Shown piece by piece: positions 1 through 64,000 of a stretch of 64,000 bases of DNA. Made by a program: the position numbers and the translations under genes. The stretch comes from Balaenoptera acutorostrata (taxonomy: Eukaryota > Chordata > Mammalia > Artiodactyla > Balaenopteridae). The notes beneath the pieces are model-generated. The model saw nothing but the letters and a program-made list of their open reading frames with translations. It made no database searches and was not told the DNA's origin. The stretch is taken from contig NC_080078.1 of NCBI RefSeq assembly GCF_949987535.1, forward strand, positions 51,982,207 to 52,046,206, given 5' to 3'. How positions within the stretch are numbered: the stretch's first letter is position 1; every line of letters starts with the position of its first letter.

Positions 1-143
1 GCTCCTGAGGCAGGTGTGGCCTTGAATTTGGAGAGCTATTTTCATATCTGTTTTTCTACATGATATCAATTTTGATCTTCCACCTCCAGAGTCAGGCATT
101 CCATAAATATTTGCTGAAATGCATCCATCAAAAGAGCCAGTTC

Positions 144-449
144 TGGGCTTCCCTGGTGGCGCAGTGGTTGAGAATCTGCCTGCCGATGCAGGGGACACGG
201 GTTCGAGCCCTGGTCTGGGAAGATCCCACGTGCCGCGGAGCAACTAGGTCCGTGAGCCACAATTACTGAGCCTGAGCGTCTAGAGCCTGTGCTCCGCAAC
301 AAGAGAGGCCGCGATAATGAGAGGCCCGCGCACCCGCGCACCGCGGTGAAGAGTGGCCCCCACTTGCCGCAACTAGAGAAAGCCCTCGCACAGAAACAAA
401 GACCCAAAACAGCCATAAATAAATAAATATTAAAAAAAAAAAAAAAAAA
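144..449 (+). mobile_element. CHR-2-type tRNA-derived SINE
   Basis: It begins GGCTTCCCTGGTGGCGCAGT, with tRNA A/B-box-derived sequence (GGTTCGAGCCC), and ends in an (AAAT)n/poly(A) tail. It is flanked by the direct repeat AGCCAGTTC at 135-143 and 449-457. Good preservation indicates a fairly recent, cetacean-lineage insertion. It is antisense to SNAP25. Confidence 0.92.
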
Positions 450-2066
450 GCCAGTTCCCAGCTCCAGGCTGGGAACCAAGTTCTCTGTGATTTCTAATCT
501 TTTTACGTGTGTATGGTATTCAGCTTTTCTGAACTTTCTCTACTGATCTCTGTGTAACTTTACATTGTCCTTGATACACCGATGATGGCTTCTATTAAAA
601 ACCAAGCTTCCATGCCTTCCACTGTGTTACACCGTAAAGTCCATGAGGGATGGCACAAAGTCCTATATTCCACTGAAAGTGGGATTGTTTACCTCAGGGA
701 AACTTCACAAGTTGAGTAACCTTTCCTGTCTTTGAGACTGAATTTCAATAAGCATTTAGCTCAAGTCAAATTATATGGCACTGATGGACTTTGGGATCAT
801 GGGCAAGATCCTGGTATTTCAATGCTCAGATTTTCCAAATGATTTCTGCCCTTGATGAATATTTAATGCTGATTCTCTTTAAAGAGAATTTCTTTCTTTA
901 TTGAAAAGCAGAATATCATCTGACTGGACAATGCCCTAGACATAAGGGATGTTTGACCATCAATATAAGATAACCCAGGAGGATGTAAGAGCAATCAATC
1001 TAGTCTAATAATGCCTTGCTCGTAATTTCCTAAGGATAGAAAGTCTAATAGCCTCCTCTCATTTATTAGAGGCAGGAGACAGCATCTATCTGTTTCACCC
1101 CCTGTTCTAAGATGCAACTTCATGCTTGATTGAGAAACACTTTAGGAAAACCAAAAATGTAATATTTGAGAATCCTACTTCAATTAATAGAGCTTTTGAG
1201 ATTTTTTTTCCCAGAATAAATTAGAGCAGACACTCCTTTTCCAAGACTGGACAACACTGCCTGCAATTTAAGAAGACACAGAAAAAGAAGTCTCTGAGGC
1301 CCAAAGACTCTGATGGGGGAGGGGCTAGTTGGGAAAAGTGTGTTGGATGCATTCCTCCACCACTTTCCGTGTTCTAGGCAGTTTCAACATTGCACAGGTG
1401 GGCAAACTGGTGATAGATGTTGTAGTTTAGACATTCCCTTCACATGTGTACACACACAAATGAAAATGAAATATGAGCTTGGAGGCCATGGTTGAAGGTC
1501 ATAAACACGCATCAAGATAATGATGTCAGCTGACTTCTGGGCTCCCTTTCTTCCTGTCACGGTGAGAGCTCATGTGTGGGTGTTACTCAGATTTGTTCCT
1601 TTTACTTGTTCTCATGACAAGATGAGGGGCAACATGTGGATTCTGAAAGCCTCACCGACACTATTAGATTTAGAATATCTGCCTCCTATTTGGTCCTCAA
1701 GTACTTCCGCGTGAGTGAACGTGTTCCCAGGACAGCGCAAAGAAAACATTTCTCTTCATTAAGAGAGTGAAGGTTGCTTTCCTGTGCTGCCGAGGGCCCC
1801 TTGCTGGCCCACCTCCTGTGGGGGCTAATTTGTGCTACGCTGCAGGCTCAAACTGTCATTTTTCATGATAATAGATCTCCTTCAGTGGACCTCCTACCCT
1901 TCCCAGGGGTCCTCTGAGCTCTTGGTTGCCACCTTCTCCTCCCCCTCCTGTGGCAATTCACATTTAGCTGTATTCCATTCTTAGCTGAGAAGCTGAAGCT
2001 GCAGAAGTAAGGGAAAATGTTGGCTTCCATAGTGTGAGAGGCGGCTGCCCTTCCTTTTAGCCTTAT

Positions 2067-2111
2067 AAAATTGACCCTTTTCAAAAAAAAAAAAGAAAAT
2101 TGACCCTTTTC
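2067..2111. repeat. 16-bp direct repeat flanking a bare poly(A) run
   Basis: AAAATTGACCCTTTTC occurs at 2067-2082 and again at 2096-2111, separated by 13 bases (A12G). It has the shape of a target-site duplication around an insertion that kept only its poly(A) tail. Slippage or a simple duplication is the alternative. Confidence 0.6.
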
Positions 2112-3084
2112 TCCTTTCATGTCATTGCAAAAGCAATTTACAGTAGCATGAGGCAAGTAGGCTCATTTGATCATTCTGCTAGAAAACCCCCAAGATCTCT
2201 AAAGATGATAACCACACATGAATTTATACATTGATAAGCATTTTCAAAGCATAGATAAAACAGCATCTCACTGAATAAAAACGATTAGACTTGTTGTATT
2301 CAGTTAAGATAAATATAGCTCATCCCATTCTTTTTCCACTTCATCTCTCCCAACGGACAAGTTCAATTAATCCATTTATTCTTCCTGGTTGACTGCCGCT
2401 CTCCCAAATTGGAATAAATGAGGTTTATTGCAAATGCCCTTTTGATTCCATTATTGCTGTCTGCCCTATTTCACCCATTTAAAAATAGTCACGGATTCAT
2501 TAACCATGCCTTGCAAATGGATGTTAAATTCAGAGTCAGGAATATAAAAGAGCTTCTATATTTACATGACTAGACTTGATGTTTCCCTTTATTAAAGGAT
2601 TCTCCTATTATTTCATGAATTTTAGTGCCTGACTATAAATGTAACAATTTCTGAAAATTATGCCTCTATGGGTACATATTTTTTAAAATGATATGTGGCT
2701 AAATTTAAAACAGAAGGCCAAGATTAGATGTAATTTAGAGGCATCAAAATCAGTACAAATGAGGATTTTATGTAGATAATTCTTTCGTATATTAAAAAAT
2801 CACTCTGATTTGTTTTTGTGATTTCTTGGGAGCATTTATTTACTTGGAAATACCACCCTCCTCTGCTTCCCAGACTAGGAAGATAGGCTGGGCTGGAGGG
2901 AGAGTGAATACTTTGATGGCTACCTGGCAACTTAAATATAGCATCTCTCTCATTATGTGGCTTTCTGGTAGCTACATTCACACTGGAATCAATGGGACGG
3001 TGGTCTAGGGAAAGGCAAAGGGTCTAGGCAAAGAATATGTCAGCCAAAGGGATTAGTTCATCTTAAAATATAGTCACTGCTTAC

Positions 3085-3126
3085 CTCTTCAACCAGTTGT
3101 AGCATACGACGGGTGCTTTCCAGTGA
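3085..3126 (-). CDS. SNAP25: SNAP25 exon 3 (codons 25-38)
   Basis: A 42-nt exon on the minus strand encodes SLESTRRMLQLVEE, the exact continuation of SNAP25 after ...QLADE. It is bounded by an acceptor with a T-rich tract ending ATCTTAG (AG at 3128-3127) and a strong donor GAG|GTAAGC (GT at 3084-3083). Both junctions are phase 0. The residues carry the heptad hydrophobic positions of the first SNARE helix (L, M, L, V). The exon is too short to show up as an open reading frame; a longer frame overlapping it reads a different, meaningless phase. The next expected segment (beginning SKDAGIRTL) was not found to the left, so exon 4 lies outside the window. Confidence 0.96.
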
Positions 3127-5186
<2,060 letters not shown>

Positions 5187-5518
5187 CTGGAAAGAAGCAG
5201 ATTTGAACATGTGAGAGCTTACATGTGTACAGGCAGGTGTGCTCAGCTAGGGGAAGGTCTCAATGGTCCCTACTCTGTCTCCGTGACTCATCTTCTGAGC
5301 TGGAAGCCATACCCAGACAGGAGTCCGCAGAACTATGCTTTTTCTCCAAAAGTCACCATGAATGCTTATCTGCCTACTTTACAATGGAGATGGATACCTG
5401 TCTGCCTATGAAATATTTTTTAAGACACACACCACTCAAGTTTGAAATGTCAGTAGGGAAGGATGTGGTTCCGGGTTAGAATACCTTTAACCTCCCACTT
5501 ATTTATTTCTATTTTATT

Positions 5519-5930
5519 TTTTAACAGCTTTATTGAGGTATAATTGGCATAGAATAAATCCCATATCTTTGAAGTATACAATGAGAAGTTTTGACAGATG
5601 CATCCTCCCAGGAAACCATGACCACAATTAAGAAAATAAACATATCCATCACCCCCAGAAGTTTCCTCATGCCTTTTATAATCCTACGCACCCACGCATC
5701 CCATCTCACTGTAGCCCTGTGCCAAGACAACTGCTTATCTGTTTTCTGTCACTATAAATTAGTTTGCATTTCCTAGAATTTTATATAAATGGAAAGATAC
5801 AGTATGGATTATTTTTTTCTGGCTTCTTTCACTTAGCATAATCATTTTGAGATTCATTCACGTTGTAGCATGTACTAATAGTGCATTCCTTCTTGCTGTT
5901 GAGTAGTATTCCATTGTATTTAGGGGCATG
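5519..5930 (-). mobile_element. Old L1 3'-end fragment (L1M-type)
   Basis: The plus strand begins TTAACAGCTTTATTGAGGTA and continues with the characteristic reverse complement of an old L1 3' region, ending near the GTAGTATTCCATTG motif. The element therefore lies on the minus strand, sense to SNAP25. The boundaries are approximate. Confidence 0.75.
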
Positions 5931-6414
5931 TAGAAGCAAAAGACAGAAAATCTTTCGTCTCTTTCAGTTGTTATCAGAGGTTGCCAAGAGGGCTTATGTG
6001 GGTGTGCATAGGAATTTTTCCAAAGAAGGATGGGCCCTTGGTCCTGAAATGTGACCTGTGCATTTTTCTGGCTGCTCTCTTGAAATCCCGTTTGGTGCAA
6101 ATTACAGATAACCAGACTAGGCTCCCTCCAGAGCCAATCAGCCCCTTTCTTTCCCTACCCACCTCCTCCATTCTGGCCACCAGAATATGTACTCATGATA
6201 TGATGTAGAGTTTTAAATGCTTTGCGTTTTACTTAAACACAAGTCTCCATTTTAGAAATAGGGATCTAGGAAACAGAATTTGGAAGGAATTTATACCAAC
6301 TCATTCCTAAACCTTGAGATGAGCAGAAACAAAATTCCTATATTCCTTTGAGTGACTAGGATCTGCCCCCCAGGATAAAATGGTGGACCAGAAATGCTGA
6401 GTAGATTGTGGGTC

Positions 6415-6585
6415 GTAGCTTTGATATCAGAAAGACCTAGTTGGACTGCTGGTTCTGGCACTCAGTTGCTGGGTGACTCTGGACAAGTTTATCACTGTCT
6501 CTGAGCCCCAGCTTTCTCAACAGCGTAAATAATACCAGACTCATTGGCTTGTTGAGGGGGATATATTATAGAAAGTTCTGATCAA
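6415..6585 (+). repeat. MIR SINE fragment
   Basis: It matches the MIR core: a 'ctgctggttctggcactcagttgctgggtgactctggacaag'-type block followed by the 'ctctgagcccc...cagcgtaaataataccag' portion. It is diverged, and the limits are approximate. Confidence 0.65.
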
Positions 6586-7056
6586 CCTTGTTTGTAAGGA
6601 TGTGGGAGCTTAATATTCAGAAATCTTGCTCATTCAGGATAAGCCTGTACCCTTTGCTAAGAGTGAAACAAATCCAGCGTTTGTTAATTAGCTTTCATTG
6701 ACTGATGGCTTGGCAAGAGTCATGTTGCTGCAGTGCTGATCACCCATGGAAGCCTGAAAACAGGGAAACCAGCCGAGTGCCTGAATCTCCAGTCTCCAAG
6801 CAGCACCTCTCAAAGGATTTCCAGGTGGAGACAAACAAGAGCGCCTTCTCACCCTGTTCTCCATCTTCGTATTTTGCTGCTGGGTTCCTTGGCAGAACTT
6901 CTTCCTTCAGTCTAAGCCAGCAAGTGACCTTTCCTTTTAATAGGCCAGTTTGTTAGAAGATAGAGGTCTTTGTGCTTTCAGGCCTGTAGTGCTGTTGCTA
7001 TTTCCCACTTCTCTACGTCTGTTTGCTGATGGATGTGCCCTCTCTCTCTCTCAATT

Positions 7057-7092
7057 ACACACACACACAAACACACACACACACACACACAG
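7057..7092. repeat. (AC)n microsatellite
   Basis: Interrupted CA repeat, preceded by a short (TC)n run at 7041-7052. Confidence 0.9.
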
Positions 7093-7834
7093 GTCTCATG
7101 TGTTTCCTTGGCAATCTCCTCTCAAAGTTGCTATTCTCATCACTTGAAGAACAGCTGTAGGGCCCCCTATGTTCAAGCTGATGTTCACCTATAAGGAACT
7201 GGTTGATGGGCAGTTGGTGCAGTGACAGTGAAGTCATGCGGTAGACGCCTTGTTTTCATCACTTTCACGGTTCCCCCGGGGAGCTCCCACCCCTTGTCCT
7301 GCTCTAAAGGGTAGGGGTATGTCTGTGATTGGAAGGGCGGAGCGAGGAATCTGACAAACCGCAAATGCACTGCATTTCAAAGCCGAAAAAGTAATGTCCA
7401 CTCTCCTAAGAAGAATGGGGGGAGCAAAGGCATGGAATGCACCTTGAAATCTTCTGTTGGGATGTTTATTGCTGGTGTTAGATAAACTGCCCCTACAAAC
7501 TCCAAACCCATGCATATTAGAATTCTAAGAGACAGCACTTGAAAAAGCATACTGATGGTGATTAGCAGTAATTTCAGTAGCTGAAAGTGAAATGGCATTT
7601 ATTATCTAGGTGACATGCAACACTTCACTTACATTAGCACATAACCTCCATCCTGTGTGTTGCCTGAGCTGGTAGTGTGGCCCCAGCCAGCAAAGCCTGA
7701 TTGTTAAGTGAGGAAATTAGAAGCAGAACCACTCAAATCTATTCCCTGGGGCTCTGATGTAAGACTCTCCCAGTCCATTAAGGGCCCAACAGTATCTATT
7801 AATTAGCTCAAATCACCAGTGTTTAGCAAAGGAT

Positions 7835-7900
7835 CTGGCCCCTAGTAGGTGTTCAATTCATGTGAATTGACTTGTTGAATGAATGAATGGACTGTTCTGA
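7835..7900 (+). repeat. L2 3'-end fragment
   Basis: The 'cctagtaggtgttcaat...ttgaatgaatgaatgg' pattern is the typical L2 tail. Confidence 0.5.
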
Positions 7901-7954
7901 CAGCCCTAGGTAGCATCCGATGTTTCCAAGACAGCAATTTTCCAGGTGTGGTCC

Positions 7955-8155
7955 ATGGCAGTGCTTCTAAAACCTCAGTGGCTTCAGAATCACCAGAAAC
8001 CTTGTTGAAACAAATTGCTAGGTCTCACTCTCAGAGATTCTGAGTCAGTTGGTCTGAGATGGGGTCCCAGATTCTGCGTTTCTAACAAGCCCCAAGGCGA
8101 TGCTGATGTTGTTGGTCCACAGACTGTAATTTGAGTAGCGCTATCTACAGAACGC
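7955..8155 (+). mobile_element. MER5A-like hAT MITE
   Basis: Diagnostic blocks are present in order: 'cagtgcttctaaaacctcagtgg', 'cagaatcacc', 'gattctgcgtttctaacaagc' and 'gatgctgatgttgttggtcca'. It is a non-autonomous DNA transposon fossil. Confidence 0.75.
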
Positions 8156-8239
8156 TCCCCTGGAATGTTAATAAGTGTCACCAGGTGAGGTGGGGCAAGG
8201 TCCTGCAGTTATTAGGTTGGGGGAAACAGTGGGCTCAAC

Positions 8240-8568
8240 AAGGGCTTCAGGGAATTATGGCCAAATCCAGATCACTGCCTGTTTTTGTATTGGCTGTAAG
8301 CAAAGATGGCTTTTACATTTGAAGATGGTTGAAAAGACTCAAAGAAGAAAAATATTTTGTACATGTGAAAAGTGTATAAAATTCAAGTGTCAGGGTCCAT
8401 AAGTAAAGCTTTATTGAAGCACTCCCACACGCATTCACTTCCCTCTTATCCGTGGTCCTTTCAGGTCACGATGGCAGAGCTGAGCGGTTGCTCTTTGAGG
8501 GCCACGTGGCCCTCAAAGCTGAAAATATTTACCCTCTGGTCCTGAACAGTTGCTGATCCCTGGGCTAC
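8240..8568. mobile_element. hAT-class DNA transposon remnant (Arthur/Zaphod-like), containing a palindrome
   Basis: Recognisable blocks are 'ctgcctgtttttgta', 'aagctttattgaagcac', 'gcagagctgagcggttg' and 'gaaaatatttaccctctggtcct', ending 'gctgatccctggg'. The exact family is uncertain. A perfect 26-bp palindrome lies within it at 8493-8518. Confidence 0.6.
8493..8518. repeat. Perfect 26-bp palindrome with central CACGTG
   Basis: The arms CTTTGAGGGCCAC and GTGGCCCTCAAAG are exact reverse complements with no spacer. The centre, CACGTG, is a canonical E-box. It can form a cruciform or hairpin. Confidence 0.9.
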
Positions 8569-9998
8569 ATAAAGTTAAACAGAAATTCTTAAAGCATTTC
8601 CTGTCCACAGGGCACCGTATATTTGCTATAGACAGATACAGGGTGCTGTGTGTTTTTCTCTCTGTAGTTGTTTGTAGAATTCCCTTTGCCTGGAGTTTCC
8701 TGTGATGGGGTTTGTGTTTCCTGGACCACATTTTAAAACAAGAAATGATGCACGGAGTACAATATAAAAGTGAATTTGCCTTTGATGGACAGAGATTTAG
8801 GACTACAAGTCAGATTTAATCCATGTGATTAATCTGGGATGACCGTACAGCCCTCATAAAGATGCCTAATTTTCATGACCAACTGACCAAGGTTCCTAGA
8901 CTCAGCGTCAGTACCGGGCCATCTGCATCAGAGACAGAGATGTCTGAGGATCTGTCGCTGTCAAGGTATGCGGTACAAAGTGGGTTGTCTGCAGTTATCC
9001 CTTGATGGCAGGTGTAATTTGTAAAGCTCTCATTCTCATTCTGTATCCAAGTCTGTTTGAGACCCACATTGGACACACAGCGGACGGGCTCCAGAGAAAA
9101 CCCTTTCTCCCACATCAAGGGGCTTACTTATTTACATGAATTAGCCTAAGACTGCTTTCTCGATGTAGAGTCTGGACTCAGATATGGGGTTAGGACTCAG
9201 GAAGAGCAGGTGAGTGTGCATATTTAGGTGTGTGCCTTTGATATACGAGGTTGACAGAGACATGGGTGGCTATTATTCTGGGAACATCGGCTGTTAGTCC
9301 AAGTGCCATAGGGCAAGAATGTCATGGAAAAAGTGTAAGCAGAGTACACCCTGAGCTAACATCTATTTCTCTCCCTGTTTCACACTTTAATTAAAAGAAC
9401 AAACCTATATACATCAATACCCATCGGCTGAATTATCATAGAAAGCTGAAACCTACATCTTCGCGTCTCCCCACACCGCTAACAATTTGAACAAGGCTTC
9501 TGTAGGACAGAACCCTCTCTTCCTGTAGACCCTGCCTGCTTTCTGGTGGAGATATGCTTTAAAATTCAACAGAAGTTTATTGAAGACTCACTATGTTCAA
9601 AAAGCCCAAAGAAGAACACAGGGACTTTATAAACCAAGTCTGACAACTCTCCTTAATTATTAATAAAATCACACTAACACTTAATGAGGGTTACTCTTCC
9701 TAGGGTGCTGTTTTCACATAATAACTAATGTAAACCTTAAATGACACGTGGTATGCATCCTGTTAGTATCCCTACTTTGTAGATCAGGAAACAGGCTTAG
9801 AGGAAACTCTCTACTGACACACAGATAAATTTCACAACATGAGTTTGGGTCATTTTCAAAAACATATTTTCAAAGCATATTTATTCTCAAAGCAAGTTGT
9901 GTGGATATTTTGTCTTTTAATTAAAAACTGGAAGTGATTTTATTTTTAGTTTCATTTATATACCGGAAAATAATGTAGTGGTCTGACAGGTACATCTC

Positions 9999-10450
9999 TT
10001 TTTTAACTGAAGTATAGTTGATTTACAATGTTTCAAGTGTATAGCAAAGTGATTCAGAACATATATACACATATATTCTTTTTCAGATTCTTTTCCATTA
10101 TAGGTTATTACAAGATATTGAATATAGTTCCCTGTGCTATACAGTGGGTCCTTGTTGTTTATCTACTTTATATATAGTAGTGTGTATCTGTTAATCACAA
10201 ATTCCTAATTTATCCCTCACCCCCCTTCCACCTTTGGTAACCATTAATTTGTTTTCTATGTCTGTGAATCTATTTCTGTTTTGTAAATAAGTTCATTTGT
10301 ATCATTTTTTTAAGATCCCACATATAAGTGATATCATAGGATATTTGTCTTTCTCTGCCTGACATTTCACTTAGTATAATAATCTCTAGGTCCATTCATG
10401 TTGCTGCAAATGGCATTATTTCATTATTTTTTATGGCTGAGTAATATTCC

Positions 10451-10504
<54 letters not shown>

Positions 10505-10698
10505 CACCACATCTTTATCCATTCATCTGATGATGGACATTTAGGCTGCTTTCATGTCTTGGCTATTATAAATATTGCTGCTATGAATGTTGGGGTGCAG
10601 GTATCTTTCTGAATTAGAGTTTCTGTCTTTTCTGGATATATGCCCAGGAGTGGGATTGCTGGATCATATGGTAACTCTGTTTTTATTTTTTAAGGAAC
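9999..10698 (-). mobile_element. 5'-truncated L1 with target-site duplication
   Basis: The plus strand shows reverse-complement L1: a T-run and 'aactgaagtatagttgattta' at the tail end, running to the ORF2 region 'ccaggagtgggattgctgg'. It is flanked by CTGACAGGTACATCTC (9983-9998) and CTGACAAGTACATCTC (10699-10714), a 16-bp duplication with one mismatch. A (TG)n expansion has grown inside it. It is sense to SNAP25 and no functional ORF remains. Confidence 0.88.
10453..10501. repeat. (TG)n microsatellite inside an L1
   Basis: About 24 uninterrupted TG units occur where the L1 normally has a short TA/TG run after 'attccattg'. Confidence 0.95.
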
Positions 10699-10714
10699 CT
10701 GACAAGTACATCTC

Positions 10715-11400
10715 AAGTATATTCCAACTTTTGATATTATTTATCATCCCTACTTATGTTGTTAATTTCCAATTCTTTTTTCCCTTGCATTTATTCTTAC
10801 TTTATTTCTCTTTTCTTCCTAAGGTGTGTTATCATATTGTTCCTTTTCTATATTCTTGAATTGACAAAAGATTCATTTTACATTTTTTCTTATTTTTGGT
10901 ACAGTATACTACTTGCTGCTATAAATTGTCCTCTGTGTGTTACTGTGGCCCTATCCTACATGTTTAGGAATATAGAATGGTCTTTGTCATTTATTTCTAA
11001 GTAGTTTTAGATTTCAGTTTTAATTTCTTCTATAACTCAGGACTTATTTGAAAATATGATTTTAAAATTTAAATAAGAAGGGTTTTTTTTTTGGTAATTT
11101 CTAATTTTATTTTCATTATGGTCAGTGAAGGGGACCCACATGATTTTTGCTTTTTGAAATCTGGTGAGATTTCCTTTGCACCCTAACGTATGACCAATTT
11201 CTGAGAATGTTTAATTTGTGTTTGAAAAGAAATTCTATTCCATATTTGACTCTGTCTAGCTACCTACCTACATCGAGCTGGAAAGGAAGGTGTGTTATTC
11301 AAACTTTCTGAAATCCTTACTCAACCTGATCTATTGGTTTCTGTGTATTCAAATTCTCCATTGGAACTATAGTTTTATCAATTTCATCTTATATTTCAGC
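10715..11400 (-). mobile_element. Older L1 ORF2-region fragment
   Basis: The plus strand carries diverged reverse-complement L1 blocks: 'ttttcattatggtcagtgaagg', 'accaatttctgagaatgttt', 'gtttgaaaagaaattctattc' and 'attcaaattctccattg'. The younger L1 at 9999-10698 appears to have inserted at its edge. Its open frames are AT-rich noise. Confidence 0.55.
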
Positions 11401-11907
11401 TCATTTTTTGTTTTTCTATTTTGCAGCTAGGTTGTCATACTAATAGACCCCCAATGGCTACACATTCATGGTGGATTGTAACTTTTATCAATAGTAAAGA
11501 ATAGTATTGTACCTGTATACCTCATTTCATTATCTTATTTACGTTACACAATTCTGGTCAAACTCAAGGGACTGGAGTATATGTCTTAGCCTATCCCTTT
11601 CATCTTCACAAAACAAACCCAAACAGCAACAACAACAAGAACAAACCAGTATCACACATCTGAACTGTGGGAGGTCTCATTTGGCTCATGACTCAGAATC
11701 TAACAGAGGGGGCAGCCACCTGTTTTCTCTGGGCTTTCATCCTCACCTGTAGAAGGAGCCAGCTCTTGGATGTGTTTGGAGGGAGGTCTCTTTCCCCAAC
11801 TGTGATGGTACAAGAATGTGATCAAGGATGGGCCTAGTGCTATTATTTTCACTGGTGAAATTTCTCCTTGAGGTTAATGCAACTGTAAGACTCAAAGTGC
11901 TCATTCT

Positions 11908-12339
11908 TTTTTTTTTTTTTTAATTTTTATTAGCGTATAACTGATTTAAAATGTTGTGTTAGTTTCTGCTGTACAGCAAAGTGAATCAGTTATACATACA
12001 CACATATCCACTCTTAAGATTCTTTTCCCATATAGGTCATTACAGAGTACTGAGAAGAGTTCCCTGTGCTATACAGTGGGTCCTTATTAGTTATCTATTT
12101 TATATATGGTAGTATGTATACGTCAATCCCAATCTCCCAATTTATCTCTCCCCACCCCCTTTTCCCCCTGGTAATCATAAGTTTTTCTACATCTGTGACT
12201 CTATTTCTGTTTTGTAAATAAGTTCATTTGTACCACTTTTTTCAGACCCAGGCTTCCTAAATATTGCTCAGAATTACTCATTGATCAAAATCGATTAGGC
12301 AGATGGTCCCCAACCCTGGCTGCACAGTGGAATCAATCA
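11908..12339 (-). mobile_element. Truncated L1 3' end with a non-L1 5' extension, in a 15-bp TSD
   Basis: From the T-run at 11908 to about 12245 it is a clear reverse-complement L1 3' UTR. The perfect 15-bp repeat CAAAGTGCTCATTCT occurs at 11893-11907 and again only at 12340-12354. About 95 bp of sequence I do not recognise as L1 (12246-12339) therefore lies inside the duplication. See the findings. Confidence 0.8.
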
Positions 12340-12544
12340 CAAAGTGCTCATTCTAAGGGAAGGGTGAGCACAGTTACTGCTGCTGAGACAAGTCCGTAAG
12401 TTTCCTCAAGCACATCGGAAGCATCATTTATTGTGAATTATCCGAATTAGGCCTAGGTTTGAAGCAGCCTTTCTCGATTACGATAAATCAGCTGCACTTA
12501 TCCAACATTCTGTGTCACATAACTCTTGTCAAAATATTAGGTGT

Positions 12545-12807
12545 GGACTTCCCTGGTGACACAGTGGTTAAGAATTCACCTGCCAATACAGGGGACACGG
12601 GTTCGATCCCTGATCCGGGAAGATCCCACATGCCGTAGAGCAACTAAGCCCGTGTGCCACAACTACTGAGGCTGCGCCCCTAGAGCCCATGCTCCGCAAC
12701 AAGAGAAGCCACCACAATGAAAAGCCCATGCACCGCAACGACGAGTAGCCCCTGCTCGCCACAACTAGAGAAAGCCTATGTGCAGGAAAGAAGACCCAAT
12801 ACGGCCA
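12545..12807 (+). mobile_element. CHR-1-type SINE (older copy)
   Basis: It starts GGACTTCCCTGGTGACACAG and has the CHR-1-style 'gagaagccaccacaatgaaaagcccatgcaccgcaac' segment. It is more diverged than its neighbours. The tail has turned into a TG/TA microsatellite. Confidence 0.85.
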
Positions 12808-12813
12808 CATATA

Positions 12814-12883
<70 letters not shown>
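12808..12883. repeat. (TG)n(TA)n compound microsatellite in a SINE tail
   Basis: About 8 TG units are followed by about 28 TA units, directly after the SINE body. It is highly AT-rich and likely unstable. Confidence 0.93.
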
Positions 12884-12885
<2 letters not shown>

Positions 12886-12962
12886 CATAGTAATAGTCAT
12901 TTATTGACAACTTGCTCTGTGATAGGAATCAAACCAGGAACTTTATATAAAACTTGAGGGTT

Positions 12963-13263
12963 GGGCTTCCCTGGTGGCGCAGTGGTTGAGAATCTGCCTG
13001 CCAATGCAGGGAAAACGGGTTCGAGCCCTGGTCTGGGAAGATCCCACATGCCACGGAGCAACTAGGCCCGTGAGCCACAACTACTGAGCCTGCGCGTCTG
13101 GAGCCTGTGCTCCGCAACAAGAGAGGCCGCGACAGTGAAAGGCCCGCGCAACCGCGATGAAGAGTGGCCCCCGCTCACCGCAACTAGAGAAAGCCCTCGC
13201 ACAGAAACGAAGACCCAACACAGCCAAAAATAAATAAATTTATGAAAACAAACAAACAAAAAA
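12963..13263 (+). mobile_element. CHR-2-type SINE
   Basis: A full-length copy from GGGCTTCCCTGGTGGCGCAG to an (AAAT)/(AAAC) tail. It is flanked by AACTTGAGGGTT at 12951-12962 and 13264-13275. Low divergence suggests a young insertion. Confidence 0.92.
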
Positions 13264-13294
13264 AACTTGAGGGTTTATATAGGATCCCCCAAAC

Positions 13295-13452
13295 CTTTGC
13301 TATTCCAAGTGTGGTCCTCAGACCAGCAGAATTAGCTTCAATTGGGAGCTTGTTAGAGATGCAGAATCTTAGGCTCCACCCCAGACCTACTGAATCAGAT
13401 CATCTACTGTACAAGATTACCGAGCATCAGAAGTTTGAGAAGTGCTGCCTTA
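13295..13452 (+). mobile_element. MER5-like hAT MITE fragment
   Basis: Blocks such as 'gtggtcctcagaccagcag', 'gagcttgttagagatgcagaatc' and 'ccagacctactgaatcag' are diagnostic. Confidence 0.7.
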
Positions 13453-14205
13453 AACCACATTATCTCCATGTTAAATGAAAAGAATGAAGTACAAGTTGAT
13501 AACCAACCAAGATCACAGAGGTGCAGTGGAAGAGGCTGAGAGCCCCACCTTGGGAACCTGACTCTGCCTGTCCCTCCACCCAGCACTGCATGCTGTTACT
13601 TCACTCTGCCCCTTCTACACGACCTGCAGACTTCCAGCAGCATTTGCTTCCCAAGAAGCTGAGAGCTCCATGGGGTCATGGGTTCTAAATGTCTCACAAC
13701 AGAGGAGTCTTGTACTCGGAGGGTGGACAAACTGGCTGATTTCCATGAGATTAAGTATTTCATTCAGAAAGCAAAGGGGAGATGCTTATCAGAAAAAGCA
13801 CACTGGAGACTTTCCATCTTCCCCAAATAATAGAGTCTGTAAAGGCTAAGACTTATTATTTAAGATCATTAGAGCTCAAAAGGGAGAAAACGTTGAGGAT
13901 TTTGAATATTGGAGACTCTATGGATGGTCCTGATAAATTCTTCTTCTTCTTCTTCTGAAAATGATGATAATTAAAGTTCATGTCTTAATGCTAAAACTAA
14001 GGACCTGAGCAAAGAATAATTTTAGCAGGTAACAGGTAGCAAGGTTCTGTTGGCACTTCTATGGTTAAAAATGGCCATTTCTTAAATCAGCTGTGTTCAT
14101 GGTTGTGTAAGTTCTTCAAAGCGTGGACTGGACTTGGCCCCCTGTGACTCTACTTTGAACATTCTTGTGCATGAAATTCAACGTCCTCTTTTCACTACTG
14201 GTTTT

Positions 14206-14529
14206 TTTTTTTGTTGGTTTTTTTTTTTTTTAGTTTTTATTTATTTATTTATTTTTTATTTATTTATGGCTGTGTTGGGTCTTCGTTTCTGTGCGAGCGC
14301 TTTCTCTAGTTGTGGCAAGTGGGGACCACTCTTCATCGCGGTGCGCAGGCCTCTCACTATCGCGGCCTCTCTTGTTGCGGAGCACAGGCTCCAGACGCGC
14401 AGGCTCAGTAATTGTGGCTCACGGGCCTAGTTGCTCTGCGGCATGTGGGATCTTCCCAGACCAGGGCCCGAACCCGTGTCCCCTGCATTGGCAGGCAGAT
14501 TCTCAACCACTGCGCCACCAGGGAAGCCC
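14206..14529 (-). mobile_element. CHR-2-type SINE
   Basis: Reverse-complement copy: T-run and (ATTT)n at left, ending CCACCAGGGAAGCCC. It is flanked by TTCACTACTGGTTTT at about 14191-14205 and 14530-14544. It is sense to SNAP25. Confidence 0.92.
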
Positions 14530-14689
14530 TTCACTACTGGTTTTAATAAATTTCTTAGTTGAATGAAAAGAGCATCTTTCAAATATGAAGAATAAAGTGG
14601 CTCATGAATGAACTGATTTACTATCTTACATACATTTTATGTCCATTATGTGGTTCACAGATAAGTCTCAAGTGACTTAGGGCTTCTCG

Positions 14690-14830
14690 GTAGTGTGGTC
14701 TGAGGTCTCCTTGCATCTAAAACTTTTTAGCTGCTTATTAAAATACAGATTCCCAGTCACACCACCAATGAAAAGAGATCTATGAAGGTGGGGCTGGAAT
14801 TTGCATTTTTGACAAAACCACAGGTCCTTC
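14690..14830 (+). mobile_element. MER5-like hAT MITE fragment
   Basis: It has 'gcttattaaaatacagattccc' and 'gtggggctggaatttgcatttttgac', which correspond to the MER5A middle. It is diverged. Confidence 0.55.
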
Positions 14831-15099
14831 TTATGTGCCCAGAATGGGAGAATCCATGTGCAGCATCACGTAAGGCCAAAGGGCTTTGCAAGTATCCAGT
14901 GGGCTGACAGTCCTATGATAAAGCCATCTAGAAATACAAGTACATGGTTGTCCAGCATTTAGGAGGCCATCTTGATCTGAGATGGCAGCCTTCTTTTCTC
15001 CCCACCATGTTCTCCTCAATATTTGATGGCATAGTATGTGCTGGGTTAAACACCATGAATGCATTCCCTATAAAAGAATTTTGCTTAAGAACCATCTCA

Positions 15100-16489
15100 A
15101 GTGACAAATATTTCAACCAGCTCACAGAATTGTCATTGTCTCCCTTAGTGTTTCTGAGGGATGGCACTGACCATCATTAGAGCCCATTCTTTTCAAGCTT
15201 GGCTTATTTATTTTCTAAACCATTGCACCCCACCCCATTCTTAAATGGGACTCTATGTTCGTACATCTGGATATATAGACAGATACAGTTCTGATCTGGT
15301 TTCTTTTGATAAGGTAAATCCAGCTTCCCCAATGAGCCCCTTCCCTGGGCTATTCTGGGATTAATGAAAGCATGGCTGACAGGCAGCTTTGGCTTGGTTT
15401 TTGCTTTTTACCGACCTGGGTCAGGGGTGGCCTGGCATTTCAATGCAGCCAGCTTTGGCATCTCTTAATTGCAACAGGGCAGCCAGCCACAACCAACACT
15501 GATTATGCCTAAATTTCCCCTTTTCAGAAATGCCAGTGTTTCCTTTGTCTGTTTTGCAAATGTGGCCAAATGGTTATTTAGCACTGAGGTTTGTATTATG
15601 CAGCAGTTCCTGATTGTTTACTTGGGAGCCAAGCACAGAGGACTCACTGACCAGAAGAGAGGGAAAGGCAGAACTGAACCTCATCTCATTTACCCTGATC
15701 ATAGTCAAAGCCAACCACAGTAACTTGTTCGTCCATTTAACCAATATTTACTGAGTGCTATGGGTTAGTGCAGCCACATCTGGCTTGCAGCTGGAGGGGA
15801 ATGGCTGCCTCTAAAGGGTGGCTGTAGGAGCTTGAGCTGGAAGCCTTTGCTTTCAGTTCTCCTCCTCCATCTTGCCTTAAGAGAGAGCTGATGAAAATGT
15901 TTGTATCCCAAGGTACCTGGCTTGGTTCCTGAGGGAAGAATGATATCCATGTAAGACTAACACTTGGCCACATGAAAAACAAAATGCCCTAAATAAAATG
16001 ATTCCACTCAGGACTGCAAGAACAGATAGAATCCAAGACCAGGCAGAAAAACCCTCCTTCTCATTGAAACAAATTCCTTTTGTGCCCACATGACCAATCA
16101 ACAGAAGGAAGCCGCTGTATGTTCTGGCTGCTGATAACTTGCTTTCAGTTGTAGATGCTGTTGGTGCTCTGCTTGGCATCCCCAGGATTTCCCTCGCTTG
16201 GTTCCATGTGGTCATCCCCCAATTTCTGCATATTTTACTCTGACTCATGCATGTGACCCTCTTTGTAAAACTGCCTTAATGCTGCTTCACCTGATCCACT
16301 GAGAGCTGCAAGTCCTTGGGTCTCTCCAGGGCAGACCCATAGCTGGTGACCTGCTGGCCCAGGAGTACAGAAGCCCAGCTTTTTTTTTTTTTTGCCTTAA
16401 GGTGAGACACACCATGAGATGCAGTGGACACTCCAAAAGTTCTCTTGTGGTCATGCCAAAGATAGGACCTCGCCTGCCATCGCTCTACT
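15100..16489. other. Intronic stretch, no confident feature
   Basis: Mixed sequence with scattered LTR-like words near its right end. The open frames at 15877-16248 (minus) and elsewhere have no recognisable domains and no splice context. Confidence 0.4.
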
Positions 16490-16625
16490 GCCTGGCTTCC
16501 TCTCTGCCTCACTGTCCTCTTCCTCCCTCTCCCTTTCTGGTTTCTCCTGGTAGCACCTTCTTAATAAATCACTTGCACACAAATACTTGTCTAAGGGTCT
16601 GCTTCTCAAGAACCCAACCTAAGAC
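16490..16625 (+). mobile_element. LTR remnant, 3' end
   Basis: 'aataaatcacttgcacac' then 'tctaagggtctgcttctcaagaaccc' and 'aacctaagacaa' is a typical ERVL-class LTR R/U5 end. The AATAAA reads on the plus strand, antisense to SNAP25. The upstream extent and family are uncertain. Confidence 0.5.
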
Positions 16626-16649
16626 AACTTCCATTGGCTTGTGAGCTAT

Positions 16650-18320
16650 ACTTTATCAGGTACAGATGATTGCAAATCAGGTACTGAAAGAATTAACAAA
16701 TCACTGCATTAGGAAAGGTTGGGGGAGAACAAAAACTCCCTGTGTTCCCAGCCCTGCCAAACAATATGGGAAGTCCTGGCTGGACTTCATTGGATCTGAA
16801 CACTCCACATCCAAAATATCAGAGTGGTTACATTTGAGGGTTATTGGAGCATCATCTTCACAGAGGGAAGGGAAACTCAAGGGTAGAGTAGTTTGTTGGT
16901 GGCTGCATCATCACCTGGAACCCACTTCTTTTAACTCAAGAGCTAGGGTTCATCTTAAAGTATCACTGAAACAGGAAATATCAGAAAACTTGGGAGGGAG
17001 GAACCTGTCTTGTCTGTGCACACTGACTGTTTTCAGAACGTATAAACAACAGCATGACTAAGGCCAATATGCCCTGTGCTCTTTTCCAACTGTTGATTTG
17101 AGGCAACCACTCTTTTTATCTGCCATGATATCATCCCTCCACTAACAAAACCCAAACTCTAGTTTCTTCTGGCTTAGGTCTTTTTGGTCTTGGCATAGGA
17201 TGTTTGCTTTCCTCAATTGAAAGGAGGCATGTGAGCTATATGCGGTTTATCAAAGAATCAGTAGTGTTTGCATTGCTAAACTAATGGAGTTTTGGCATTT
17301 TCTGTTATTTTGCCTTCCTCCTGGAGACATGACGAATAGCTTAACAGGCAAATGATACTGGTTACCATGATCTCTGTTTTCCTAGGAAAGGTACTCATGG
17401 TGAAGACACCCAAGGCCAGGTCCTCCATATGACAGACCTATTATCCTTGTGAATAGTTTATCCAAAACCCTAGGCTTCCTGTGCCTTCACAATTTAAGCA
17501 AAAATGCACACCAGGTTATTAACTTGATCTTTTTTAAAAATTGATTTTAATAGACTCACCTTTCAAACTTAGCCTTGTTCTAAGTAATAATGTCTCTAAA
17601 ATCAGAAGTTTTATGTTTTCTTTAATAGACATTAAAATAGACACATGACTATTAAAATCTTAAGGAACAAACGTTTTTCATCATCCTCTTCAGCTCATTT
17701 GGAGAGCCATCAAGGGTGCGTGTGTGTTATATTTGGGAATTCACTCACCCACCCACATTCTTGTCTGTATTTCCACATGTCTGAACCATGTAGAGAGGTC
17801 AGAGATAGGCAAGAGAAGCTTGGCAAAAAGGGGTTCTGAGTTTGAGCAAAACCAGAGCATGGATGTAGAATATTTGGGGTGTGTGTGAGTGTGAGTGTGT
17901 GTATGTGTGTATAAGTACCTTTATCCTGGAATCAGGGAGCCCACAGAACAAGCGATATCTACCAAAATTCATACTCATTAATTTGTGGTTAACTTGAAGT
18001 TGGGAGGAGTACAGGGTGGTCAAGGGCTTTGACATCATATTACAAAGGAAGGTATGAGGATGCTTAGCTGGGAGAAAAGAAAGCAGAACAAGACTTAATG
18101 GTTACCACAAGGAAGAGGCATGATGACTGTCTTTGTGAACCCAGAGGCCCACCTTCCTAAAACAGCTACTACAAGTGTTTCAGTGTCCTTTATCTGTGAT
18201 CTACTGGGAGGTTTGCTAATTAACATAATGGATGTTAGGGATGCTTTTTAATTGGTGAATTGAGTGTTCAAAATAGGGTAATTGCCTAGAAATGTAGGCA
18301 CTAACATCCCACATAATATG
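16650..18320. other. Intronic stretch, no recognised element
   Basis: Unique-looking sequence. The frame at 16666-17061 is open for 131 codons, but its protein has no family resemblance, no plausible promoter and no start context. It is treated as chance. Confidence 0.4.
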
Positions 18321-18323
18321 AAT

Positions 18324-18326
<3 letters not shown>

Positions 18327-18358
<32 letters not shown>
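18327..18358. repeat. (GT)n microsatellite
   Basis: About 16 uninterrupted GT units. Confidence 0.95.
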
Positions 18359-18361
<3 letters not shown>

Positions 18362-18434
18362 CACTCAGTCCAGACCTACATCATTGGCTTAAGGCTGCAG
18401 TTTGGTCCTTGATTCTGTTATGGTTAGGGAATTG

Positions 18435-18597
18435 TCTTGCCCACTGATTCTCATCTGGAGAGCTTACTAAAACTCAGCTTGCTGATGCAGTATGTGATTC
18501 CGGAACAGGGTCTGATAATTTACATTTCTAAGAAATTCTCAGGTGATAACTGTTGCTGATGGTTCACGGAACGCTCTTTGGGAATCACTGATGTGGT
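18435..18597 (+). mobile_element. MER5A-like hAT MITE
   Basis: 'ctgattctcatctggagagcttactaaaa' through 'tttctaagaaattctcaggtgata' and 'ggaatcactgatg' follow the family order. Confidence 0.6.
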
Positions 18598-18599
18598 CT

Positions 18600-20010
18600 G
18601 ACTATAAGGTCACCTGAATCCTCCTACTAGAATATTTTTGCAACTTCCCTAATTAAGCCTTTTCTGCAAGGTTCTTACTGGAGTGTCAAAAAGAACAGAA
18701 AGCTGGGGCATTGTACTGGTAGAACAGGTTGTCCAACTAGGATTGTGTCTTCTTTTTAATAAATATTTGCATGAAGGGAAGACTTCATCCTGAATCTTGT
18801 TTTCCTTATAACATAATATCTAGTTTCAAAGTCATGGGAGAAGAGACCCACAAGCATCACCTACTCTAACTACTAGAAGCTGTGGCTATCTATGAAATAA
18901 TTACTGAGAGATACCAAACTATGAGAATACAATTTGCAACAGACTCCAAGGAACAAAACCATCAGCACTGGGGGGAAGTTATAGGAAAGTAGAGTTTGGC
19001 TCAGTAAAGAACCTTGGAGCCATCTGTCCAAAGTCTGAGTTGGACGCGTTGGATGAAGTGAGTTCCTGTTCTTGGAAATATTCAGGAAAAAGCTGGTGGC
19101 CTATGGTCGACGGATTCAGTTAAGAGAGGGGACACTGGATCAAGCGATATGTAAATTCCTTTCCAAACCTGAGGTCTCCGGCTCTATAAAGGATGTCAAG
19201 GTGGATTTATGATGTTGATGCTGCAAGGCCAGGCCCCTTGCAAGAGAGGGGTCTTTGCAGCCATGGCAATTGGGATTTGCTGATTCACAGCACCATCGGC
19301 TTCTCCATATTAAAGGATCCTTTGTGGGTAGAAACCAGGAACATATTTCCCAAGTGGGCAAGCTCCCAGGAAGGGGCTGATTCATTTGCAAAGTCTGCTT
19401 CATGGAGGTGAGAGCCAAAAATGCCAACCTAATGATTGTTTCTTAAATTCATTGACAATCTCATATCAAACAACATAGGCATTTGCCCTGGGCTTTATGA
19501 GTTTCACCTCTGATGGAGATAATGTGTTTTTTGTTTTTTTGTTTTTTTGGCCTTAGATAACAGTTCTGTCTCTCCTTGAAGCAGCCAGCACCTTCAAACA
19601 CAATCCCGCTCCAAAACACACCCATCGTGGACCAAGCTACTGGGCAGTTAAGCTAAGAAACTCACAGAAAATTACTTGCTTTAGAAATGAATTCACTGCA
19701 GGGTTTCTTTAAATAGCAAAGCTCCTAGCTTACATTCTAGCTTTTTCCAGATCATTAAGTATTTGACAGAGAGAGGGTGAACAAAAGATAAAAAAGTCTG
19801 GCCAAAGCATCAGGAATCTCAGCTAAAGGCAGAAGGGCTCCAAATGATGTGATTTGTAAAATGAGAATTTACTCAAATCTCCAGTTGCTTATAAGTAACC
19901 CGTGTATAAATTTGATTTCTTCAATTACTCAATTTGGCATTCACTAACATTAATATGGAGTAGAGTTAAAAGGCACTTTGGACTAAATCTTGTGGGCGGA
20001 GGGCCTGGGA
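18600..20010. other. Intronic stretch, no recognised element
   Basis: Unique-looking, moderately GC-rich around 19020-19420. No repeat or exon recognised. Confidence 0.4.
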
Positions 20011-20011
20011 A

Positions 20012-20038
20012 TTTTTTTTTTTTTTTTTTTTTTTTTTT
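20012..20038. repeat. T27 homopolymer
   Basis: A pure 27-base T run with no recognisable retroelement body on either side. Confidence 0.95.
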
Positions 20039-20729
20039 GCATGTACTGAGACCATCAGAGGGAAGGAAGCTTCTGTGACCAAGTGCTAAGATGTTCATGC
20101 CGGATAAATCCCCACTCAGTGTTAGTTTCCAATGTTCGCTTCTATCATTGTATCTGTGTTTAATCATGGACAGTTTCAATACACAATTCCAAAAAGTTAA
20201 AAACATGACTCTCATGAAAATATAGAGTGAACATGTGTCAAAGATTTATTTAACTCATTAATGGGGGAACCAATTAGATGAAAAAGCTGGTTCACAGATA
20301 ATTTGTATATAATGATGCTGGACTGAGATTGCTAATTGGATACAGAGCTCGTTTATATTTTACAGGGCAGTAAAACTGTAACTTTTCTACTAGACAGAAA
20401 TCATTTAAATCTCTAGCACACAAAAATCTCCAAGTTAATGAACCGATAACTTCACAGGGTCTGGAGCCTGATCAGAAGTTAATAGTAAGGCAAACAAAGA
20501 GAATCAAGTAATCCTTGGGTGGGTCCCTTAGACTTGTATCCACGCTTTTGCCTTATTTCCAAGTATTGGATAATTTTTCTTAATGATAGAAATAATAGAA
20601 AGAGGTGAGTTTTGCCTTGGGCACTACGCCAGGAAATTTGTAGCAGCCACCAGATGGATTTCTTTTGCTTTGGAAGGCTGAGTGCTTTCTCCTAGTGTGC
20701 TTAGTAAAGAGGATTTAAAAAAAAAAAGG

Positions 20730-20915
20730 TTCTCAAATCTGGGGTGGGCGGGGGAGCACATTAAAATCTCCTGGGGAGCTTTAAAAAAATCCAGGTGCCC
20801 AGGAAACACCCCGGAAAAATTCAATGAGAATCTCTGAGAATGGATCCAGGCAGCAGGATACATTAAAGCTGTTTGGGAGATTCTAATTGCAGCAAGATTG
20901 AGAACCAGTGAACTA
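20730..20915 (+). mobile_element. MER5-like hAT MITE fragment
   Basis: 'ggttctcaaatctggggtggg' and 'acattaaaatctcctggggagcttt', ending 'gattgagaaccagtgaact', are typical of this group. Confidence 0.55.
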
Positions 20916-20989
20916 CGTAGCATCAATATATATTGTGTATCTCTAAAATAAATTTATCTTTAATTTAGGATCATACTGATATATATTAT

Positions 20990-21158
20990 CTTGTTTTTTC
21001 TTTTATTTAATTGTATTTTGAAAATTTTTTCCAATTAATCATTAAATGTTTCTCAAATACCATTTTAAAAGACTATACTGTGTTTCAGCATATAAATGTG
21101 TTATGATTTATTGGGCTTATTTCTGAACATTTAATGCTATTTTCTTTTTCTTTTCTCT

Positions 21159-21193
<35 letters not shown>

Positions 21194-21370
21194 ATTATAA
21201 GTTAGACTACTATGGACATATTTATACAAAAACTTTATCTACTTCCTGGATTATTTTCTTATAATGTATTTCTGGGAGTGGATTTACAGGTCAAACAAAA
21301 ATTGTTTTAAAGACCTTCAAGACATATTACCCAAATTGCTTCCTATAAAGTCTCATCAGTGTATACTTTT
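20990..21370 (-). mobile_element. Old L1 fragment with T31 run
   Basis: Blocks such as 'tggattattttcttataatg', 'tctgggagtggatttacaggtc' and 'cccaaattgcttcctataaag' match reverse-complement old L1. A 31-base T run at 21160-21190 interrupts it. The boundaries are approximate. Confidence 0.5.
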
Positions 21371-21480
21371 AAACGGATGAGTTCTTCAATTTTTTATTTA
21401 CAAAATATTTACATATTCTAATAAGTCAAAAATTCATTTTCTTTTAGTCTTTCTCAATGGTTATTTTTAATTTAACTTTT

Positions 21481-21773
21481 TTTTTTAAATTTTATTTATT
21501 TATTTATTTATGGCTGTGTTGGGTCTTCGTTTCTGTGCAAGGGCTTTCTCTAGTTGCAGTGAGCGGGGGCCACTCTTCATCGCGGTGCGCGGGCCTCTCA
21601 CTATCGCGGCCTCTCTTGTTGCGGAGCACAGGCTCCAGACACGCAGGCTCAGTAATTGTGGCTCACGGGCCTAGTCGCTCTGCGGCACGTGGGATCCTCC
21701 CAGACCAGGGCTCGAACCCGTGTCCCCTGCATTGGCAGGCAGATTCTCAACCACTGCGCCACCAGGGAAGCCC
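21481..21773 (-). mobile_element. CHR-2-type SINE
   Basis: Well-preserved reverse-complement copy with an (ATTT)n tail, flanked by TAATTTAACTTTT at 21468-21480 and 21774-21786. It keeps many CpGs, as expected of a young copy. Confidence 0.93.
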
Positions 21774-21799
21774 TAATTTAACTTTTTAATCTGGCTTAA

Positions 21800-23385
21800 A
21801 TTTATGTTAGAGTGTATACAGAAAGAGTTAAAGCTCTAATTTCATATTTTTTCCAAACAGCCCCTTTTTTCAACATCCTTTGTGGAATAATTCATTCTTT
21901 TTCCATTAATTTATGTAAAATAAAATATGTAGGTGAGTTAACTGTGCTTTGTAATGGTTGATAGACTCATAGATACACATGCCAGTTTAAACTACTAACA
22001 AGCTATTTTGAGTGTATTCTTGTCTCGATTTTAACCATCACTATTCCTTAGAGATGTCTAGTTCTGATTTTAACTCTCACTCACTTAGAGAACTCTTAGC
22101 TGTTGAAAAGCAACTCAGATCTCATCCTCCCTAAGATGGCTTTAATCTGTCTGCAAGCAGCTTGTAGCTTTGCCAATAAGAAGCCTGCCTAAATCCATCT
22201 GTTCTACTTTAAATATTCTCCCTCTGTAATATTGGTTATACCCTTGCATTATCTATGAAGAAAGATTTTTCTACACTATATCCCAGACTGACTTATTACC
22301 AATTCTGAATTTAGTGGGATCCATTTTCATATATTTTTGTTTGCATATATTTAATATTATTTCTGTAATATTATAGCCTCATTGTTCTATGCTTAATAGC
22401 CCTATTTACAGTCATTAAATGAAGGCTGAAGTTATCAAAGCCACATCACACAAAAGAAAAGGAGGCCAGAATTTTTAATTATGCTCAAGAAAACAGAAAC
22501 ATTTTCGATGACTGCAGGACACAAATCTCTCCCTTCTATCCCTCAAGATTCCTCTATTAAATCGGAGAAAAGGTAGACTTGCCTACTCAGTTTTTTAATG
22601 AGCTAGCTTTATTACTCTTTGTTAGCTTTGTTGAGTCTGAGAAACCTTCACTGTGCATCTCTTATTTCCAGACATTGAACAGACCCCTAGTGACTGTGGG
22701 TTGCAAAGAGGAACGGCTGACCTTGGTGGATTTCCATAATCCTGAGAAGGCAGAGGAAGTTGTATGTGTGTTAATTGTATGTTACCGTTCCAGAAACTGA
22801 GAATAGCTTACCCTGACTCATTCACCCTCTCCCACCCAGCCTCTGTCTTGATCAAGGAGTTATTTGCTCCTCTGAAACACACACGCAAGATGTTGGACAA
22901 GAATTAAAGGTGTTGTCTGTGGCCAGGGAAGCAAGTATCACTTAGAAGTGCTTCCCAGCACCAAAGAGTCCATGTGAGACCACCGAACTTTTGGAAACCT
23001 GGCAGGTTGGTGGACCCTTAGCTGGCAGATGGCTGGGCCGAGGAGTCCCGCTGAGTCTCAGCAATCTTCTTACTTCAAATGAAGAAGCAGTTGGAAGCCC
23101 AGACCCCCTGCTGTGGCTGAGCTGAAGGAGGAAGTTGAGCAAACTTTCCTGAGGTCAGTGAGGGGCAGAGCAGGCTGAACCTGTTTGCGGAGAAGTTCCT
23201 GAGGCTCTGAGACTGCCCAGTGCATGAGAAAAAGTGTCCAGTGACACAGGCCTGACTAGAACGCATCTTGCCTTGGGGACACAATGTTCTTCCTTGGAGG
23301 ATTCTGAATGCTGCTTTCTTCACCCACTGCGAACCCCAGGCCTACCTATCCTGCTTCTCCTCCTGCCCCCAAAGTGCTTACAAAA
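21800..23385. other. Intronic stretch, no recognised element
   Basis: AT-rich on the left and more GC-rich on the right. No repeat or exon recognised. Confidence 0.4.
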
Positions 23386-23395
23386 CAAGTAGCTC

Positions 23396-23738
23396 GGGCT
23401 TCCCTGGTGGCGCAGTGGTTGAGAATCTGCCTGCCAGTGCAGGGGACACGGGTTCGAGCCCTGGTCTGGGAAGACCCCACATGCTGCAGAGCAACTAGGC
23501 CCGTGAGCCACAACTACTGAGCCTGCGCATCTGGAGCCTGTGCTCCGCAACAAGAGAGGCTGCGATAGTGAGAGGCCCGTGCACCGCGATGAAGAGTGGC
23601 CCCCGCTTGCCGCAACTAGAGAAAGCCCTCGCACAGAAACGAAGACCCAACACAGCCAAAAAAATAAAAATAAAATAAAATAGTGACTCACCAATTAAAA
23701 AAAACAAAAAACACACACAAAAAAACCAAAAAAAAACC
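23396..23738 (+). mobile_element. CHR-2-type SINE with long A-rich tail
   Basis: Starts GGGCTTCCCTGGTGGCGCAG and ends in an A-rich tail of about 80 bp. It is flanked by CAAGTAGCTC at 23386-23395 and 23739-23748. Confidence 0.92.
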
Positions 23739-23749
23739 CAAGTAGCTCA

Positions 23750-24840
23750 GGGTGGGGCCAGTAGCTCAAAGCAAGCCCTGGCTTTGTAGGAACTTCAAGG
23801 TTGGAGCCCCCCCCTCTTTTGGGGCTCCACAAGTTCTAGGCAGAGAGACACTTTTAGAGTTAAGAGTAAGGAGAAAAGGAAGTGGTCCTAGGCTGGCTTC
23901 TCCCAGGAGCCAGCCCTAAGCCAAGAATCTGTGTGCCAGAACCTGGTTTACTGGGGGAAGTGCCTCAGCAGAGACCAGGAAGGGAATAGAGGAAGTAGAC
24001 TGAGGAAGGGGAAGAAGCAATCAAGACAAGATCATCCCACAGGGAGCCCTGGAGTGTAAGACGTACCTTAGAGTATGTGCTACCTCAAGGCCACGGAGCT
24101 GGGCTTTTGGACTCCCACACCAGTCAGTTATGGGTGAAAGCCACTGAGTAGGCTGGGGGCACAGAGACCCCCCAGGTATTTCTGAAACTCTATTCAGGGG
24201 AGGCAGTCCTTAAGGGGTTACACACAGGCAACCCTTTGCATGGATGGAGTCGTAGGCTATCTCTAGCAGCAAAACCTGCAGACTCTGGGCAAAAAGCTGG
24301 TGCAAGGGATCCAGTGAGATCTTATGGTGGACCTACAGTGCCTGCTATAGGAGCCTCTGGGGACACATCTTCTTGCAGCTCTGGGTGGAGCGGTATACCA
24401 GAACCAGAGAGAAGTCATCTTGCCAAAAGCAGGTGGTAAGACATCTGTGGGCTCTGTGGGAACACGAGGCACTTCCTGCTTAGGGAACCCTGCCAGTCAG
24501 CAGGGGGAAAGCCTGGCCAGGTCACACTGAAACCTGCCTGGACGGGACCTTTGCACTGACAACACCTTTTCTCCAGTCCCAGGGGATGTGTGACGTGTAG
24601 ATCACAGAGATTTTTGTGTCATTAGACTGTATGTGCAGCTGTCAGACAACTTGTGTTAGTAACACAAATACAACTTTGGAGTTATTATTGAATGACACCC
24701 CAAAGGGGAATTCTTCTGCATATACAAATTATGTATTCAATCCTTATCACTCTGAGAAGTTCAACAACACTCATCAGTTCTGCTAAATGGCCAGGACCCT
24801 TGGCTTCTCAGCCATTCATTCAAAGGCCCTAATAGTAAGG
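23750..24840. other. Intronic stretch, no recognised element
   Basis: GC-moderate sequence without recognisable repeat blocks or exon structure. Confidence 0.4.
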
Positions 24841-24841
24841 G

Positions 24842-25074
24842 AATGATCACTGAGCACTTAGTATCTGCCAAGCCCTGTTTAGATCCAGGGTAATAGTCCC
24901 AGCAACTCTGCGAGGTGGGTGCCTTTATTATCTCCATTTTACAGATAGGGAACCAAGGCACAGAGTGGTTGAGTGAATGGCCCAGTGTTCCCTAGCTGGT
25001 AAGTGGCAGAGTTGAGATTTGAAACCAGAGAGTCTGAGTCCAGAGTCTTTGCCCTTGACCACTGGGCTACAGCA
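24842..25074 (-). repeat. MIR SINE
   Basis: Reverse-complement MIR: 'cactgagcacttagtatctgcc', 'tattatctccattttacagat', 'cctagctggtaagtggcagag' and 'cttgaccactgggctacagc' occur in order. Nearly full length. Confidence 0.85.
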
Positions 25075-25383
25075 TGGTGGACCGACAGCTCTGAGAGCTT
25101 ACGAGTAGATTCTGGATGAGAAGAAGCCAGAATTCCACCACGATTTGGCTCAAGGCCCAGTAAGTCAATTCCACTTTAAAAGTTAGGTCCTGCTCTGGCT
25201 CTCATCTGTTCTTCTCATAGTTTATAGCTGAGGAATGAGAGATAAGGTAAAGGGAAGTGGTGTGGTCAAGATCACACAGTTCTTAGTATCCTTAGTGCCT
25301 CATTCTTTGTCTGTAGTCTTTCCATCCACCTTATTGTCTTATTCAGGTTCCTTAGCTATTTTCTTCCTTAGAAACGATAATTA

Positions 25384-25640
25384 AGAACAGTGAACATTCA
25401 CTAGGTCCTCAATATAATATGTACCAGGTGTTTTGCTAAGCGTTCCACATGCATTATTTTCTTTAATCCTAGGTATATGCCTATGACATAGGAGGCTACT
25501 TTAATCTTCATTTTTTCAGACGGAGAGCCTGAGACTTAGGGAGGTTTAAATATTTTGGCCAAGGTCACACAACTAGCAGGTGACCAAAACCTAAATCCCT
25601 TTTATTCTAGAATCAGTTGCTCTAATTACTGTCAAGAAAA
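25384..25640 (-). repeat. MIR SINE
   Basis: Reverse-complement MIR blocks from 'aacattcactaggtcctc' through 'ccaaggtcacacaactagcagg' to 'tctagaatcagttgctct'. Diverged but ordered. Confidence 0.75.
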
Positions 25641-25789
25641 ATTATCCAAAACTTGGAAATAAAGCAAAAGGATGATCACATCCTTTTATATCACACTGGG
25701 GAATTGTCTAATTGGCTCATGCAATGATAATCTAATTTTCTAGGGGAATGTGCCTTTGTTTGGCTTTTTATTTTTTCTCTTTCTCTTTT

Positions 25790-25940
25790 AACAGCTGTAT
25801 TGAGGCATAATTGATATACAATAAATACATACATTTAAAGTGTACAATCTGATCGAATTTAATGTCATATGTACATCGCCTGTGAAACCAGCACCATGAT
25901 CAAGGTAATAAATATACCCATCACCCTCAAAAGTTTTTAC
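25790..25940 (-). mobile_element. Old L1M 3'-end fragment
   Basis: 'ttaacagctgtattgaggcat', 'tttaaagtgtacaatctgat' and 'tatacccatcaccctc' form the reverse complement of an L1M tail, as in the fragment at 5519. Confidence 0.75.
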
Positions 25941-26929
25941 TATTTCCTCTTAATTAGAGACCAGACTATCAAGTGAAGTAGTACTTTATAGAAAATTGAG
26001 CAAATGACTTTTGTCCAATAGAGATGCAAATGATTCCTCTTTGATAGAAAAGATAACCCCAAGAGCTATAGTTTTATTGCCCTATAAGACATTAATCAGT
26101 TTCATACTTAACGTAACGAATTTATTCTAACATTCTTTTCCTGACTGTTTATATAAATCTTTGTTCCTCAGATGCTCTGTGAATGAGCTTTCCCAGCCTA
26201 CTGGTTCTGTCACTAATGACATAAAGGAACTTTTGACATATACTCACTATACATTGATAGGAGAGTCATGTTTTAACTCTTTGGCTATTGCACTTTGCCA
26301 CCACTGAGTTAGCATGTGTGTGTCTCAGAATGGGTCAATGTATTCCTGTATCCCCAGGCTCTTCCAGAGAGCAAATCAAGGCACATATTTTCTTATCCAC
26401 CTAAGGACGGTAGAACTCTAGATGGTTCTAGATGGTCATGTCAGCCAAGGCAGAAAGCAAGCTTACGATCCTCACTCATTCTTATTTGGTGTGTGCTGGC
26501 GGAGTGCCTGGCAAACACAAGTGTACAGAGAATTTGTGCCTTGAATCTCTCCAGGTTCCTCTTCTTTCCATTTCCCGACGGTTGAGATTTCTTTTTCTGT
26601 AGCTGCACAAATATCTAAAATTTCCATAAATTCACTTTCTAGGAGGCAGGTATTACAGGCAAAAGGGCTTTTCTGGGCCTACAGTTCACTAGAACCTCAA
26701 GGGGATGTGATGTGAAATGAAAGATTTAATGAATAACAAAAAGGAAACACAAAAGCCACCCAGGAAATGTTGGCCTGTTTTAATCACAAGTGCAAACATG
26801 GCTCCCTTCAAATAGATTTATGTGTTCCTTTTCAGAGGTAGCAGCAGGTTTCTTTAACATTTTCTGAGGAATCAGATCTCATGCTTATTAATCATTGCTC
26901 CCTCAGGAGCAAACCTGATGAAAATGCTT

Positions 26930-27245
26930 ACCTACCTACTTACTTTTACTGTAATCCTCCAAACCCCTGTGATCTCATTTGCCACAATATCACCTCTCAA
27001 CCCTGCTCTGCCTTCTTTGTCTGGCCAGCTTCTACCCAGCCTTCAGAATTTAGCACAAGTGGCAACTCCTGGAGGAGGCTGGTGGCTTGGCCAAGGCCCC
27101 CCTCTGGACTCCTGTGTGCTCTTAGGTGTCCTGTCCTAGTATTTCTCACTTCATGCTACATTGGTCTCTTTATGTTACCTACATCTCCCACTATCCTGCT
27201 ACGGGTCCTCAAAAGCTACCCTTTTAGTCCCAGTGGCTAGCACAC
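26930..27245 (+). repeat. L2 LINE 3' fragment
   Basis: A C/T-rich L2-like block ('tctggccagcttctacccagccttcag') runs to 'ttttagtcccagtggctagcacac'. The open frames here are repeat-derived. Confidence 0.5.
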
Positions 27246-27295
27246 AAAAAACATCAAGTGACTGTTTTTGAGGACAAGGATCAGAGCTCACACTT

Positions 27296-27504
27296 TTTTT
27301 TTGATGTGGACCTTTTTTTTTTTTTTTGGTTTTTATTGAACTTGTTACAATTTTGCTTCTGTTTCTTATGTTTTTGGGGTTTTGGCCCCAAGGCACGTGG
27401 GATCCTAGCTCCCTTACCCTAGATCCCTTACCCGGGATCGAACCCACACCCCCTGCATTGGAAGGCGAAGTCTTAACCACTGGACCACCAGGGAAGTCCC
27501 GGAA
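27296..27504 (-). mobile_element. Short CHR-family tRNA SINE
   Basis: A reverse-complement short form: T-run, a non-CHR-2 middle, then 'gggatcgaacccacaccccctgc' and 'ttaaccactggaccaccaggg'. It is flanked by CTCACACTT at 27287-27295 and 27505-27513. Confidence 0.85.
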
Positions 27505-27687
27505 CTCACACTTCTTTGTAACAGTTTTTGTGTGACTTGATGTTGGGCTCTCAAACATGAGTAGACTCTCACATACATGTTGCTTGTTTCCTGCAGTTTT
27601 TTGGTACCAATCTTCCTTTGAGCATTGAAGGCAATATGTCCTCAATTAATTTGAGCATTTATTGGAGAGTCCAATGAGCAATTTAAG

Positions 27688-27720
27688 AAATCACACACAC
27701 ACACACAAACACACACACAC
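27688..27720. repeat. Interrupted (CA)n microsatellite
   Basis: Two CA runs separated by an AA interruption. Confidence 0.85.
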
Positions 27721-28224
27721 TATCTGACCTCAGAATCATAGAAGGTGGAGGGAAGTATTAGGGGAACATGTTAAGGCTTCCTTTCCAAATGACACAGAGA
27801 CCACTCTTGGCAATTGGGTGTCACTTTTGTGGGGCCTGACAAATGAGCCCAGAAAATGTAGCCCCAGTGGGGTTTACCAGGGACTCTGGTTCTAATGGAA
27901 CCAGATGGAAGGCCATCAAAGTCCCCCAAACATGAAATCATGAAGCTATACCTTACATAGCTTACACCCTTCTTCTCACTTAGACTCAGCTAGCTCTTTC
28001 AGAAATTCCCTGGACACCAGAACCAGCTCTATTTCAAAACAGTTTTTGTGAACTTTGGTTAAAAAATAAGTGGTTTTCTGAAGAAAATGAGTTCTCTAAT
28101 TAAGAAAATATCATTTTAAAATGTAACTATAGAATCAGAAATCTTGAAAAGTTCTTGAAAGTTGAGGTCAGTTTTTTTTTTTTTTGAGAAGGATGTTGGC
28201 TAAAGGAGCGCAAGTTGGAATGGG

Positions 28225-28400
28225 GTCCAGGATTAGCAGCATCAGCAGCCCCAGGGAACTCACTGGGAATACAGATTCATGAGCTCCACCCTAAACCAGC
28301 TGAATTGGAGCCTCATAAGGGTGCAGCCCAGGATTTTATGTTTTGCCAAGCTCTCCAGGTGATCCTGATGGTCACTAGAGGTGCTGACTTAAAACTCTCT
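28225..28400 (+). mobile_element. MER5-like hAT MITE
   Basis: 'gggaatacagattcatgagctccaccc' and 'ccaagctctccaggtgatcctgatgg' are typical of the family. Confidence 0.6.
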
Positions 28401-28461
28401 AGAGGATCAGCTGTCCTCCTTGGGAAGCAAATCAATCCATTCTGCAGGGTTCTCAGTAGAC

Positions 28462-28652
28462 CAGGGCTTCTAAAAATGTAGCTGCATCAAAATCACTAGG
28501 AAAGTTTGTTAAAACACCGATTCCTGGGTTTCAACCCTGGAGATTCTAGCTCAGTAGGTTTGGGGTGGGGCTTCTGAAGTTGCATTTCTATCAAGCTGCA
28601 CAAGTGGTTCTGCTGGTCCATGGACCACACTTTGAGAAGCAAGGGCAGACAT
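28462..28652 (+). mobile_element. MER5A-like hAT MITE
   Basis: A near-complete copy: 'accagggcttct', 'tgcatcaaaatcactaggaaa', 'gctcagtaggtttggggtgggg', 'gttctgctggtccatggacc' and 'actttgagaagcaaggg'. Confidence 0.8.
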
Positions 28653-29297
28653 CCAGAGAGCAATGAGCTGATCATACATGGCTACAAAAGCTGTACTCCA
28701 TGTAGTCAGGACATCATGAAGCCTTGGCAATCACGAGAGGTTTTTGTTTTTTCCCTGTAAGAAACTCAGCGAAATATTACTGGGCTCTTTGCTGTTTAAA
28801 AATAGCATAGAAGACTTTGGAGCAGGTTCCTTTCTGTATCTTCAAAAGGCAACATCTTTGTGCAATGTTTTCCTTTCATATCTTTTTTGATGAGGACAGT
28901 CACTTAAACATCAGTACTTAGAGGCTGCTGGGACAGGGTTCATAACACTACCCATCCCAGGGCTTCCCAGCTGAGCCCCTCACCAAGAAAAGGAATAAAT
29001 GAATAAATGAATGAAGAATGAATGACTACAACCTCCACATCTAACTGTAATGCCTGTTATCAGAGAGCCTGCATCTGAGTTCAGAACTGTCTCATTGAGC
29101 ACCATAACCTCACCAGAAGAAAAGCATGGGCTATAAAATGAGGTGAAAATTACCCCTTCTTATTGTTTTCAATGAGTGAACTGGAAAAGGGGTATAACAT
29201 AGAGTTGGCCAACTGTGTGTCCATTCACTGAACCTCTCTGAACTTCCATCCTTTCATCTGTGAAGCAGCATTAACAGTACATACCTCAATGTTGCTG

Positions 29298-29492
29298 TGA
29301 ACAGAGCTTGTGGACCAGTGTGGTTCATGGACCAGTGGCATCAACATCGCCTGGAGGCTGCTAGAAATGTAAATTCTTAAGCCCCACCCCAGGCCAACTG
29401 AATCATAATATCTGGAGTGGGGGCTCAGCAATCTGTGTTTTAACAAGTCCTCCAGGGGATTCTGATACACACTGCACACTAAAGTTCAAGTA
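29298..29492 (+). mobile_element. MER5A-like hAT MITE
   Basis: 'tgtggaccagtgtggttcatgg', 'catcgcctggaggctgctaga', 'cccaggccaactgaatcat' and 'acaagtcctccaggggattctgat' occur in order. Confidence 0.8.
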
Positions 29493-29539
29493 ACACTGGA
29501 TATGAAGACCAACAGTAGATTCTCATGGTCAAGACTAGT

Positions 29540-29735
29540 TTAAGGAGTGAGGTTGCACTGCTGCAAATGCTGGCTCCACTACTTGCTGTGTGATCTCAGG
29601 CAAGATGTTTAGCCTCTCTGTGCCTCATTTTCCTCATTTTAAAATGGATTATTGTTGTAAGGATTAAATGAAGTAACACAGGTAAAGCAGTTAGCAAAAG
29701 GGCTGACACATAGGGCTCAACAAATGGTATTACTG
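29540..29735 (+). repeat. MIR SINE
   Basis: 'ctggctccactacttgctgtgtgatct', 'ctctctgtgcctcattttcctc' and 'gtaaggattaaatgaagtaac' follow the MIR order. Confidence 0.8.
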
Positions 29736-29885
29736 CATATTTAAGTATAGATAGAAGCAAGGCCAATGTTATACCATATATATAGTATAATAATTATTTA
29801 TAATTATTGCTTCTGGACCATGAGGTCATTGTTGACTTACTTTTTTATACTTTCCTTCACACTTTTTCTACAATTTATATGAATT

Positions 29886-31140
29886 TTTTTAAAACATCTT
29901 TATTGGAGTATAATTGCTTTACAATTGTGTGTTCGTTTCTGCTTTATAACAAAGTGAATCAGCTATACATATACCTATATCCCCATATCTCCTCCCTCTT
30001 GTGTCTCCCTCCCACCCTCCCTATCCCACCCCTCTAGGTGGTCACAAAGCACCGAGCTGATCTCCCTGTGCTATGTGGCTGCTTTCCACTAGCTATCTAT
30101 TTTACATTTGGTAGTATATATTAGTCCATGCCACTCTCTCACATCGTCCCAGCTTACCCTTCCCCCTACCCCATCCTCAAGTCCATTCTCTACATCTGCG
30201 TCTTTATTCCTGTCCTGTCCCTAGGTTCTTCATAACCATTTTTTTTTTTTTTAGATTCCATATATATGTGTTAGCATACGGTATTTGTTTTTCTCTTTTT
30301 GACTTACTTCACTCTGTAACACAGACTCTAGGTCCATCCACCTCACTACAAATAACTCAATTTCATTTCTTTTTATGGCTGAGTAATATTCCATTGTATA
30401 TATGTGCCACATCTTCTTTATCCATTCATCTGTTGATGGACACTTTGGTTGCTTCCAGGTCCTGGCTACTGTAAATAGAGCTGCAATGAACATGGTGGCA
30501 CATGACTCTTTTTGAATTATGGTTTTCTAAGGGTATATACCCAGTAGTGAGATTGCTGGGTTGTACGGTAGAACCTCCATACTGTTCTCCATAGTGGCTG
30601 TATCAATTTACATTCCCACCAACAGTGCAAGAGGGTTCCCTTTCCTCCACACCCTCTCCAGCATTTATTGTGTGTAGATTTTTTGATGATGGCCATTCTG
30701 ATTGGTGTGAGGTGATACCTCATTGTAATTTTGATTTGCATTTCTCTAACGATTAGTGATATTGAGCATTCTTTCATGTGTTTGTTGGCTATCTGTATAT
30801 CTTCTTTGAAAAAATGTCTATTTAGATCTTCTGTCCATTTTTGGATTGGGTTGTTTGGTTTTTGGATATTGAGCTGCATAAGCTGCTTGTAAATTTTGGA
30901 GATTAATCCTTTGTCAGTTGCTTCATTGGCAAATATTTTCTCACATTCTGAGGATTGTCTTTTCGTCTTGTCCCTTTGCTGTACAAAAGCTTTTAAGTTT
31001 CATTAGGTCCCATCTGTTTATTTTTGTTTTTATTTCCATTTCTCTAGGAGGTGGGTCAAAAAGGATCTTGCTGTGATTTATGTCATAGAGTGTTCTGTCT
31101 ATGTTTTCCTCTAAGAGTATTATAGTGTCTGGCCTTACTG
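29886..31140 (-). mobile_element. 5'-truncated L1 with broken ORF2 C-terminus
   Basis: The longest L1 in the window. The minus strand carries the end of ORF2 in two frames: 30517-30879 (includes [14 protein letters not shown] and [10 protein letters not shown]) and 30251-30493 (includes TMEYYSAIKRNEI). A frameshift or stop between about 30493 and 30517 separates them. The 3' UTR follows, to about 29886. Without its 5' end or an intact ORF it is dead. It is sense to SNAP25. Confidence 0.92.
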
Positions 31141-31399
31141 AATTGTTTTTATAACCAGAAGAAACACTATAACAATGATGTACATTAAAGAAGGGAAAGT
31201 TTTAACAGCTGAGTTGGATGAGTTATTGGGTTGGCTATGGAATATCTTATGGGTCCTCAAGGGTCTCCCTCCATTCATGCCTTATTCTTAGAGCCAAGCA
31301 TATCTTTTATTGGCTTCTGTACATACATGTGTGAGTTTGATCATTCCTATGCAATCAATCAGGAAGAAAAACCTCTTAGGCCTCATTACCCATGGGCCT

Positions 31400-31735
31400 G
31401 GGCTCCAGATGATTGACTGGATTGAGGTGATTTCTATACCTTCTTGTATACATGCAACCACTAGGTGAACAAACCCAGGCTGGCCTGGTGGATCATAAGA
31501 CAGGCCATCTGGAACAGAGATAAGTCATCTCAGCTAAGACCACTCTAGATCAGCTAGCCCCCAGCTGACCTAGCAACTGACCACAGATTGAGCCTAACCA
31601 AGATGAGAAAAACTGCCCAGCTGAACTCAGTCCAAATTACTGACTTAGAATCATGAGCTAAATAAATGAATATTGTTGAAGCCACTAAGTTGGGGGTGGG
31701 TTACTTGTTACCCAGCAAAAGCTAACTGATACACT
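31400..31735 (+). mobile_element. MLT1/MaLR-type LTR remnant
   Basis: The 3' end 'atgagctaaataaatgaatattgttg', 'aagccactaagttgggggtgg' and 'acttgttacccagcaaaagctaactgatacac' is diagnostic of MaLR LTRs on the plus strand. The 5' limit is approximate. Confidence 0.7.
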
Positions 31736-31739
31736 GGGT

Positions 31740-34365
31740 ATATGTCAAGAGTTTGCTATTATGCCATCATCCTATTCTTCCCTCAATATCCAGCAGTCAA
31801 ATTTCTTTTTACTCTTTTATGTTAAGAGTTTTACAGACAGTGGGACTATCAGGATAAGTAAGCAGCAGGCAGCAAGTAGAGTGGAAATAAAGCATGCTCG
31901 GAAGACACATCAGTAATGGAAAGTGCTGTCTTCACGTCCTTTAATAAAAGAAAATAGGCCAAGAGGAAAAAAAGAAGCCTGACTTAATATAAATTTTTCA
32001 CATGGCATCTCAGGAATAACCAGCCAGTCTATTCTTAGCCTTTTCCTCTATTGAAGCTGAAATTTATTTCCACTTTAATGTCTATCTTGGTCTGAAAGGC
32101 AATACTGAAGTTGTGGGCCAGGACAGGAAGAATGGAGTTGGGAAAATAAAGTGTTGGCATCTCATTTCTTTCAGGAGCCTGAAAACAAATCAATGTAGGG
32201 CTGGACCCAGATGTTACCACCAATCTATCTCTTTATTGCTCTGCTGATGGCCATTAATTAATGAGACCTCAGGTGCAGCATTCTGGGCAGAACCAGGGTG
32301 TCCTCTGCAGCTTCACCAATCCTTTAGGGAGTAAGAAAGCTCCTTGCTTACCTGTTGAGAAATTGCCTATTCTGTTCTAACTTTTGGGTCATATGGGTTT
32401 TAATTAGGTGAATTTGGCCATCTTAAGTGCCTGGGAGCACCACAGTTGACACATAGTTGACTCACCGCATGCCAGGTAGTGTCTGACCTCTTTGTGTGTG
32501 TTAGATCTCAGCCAGATGACAGGACGGTGCCTAGGACATAGTAGATGTTCAATAAATACTGTGTCTGACTGACCATGTGAGCCCTAACAGAGATGTTGCA
32601 CCAGGGGCTGGCAAGCGCTCCTAGAGAATGACTATTAGTGATGGGTACTGATTAATTCTCCCCTTTTATCCCTACTTTTCCCTTTATAGGGCCACTCTTA
32701 GCACATCTATTCTTTATGGATTTCGAGGGGCACATGAAATTCTTTATGGCTTAAAAGGTGGTGATTTGATAGGAAGTTCAGGAGACTTGTCTGGAAAGTG
32801 AGATTTCCCAGCAAGCACACTGTTTTCACTCGGGTTCTGTGTGTGCTGTGGATGACAGCTGGGGTAGTGGTGGAGATTCTGGGCATGGTGGATAGCAAAA
32901 GCAGCACCCCCTTACACACATCTGTCATTGTCAAGGTGGCTTGCCTCTTTCCTTTCTTCTCTATGTTTTAGCCAAATGTCAACATTTCTTGGGCTCAGCT
33001 GATCATTTGGTCTTCACTGATAAGGAGAACCTTGCAAGTACAATTTGCTCCCCTCTCAATAAATTGGTCAGCTCCTTTCATCTCTTTCCTTTCACCTTCT
33101 GCCCCCACCCCACAAACACATACAAATGTGCATGGAACACACATACCCACCATACTTTCTTTTGCTCTCAACAAGGAAAATTCAACGTGAGACTCTATCT
33201 TTGAAATACAACCGCTCAGAATCAGCTCAGAGTCAACATGGCCCCAGTGAAACCCCTGAAATTCTGAGTTTTCCCAGCAGGCTTCAGACAGAAGTGGAGT
33301 CAACACAGTCAAGCGTAAGATGAATTCCAATGAGCTCCACCAAATAACGCCAAACTCGAGGACACTAGTTACCTGGGCTGAAGGGCATACAGTTTTGAAG
33401 TCTCAGATGTCGGTAAAGTTATGTTTAAAATTTCAATCATGATGTGAATTAACATACTTTATTCCCTGCCCATTTTGGAAGCAGAAAGATGATTTTATAT
33501 GGGGACAAGACAGGACAAGGGAAAGGACATAGCTTATAATTTACATGTGCTCTTGAGGTTTCAAATATGGCTGCAATGGTAAAAAAGCAAGCCACAGCAC
33601 TTCATCATGAGTCTGTTTAATTATAAATTCATTTAAAAACACATATCAAGCACCTACTGTGCGGAAATTGTCAGTGCGAGTGTGTGAAAAATGAATAAGA
33701 TAGCATTCCTGTCACCAAGAAGTTTGTAGCTGAGTTCAGGTGCAGGAATATGGATCTAGAGACATACCCAGGCCATGGACCTGGCAATACTTTGAAACCC
33801 ACACTGACCAGAAAATAGTACTTATTTTTGACTCCCAAATTTAAATTAATATTCATTCTCCCGAAACATAATTTAATAGCTAATCTAAGTCTTCACAATC
33901 AGAAACTTCCTTGGCGTTACAAAACTCCTGACATAAAAATGAAGGAGGACAGATTGATTCTCTTCAGTGTGGAAGACAAGGCACAGGATCTGTTTTGAAT
34001 GGTCCAGATTCTTTTATACTGACCACCAGTTTGAGTTATTGAAAGCGTCGTCCTCCCCACTCCTATCTCCCTAAAATCAAAGACCTACTGAATTTTCCCA
34101 AGGGCACATTCAAGAATTGAGAAAGCAAGAGAGAAGGAGACTTCCTGTGACAAGGATACTTAATGTCGGATGGCTTTGGGGGGAGCCAAATCTTTCCATA
34201 CATCCCTGCTCTCCTTCCCCTAACCTACCCCCCAACACCCTTCTCTTGCCTGGTATAAATTTACCCAAGATTTCACAGATGCTTTCCCTGATGGGGCTCC
34301 CCTCCCCTGACCAGGCCACGCCCCATTTTAAACAGTCTCCCGACACTCTATAATTTTGTTTGTAC
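31740..34365. other. Intronic stretch with only a short L2 tail
   Basis: Apart from the L2 end at 32515-32575, I see nothing identifiable. The open frames are short and unlike any protein I recognise. Confidence 0.4.
32515..32575 (+). repeat. L2 3'-end fragment
   Basis: 'cggtgcctaggacatagtagatgttcaataaatact' is the classic L2 tail. Confidence 0.7.
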
Positions 34366-34367
34366 CA

Positions 34368-34630
34368 TTTAGCGTAGCGTAGTGGTTGCAAGCATGGACT
34401 CCAAAATGGGAGTTCCTCAGTTCAGATCCTGCCTCTGCCACTTTCTGGCTGTGTGCCTTTAGGCAAGCTGCTTAACCTCACTGTGCCTCAGTTTCCTTAT
34501 CTGTGAAATGGGGCTAAGTGTAGTTCCTACCTCATAGGCTTTTTATGAAGACTAAATGAGTTAATATTTATGAAAATGATTAGAACAGTGCCTGGCATAT
34601 AGTAAGTGCTAAATAAGTGTTCATTTAATA
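34368..34630 (+). repeat. Near-complete MIR SINE
   Basis: All MIR blocks occur in order, from 'gtagtggttgcaagcatgga' through 'cctctgccactttctggctgtgtg', 'cctcactgtgcctcagtttcct', 'acctcatagg' and 'acagtgcctggcatatagtaagtgct'. Confidence 0.9.
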
Positions 34631-34794
34631 AATAAACATAGTGGAATGAGTTGTTTAATATGTTCCTTTCAAATAGAAGTTCCAACTTATTGTTTTATGT
34701 CACTGGGGTGAATTATTGTGGCACTAGATGTCTGATGCACAAGACTGGAGTAAGGAAGGCATTACTATCCTACTATTATTACTACTGTTGGTAC

Positions 34795-34995
34795 CTAACA
34801 TTTATGGACTATTTGCTCTGTGTCTGGCACTGTAGTCAAAACCTTATAGGCATTGTCTAATGTAATCTTTACAACAAGCCTTAGAAATAGATACTCTATT
34901 GATACTCATTTCTCAGATGAGGAAACTGAGGCTCAGAAGGCACTAAAGAATCTGCCCAAGGTAACATAGCCAGGAAGTGCTGATTCAATCCCAGG
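34795..34995 (-). repeat. MIR SINE
   Basis: Reverse-complement MIR: 'ctgtgtctggcactgtagtc', 'ctcagatgaggaaactgaggctcagaagg' and 'catagccaggaagtgctgattc'. Confidence 0.85.
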
Positions 34996-35150
34996 AGATT
35001 TGAGGAGTATTCAAAGTTCTGGATCATTTGAGGAGTTCGCACAATAGTGACTGGGAACTAAGGCAAAGATATGGGGACAGTATGATGGCCATGGAAATGT
35101 GTCTCTCGGATTTTTGCCTATAGGTGGGGTTTGAGTACCACCTCCACCCA

Positions 35151-35153
<3 letters not shown>

Positions 35154-35190
<37 letters not shown>
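35154..35190. repeat. (AC)n microsatellite
   Basis: About 17 CA units with a late TA interruption. Confidence 0.93.
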
Positions 35191-35193
<3 letters not shown>

Positions 35194-35834
35194 ACATATA
35201 CCCCTTGAGGGTGGGCTAGACTCAGTGACACACTTCCAAAGATACGAGTATGGAAAGGGAAAAATAGTAACTCTACAGGGGAAAGACTTGGCAAGCACTA
35301 CGTTGGGCAAGTAGTATAATATCACCAGTGATGTTATATGGATTTGCTGTCCCCCCTGACATAAGGTGATGAATAGGACACTTCACTTCTGCCATATTCT
35401 TTCCAAAAATCCATAACTTGAGTCTAATGGTAAGAACGACAGCAGACAACCCCAGATTGTGGGACATTCTACAGGGTGCAGGACGCTGCTCCTCGAGATA
35501 GTCAAGGTCATAAAAAACAAAGAAAGATGGAGAAACTGTCATAGATCATAGGAGACAGGGAGAAATAACAACTAAATGCAATGTGGTACCTGGACTAGAT
35601 CCTGGACCAGGAAGAGAACATTAATGGAAAAGCTGGTAGGATCCAAATAATATCTGAAGTTTGATTAATAGTAATGTCAGTTTCTTAGTTGTGACAAATG
35701 TACCATGTGTTCAAATGTACAAATGTGAAAATGTAAGGTGTTAACAATGGGGGAGATTGGGTGGGAGGTGTACCATATTTGCAACTTTTCTGCAAACCTA
35801 AAATTATTCCTAAATAGTTTATTTATTTTTTATT

Positions 35835-35965
35835 CCTAAATTAAAAATGCCTCCAGAAATTGTGATTTGATTGGTCTAAGATATGGCCTGAGCTTTGGAA
35901 TTTCTATAAGATTCATGGGGATTCTGATGTGCAGACAAGTTTAGGAAACCATTGATCCACATTCT
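35835..35965 (+). mobile_element. MER5-like hAT MITE fragment
   Basis: 'atgcctccagaaattgtgatt' and 'ggggattctgatgtgcagac' match loosely. Diverged. Confidence 0.4.
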
Positions 35966-35999
35966 TAAGAGCTACTGAGTTGAGTGGTAAAGCCAGTTT

Positions 36000-36057
36000 C
36001 TTTTAAGTAAAGTCACAAGGGGCAGCTGCTTTTAAGTAAAGTCACAAGGGGCAGCTG
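36000..36057. repeat. Perfect 29-bp tandem duplication
   Basis: Two identical head-to-tail copies (36000-36028 and 36029-36057), each starting CTTTTAAGTAAAG and ending GGGGCAGCTG, with a third partial CTTTAAG after them. Exact identity implies a recent event. Confidence 0.95.
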
Positions 36058-36199
36058 CTTTAAGGTGGCTCTACCCCTGAGCTACGGCTTCCTTCTCTGT
36101 GATCACAGTACAGTGGTTCTTTCTGGAACAGCACTCCTTGCAAATTTACTCTCACATTTATCCTCAGAAACAGAATCTTATCTCTTTGGTGGGACACTC

Positions 36200-36682
36200 T
36201 AATGTACTGGTTAGATTAATCCTAATCTCCTATTATGCTGGCTAAGTGGGTATTCAGACCTACCTTTGGAGAACCAAACTAAATGGAGTCACTATTGTCA
36301 GGGACAAAATGCAGATGGTCAATACAGGCATATAAAGGAAACGTAAACTAGTCTTACAGGAATTTACAGCTTTTCTCAGAAATCAGCAGAGGACACCAGC
36401 CAATCCTCAAACTCCAGGTCTGTTCATGCCAGCTCTGGATTTCCTCGTTCCCCTCACCCAGCTCCCCTGATCCAAATAAGAAAGAAGACCACCGGGCAAC
36501 CAATCAGCTGAAAAAGACAAATAACTTCCCTATGATCCCATAAAAATTCCTTAGTCTGTGAGCAACTCAGAACTCATTGCTCCCGGAGTCTTGAGTTTCG
36601 CAGTTTGCATGCAGGTCAAAAGCCTTGCAATAAACTCATCCTTCTGCTTTGTTTTATTCAGCGGGCAGAGTTTGGTTTTTGA
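36200..36682 (+). mobile_element. Endogenous retrovirus LTR remnant (ERV1-like), probably solitary
   Basis: It has retroviral LTR architecture on the plus strand: a CCAAT-type motif (36499-36503), a CATAAAAA TATA-like box at about 36539-36546, a poly(A) signal AATAAA at about 36629 and a T/G-rich end near 36682. No internal gag, pol or env was seen nearby, so a solo LTR is likely. The 5' limit and family are uncertain. It is antisense to SNAP25. Confidence 0.6.
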
Positions 36683-37199
36683 CACCTTCTAGCATGCAAG
36701 GAATTTAATCCTAAGGAGCTGGGTGAACGAAACAGCTGTAAATCAGTTAAGTGCCTAGTGGGAGCTGACTGTTTAAAGGTTTTTTGAAGAGGACCTGTGG
36801 GCAATGAGAGGTTTCTCCTGTAACAGACCTCCCAGGTTAGCTCATTTAATTTCTTTACATTTGGGTTCAGTGTTTTCTGGCAGCAGGGCACTTCACAGAC
36901 TAGTCATCTCCCTCCCTCACTCAGGAGAGTAATGGCTACCATAATGGATGCTGGAGGTGCCCTGCCCAGATCCCAGTTACTCTTTACTGGCAGGTGTACC
37001 AGTTTCCCAGATGCTGAGCTTGCTGTGGCTCACAGGTTACACCTGTGATTTCTCCTGAGTCCTGCTCTTGACTGACAGGGCCCACCTCCCCTGAGATGCC
37101 TGGGAGTTTCCTGGCTGCCCAGTGACTGACTGATACAGAGCTACCTCCTTGCCTCAAGGCAGGATGAACTGTGATGCAACCCACACTCCAGAGCTCGGG

Positions 37200-37375
37200 A
37201 TCAGGCTGAGGCTAGTCCACAGCTGAGATGGCATCCTTGCTGGGCTCTTTCCCCTGCCCCATCCTGCTCCCCTTGTGTTATTACAGGCTGACCTGAAAAT
37301 CCTTTCTCACTGAATCACTTGCACTCGAATTCCACTACAACCAGGGAATCAGACTTACATCAGCCCGCATCCTGC
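37200..37375 (+). mobile_element. Possible LTR 3'-end remnant
   Basis: 'ttattacaggctgacctgaaaatcc' followed by 'ctgaatcacttgcactcgaattcc' resembles the end of ERVL-class LTRs. Weak. Confidence 0.3.
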
Positions 37376-37439
37376 TTCAGGCGGTGACTGAGGGGACAGC
37401 AGATAGGGTCCTCCAGTGGCCTCCCACTCCAAGGATGCA

Positions 37440-38072
37440 CACCAGCTGGCCATCCCTGTCTAGCTGGGAGCCCCTAGTAAGTCATGTCCTCTTGCTGGGT
37501 CTCAATTTCTCCATCCACAGCTACCTCCTATTGGGCTCCCTGTTTCCGCTCTTGTTTCACCCCAATCCAGAGTGATGTTGGAAAAAGATAAGGCACATCA
37601 CATCAATCCCCTTCATAGAACCCTCCAGAGGCTTCCAGTGCTCCTCCACCAAAAGCCAGACCCCTCACCAGGCTCTGCGGCCCTCGCTGATCTGGCGCTT
37701 CCTAACTCCCGGCCTCATTTCACACTCCATCTTCTCCAACAGCTTTGGCCACTTGCTGTGGAAAACACACCACCCTTCCTGAAATACTGGCCCCCACCAA
37801 GATGGTGCCTTCTTCTCCGGAGCTTGACTGCCATCCCCTCAGAGAGGTCCGCCCTCACCCCATCTCACATTTCCACCTCACACTATTTTAATCTCCTGTT
37901 TAGCCCCTGTTCCATCTGACGTGGTTCTTGTCTGTCTGCCTGCTTGTTGGATGTCTGTCTCCTCCCACTAAAACATTATCTCCACGTGAGATCTTGCCTG
38001 ACTTGTTCACCCTGTTTCCCCAGTGCCTAGAGCAGCACTAGGCATGTAATAGATGCTCAATAAATACATGGT
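37440..38072 (+). repeat. L2 LINE fragment
   Basis: An L2 3'-ORF-like C/T-rich sequence ('cccttcatagaaccctccagaggcttccagtgctcc') continues to the typical end 'ccccagtgcctagagcagcactaggcatgtaatagatgctcaataaata'. The open frames 37384-37575 and 37572-37919 are L2-derived, not genes. Confidence 0.75.
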
Positions 38073-38082
38073 GGCGACAGAA

Positions 38083-38102
38083 GGAGGGAGGGAGGGAGGG
38101 AG
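38083..38102. repeat. (GAGG)n simple repeat
   Basis: Five tandem GAGG-type units at the end of the L2 fragment. Confidence 0.8.
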
Positions 38103-38399
38103 AGTCGACGGTGCTTTGTACTCCAATGCCACAACATGAGGATCTGAAACCACTGATGACCTCGGAGGCCCAGGAGGCTTTGCCGGGCTGCCTATAAATC
38201 ATAGAACAGAGACCACCCTTGCCCCACGATGGCACCCCTTGGCCACCATGCCCCCTCGAGGTCTGTCCCAATTCCTGTCTTTCTGGCCAAGTCCTCGCTG
38301 CTCTTTCTGGTTCAGGGCAGCCCAGCTTTGGCAGGACTCAGCATGCTGAGGGCCCTACAGTCCACACTGGCCTCTCTTGAGCAGGGTGGGCTGCCCTAG

Positions 38400-38955
38400 A
38401 TCTCTTGCTCAGCTCCATGGAAGCTCAGAGAGGCCTCGGGGCATCCCCATTACCCCCAGCAGCTGCTTCACAGAGGCGTATCCGTAGCTCATGTCAAGGA
38501 TCCCCAGTGCCCACAGTGATTGCTGGCTCCACAGAGCGAATGAAGTCATTTGCGTCAGTCTCCAGGGCTGCTAATAGCAAACTCTGCAAGTCGACTCCTC
38601 TAGAGGCCCCTGCCTGCTCTTCCAGGGCTCTGCGGGCCTTGCCTCTTCTGGAACAATGATTGTGGATTGAGGCAATCAAGGTCAGAAAAGTGCACGCGGG
38701 CCCCAACTCAGGCTGGCAGGCAGGTCTGCAAACAACCAAATTATCCAGTTCAGAGCGAGAGCTGGCTGCTGAGAAAGGGTCATTTGGGAGGCTGCTGACT
38801 GCGACGTGGATCCAGGTGTCCTCTAGGGTAGGAGCCTGTAGATGGCTGCAGGAAGCAGAATTGGCCTTTACCCCAGGGTCGGGGCAGAACTCTAAGACAG
38901 CTCTCAAGGTTCCCACATAGCTCTGTGTGTAATCTCCTCTCATTGAGTGTGGGCA
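38400..38955. other. GC-moderate, non-repetitive intronic block
   Basis: It contains several CpGs, a TGCGTCA (AP-1/CRE-like) motif near 38553 and an AACAATG (SOX-like) motif near 38651. The 161-codon minus-strand frame (38494-38979) has no recognisable domain. A regulatory element is possible but unproven. Confidence 0.3.
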
Positions 38956-38959
38956 TTTG

Positions 38960-39488
38960 TGAATAGGACAGGATGTCACTGTGATTAGCTTATGTTCAAT
39001 AGAAAAGGGTAAAGGGATTTTGCAGGTGTAATTAAGGTCCCCAATCAGTTGATTTTAAGAACATCAAAAGGGAGATTTTCTGGGGTGGGCCTGACCTAAT
39101 TAGGCGAAAGCCCTTAAACAAGGGAGCTGGCCCTCCCTGAAGAAATTCTCCTGCTGGCCTCGAAGAAGTAACCTGCAATGCTGTGAGAGGGTCTGCAAGG
39201 GGGCCGTGTGGCAAAAGGACCTGAGAATGGCTCCTGGCAACCAGCGAGCCAGGAATCGGCCCTACGATGCAAGAACTGAATCTGTCAACAACCCGAATGA
39301 ACTTGGAAGAGGACCTCAGGCTCCAGATGAGGATGCGGCCCAGCTGACCCCTGGACGGCAGCTGTGAGACCCTCAGCGGAGAGCCCGGCCACATGGTGCT
39401 CAGACCCTTGACCCATGGAATGTGTGAGATGTTTTAAGCCACTAAGTTTGAGGTAATATTGTTACACAGCAATAGATAAGGAATACAC
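38960..39488 (+). mobile_element. MLT1-type (ERVL-MaLR) LTR, nearly complete
   Basis: Diagnostic blocks in order: 'ttttgcaggtgtaattaaggtcccc', 'gggtgggcctgacctaatta', 'ctcctgctggcctcgaagaag', 'tgaatgaacttggaagagga' and 'tgttttaagccactaagtttgaggtaat', ending 'agcaatagataaggaataca'. The orientation is antisense to SNAP25. Confidence 0.92.
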
Positions 39489-40769
39489 CTGGGTTCCAGA
39501 GAGGCCCCTGTGGGTTCCCAGTGCTGCCTCCCCCAAGTCAGAGGGCTTCTACCCCCTCTTGTCTCCCTCCGCTCCTCTACTTAGGGAAGGCTCACGGGTA
39601 TCGCAGTGTAGTGCGGAGGCGCCACTTAGCAAGCGTTATAACAAAGTCACAACTGTGTCCTTACTTGTGAGTGAGGGGGTTGAGTTGAAGGCTTCGCAAC
39701 ATTTCTTCCAGCTCAACATTCCATGATTCTACAATGTAACCCCACCCCTGGGGGCACAGGGGTGGCATGGCACATTGAGTGGTTCAAAAGGCCCCAGAGC
39801 TGGGATCTAAGATGGGATTCAAAACTAGGTGTGAATGACCCAAGGCGCCCTAATCTTCATTCTCCATTAAAGCACTTTGGATTGTACCACTTAAATGGTC
39901 TCTTTGGACCCATGGTGTGAAATTTACACTCACTGATCTATACCAGGGCATTTTCCTTCAAAGACCCCTTGTTTTGGTTCTTTCAAGTCTAACTTTAATT
40001 TGTTTTTGTCCCGTGAGGGGTGGAGAGTTTCTGCCACTCACCAATACTGACTTCAGAGCAGCAGAGTTCATATTGGCACTGATGCTCTATCGATAATGTT
40101 TTTCAAAGTGATAGCAGGGTTCCTGTGAAGTCCGATATAATGGCTCTAAAATGGAGCTGTGCAGCATCATTTTGCACCCCACATGCTCCTCTTTATATTT
40201 TTTTGCCATCTGGAGGCTGAAGTTCTGTGTTGACTGCTGCGGTATCCTCCCTGGGACTGCAGGAGCTGCCGACTCCTTCCCACTTCCCTGCTGGCAGGCT
40301 GGAATTAATTATTCCCTCTCTTGTTCCTCACCCCACGCCATTTTATTTTTAAAATACTAACAACGGTAAAGTGGGACTTACATTTTTGTCTGATGCTTAA
40401 AAACAAACCATTTGATCCTGTTTGCTTGGGGCTCATGGGTGAAATCATGCTTAAAATCACAAGATGCCACAAAGAGATGATTCTCCGATTCCTTTAGTAG
40501 GAAACCAGAAGTAGCAGGACCTGCCAAAACCCCTGATACTGGTTGGAGAAGCACAGATCATGGGTGGGTGTGAGTTGAAGGTGTTTAAGGATCTGGAGAT
40601 TCAAAGATGTAGTGAGCTTGGAGAAAGTGGTCACAGGGCCCAGGGTAAGGGGGGCCTGGAGGATGTGAGGGACAGTCCACTATCCTTAGAGAGGGTTTGC
40701 AACACTGAAGGGACAGGAGTTAACTCACTAGAGCCAACTTGAGAACTGGGCTGGGGTTACAGTGAATGG

Positions 40770-41030
40770 AGCTTAGACTTGGAAAATGGACCTGGATGAG
40801 AATCTTAGCTCTGTCATTTTCAAGCTGAGGGACTAACGTAATTTTACTTACCTTAAATTACTCACTGAATCTCAGTTTTCTCAGCTGTAAAATGAAACAA
40901 ATAATACCTTGTAGGTTGTCATGGGAATCAAATGAGATGATGTATGCAAAAACCTTAGCTTAATGCCTAGCAGACGGGTGCTGAATAAATGGTACCCAGT
41001 TGGAGCCCAGTGAATACATGTTGAATAAAT
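40770..41030 (+). repeat. MIR SINE
   Basis: MIR blocks 'cttagctctgtcattttcaagctg', 'ctcagttttctcagctgtaaaatg' and 'taatgcctagcagacgggtgctgaataaatgg' are in order. Confidence 0.75.
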
Positions 41031-41219
41031 GAAGGGCTGAAATATCAATGTGCCAAAGCTGGAGACAGCTGTTTTGATGCTTGGGGTGTCTGGAGATGAC
41101 AAGTTGCAAAATCGTAGCAGCCATTCTTGATGCTCCACCTATATCACCTTGGTACTCATCTCTCCTGTATATTCTGAGAGCCTCTATGACAAGCATCTAT
41201 GACTCGGTGCCTTAGGGAT

Positions 41220-41578
41220 CTCTCCAGTCTCAGGAGTAGGCTTAGCCTCTTACAGGGCTGGGTGCAAGTTTACACTCCTGGGAAGAGCCCTTAGCCACTG
41301 AAGGATGGGAATTGGTACAAAAATACCCTAAATTCCTTGCCCTTCAGGTGGGGTAATTCAGGCATATTGTGCACTCCCTCTGAGAGAGGTCCTAGCAGGA
41401 CTGAACCCCAGCAGGTGGTACCCTGCACTCTGATGCCCCCTGTATTTGCTTCTTTCCCACCCCATCTAGCTTCCCTGCTCACTGACCACTGCTTCCTAGG
41501 ATCATCTCCCAAATAAAGTATGTGCACTACATCCTTCCCTCAGGGTCTGCTTCTGGGAGGACCCAACTTAAGAGGGCA
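41220..41578 (+). mobile_element. LTR remnant, ERVL-class-like
   Basis: The 3' end 'cccaaataaagtatgtgcact', 'cctcagggtctgcttctgggaggaccc' and 'aacttaagagg' parallels the LTR end at 16490-16625. It has its poly(A) signal on the plus strand. Family not named. Confidence 0.55.
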
Positions 41579-41799
41579 TTCCGATTAAATAATTTAGAGG
41601 CCTTTACATTTGTAGTTTCTTTTGTTTTTTTGCTTTGGGGGTTCAGTAACCTGAAGCCGGTAGAGGATTAAGCAAGTGGACAGCTCTTCTGCCCAGCGTG
41701 TGATCCTAGGAGTCTGCCATCTGATATCTGAAGTGATTTGAGAAAATGAACAGTCAGGTCTCAGAATGCTCTTTGAGAGTGCCTGACTAGATAGCTGGG

Positions 41800-41925
41800 T
41801 GAGCCGGGCGCTCTCTGCTAATCTACAGAAGAGCTAAGACGAAGGCTCTCGTGGGTCTGCTGCGAGGCCCCGATGCAGGTGCCTGGTTTGTTTCCGTGAC
41901 GCAGCAGCGCAGCTGAAAAGGCTTC
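41800..41925. other. Small CpG-enriched intronic block
   Basis: At least eight CpGs in about 125 bp within otherwise CpG-poor intron, with TGACGCAGCAG and CAGCTG motifs at 41897-41915. Not a recognised repeat. Candidate conserved element. Confidence 0.3.
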
Positions 41926-42539
41926 AGGGTTTTTTCCACTGTCTCATCCCTCGGGTTCCCATTTCCAAAGCACTCATTGGATAAAGGGTTGGCTGAGGAT
42001 TGTTTCTACCATTATGGGGAGATCTTGCAATTACAGGAGAAATCGGGGTTTTCTTAAACAGGAGGGACTTCTGGAAGGACAGAGAAAAAACTTCAAATAC
42101 AACTGCTTTCACCGAGACAAGCCCAAGTGAAATTTCAGATAAAGAAACATCATCACAAAACAGTATGAAACTGATATTTTTTTCCAGTTTGAGCCCAGAA
42201 AGGCTTACTCATCCTCAAAGTTCAGAGCAGAAAATTTTCCCTTTGACTTTCTCCTGAATTTACCAGACATCTGGGTCTGTGATTGCTTAGCTGCCTTGGA
42301 GAGACGCAGCAAGGTGTTCCAGGTGCCCTCTTGACCCAAGGATATCCAAAACTTAAGCCCAAGGGCTCCAAATCTGGCTGAGGAAGGAATTGGAAGGCTG
42401 ACAGTGGCAGGGTAATAATAACGCATGCCTAGGTTTCGTGCTTTGTGGAATTTAGTGGAAGTTATGCAGCCCCAGGATGGACAGGTAGAGCCTAGAGCCA
42501 GCCTATGGCAGATGGAGGGGCTTTCTGTGACTTATGCTC

Positions 42540-42965
42540 CCAAGACTGGGGGGCTGTGGTAGATACTTTTACAAAAATGGCTGTAATAATTCCCCTCTCA
42601 GTATCCATAATCTTGGGTGGCCCCTCCCACACTGATTCTGTACTTGGCCATGTGACTTACTTTGACCAATGGGACAATAGCAAATGTGGCCTCACTGGAC
42701 TTGAGAAGTGCCTACACCTGGTGGCTTGTCCTCTTGTGCTGTTTTTGAATGGTATGTGGTCTAGTCACCCCTATTAACCCCAGCCGAGAGCCAACACCAA
42801 CCGTCACTCATGGAAGTGAGGATGTTGTGGACCAACAAGACTCCAGCCAATCGACCAGCTGAATAAAGAACAGCCTAGGTCACCCACAGACCCATAAGCG
42901 GTAAGAAATAGTTGTTTCAAGCCGCTAAGTTTTAGCGTAAATCGTTACCTAACAAAGACCAACTG
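42540..42965 (+). mobile_element. MLT1-type (MaLR) LTR
   Basis: Blocks include 'ggccatgtgacttactttgaccaatgg', 'gtggaccaacaagactccagcc' and 'gttgtttcaagccgctaagtttta', ending 'acctaacaaagacc'. It is antisense to SNAP25. Confidence 0.75.
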
Positions 42966-42969
42966 CTTC

Positions 42970-44470
42970 AGGGTCTCCCAGCTGTCACTGGTGCCTGGAT
43001 GACATGAAGACACACCCCTCCCTCCACTCCGTCGACTTCACCCCACCACGCCACCACTGAGGGGGCGGGAAGAGAGCTCAAACCCTAATGAGCCACCAGT
43101 AGAAATCTCAGGATGTTTTCATATCACTTTATAGCTGTTGCAAATATCTCAGAATTATCATATTCTCAGCACCACTTTGAAATTATGGTAGTTATTGGAC
43201 CAAATATTATTATTTAATGCTTAATTTTTAAAAGATTATATATTGCTATCCACAATTTAAATATTTTGATAACTATACTTTAATATAATTGGTTTCCTAT
43301 GAAATCCTTTGTGTTTTATTTTATGCATTAAAACATACCAGTCTTCAAAGGGATCCAAAGGCTTCCTCAGACTGCCAGGAGGGTCAGTGGGAAGAACAAA
43401 AAAGCTAACTCTATTCAGATCAAAAAAAGAAAAAAACCCCGAAACTTGGTTGGTCTATTTAAGGCAACCAATCTTGTCTCCAAATACTGACTTAACTTAA
43501 GAAGACTAGGAAAAGTTGTGACAAAATAACCCAGGAAACTTCTAGCTGTATCTGATTCTGGCAGGATCACAGAACCACCAAGAATGCCACAACTTTGGTA
43601 AGCAGTGGAAACAAACTCAAATGCCTACAGGTGTTGGGAAGATAATACAGATGTATGGACTGAAGCAGGTATATGAAGACATGTAGTGTTAGGCTCTGTG
43701 GCAAATTGGAGGAGAAATACTCTGCCTTAAGACTTTCAGATTTAAGATGTTTGCAAACTCAGCATTGGCCAAATGAAACAAGTTTGTGGATAGTATTAAG
43801 CCTAGGGGTCATTAGCTTGTCATCCATGGATTAGGAGCAAAACTGAACATCTGTTCAATCTTCATCTTTCGAGCTGGCTCTGCCATCAACTTAAGTAGGT
43901 AGGTGATGCTTTCCAGGGCAATCAAATTTCTTAGGCCTCAGTTTGTATATCCACAAAATGGTTACTTTTTAAAAAATCATCTTCCTTTCCAGAGCTGTCA
44001 TGAAGTTAAAAAATTAGATCATATTGGGGAAACAACTTGTAAAAAAAAACCAAAAAAATATCTTTAATCAAATACAAGTGTTTGGTAAGTGACCTGCTAA
44101 AAATTGTCTGTGTATATAGGACACATAATATGGCTTATCATGTCAACCTTGAACCTGGTTCTTCCCCCAACTGAATTGTGTGGCTCTAGCACATAAGACA
44201 TACTGTTCTGTGATGGCATTCATTCAATTCATTGGTGTAAGCTTGGCACCTGGCCCAAGCTGGACCAATCAGAGCCTTTCCCTGAGATTTTTTAACATGG
44301 GGTGCAGAAAATGGCAGTCTCTTTTCTATAGTGGATGTGCAAGGAGTAAAAATTAGGTGTACATGTTTCTGATATATAGAGGGAGGAAATGACTTTTTAA
44401 CAAGAGAAAATGAAGTCAGTGTATAGAAAGAAGCACAGGGAGGAGGCAGCACGAGAGCCTTGGTGGTGCT
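42970..44470. other. Intronic stretch, no recognised element
   Basis: AT-rich unique-looking sequence with no identifiable feature. Confidence 0.4.
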
Positions 44471-44471
44471 T

Positions 44472-44496
44472 GACTCAACTCAACTCAACTCAACCC
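44472..44496. repeat. (ACTCA)n short tandem repeat
   Basis: About four tandem pentamers. Confidence 0.9.
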
Positions 44497-44864
44497 TGAG
44501 TTGTTCCTGAATTCCAGCAACCTCTCTGCCCTTCCCATGGTTTGACTGTTCAACATTTACTCAGATTCTTTGAGCAATCAATCATCTCCATTTTTGCCTA
44601 AATCACTTATATTTGGGTTTTTCTGTCGTGTGCAAAACCCAAATAGACATAAGCAATATAGCCAATCATTTCAGGATGCTCTACCTGGCAGCTCAGAATC
44701 ATGGGAATGTTCCTAAAATGCTTTTATAAATGTTGGGTTACCATTTGAGGCTGGAGACCTCTGAGGGGAACAGCAGACTGAGAGATTTCCTGAGCAGGGT
44801 GTGGGCCTGTGCTGGAAAGAAAATGTGGAAGAGATGAGGCAGAAGTGGCAAGAAAGCACAACAC

Positions 44865-44975
44865 AGTAAAAGAGCACTGAACTGTGAGTCAGGAGCCCTG
44901 GCTGTAATGCTCACACTGTGACTTTGGTAAGGAATTTATCTCTGGGCCTAGTCATTTGTCATTTTCTAAAAAGTG
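44865..44975 (+). repeat. MIR SINE fragment
   Basis: 'agagcactgaactgtgagtcaggagccctgg' to 'ctgtgactttggtaagg' matches the 5' half of MIR. Confidence 0.65.
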
Positions 44976-45659
44976 CTAATTTGTATGTTCTGCCCTAGCA
45001 ACCCAAATCTATAATTCTATGTAAGATGAGGGCAAAAAAGAAGGGTGATGTGAACCATCAGGATCTTTTTCCCAAGGGCGATTGGTGCTCTGATCCAGAG
45101 CAGAAAACAAAAAATTGCAGGATGAGTGGGAAAGGGTCAGGCCCCTTCTTGCACCTGTGGCAGTTTATTGAGGAGCCCAAAGCAAAAGCAATGGGATCTG
45201 CTTTGTCCTTTGCACAGTGGGTACCATTTCCTCTCTGGTGTCCGTCAGAGGCTGCAGGCTCGGACTGCAGAAAGAAGGGACTATCCTGTCATTTGGTGAG
45301 ATTTTATACTTTGTTAAGTTTTGGGAGCAAGATTCTGGGAGCCAGAGATTGAGTAATTGTTGCAGGGGAAAAAAGATAACAAAGGAGCCCTATGTCCCCC
45401 ACACACAACCCCCATCTTCATTCTGTGGACACTAGTCTTCCTCATCCTTCAAACTCATTCTGATGGACAATAGCATCCTTATAACTAGGTCAGAAGAGTG
45501 AGTGGAGACTTCTATTCAGTGCCCCAGGACAGCACTTCTCTCTCCAAATACCTAGTCACAGCCTTTGTAAGGCAGAGAAGAGGGGAAACACCTCATCCTC
45601 ATCAGACCCAGCTCAAGATCAATGTGAACATTTGAAGGAGCTACCAAAGATCTCTAGGA

Positions 45660-45848
45660 TATTGGTTCTCAAACTTGAGCATGCATCAGAATCACCTGGA
45701 CGTGATGAAAACAGAAAACTCTTCCCCCATCCCTAGAGTTTCAGACAGTAGGATGGCGTGGGGCCTGAGAATTGCATTTCTAACAAACTCTTGGGTGATG
45801 CTCATGTTGCTGGTCCAAAGATCACAGTTTGAGAATCAATGTCCTAGA
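45660..45848 (+). mobile_element. MER5A-like hAT MITE, near complete
   Basis: 'ttggttctcaaacttgagcatgcatcagaatcacctgg' through 'gcatttctaacaaactcttgggtgatgctc', 'ttgctggtccaaagatcacag' and 'tttgagaatcaatgtcct'. Confidence 0.88.
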
Positions 45849-47529
45849 GTAAGGAGCCACTGATTCTGAAGGGTCAGTAATATTGCACTTGGGATCTTAA
45901 ATTCAAACTCCAGTTCCCTCTTTTATTAGCTGTGTGGAAGGAGGATCCATTCTCTGCCTCTCAGACTCATTAATTCCTCCCTTGTCCCTTAAAATAGGAA
46001 CCTTCACTCTTTGGGAAGATTAGTATTAGGAAGATAGTTTCCACCATCCCTTCCACCCCTTCCTTTATTTGCCCTTCCAACCCCCCACTTAAGTGCTCTG
46101 TGAGATGGGAAATGGGCAGTGAGCAAGCATACCTCAGTCCTCCACGTGGCTTTTTCTTTTTCTTACTCATAGCAAGGTTGCATTTTCTGCTCCTCCAAGC
46201 TGCAAATCTTCTGAGGCATGTTCTGGGAGGGGTGAGTGGGGGAGTAGGGGCAGGACCTAAGGTATTCTAGCTGTGCCTGACTACACTTATCTCTGTAGCC
46301 CTTCCTCCTTTGGTGGGTCTCCATGTCTAGACTTGGAGAAGGACTAGGAGTAGAACTAGTCTGATTCTGGCTGCTGGTTCTAACCATTTTCTCCCAATCA
46401 AGCTTTGACAAAAATCCTGATATTTTCATCACTAACGTATATATCAGTTGGTTCATGAAGGGGGAGAGAGGCAGCAATTAGCACCTTGGTAGGACCTTGA
46501 CCAAACAGTATCCTCTCTGAGTCAAGTGTGGAAAATTATGTTCACCATTTAGGAGGTTGTGTAGAAATTAAATATAATACTACTAGCTACAATGGACAGT
46601 AATATAACAAGTAGAACATAGTAGGTGCTCAAAAGACAGTGTGGATTTCAAAAATCTTTCCCAGCAAGCTCTCCTGTCCTGTAAGCCTAGATTTGCAGGA
46701 ATTCTCCCAAAATTTGAGGTCATTGCTGCATAGATAATTGCTTTGGGAGCATTTTCCAACTTTGGAGGGGAATCATTCTGTGAATGCAGCCTAGGATCAT
46801 ACGTTTTGCAGTTCACATAACTTGCTCTGTTATATATATTTTATGTTTATTGGTTTATATGAATATGGCTAAAGGATTTGACAATGAGGTGATGCATGTA
46901 GGAATCTTAAAGCTGGCTGTAAGCAAGAGTCTGTGTTTGCACCTCTCTGCCTATATATTGTGTGCACATACAAAAACACACATGCAATATTTAATAAGGA
47001 ACCCAACACTCCCCGACAAAAAACATTACACTCAATACAAAATGAAGCCAACAGATGCAGCTTCAATAACGGTTCACTAAATAGCTCACAGCAAAATTAT
47101 TTTTCTTAAGCTAAAGAAGGGCAAGTACTTTTGCATATCATTTCTTTTTAACTCCTCAAGGGCCTTAACACCCAATGCATTAAACAAGAGGGGACCAGTG
47201 TTTCATTAAAGCATAACCTGAGCTTCTTCATCTCCAAAAGTTATCCTGAAAGTCACAAAGCCAAAGCAGAGATGCAATTCAAAGGCATTTAAAAAACCCT
47301 CCCACAAATAGAAAAATCAAAGACTGTTGACACATTTTCCCATTTTATCATGCATGCTGCTCAAGCTAAAAAATAGTGTGATGGCAGGACCTGTTACTTC
47401 TTTAAGCAAAATCCACATTATAAAGAGGAAAAGAAGCATATGGCCTGCAATAAGAACACTGGAAATCTGGCACGGCAAACAGCGGACAATGGAACATGAT
47501 AACAACAGTTCATTCTTCTCTCCCAAGTG

Positions 47530-47730
47530 GAGGTAACAATACTTCACAAGCATTAGCTCAGAGTCACATAACAACCACAGGATGTATGCATGGCAGCTAT
47601 TGCTTTCTTTGTACAGATATGAAAACTGAAGCTCAGTTCAAGTTAGGTAAGTTGGTCAGGGTGATACAACTGAGGTGGCAGAGATGGGCCAAGTATGCAG
47701 CCCTCTGACTCTTAATCCAGTGCTCCATGA
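47530..47730 (-). repeat. MIR SINE
   Basis: Reverse-complement MIR: 'cacaagcattagctcagagt', 'acagatatgaaaactgaagctcag' and 'ctgactcttaatccagtgctcc'. Confidence 0.75.
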
Positions 47731-47924
47731 GTTTGTCTGGATATTTAGTTTCTCCAGGTAGCTCATACCACCACATCTCACCTGACTTTTTAGACCACAG
47801 GACTGAGTTCTTTGGATTTTGCTGACTCATGTTCTACACATCAGGAGCATACTTTCTATTAGAAGATCTCAATGGATTGTGTGCGACTCATGGGAAAACT
47901 CATGAGGTTGTGGGGAAAAACATG

Positions 47925-48050
47925 GGCTTTGTAGTCAGAGAGACAAGAATTCCAAATGCTTTTAAGGTTGCCATGGAAATTAAATGAGATAATGTATGCA
48001 GAGGGTCTAGCTCAGCATACTATGGGCATTCAGTAAGTTAGTTACTTTTT
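47925..48050 (+). repeat. MIR SINE, internally deleted
   Basis: 'atgggctttgtagtcagagagac' joins directly to 'ttgccatggaaattaaatgagataatg' and 'cagcatactatgggcattcagtaagt', so the MIR centre is missing. Confidence 0.65.
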
Positions 48051-48059
48051 TCTTATGGT

Positions 48060-49685
48060 CAACAAGTGGTACCTTCATTCTGAGCTGGAGAAAGTAGGGC
48101 ACAGTGGTTTTAGAGCTGTTTCATAAGAAGGACTGAGGGGAAAAGTGCAACATTCAATGCTCCAATGGTAATGGCTTTTTCTCAGTGATAAATAAGACTG
48201 ATTTACCACATCATGCCTCAGTTTATTTTTCTCTCCTAGGCAAGAGGACACTGGATGTTTGAAAGGTTAGAAATTGATGTGTTTGGAGGACATTTTCTAG
48301 GAAGCCAAATCAACATGGAGAGCTTGTATACACCATGCCACCAATTCTAACAGAGAAGCAGCAAATATGTGGCCCCAAAGACAAGAGATGGCTGAAGCCA
48401 CCAATCTACTTCCCTGATGACTATATGTCTCAGTGAACATGTATGTGAAGAGGGGCATCAAAAATATTCTTTCCATATTAATGAAAAGTAAAGAATTTTA
48501 ACTGCATTATTTTATATACGTTAAACAGCTTTGTTTTATATGTGAAATTGACCTAAATAGGTCATAGGCAATGGTTCTTCATTTCTTTATATAAACCTGC
48601 TTTTAGCAATGCTTTTCATGAGACTCTTCAGATTCTTCATTAGCATTTTAGCCCCTGATGCATAGGCGATAAAACAGCAGGTCAGAAAAACAAATTATTT
48701 GCCAAAGTTTGGCAGCTAGTTGGGATGAACAAAAGTGCTTCCTTGGGACATAATTTTATTCCAATATTTAGGGTGAATCTGCATTCCCAAGTTGTTCTGA
48801 TCATAACATCTGACCAATTAAAGAAGGAATTACTTACAGTGGTAGAATTCTTTTCTCTGCAAAGGGGTAGCTGGTATCCCCACTCACTCATTCTTTTCTT
48901 GTATAGCTGGTGTGTGACAGGAACTGTTATAGGTACTGAGGATTCAAAGATAGTTAAGATATTGCCCTTGCTCTCAAAGACTTTTATATTCTGTTAAGGA
49001 AGAGAAATGCATAAGTACATAATTACAAAGCAATGTGATAAATAGGAGCATTGCTCATTGGTAAGAAGAGATAAATTTTGAAAAGCAAGAGTTGGGAGAC
49101 TAATACATTCTTCTATTTGATCCTGAATGTGTAAACTTGTTTAATGATAGGGAGTTTTCAGAGGAGGAACGTGGATTGGCTCGGGAGGTACTGTCATCCA
49201 AAAGATGCTGCCGTTTCTCTGTCATTCTATTCTTGCATTGCTTCACGAATTTTATAGTTGGGACTAGGTTTTCTAGCCTAGGAGAGACCATGTTTCTTGC
49301 AGCTTGACCTGTTCTCCCCATGAGTGGTGGGGAATGGTCTATATATGGAGAGACCGGGATACTGGAATATAACAGGTACTGAAAGGAAATTTTAGCAATA
49401 CTGCCACATAAATAGAGGCAAATTTATACAAGGGCATATCTTAGATATTTACTAAGTTCCTTGATGGCTGAGGCTGGTTCTTAATTTACATTCTGTTTAT
49501 GACAGCAACCCTTCCATGGACACTGAAACCTTCAGTAGAAACCTTTAGTCAATTGCATATTTTGGATAGACAGCCAAGTTCTTTTCTAAATTGGGTTAAT
49601 GTCTTAGAGTCTAAAAGGGATTCTATGTGAAACATGTCTTCTAAAATAATACCTCAAGAAGGGATGCCCATCAAAATACACTGAG
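48060..49685. other. Intronic stretch, no recognised element
   Basis: AT-rich unique-looking sequence. Several frames of 60-90 codons, none recognisable. Confidence 0.4.
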
Positions 49686-49689
49686 GGCA

Positions 49690-49792
49690 GAATCATTCAT
49701 GTTTTATTCACTGCTCTATCTTCAGTAACCAGTACTATGTTTTCCTGGTACATGACAGATGCTCAATAAATATTTGTTGAATTAATTAATTA
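49690..49792 (+). repeat. L2 3'-end fragment
   Basis: 'tattcactgctctatcttcagtaaccagtactatg' then 'tgacagatgctcaataaatatttgttgaattaatt' is a typical L2 tail. Confidence 0.8.
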
Positions 49793-49799
49793 GTGAAGA

Positions 49800-52700
49800 G
49801 TGCCATAATGACAGCTGATTTATGTTTGAGGAATACAGGAATAGTCAGTCATCTTGAAATTGGAAAAAGTAGATATATTCAGCAATTTCTCAGGCATAAA
49901 TTAGGAACACTATCTTGATTTCTAGTGTTATAATGAAGTTATAATGGACTTTCCTATTAAAATAAAAAAAATTCACTCGACAGGACTACTGCATATTGAA
50001 ATTGTTTGCCAGTGTTCTTTCTAGCAGACTTACTGGCATTTATTTCCTTCTACTTTCTGTTTATCAATGGAAAAGCTGCAGTGTGATTTACCTGTAACTA
50101 GCTGTCAGACCAACCTCAGACTAACTTCAGGGAAATTTAAGAAATATACTGTTTTGCAATTTGTCAGTCACTATTCTATGAAATTGTACAAAACATGAAT
50201 AAAGGTGATCAGCAATTTGGTCTGAGATTCTCCATGGAAGGGAATTCTGTTCAATTTGTAGGACTCTCTGAGCTGAATTGAGAGATTTCTCTAGACTAGG
50301 AAAGAGGCAGGAGTACAGGGCAACTCTGGCCTCAGGGGGCACCTAAGAGGCTTTCACTTTCTTACATGTTGTCATCAGTAAAGGACAGAAAACACTCATT
50401 CAAGCCTGCAGGCATGAAAAGTCATCTCCTAAGTTCAAAATCTATAACTAGGGTCATTTGGATACAGGAAGTGATGTGGAAGCTGGGACCAGATGGTCAT
50501 TTTGTCAGACCTACCATTCTAGCAGGAAAATAACATTGCTCTTCAAGTATAAAATGGGCCATCTTCAAGTATAAAATGAGGTGAGTCAGCAGAAAGTGCA
50601 AACAGTCTCAATTTAAGACATGAGAATTAGCCATCTTTGGGTAATAGGAACCAAATCAAATCAACAACAAAAACCCCAAAATAGAATAAAAGATAAGTAA
50701 GTTCTTTTAATTTTCCCTTCACAGGGATCATAATTCAGCTTCTTTTACAAGCTAAGAGGATCAAATTTATTTTTCCATGACCACAGAAAGCAGTTCATAA
50801 ACCTAGCACAGCTGTCATTCAGTACCAATCTGGTGTGAACATTGTTAATTCACTTTGAGTTTCTCCAGAATGGTTGTTAAGCATTTAAAAGGAAGCACTA
50901 ACCCTTAAACAGGATTTTCCCCATCTCTTTTTGGGAATACAGATTTGTTCTTCTCATCAGTTAATCACTACTGAAGCTAACCTCTGTGAGTCAGCAGTAA
51001 GAAAATCAGTTAGCAACTCCTCTTGTCAATGCTTTACTGTGATGGAAAGATGCTGAAATCTGCAGTAAGAATGAGTTTATAGCAACAAGGAGAACATGGC
51101 TTTTCTGAAACTTGTGAATTTAATTAATAAATATTGTACCGCCAACTGCTAGCCTCTGAACTTTATATCTCATAGGCTTTAAAGCTTCCTCCTCTCCTAG
51201 TCTCTTGTCCTTGAAGCTTTTTTGTAATGTTATCTTACCACCACCTCTCCATCCTCCAAATTTTATTAGTTTTTGAGCTGGCTACTTAAATCATGTAACT
51301 CAGGTCATATGGAAATGTTACTTTTTAAGTACTTAAGAGCTCACAGACTCTTTAAAAGCTTCTGTTTCCCCTTTTCTAAGAGGCAGAGAAAAAAAGAGGA
51401 ATGAGGAAATAGCAGCTAATAAATTGCTTTAAGTCAGACATAAAGACATGATCAAAAGGGGGTCTAGAAAGAAATTTTTTAAAACAGTTAATTAGGTTGA
51501 AAAAAGAATTATAAAAAGTTTAGGCAGTTTGTAGAAAATAGTCTGTGCCAGACAGCAATAAATCCGATTGAGAAGGAGGGGAGATCCCCATAGCAGTGAT
51601 GACTCAGATCAGGGCTTTGAGGAAAAAGTCAGGATTTCTTAAGTCTGACCAGAAAGACTTCAGAAAGAGGATGTCAACGAAATTACTGAGGGAAAAAAAA
51701 GAGAGAGATTGCAGGGGGTGCTGTGGATATAATTAATCTTACAATGAGGGAGGGAGTCAGGTCAGTTACTGAAGCAGTATTAAGGCAGTGCCATCTGAGA
51801 CCACCAGGTCACTGGCCTCAGACTTACTACCTAGAGTTTCCACCACCGATATCATTGACTTCTGAATGGCAAGGATACTGGAAAACATTAGTTCAATTCC
51901 GCTGTCATTCTACAGATGAAGAAACTGAGTTCAGTCGTGGTTGAATGACTTATTTAACGAAAATGACAAGCAATTGCTTCAGGGCTAGATCCAGGTCTCC
52001 TGGCTCCTGATCAGCATCCTTGCCATCATGCTCAGCTGTCCAACTGAAAGGGAAAAGATATTGCAAAAAAAAAAAAGAAAAAAAATCATATACATTCTCT
52101 GTGCCTTATTTAGCCAGTATGAAAAATGTGGATGATGCAAGAGGTAGCAGAGTATATAATTAAGAGCTTAGACCCTTAATCACTGCTTTGGGTATCTCTG
52201 TTCTAAATCAGATTTATGGCTTACTAAATATTACCTAAATATCATATATGAAATGTTATCTAATATCATATATGACTATGGTTTGTACCATTCACTTGGA
52301 AATCAGAAACTGCTTGGACTTTTATATTGGGTGAAGTGCTTTGAGATCCTTGTAAAGAAAATTATGTAGAAACAAGTAGCTATTATCATTACAGCAATGA
52401 CAGTAATTCTGAAGAGTTCATAGTGCAGATAGCATTCTCTGGAAATTTCTCTGAAGCCTCTTTCCTCTTGTAAGAATAATTTTTTAAAACCTCTTTCTCC
52501 ACTCATCATGTCCTGCTTCCTCAATGCTCTGTCATATCTCCTCCTTCCTACTTAATAACTTGGAAGGCCTTCTGCACTCGGTTTAATAACCACCAGTCTG
52601 ACCTCCTAAAGCATCAAACGTCACTACCTCCAATTTTGCCCCAGGGAGTCAGCTTAGAAATCAACAAGTTATCCTATGGATGTCTCTCCTGCCAGTGTTT

Positions 52701-53025
52701 TGGTGAAGAACAGATGAGAATAGTCCCTTGACACTTCAGAGTGAGAATTGAAATGGCAACAAGATCTATGTCTGCAACTGCCATTTATTCCTCCACATGA
52801 AGCCATTTACTCTTTCAGTTCAGCAGTTCTGTCAGAATTTGGAATTGTGAAGCTCTGCTGTGAGAGTAGTAACCACAAGATTAAAAATGAAATGGGTATA
52901 GTTCAGACCTCAAGCAAGCCCTGGAGTGAGGGTAATCAGCAAAAGTCAGCTAGAATGCTAGGATGGTAGGGAAAGAAATATGATATACTGCCCACCTCAC
53001 CTCAGTTTTTCAAAATTTTACCATA
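49800..53025. other. Intronic stretch, largely unique
   Basis: Only the small tandem duplication at 50541 stands out. No exon, RNA gene or interspersed repeat was identified. Confidence 0.4.
50541..50578. repeat. Short tandem duplication (22-bp unit)
   Basis: CTTCAAGTATAAAATG at 50541-50556 recurs at 50563-50578. There are about 1.7 copies of a 22-bp unit. Confidence 0.85.
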
Positions 53026-53027
53026 GT

Positions 53028-53117
53028 ATCTTTTTCTTTCTTCCTTTCTTTCTTTTTTCCTTTCTTCCTTCCTTTCTTTCCTCCCTCCTTCCTTCCTTCC
53101 TTTTTTTTTTTTTTTTC
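53028..53117. repeat. Polypyrimidine (CTTT/CCTT)n tract
   Basis: About 90 bp of almost pure C/T ending in a T run. The mirror-like purine/pyrimidine composition can form triplex DNA. Open frames over it, rich in lysine or glutamate, are artefacts. Confidence 0.93.
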
Positions 53118-53619
53118 CAGTGTTAGCCACTTGGAGCTGTTTCTATGTGTCATGCTGCCTGAAACATGAACAGAAAACCTGGCATCTTTTTTCATCTATC
53201 CAGTCAGTGTATTTGACAATGCAGAATACTCAGAGGGTCCAAGAGAGTGTTCTGCATGTTTATTATTCAAGTGTACCTGCTGGACACCTCTCATCCCCAG
53301 ATGCCTGACCTGATTTTCAATCTTCTTGGTAGGCACTCATCTTGAATAATTTGTTCTAGTCAATAATGAAAATTTGAAACTTACAATTAACTTCTGGGTA
53401 GGACTTGGAAGCCCACGTATATACTGAAGGGTGGTAATAGATGACTAAATGAGGACTGGTTATTATTTTTTAAATTAATCATCCTTTATGATAACAGTTT
53501 GCTTCCCTCTATTTCTGGAAGAATGTAAATTTAATTCCACTCAGTCAATAGCAATTCCAAGATGCTAAAAAAGACATGGTTAGTTTGTTATATCAGCTTC
53601 TGCTCAGAAATCAACTTTA

Positions 53620-54140
53620 GAGGATAAAGCACTAAGTACTCAGTGTGGCATTCAAGGTTTTTCATAGACGGCTCCAACTCACAGTTCCAGCATATTCCCC
53701 TTTATAAGCGTCCCACTTCACCCAAATTCATGGGCATTTTTAGGGTTTGCTGACCATAACTTGGGCTTGCCTAACTTGTAGTTCTGCCTATGCTATAACT
53801 TTTACTTAGCAGAGTCCCCTCACTTCTCTCCAACCTCCAAAACCAGCTCAGGTCCTGCTTCCTGTCTCGGATCAATCTAGTCTACTGAAATATTGTCCTT
53901 CTCAGAATTTGCATTCCTTATTTTTGGTCGCATTGACTTGGCAAATAATTATACACTCCCTCATGATTTTTCTTCTACTGTTTTATTGCATTTTCCTTCT
54001 GGTATTATTAATTTTTATTGTTTGTTGTTTTCATTAAGAGTACTAGATGTTAAACTTATTGAGGTCAAAGACTATATAAGCATGAGATTTTACATCCTCA
54101 GTGGGGTTCATTTATGTATCTGGTGCTCACTGATTGATCA
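53620..54140 (+). repeat. L2 LINE fragment
   Basis: Diverged L2-like blocks: 'gtgtggcattcaaggtttttcat', 'cctcacttctctccaacctccaaaacc' and 'ttattgaggtcaaagactat'. The limits are approximate. Confidence 0.45.
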
Positions 54141-54149
54141 ATATCTTCC

Positions 54150-55235
54150 AATCAGGTTGGTCCCTGCTGACAAGAGATGACACTGCAGAAATATATTTAG
54201 CACTGAGGTTGAAAACACCAATCTCCTTACCTTTATAGAATTGTAAAGCAGTTCCATGATGTGAGAAAAATAGTTTATTCATAGTACATCATATAAAAAG
54301 CAGATTTATCTATTTTTATCTTTCATGTCTCCTTTGTCAACCTCTTTCTCAAAGTATCTCTCATTTCTCCTAATCGTCAAAACCTACACGCTCTGCTGAA
54401 GGCTGGCTGCTATGAGAAGAGGGGCTACTGCCAGACACATCAATCTTCTGGTTGATAACCATCACTCTGGGGTCAACACTTAGAGTTTAGAAATGTCTTT
54501 ATATAAGCTAATTCAGAGGCAGTTTGTATTGTGTTTGTGCATGTGTGGTCGTGCATGTTTAACGAAGTAAAAATAAAATTGCGAATTCTTGGGAGATTTT
54601 ACCATGGAGAGGTTAATAAGATTACAAATTGTTTCATATTCTGAATGCCAAGGTGGTAAAGCAGAAAATGCCAATGAGCAAACAAGCAGGTACCATTGGA
54701 GGGTCTGTGTGAGTGTTTCCTGGCCCATCTCTATGTCCATCTGCTCCTGCCTCTGCTCACCATATTGCCCTGGATTGTTAAAATTTAAAACTTAAAATAG
54801 GAAATCTCTTGATTTTTTTTTCCTGAAGCTTATCAATAACGTAAATGTTAAATTCATGTTTCAATTACATTTTTTTAAAAAAACTTTTCAGTAAGCTATT
54901 AGCTCCATAATTGTGCACATCACCACTTCCTCCCAGATTTGTACCCTTTGCCAGCTTCACTGCAGTCCTCTACCTCTGCCCCCACTACTCCAGTCTTCCA
55001 CTAGCAAACAAACCCAGCAGTAATTACTAATATCCAAGCACATAATTCCGGCAGTGTTAGGCTTTTTCATTTGTCGCAGCTACGCAGAGAGCTGTCTGGA
55101 CATGCAGCATGAAGTCAGAGCATTTTTTTCAAGACTCCTACCCGTCTTGTCTCCCCTCCTCCTATCACTGAAACACAGTTATTTATTTCATCTGCAGATT
55201 GCAGAGTTGTAAAATTCTTCCATGCAGTTACATGC
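54150..55235. other. Intronic stretch, no recognised element
   Basis: AT-rich unique-looking sequence preceding the SINE at 55238. Confidence 0.4.
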
Positions 55236-55237
55236 TC

Positions 55238-55269
55238 TTTTTTTTTTTTTTTTTTTTTAAAGGATTTTC

Positions 55270-55304
<35 letters not shown>

Positions 55305-55594
55305 TTTTTGGCTGTGTTGGGTCCTCGGTTCGTGCGAGGGCTTTCTCCAGTTGCGGCAAGCGGGGGCCACTCTTCATCGCGGTGCGGGGACCGCTCTTCA
55401 TCGCGGTGCGCGGGCCCCTCTCCATCGCGGCCCCTCCCGTCGCGGGGCACAGGCTCCAGACGCGCAGGCTCAGCAATTGTGGCTCACGGGCCCAGCCGCT
55501 CCGCGGCATGTGGGATCCTCCCAGACCAGGGCTCGAACCCGTGTGCCCTACATTGGCAGGCAGATTCTCAACCACTGCGCCACCAGGGAAGCCC
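55238..55594 (-). mobile_element. CHR-2-type SINE with an internal duplication
   Basis: A reverse-complement copy from a T22 run and (ATTT)n to CCACCAGGGAAGCCC. The flanks ACATGCTCTT and ACATACTCTT (one mismatch) are the probable target duplication. The 'ctcttcatcgcggtgcg' segment occurs twice (about 55370-55386 and 55393-55409) instead of once. High CpG retention suggests youth. Confidence 0.9.
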
Positions 55595-55599
55595 TACAT

Positions 55600-56870
55600 A
55601 CTCTTGAATAATAATTTTACATCCATATCCAGCAGCAGATCAGTATATACTTATATGGAACCACATGGCTATCCGTAAAAAAACACTAGGAAATAAATAG
55701 CTGGGAATGAAAGTGCCTTCTCTATGTGGACACGGCACTGGAGTACCTCTAATATATAAATGATTGGAGTTAATGACTAACTAAACCCAATCCAAGATCT
55801 TATTTTAAGGCTTTTCTGGGAATCATGATAGCATTTCTTTAATGCGTTGTATAAACATTCTTACATATGACGCTATTACTCTTATTTAACAACTACTCAA
55901 ATAGCACAATTTTTGTTCCTGGTCATTTTATGTTGATTTTATCTATATCAAACAGCTGGAAATATCCCTGTGATAATTTTTGTTCACTCACAGGCTCCAA
56001 ACGTCAGAGTAGAAAATGGTTAAAGTACTTATTACTGCCTCAGCAAAATCCCGCAATGCTGTAATGGAAATTGCAGTAGATCTTTAGGTCAGAGTCCAGT
56101 TTCAGTCTAACACCATGGGTCCTTTCATCTGCATCACGCTGAAGGACACAGTTAGATTCCCCTGAGGAAAGCCAGTCTTAATGTTGTCAAAATCAGAAAC
56201 TATCCTGAGATAACCAATGTCCATAGGAAATACTTCTCCTCACTCTGAAACTATGGCCAAAGAGGTTAAATCTATACCCTGTAAGACCTGTAATATTTCT
56301 TAGAGATGTATTTTTATGGGCGTGTGCTTGTGTCAATGCCTAATTACAAGGATGGGGAAGAGGAAGAAGGATTCATTATTAAAGTTGATTCTGCTTAGTT
56401 CAACTACCCCTACATTTTTTATCAAATAGAAACATGTAGAAAGATATGTCGCTCCTATAAACAGATTGTGTTGGCATCTTCATATATACCTCATTCATGA
56501 CCACCCAGGATCTGTAGACAGATCTATTCTGTGTTAAAAAAAAAAAAAAAACAAACCCAGAAATAAACAAAACCCTTGATTTCTGACTGGAGGATAAATG
56601 CAGAGTTTTAAAAATGTGTTTGTTTTTTACCTAAAAAGGGGGGTGGAGGAGAGAGGGCAACATAGAAAATTTCCACAAGTAGACTTTTTTCTTTTTTTTT
56701 TAGACTATGCAGGAGCTAAGGATGGGAGCTGGTAATTGTTTCCAAAGGAGTCCTATAGGCAGGATTTTTTTTTTTTCCTTTGTTTTTTTCTTTTAACCTA
56801 CTACACCTGCTCTATTAGAGGTCTCCGTGAGACCTAAGTCTCAGAGAAGCAATTTGGCCTGCAGCCCTGG
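55600..56870. other. Intronic stretch left of the CpG-rich patch
   Basis: AT-rich, with A- and T-runs at 56534-56551 and 56686-56790. No element identified. Confidence 0.4.
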
Positions 56871-56926
56871 AACATCTAGACGCGGCCAGGCATCTCTGCC
56901 GCAGGTAGGTGCGCCGGGGCGGCCGG

Positions 56927-56947
56927 ACCACTATCCGCGGTGCTGAA
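56927..56947 (-). promoter_or_regulatory. RE1/NRSE-like site, copy B (weaker right half)
   Basis: The minus strand reads TTCAGCACCGCGGATAG followed by TGGT. The left half-site TTCAGCACC is perfect. The right half is degraded (GGATAG for GGACAG), giving about 16 of 21 matches. It has the same orientation as copy A, 51 bp further into the intron. Confidence 0.6.
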
Positions 56948-56977
56948 AAGTCGCGGGCTCCAGTCCAGTCCCTTGGT

Positions 56978-56998
56978 ATTGCTGTCCAGGGTGCTGAC
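56978..56998 (-). promoter_or_regulatory. RE1/NRSE silencer site (REST binding), copy A
   Basis: The minus strand contains TCAGCACCCTGGACAGC. Both RE1 half-sites are intact (TCAGCACC and GGACAGC) with the canonical two-base spacer. Only the last bases of the 21-mer and its first base deviate from the consensus. REST/NRSF binds such sites to silence neuronal genes outside neurons, and SNAP25 is an established REST target. It lies about 0.72 kb inside intron 1. Confidence 0.85.
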
Positions 56999-57324
56999 CT
57001 CTGGCCGCCGCAGTCCGGAGGCGAGCCCGAGCCCCCGCCCCCGCCAGCCTTGCGCAGAGCCCTCCCACCCAGCACTACCCGCCCGCCTCCCGCCAGCCTG
57101 CAGTTGACGTGGAGCAGGCGGCATAAATCAAGTCCTTGGGGCACGGAGGCTGCTGTGGCGGCTGCAGCTCAGCTTGCCCGGGGCGGGAACTCCCCCTTCT
57201 TTCGCCTCCCCAGCGCCCACACCCTGCCTTCTCCCTAATTCTTCCCTAGATAATAGCGCCCTAACGACAAGTCATAATAATCGGGTCAGAACCACAGGGT
57301 TTGTTTGTCTTGATCTACAGAAAC

Positions 57325-57355
<31 letters not shown>

Positions 57356-57713
57356 CACCCAAAACCCAGCAGCCGAAACATCTCTTAAAACTGCATCGCA
57401 AAATGGAAGAGACAGAAGGTCCCACTACTGTTTCAAGAGAGTAAGTTATTATTCCGTACGTATTCTTGCGCTTCCTCCCCATCGCTCCACCTGCACTGTT
57501 CCCATTCATCCCTTCCCCAAGCAGCTCACCTCGAAAATACTTTATAAAGCCCCAGGCGGGAGTCTAGCCAGACGCGCACACACGGAATACCGCACCCTAG
57601 GTGCACAAATTCTTGTATTTGCCCAAGCTCACTTGGTCTGCCCAGCTGTGGTCCCCTCTGGGTATGTAGCCATCTAGAGCCAGAACCACGACCTGGGGAG
57701 GGGGGCTCCTTAC

Positions 57714-57861
57714 CTTGCCTTCTCCAGAGGGTGGTGTTCGCCCGGTCCCTGCAGGTTCCAAGTGTGGAGGAGCCGCCGAACAGGGAGGGAAGGAAAGACA
57801 GCGCCTGACCTCCTCGAGGTTTCGTCTTCAATGCAACGTGAGCTCTGCCCTCATCAAAGAT
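57714..57861 (-). other. SNAP25: SNAP25 exon 1 (non-coding 5' leader), start approximate
   Basis: This minus-strand GC-rich segment ends in a consensus donor, GCAAG|GTAAGG, with GT at 57713-57712. It sits just downstream of a TATA-like box and a CRE, and it is the only promoter-like place upstream of exon 2. Joined to exon 2 it gives a leader of about 210 nt with no long open frame, and its sequence agrees with my recollection of mammalian SNAP25 5' leaders. The 3' boundary is fairly sure. The start near 57861 is inferred from the TATA spacing, and other start sites are likely. A short upstream ORF lies at 57828-57854. Confidence 0.8.
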
Positions 57862-57873
57862 GGCCGTCCCTTT

Positions 57874-57881
57874 TGACGTCA
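57874..57881. promoter_or_regulatory. Consensus cAMP response element (CRE)
   Basis: The perfect 8-bp palindrome TGACGTCA is the consensus CREB/ATF site. It lies between the TATA-like box and the predicted start, about 13-20 bp upstream of it. CREs this close to a start site are typically functional and methylation-sensitive. It suggests activity-dependent input to SNAP25. Confidence 0.75.
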
Positions 57882-57886
57882 GCAGC

Positions 57887-57894
57887 TTTTAATA
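57887..57894 (-). promoter_or_regulatory. TATA-like box
   Basis: TATTAAAA on the minus strand lies 26-33 bp before the predicted start near 57861, the normal spacing for a TATA element. It deviates from TATAAAA, so a moderately focused start is expected. Confidence 0.55.
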
Positions 57895-57995
57895 GCCATC
57901 TCCCGGAGAGGCGGGGAGGAAGTGTGTTAAGGGGAGGGCGGAGGGAGGATGGGGGCGGGCGGTGGGAGGGGAGGAGCCGCGAGGTGCCGAGCGCT

Positions 57996-58002
57996 TGACT
58001 CA
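57996..58002. promoter_or_regulatory. AP-1/MARE-like site
   Basis: TGACTCA is a perfect AP-1 heptamer. On the minus strand it reads GCTGAGTCA, a Maf-recognition half-site. It lies about 135-141 bp upstream of the predicted start. Confidence 0.45.
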
Positions 58003-58145
58003 GCTCCCAGTTCGCTTTACTGCAAACCTTTGTATTTTAGTCTTTTATAAACACCAGAACGGGACGATTCTTATGACTCCATTTTAATACCCGGTCACGG
58101 GCAAACTCATTTATCTCGCGACTGGTCGTCTGATATTCTGTTTTT

Positions 58146-58212
58146 TTGTGTGTACGTGTGTATGTATATGTATATATGTGTGTGTATGTATGTATATGTG
58201 TGATATATATGC
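58146..58212. repeat. Alternating purine/pyrimidine (TG/TA) tract upstream of SNAP25
   Basis: An almost continuous GT/AT alternation ('gtgtgtacgtgtgtatgtat...') lies about 285-350 bp upstream of the predicted start. It is Z-DNA-prone and a likely length polymorphism. Confidence 0.85.
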
Positions 58213-58532
58213 AATATATTTGCAATTATATATACAAAAATTTTCCCCTGCTGAGTTCAGTCTTTGGTTGAGTCATAGAAGGGGAAGGGAAGGCAGAGGA
58301 GGAGTAGACGGTAAGGGGGTGGGGGGAGATTTCAGCTGCGATTTGCTTTTTCTAAAAAAGATAGTCCAAAGGGGCATCCCTGTCAACTCTCACCAGCTCC
58401 ATATATGGCCAAGCTACGTGGGTTGCTATTTTTATGAGTGATTTCTTCATTTTATCCAAGTAGCATTGAGGCTTGGAGTTCGCCTTAATGTGGTCAGTTG
58501 GGGAGGGAGATTAGTACACGTTATTTTAAAGT

Positions 58533-58540
58533 ACGTCAGA
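58533..58540 (-). promoter_or_regulatory. CRE-like half-site
   Basis: The minus strand reads TCTGACGTAC, a CRE half-site TGACGT about 0.67 kb upstream of the predicted start. Single half-sites are common, so this is weak. Confidence 0.3.
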
Positions 58541-58782
58541 GCAATTATCGCTGAGCGATTTCAAAGGAATTGGGGGAAAGGGGAGGGAAGGGTAGTTAAC
58601 CCAACCAGCGTGGGTTTGCTGGAGTTCAAAGCTTGGGGTTGAGAGTTGTTTGCGGAGGGCAAAATAGGTGACGCTGTTTGGGTTGAATTTGTAATCGGAG
58701 CCTGGGATTTTATGTTGGGTTTCTTAGGAATAGTTCCCAGAGGCGCGTACACGCCTCCTAGGACTGACCAGACTTCGGAGGT

Positions 58783-58803
58783 GGGGGTGGGGGTGGGGGT
58801 GGG
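58783..58803 (+). other. G-quadruplex-prone G5 repeat
   Basis: Three G5 runs and one G3 run are separated by single T bases. This is a textbook parallel G-quadruplex sequence, about 0.92-0.94 kb upstream of the SNAP25 start. Confidence 0.8.
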
Positions 58804-59044
58804 ATAATGTGGGGGGGCTGCGGCTTCAAGGATTGCTGGGACGCTACAAAATTCTGGTGCTTCATTCAGTGCACACACCCTGGGTACAAGTCGAGGCTGG
58901 CTTGGGGTCCCTCTGATGCTCAAAACAGGACGTGGGCGAGAAGCTACTAGTGCTGGTCATAGGAGAGATTAAAAAGAATAATCATAAAGCAATAATCCTG
59001 TCCTCCTTTGTTGTGTGCGTTAGGCACCAAGGAAGGGGGGTCAT

Positions 59045-59052
59045 ATGCAAAT
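59045..59052 (+). promoter_or_regulatory. Perfect POU octamer motif
   Basis: ATGCAAAT is the consensus octamer for POU factors, about 1.2 kb upstream of the predicted SNAP25 start. POU-IV (Brn-3) factors are known to act on SNAP25 expression. Binding at this particular copy is an inference. Confidence 0.4.
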
Positions 59053-59349
59053 GGTGGCAGCCTCTCGGATGATTCACAGGTGTTGGGTAGGCTGTCGCGG
59101 GGCACTCCGCGGGGAGGGCGAGCTGGGAGCGCGTGGGACGTGGAGGCCCTAGGCTGAGGATCTGTTTGTACTTTTCCGGGAAGGGTGTGAGTGGAAGTCG
59201 TGTCTCTCAATGTTAACACTTGATGGCCTCTTTTAGGCAATGGAAAATCCTTGCCTCGGGCGGGGGAAACGAACCTCACCTCCCCGCCCCCAACACACAC
59301 CCCTGCTCTGTGGGCTGAGAGCGAGCTTAGGTTTTTAACTGCACGCGAT

Positions 59350-59350
<1 letters not shown>

Positions 59351-59390
<40 letters not shown>
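59351..59390. repeat. (GA)n microsatellite
   Basis: About 20 GA units, about 1.5 kb upstream of SNAP25. GA/CT tracts can bind GAGA-type or triplex-forming factors. The nearby RE-rich open frames are artefacts. Confidence 0.95.
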
Positions 59391-59394
<4 letters not shown>

Positions 59395-59399
59395 GAATG

Positions 59400-60375
59400 G
59401 AGAATGAATCCCAGGAAAGAGAGGAGGAAAAGTTGTAAAGGGGGCATTTATAGCGAGCAGAGCTGTAAGAATTTAATAAACAATGCCTTTCATTGAAATA
59501 AGTAGAAGTCACTGTTTCTTTAAAGATTCCTTGACCCAAAGGGTATTTTGAAATATTAATGTTTTCAATAATAATTAATGAATAGTGTTTGGATTTTTAT
59601 TAAAGCTGGATTCTTAAAACATGGCATGTTGCTGAAATTTGTTTACTTCATTAAACATTTAAGATTCTTATACAATAAAGAAGAAGAAAATCTGCCTGGT
59701 CCTCTGATACTTGACAATAAAACTCCTAGCTATGGTTCTCACTTTCATTATAGAGCAAGCTGGAATGGGCTGGGAGAAGTGGCAGCGAATGCGATGATGT
59801 CACTACAAAATCCTTTATAGTCAGGATTTTTTTCCCCCAAATGTGACACTTTTTCAGCATGTAAAAGTCTTGGGGGGGAAGCCTGAAGTGGAGAGAAACG
59901 AAATATGTGTTTGGCCTTCAGTCTGAAAGTCATTCAGGCAGAAAGTTTTGTGCAGGAATAGAGGAGGTGGGGGATTTTCCAGATTAAAAATATAATAAAA
60001 CTAAAAAAGTAACTACGTCAGTGATGCAGGCTCAACTGTAGGCAACAGCTCTGTGGCAGTCACAGGGGAGGACTGGCTTGGTATTCTGAATTTTCAGCTG
60101 CTGATGCCCCACGTTGACATCTTTAAAAATTACACAGTAGAGGATAGAGTCAGACTGATTCAAAGCATCACAGAAAATACCACAGGCTCTACAGGATTAT
60201 GCTGTGGTGACGGTAGCATTTCTCATTCTCCTGTGCTTATGTTAAAAAGATGCTGTTTGAGAGCTTCTTCATCTTGCTCTGGGAAAGGTAGCAGAGTCTA
60301 ATTTAGAAAACATAAACATTGGATAAATATATAAGTCTACTCAGGAAAACCAGACATCCTTAAATGTATTTTAAT
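59400..60375. other. Upstream flank of SNAP25, no recognised element
   Basis: AT-rich, with a homeodomain-like ATAATTAAT at 59571-59579. Otherwise featureless. Confidence 0.4.
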
Positions 60376-60393
60376 AGGATAATGAGATTTTTT

Positions 60394-60734
60394 TTTTTTC
60401 TTTTTTTTCTGGCTGGGTTGGGTCTTCCTTTCTGCGTGCAGGGTTTCTCTAGTTGCAGAGAACAGGGTCCACTCTTGGTTGAGGTGCACGGGCCTCTCCC
60501 ACTGCAGAGCATGGGCTCTAGGTGCACAGGCTTCAGTAGTTGCAGCATGCGAGCCCTAGAGCATGCGGGCTTCAGTAGTTCTGGCACACGGGCTCTAGAG
60601 CGCAGGCTCAGTAGTTGTGGCGCACGGGCCCAGTTGCTCCGTGGCATATGGGATTTTCCCGGACCAGGGATCAAACCTGTGTCCCCTGCATTGGCAGGCA
60701 GACTCCCAGCCACTGCGCCACCAGGAAAGTCCCT
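60394..60734 (-). mobile_element. CHR-1-type SINE
   Basis: A reverse-complement copy with the longer CHR-1 body containing two 'gcttcagtagtt' modules, ending CCACCAGGAAAGTCCC. It is flanked by GATAATGAGATTTTTT at 60378-60393 and 60735-60750. Older than the CHR-2 copies, judging by CpG decay. Confidence 0.92.
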
Positions 60735-60759
60735 GATAATGAGATTTTTTTTCCCCCTA

Positions 60760-61915
60760 GTGTTTTCTCATTGCTTGATTAAAAAAAAAAAAAAATCCAT
60801 AGTCATCTTTGCCAGTAGGGAACCAGCAGATTTATGTTATTCAGGGTCTATAAAGGCCTAAGCCATACAGAGAAGAAAGGTGATGGAAAATTCACTCTGA
60901 AATGATTCAGCTCTTGTGAGTTATTTCTACAAAGATCCAACGTGTAGAGTAACGAATGCTTAGGAACTCATTTGATGAGTAATGAGAAAATGACCTGCTC
61001 TGCTGGAAGGATATTTACACTATGCTAATGTAGTCTCTGAAAGCTTTTTCTGGTAGACCATGCCCCAAAGTACTCTGGTTTGCAACAACTCCAGATCTAA
61101 GATATTTAGCTTGTATCTCCCAGGTAAGGAGCAAGATGCATGGTTGACTCAATAATTACAACTTCATGAAGAATAATTATAAAAGTTTTTATAAAATGTT
61201 GTAAGATCTTTCCAAAGTCAGTTTGCAAGTAGTTTAGAACTAGCCCAGCTCAGAACCCCGTTCTCCAAGGTCCTCCTTTGGGTCATGCCAGGCACCCTGT
61301 GACAATATTTCGAAACATTGTGAGGGCACAAGAAAACACAATTTGACAGATCAACTGTTTTAATTCCTTGGGTTTTTTTCCCACATGGTTTGCTTGCCAC
61401 TTTCTCTTTATATGTTCTTCTAGCCCTTATCCCAGCCCCCAACCCATTTATAGATAGTGACCTAAGAGTACCTGGGGAAAACTTAAATGCTGTAGATCTA
61501 AACTCCTTTTTCCCCTGAAGCCTCTGAGGCAGAGACATATCCTGTAAGAGGTAAAAGCAGAACTAGGAATATTGATTTCTGTTTCTGGCTTGCCATGTTG
61601 AGAAAAAATAAGACTGCACACCAGAATTTTAAATAACACCTCGTTCCTTACTAAGAACAGCAGTGCAGGATGGAAGGAGAGGAGTGCTCAGCAGCCAGAT
61701 GCTGGGTGCTTTCAAACTCCTGTCCCTTAATGCATCAAAATTATAGGGTCTCTTTTGTATGTGAATGCATCCCAGGACCCTCTCCAATACTGAGATATGC
61801 AGGTGGTCAAGTAGGGAGGAAGAACCCTGTGACAGTCAGGGACAGAGGGAAGGAGAAAATAGTAGTTGAAATGAGCAAACTTCTAAAAGGCTATTTGAAA
61901 GGGATCACAGTATTC
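60760..61915. other. Upstream flank, no recognised element
   Basis: No repeat blocks recognised. The open frames are short and unassigned. Confidence 0.4.
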
Positions 61916-61919
61916 CTTT

Positions 61920-62080
61920 AGCAAGTCTTTCAAGAATCTTATTAGCTCTCTAAGCTCTCTGTACCTCAGTCATCTCATAGGTAAAATGGGGACAGTAATT
62001 ATAACCAACCCACAAATAAATTGTGAAGTCTTGGTTAAATAAATCTCTCAGTTTGATGATACTTTTAACTTTTCCTCTGA
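61920..62080 (+). repeat. MIR SINE fragment
   Basis: 'ctctaagctctctgtacctcagtcatctcataggtaaaatggggacagtaat' is the MIR core. Confidence 0.65.
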
Positions 62081-62179
62081 GTAGTGAAATGTAACTCTGC
62101 TTTCATATGAAGGGTTGATTTTTTTTCATTAGCTACTAATGAAATATGTAACAATGAATGGCTCTGGGCCTTGGTTGCT

Positions 62180-62382
62180 TCATCTGTATTAGTTCATTCA
62201 TTTACTCAACATTTACCTGCCGTATGCTTGGCACTGGAATATATTGGGATTTAAGTAAAACAGAGGAGGGAACTAAGGATTAGAGAGGTAAAATAACCTG
62301 ACCAAGGGCACAGCTAATAAATGGTACAGCTGGAATTTGAACACCAGGGCCCAAGCTCATAATCACTGTGCTTTAGTGACTC
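62180..62382 (-). repeat. MIR SINE
   Basis: Reverse-complement MIR: 'acatttacctgccgtatgcttggcactgg', 'gaactaaggattagagaggt' and 'ccaagctcataatcactgtgc'. Confidence 0.75.
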
Positions 62383-62388
62383 TGCCAG

Positions 62389-62498
62389 GCTCATTGGACT
62401 TAGCCCATCTGTATCTCTCCAGAGAAACAGAACCAATAGAATATGTATATATATCTAGACACACACATTCTCTCTCCCCCATACTACCCTCCCCCTCT

Positions 62499-62547
<49 letters not shown>

Positions 62548-62985
62548 AAGGGATTTCTTATAAGGAATTGACTCATGTGATTATGGAGGCTGACAAGTCT
62601 CAAGACCTGCAGGGTGAGTCAAGCTGGAGACCCAAGACACCAAGCCAATGGTGGTATATAGTTCTAGACCAAAGGCCAGCAGGCTCAAGACCCATTGTTT
62701 CAGTTTGAATCTGAAGGCAGGAAAAAGCCAGTGTCCCAGTATAAAGGAAGCCAGGCAAGAGGAATTCTCTCTTACTCAGGGGAGAATCAGCCTTTTTGTT
62801 CTACTCAGGGCTTTAGCTGATTGGATGAGGCCCACCACATTAGCGAGGGCAATCTGCTTCATCGGTCTATTGATTTAAGTGTTAATCTCATCCAAAGACA
62901 CTCTCATAGAAATGTTTGACCAAATATCTGGGCACCCTGAGGCTCAGTCAAGTTGACAGACAAAATTAACCATCACACTCTCCCT
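62389..62985. mobile_element. Medium-reiteration interspersed repeat with internal (AT)n
   Basis: I recognise the blocks 'tctccagagaaacagaaccaatag', 'aaggaattgactcatgtgattatggaggctgacaag', 'gctgattggatgaggcccacca' and 'gtcaagttgacagacaaaattaaccatcac' as a common mammalian repeat, but cannot name the family with confidence (LTR-like). Confidence 0.6.
62501..62544. repeat. (AT)22 microsatellite
   Basis: Pure AT alternation, 22 units, inside the repeat at 62389-62985. Confidence 0.96.
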
Positions 62986-62989
62986 TCAC

Positions 62990-64000
62990 AGCTAACCTCA
63001 ACATGTTGTGGCTTGTGTATGACTATTTTCATTAGCAGCTTTAGGGTTCCACTTGCTAATGGGATGAGTCTATGGATCACTGACCACAAAGTGTGGTTGG
63101 GGCGAATTTCAAGAGAGGATCTAGGCTGGCAAGATGATTACCTGGAGCAAACAGAAGAAACATATTCCAAATAAAAGAGTGCCAAGTACAATCAAGAAAG
63201 GAATTTAGAGATCAATATTTAATAAGGAGCATAAATAAGAATTGGGTCAGAAGATGCACTCAAAATATACTTGAGAGAGTCAGCCAGAAGTCAGAACAGA
63301 ACATCAATGTCAACTACTGGTTTTGAGGGGATGATATGAGATCTTAAGTCAGAATTGATTCCAAGAGCCAGGAACTCTGGCAGTGAAAATCAGGTTGAGA
63401 TGGGTTGATGTGAATAATTCAGGATATGGCTGGGATGGAGCAAGGCTATCTGGCACAATTCTATTAGTGTTGACGGTGAAGAGCAGTGCAGTTCTGCCAG
63501 CCAACAGGTACCAGGCTGGACAAGGCACTCTAATATCTCAGCAGATAGCATCAATGATCTCTTGGTCATAACCAATGGACTTCCCATCTTTTTAACCTCT
63601 GACTTCACTTGACAATTTGTACCACTCATTCCATTTCTTAAAGTGCTCTATCAGGTGCTCTCACCTGTTTCTCCCTTTTTTGTTGGCTCCTCGTTTTCCA
63701 TAGCAGATGGGTTGAAGCAGTAAAATTGCGGTGCCCAGCAGGTTAAGCTGGACATTTCCCTGAGCCCCACACAAACCCTCTGGGAGCTCCATATGTCCAT
63801 GGATCATGTCCTGACTCTCCACCACGAAAACTTTGGTACTCTAAGTCAAAGAGAAGAATATTGAATAGTTCACGTTTGTACAAATTGTAAAACACTGTCA
63901 CACACGTGATCTCATTATATTCTCACCATTCTCTGAGATATGTGTAAAAGTAATTATTATTTTAATCCCAGTTAATACATGAGAATTCTGATTGATTTTC
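62990..64000. other. Upstream flank, no recognised element
   Basis: Unique-looking sequence to the window end. No upstream neighbour gene was seen. Confidence 0.4.

Follow-up and report, generated by a model that had tools for sequence, protein, structure and literature searches.

A tandem pair of RE1/NRSE sites in the first intron of SNAP25 in Balaenoptera acutorostrata: a probable REST silencer with an apparent counterpart already described in mouse

The window, by which we mean the whole analyzed stretch of 64,000 nucleotides from contig NC_080078.1 of Balaenoptera acutorostrata, carries on its minus strand a gene which, by homology of its translated exons, is SNAP25 (Table 1). A tblastn search with a SNAP25 sequence as the query recovered residues 1-24 at 5122-5051 (E = 4e-10) and residues 25-38 at 3126-3085 (E = 0.004), each with 100% identity, and the translation of exon 2 alone matches the SNAP-25 chains in PDB with a best E-value of 7e-9. 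The predicted exon 1, which we take to resemble the SNAP25 5' UTR, is placed by its splice donor and a TATA-like box; given that exon 2 begins at 5186, intron 1 would thus span about 52.5 kb. The adjoining CRE is the sole copy of this octamer in the window; as a single 8-mer, however, it also turns up in 12 of 100 shuffled windows. At 55500-55600, we noticed a tRNA-derived SINE-like tail ending in ccaccagggaagccc, presumably of the type found in cetaceans and ruminants, as would befit a cetartiodactyl.

Table 1. Features of the SNAP25 locus, in positions of the 64,000-nucleotide window
Feature	Position	Strand	Remarks
RE1/NRSE copy A, GTCAGCACCCTGGACAGCAAT	56978..56998	-	Perfect 16-bp core, 2-bp spacer, non-consensus outer bases
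RE1/NRSE copy B, TTCAGCACCGCGGATAGTGGT	56927..56947	-	Left half perfect; right core mismatched once (position 15, T for C); position 18 is T
CpG-rich patch of intron 1, holding both sites	56880..57300	.	66% GC, CpG observed/expected 0.73
SNAP25 exon 1 (5' UTR), predicted	57714..57860	-	Donor AAG/GTAAGG sets the end at 57714; 5' end approximate, from the TATA-like box
Perfect palindromic CRE, TGACGTCA	57874..57881	.	Predicted SNAP25 core promoter; adjoins the TATA-like box
TATA-like box in CTATTAAAAGC	57885-57895		Basis for the predicted start of exon 1
SNAP25 exon 2 with start codon	5051..5186	-	Codes for 24 N-terminal residues
SNAP25 exon 3, SLESTRRMLQLVEE	3085..3126	-	tblastn homology

Within intron 1 lie two matches to the RE1/NRSE, here termed copies A and B, both on the minus strand, i.e., the sense strand of SNAP25. 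As measured from the predicted exon 1 donor (57713), copy A is found 715-735 bp and copy B 766-786 bp into the intron, which would put them at about +0.87 and +0.92 kb from the predicted start site; if this start site is assumed to lie between 57850 and 57870, the center of copy A falls at +862 to +882. Hence, both RE1s are in the first intron and less than 1 kb from the SNAP25 start, with the start site and exon 1 themselves being predictions. The starts of the two copies are offset by 51 bp, or about 4.9 helical turns, leaving a gap of 30 bp between the 21-mers and of 35 bp between the cores. The surrounding patch has a CpG observed/expected ratio well above the 0.24 of the window as a whole. 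An earlier note, made from this DNA alone, had described two same-strand RE1s some 50 bp apart on the SNAP25 sense strand within intron 1, in a CpG-rich patch 0.7-0.8 kb past exon 1; the letters, the coordinates, the base composition and the homology of exons 2 and 3 all bear out this description, with the end of exon 1 being predicted. The same holds for its account of the individual sites, namely of a copy A with intact half-sites at canonical spacing (no core mismatch and a 2-bp spacer, its outer bases being non-consensus) and a copy B with a perfect left half and a decayed right half (one core mismatch, with the right half taken alone scoring at background).

Both copies share with the canonical 21-bp RE1, as printed in PMC11860772 (NNCAGCACCNNGGACAGNNNC) and PMC3529185 (TTCAGCACCACGGACAGCGCC), the presence of two half-sites in the same order separated by a 2-bp spacer, and the core of copy A is perfect. 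Relative to the site given in PMC3529185, copy A departs at positions 1, 10, 11 and 19-21, of which 10 and 11 are the spacer, and copy B at positions 10, 15, 18, 20 and 21. The core pattern TCAGCACCnnGGACAG, when allowed at most one mismatch, is matched twice in the 64 kb, by copies A (no mismatches) and B (one mismatch), both with the 2-bp spacer, against 0.03 expected, and none of 100 shuffles attains two such matches. Once three mismatches are tolerated, there are six matches in the window against 4.8 expected, with 29 of 100 shuffles reaching six; this proximity to expectation means that only the low-mismatch pair of A and B stands out. Likewise, the window holds two copies of the left half TTCAGCACC by itself where 0.83 would be expected, and 21 of 100 shuffles have at least as many. 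Partial or looser matches being thus close to chance, they carry no meaning in this window.

The half-site RE1s with 8-9 bp spacers considered in PMC9903721 are likewise REST sites built of two half-sites; however, an exact scan of the window for CAGCACC-N(2-12)-GGACAG, with no mismatches allowed, returned copy A as its sole match, at the canonical 2-bp spacing, and no instance with atypical spacing. A perfect RE1 right half-site, GACAGCGCC, is seen at 57797-57805 (+), within the predicted exon 1 and opposite to the gene strand; 0.07 such half-sites are expected per window and 6 of 100 shuffles contain one. We rejected it as part of an RE1, there being no exact left half nearby, and lone half-sites are described in PMC9903721 as lacking significant repression.

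A scan with an RE1 position weight matrix, which the earlier note had proposed, placed the two copies as the top two 21-mers of the window. The 21-position matrix draws on 15 published sites, one of them the canonical site of PMC3529185 and the other 14 the distinct entries of Table 1 of PMC1794552, whose 16 rows include two miRNA pairs that share a site. PMC1794552 names experimental support for miR-124a, miR-9 and miR-132, which covers at most six of these 14 sites, with at least eight being predictions only. Across 127,960 21-mers on both strands, copy B ranks first with 17.7 bits and copy A second with 16.3 bits, followed by a match of 12.8 bits at 6028-6048; the last is about the mean best score of 100 shuffled windows (12.6 bits), and was accordingly dismissed as background rather than a third RE1. 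The highest score seen in these shuffled windows, 19.4 bits, exceeds those of both copies, and on average 0.07 and 0.03 21-mers per shuffled window reach the scores of A and B, respectively. Leave-one-out scores of the 15 published sites run from 8.5 to 33.8 bits; both copies fall within this range but at its low end, with A above three and B above four of the 15.

These numbers bear on the possibility that the second match is a chance product of GC-rich sequence or a local duplication of copy A. The patch is indeed rich in GC, and the background frequency of loose matches and the ordinary frequency of the left half speak for such an origin; however, the pairing itself is scarcely matched by shuffling, whether of the whole window, as noted above for two near-perfect cores, or of the local GC-rich 451 bp, where 0.38% of 5,000 shuffles reach the score of A, 0.20% that of B and just 0.02% hold two sites at least as good as B. 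Furthermore, when the 30-bp flanks of the two copies are compared, only 8/30 and 7/30 bases are identical, about the chance level, so that no duplication is visible and a local duplication of one RE1 was rejected. We accordingly regard an origin of the second match by either route as highly improbable.

The earlier note had further cast the two as a strong copy A and a weak copy B, and this ranking does not hold up as such. When scored over the core (positions 2-9 and 12-17), copy A attains 25.8 of 25.8 bits against 19.8 for copy B, and is ahead in 2000 of 2000 bootstraps. Over all 21 positions, however, copy B is slightly higher, with A ahead in only 485 of the 2000; copy A trails here because it has G at position 1 (consensus T) and AAT at positions 19-21 (consensus GCC), outer bases that make it not fully canonical. 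The right halves, of ten positions each, are not strong in either copy, with A at 5.1 and B at 1.4 of 17.5 bits, and 285 and 1,252 of the 127,960 windows, respectively, score as well or better. Thus, the order of strength depends on the score used, and a matrix of 15 sites is too small to settle it.

The published record on this gene is directly pertinent. In mouse, Snap25 was reported in 2008 to bear tandem canonical RE1s within 1 kb, to be occupied by REST and to show one of the strongest inductions by dominant-negative REST in both ESC and NSC (PMC2573930). A 2016 study reports REST ChIP at a first-intron RE1 of Snap25 located at +867 bp from the TSS; brains of Rest gene-trap mutants had a roughly four-fold weaker ChIP signal at this site and about twice as much Snap25 mRNA (PMC4728133). 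In addition, SNAP25 protein is raised in REST-knockout HEK-293 cells (PMC12202048), and PMC1794552 mentions a SNAP25 NRSE that has been validated by experiment and departs from the consensus. The claim of the earlier note that SNAP25 is a REST target is supported by the mouse reports of both binding and derepression. PMC4069008 cites others for REST at Snap25, and the portions of PMC2728526, PMC8639147, PMC2900305, PMC4069008 and PMC12627181 that we drew on contain nothing on the SNAP25 pair. Across the searched literature, no paper was seen to print the 15-letter core of either copy, on either strand; the only core to appear, CAGCACCGCGGACAG, is a different one that was searched alongside them.

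The pair described here appears to be the counterpart of the mouse tandem RE1s: the gene is the same, there are two RE1s less than 1 kb from the start, and the bound first-intron site at +867 agrees with the position of copy A. This correspondence is drawn between different species from the gene, the intron, the distance and the word 'tandem', rather than from an alignment. Hence, the reading of the locus as a REST silencer pair appears to be correct but already known from mouse. The present sequence gives the gene, the motifs and the way in which they are arranged, while binding and derepression come from mouse; we infer that both would also take place in B. acutorostrata, with both copies contributing.

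We therefore consider the pair very probably a SNAP25 intron-1 silencer, which would be bound by REST in non-neuronal and progenitor cells and released upon neuronal differentiation. Briefly, its action might be pictured as follows. DNA-bound REST recruits corepressors of the CoREST/HDAC type. In non-neuronal and progenitor cells, REST would occupy the pair and the SNAP25 promoter would be kept off; the loss of REST during neuronal differentiation would then release this promoter. Two REST molecules would have room to bind side by side, the 21-mers being separated by 30 bp of free DNA, and the offset of nearly five helical turns would turn both toward much the same side of the helix. The simplest role for the second site would be a higher total occupancy.

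Whether both copies do any work is a question to which the matrix scores are again relevant. It is possible, though in our view somewhat doubtful, that one copy is functional and the other passive or decaying, so that there would be no cooperative or graded pair; such a situation would be a variant of the silencer rather than exclusive of it. Either copy could be cast as the passive partner: copy B has the core mismatch and the poorer right half, whereas copy A, for all its perfect core, has poor outer bases. Moreover, in a zebrafish reporter assay with three NRSE constructs, of which one carried a single copy, brain-specific expression was seen in at least 10% of the embryos with every construct (PMC3531662). 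Against this, the two copies hold the top ranks in the window, the full matrix does not put B below A, and the mouse motifs are reported as both tandem and canonical (PMC2573930).

A stronger form of joint action can be conceived from the complementary defects of the two sites, with copy A combining a perfect core with poor outer bases and copy B a perfect left half with a mismatched right half: neither alone may pass the threshold for silencing, and two REST molecules side by side might do so. For the cooperative or graded occupancy that the earlier note put forward as a possibility, the closest parallel is the synthetic silencer REx2, which likewise has two NRSE cores that differ from each other, lie on the same strand and are separated by less than 40 bp; in REx2, both cores are perfect, the spacer is 27 bp and the element lies upstream of the promoter, whereas the SNAP25 pair is natural and intronic, with 35 bp between the cores and one core mismatch (PMC3531662). 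Two different NRSEs 27 bp apart do suppress reporter expression in non-neuronal cells, with the statistics given being against no NRSE and not against a single copy (PMC3531662). PMC9903721 describes a score change point (20.86, with JASPAR MA0138.2 scored by FIMO) under which canonical motifs made no contribution to repression, and found that among non-canonical half-site arrangements 8- and 9-bp spacers alone silenced. We hold such a mutual dependence to be rather unlikely; if true, it would make the pair a cooperative, dose-sensitive switch for SNAP25.

The location of the pair also raises the prospect that it additionally controls an antisense or alternative promoter in intron 1, with the CpG-rich patch itself acting as the promoter. 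The patch is centered some 0.7-0.8 kb from the predicted main promoter and a gene named SNAP25-AS1 occurs in the literature; the patch also contains a TATA-like CATAAATC at 57122-57129 (+), antisense to SNAP25, but this is a lone 8-mer and a weak signal. A bacterial-type promoter scan of the patch was uninformative, the gene being mammalian. We deem this added role improbable.

Taken as a probable SNAP25 intron-1 silencer, the pair represents a REST silencer of the textbook type in a core synaptic gene rather than a new class of element. The presence of a recognizable pair in a second mammal would fit with selection keeping the paired arrangement, and the complementary defects of the two copies make it a convenient place to test whether neighboring RE1s act together.
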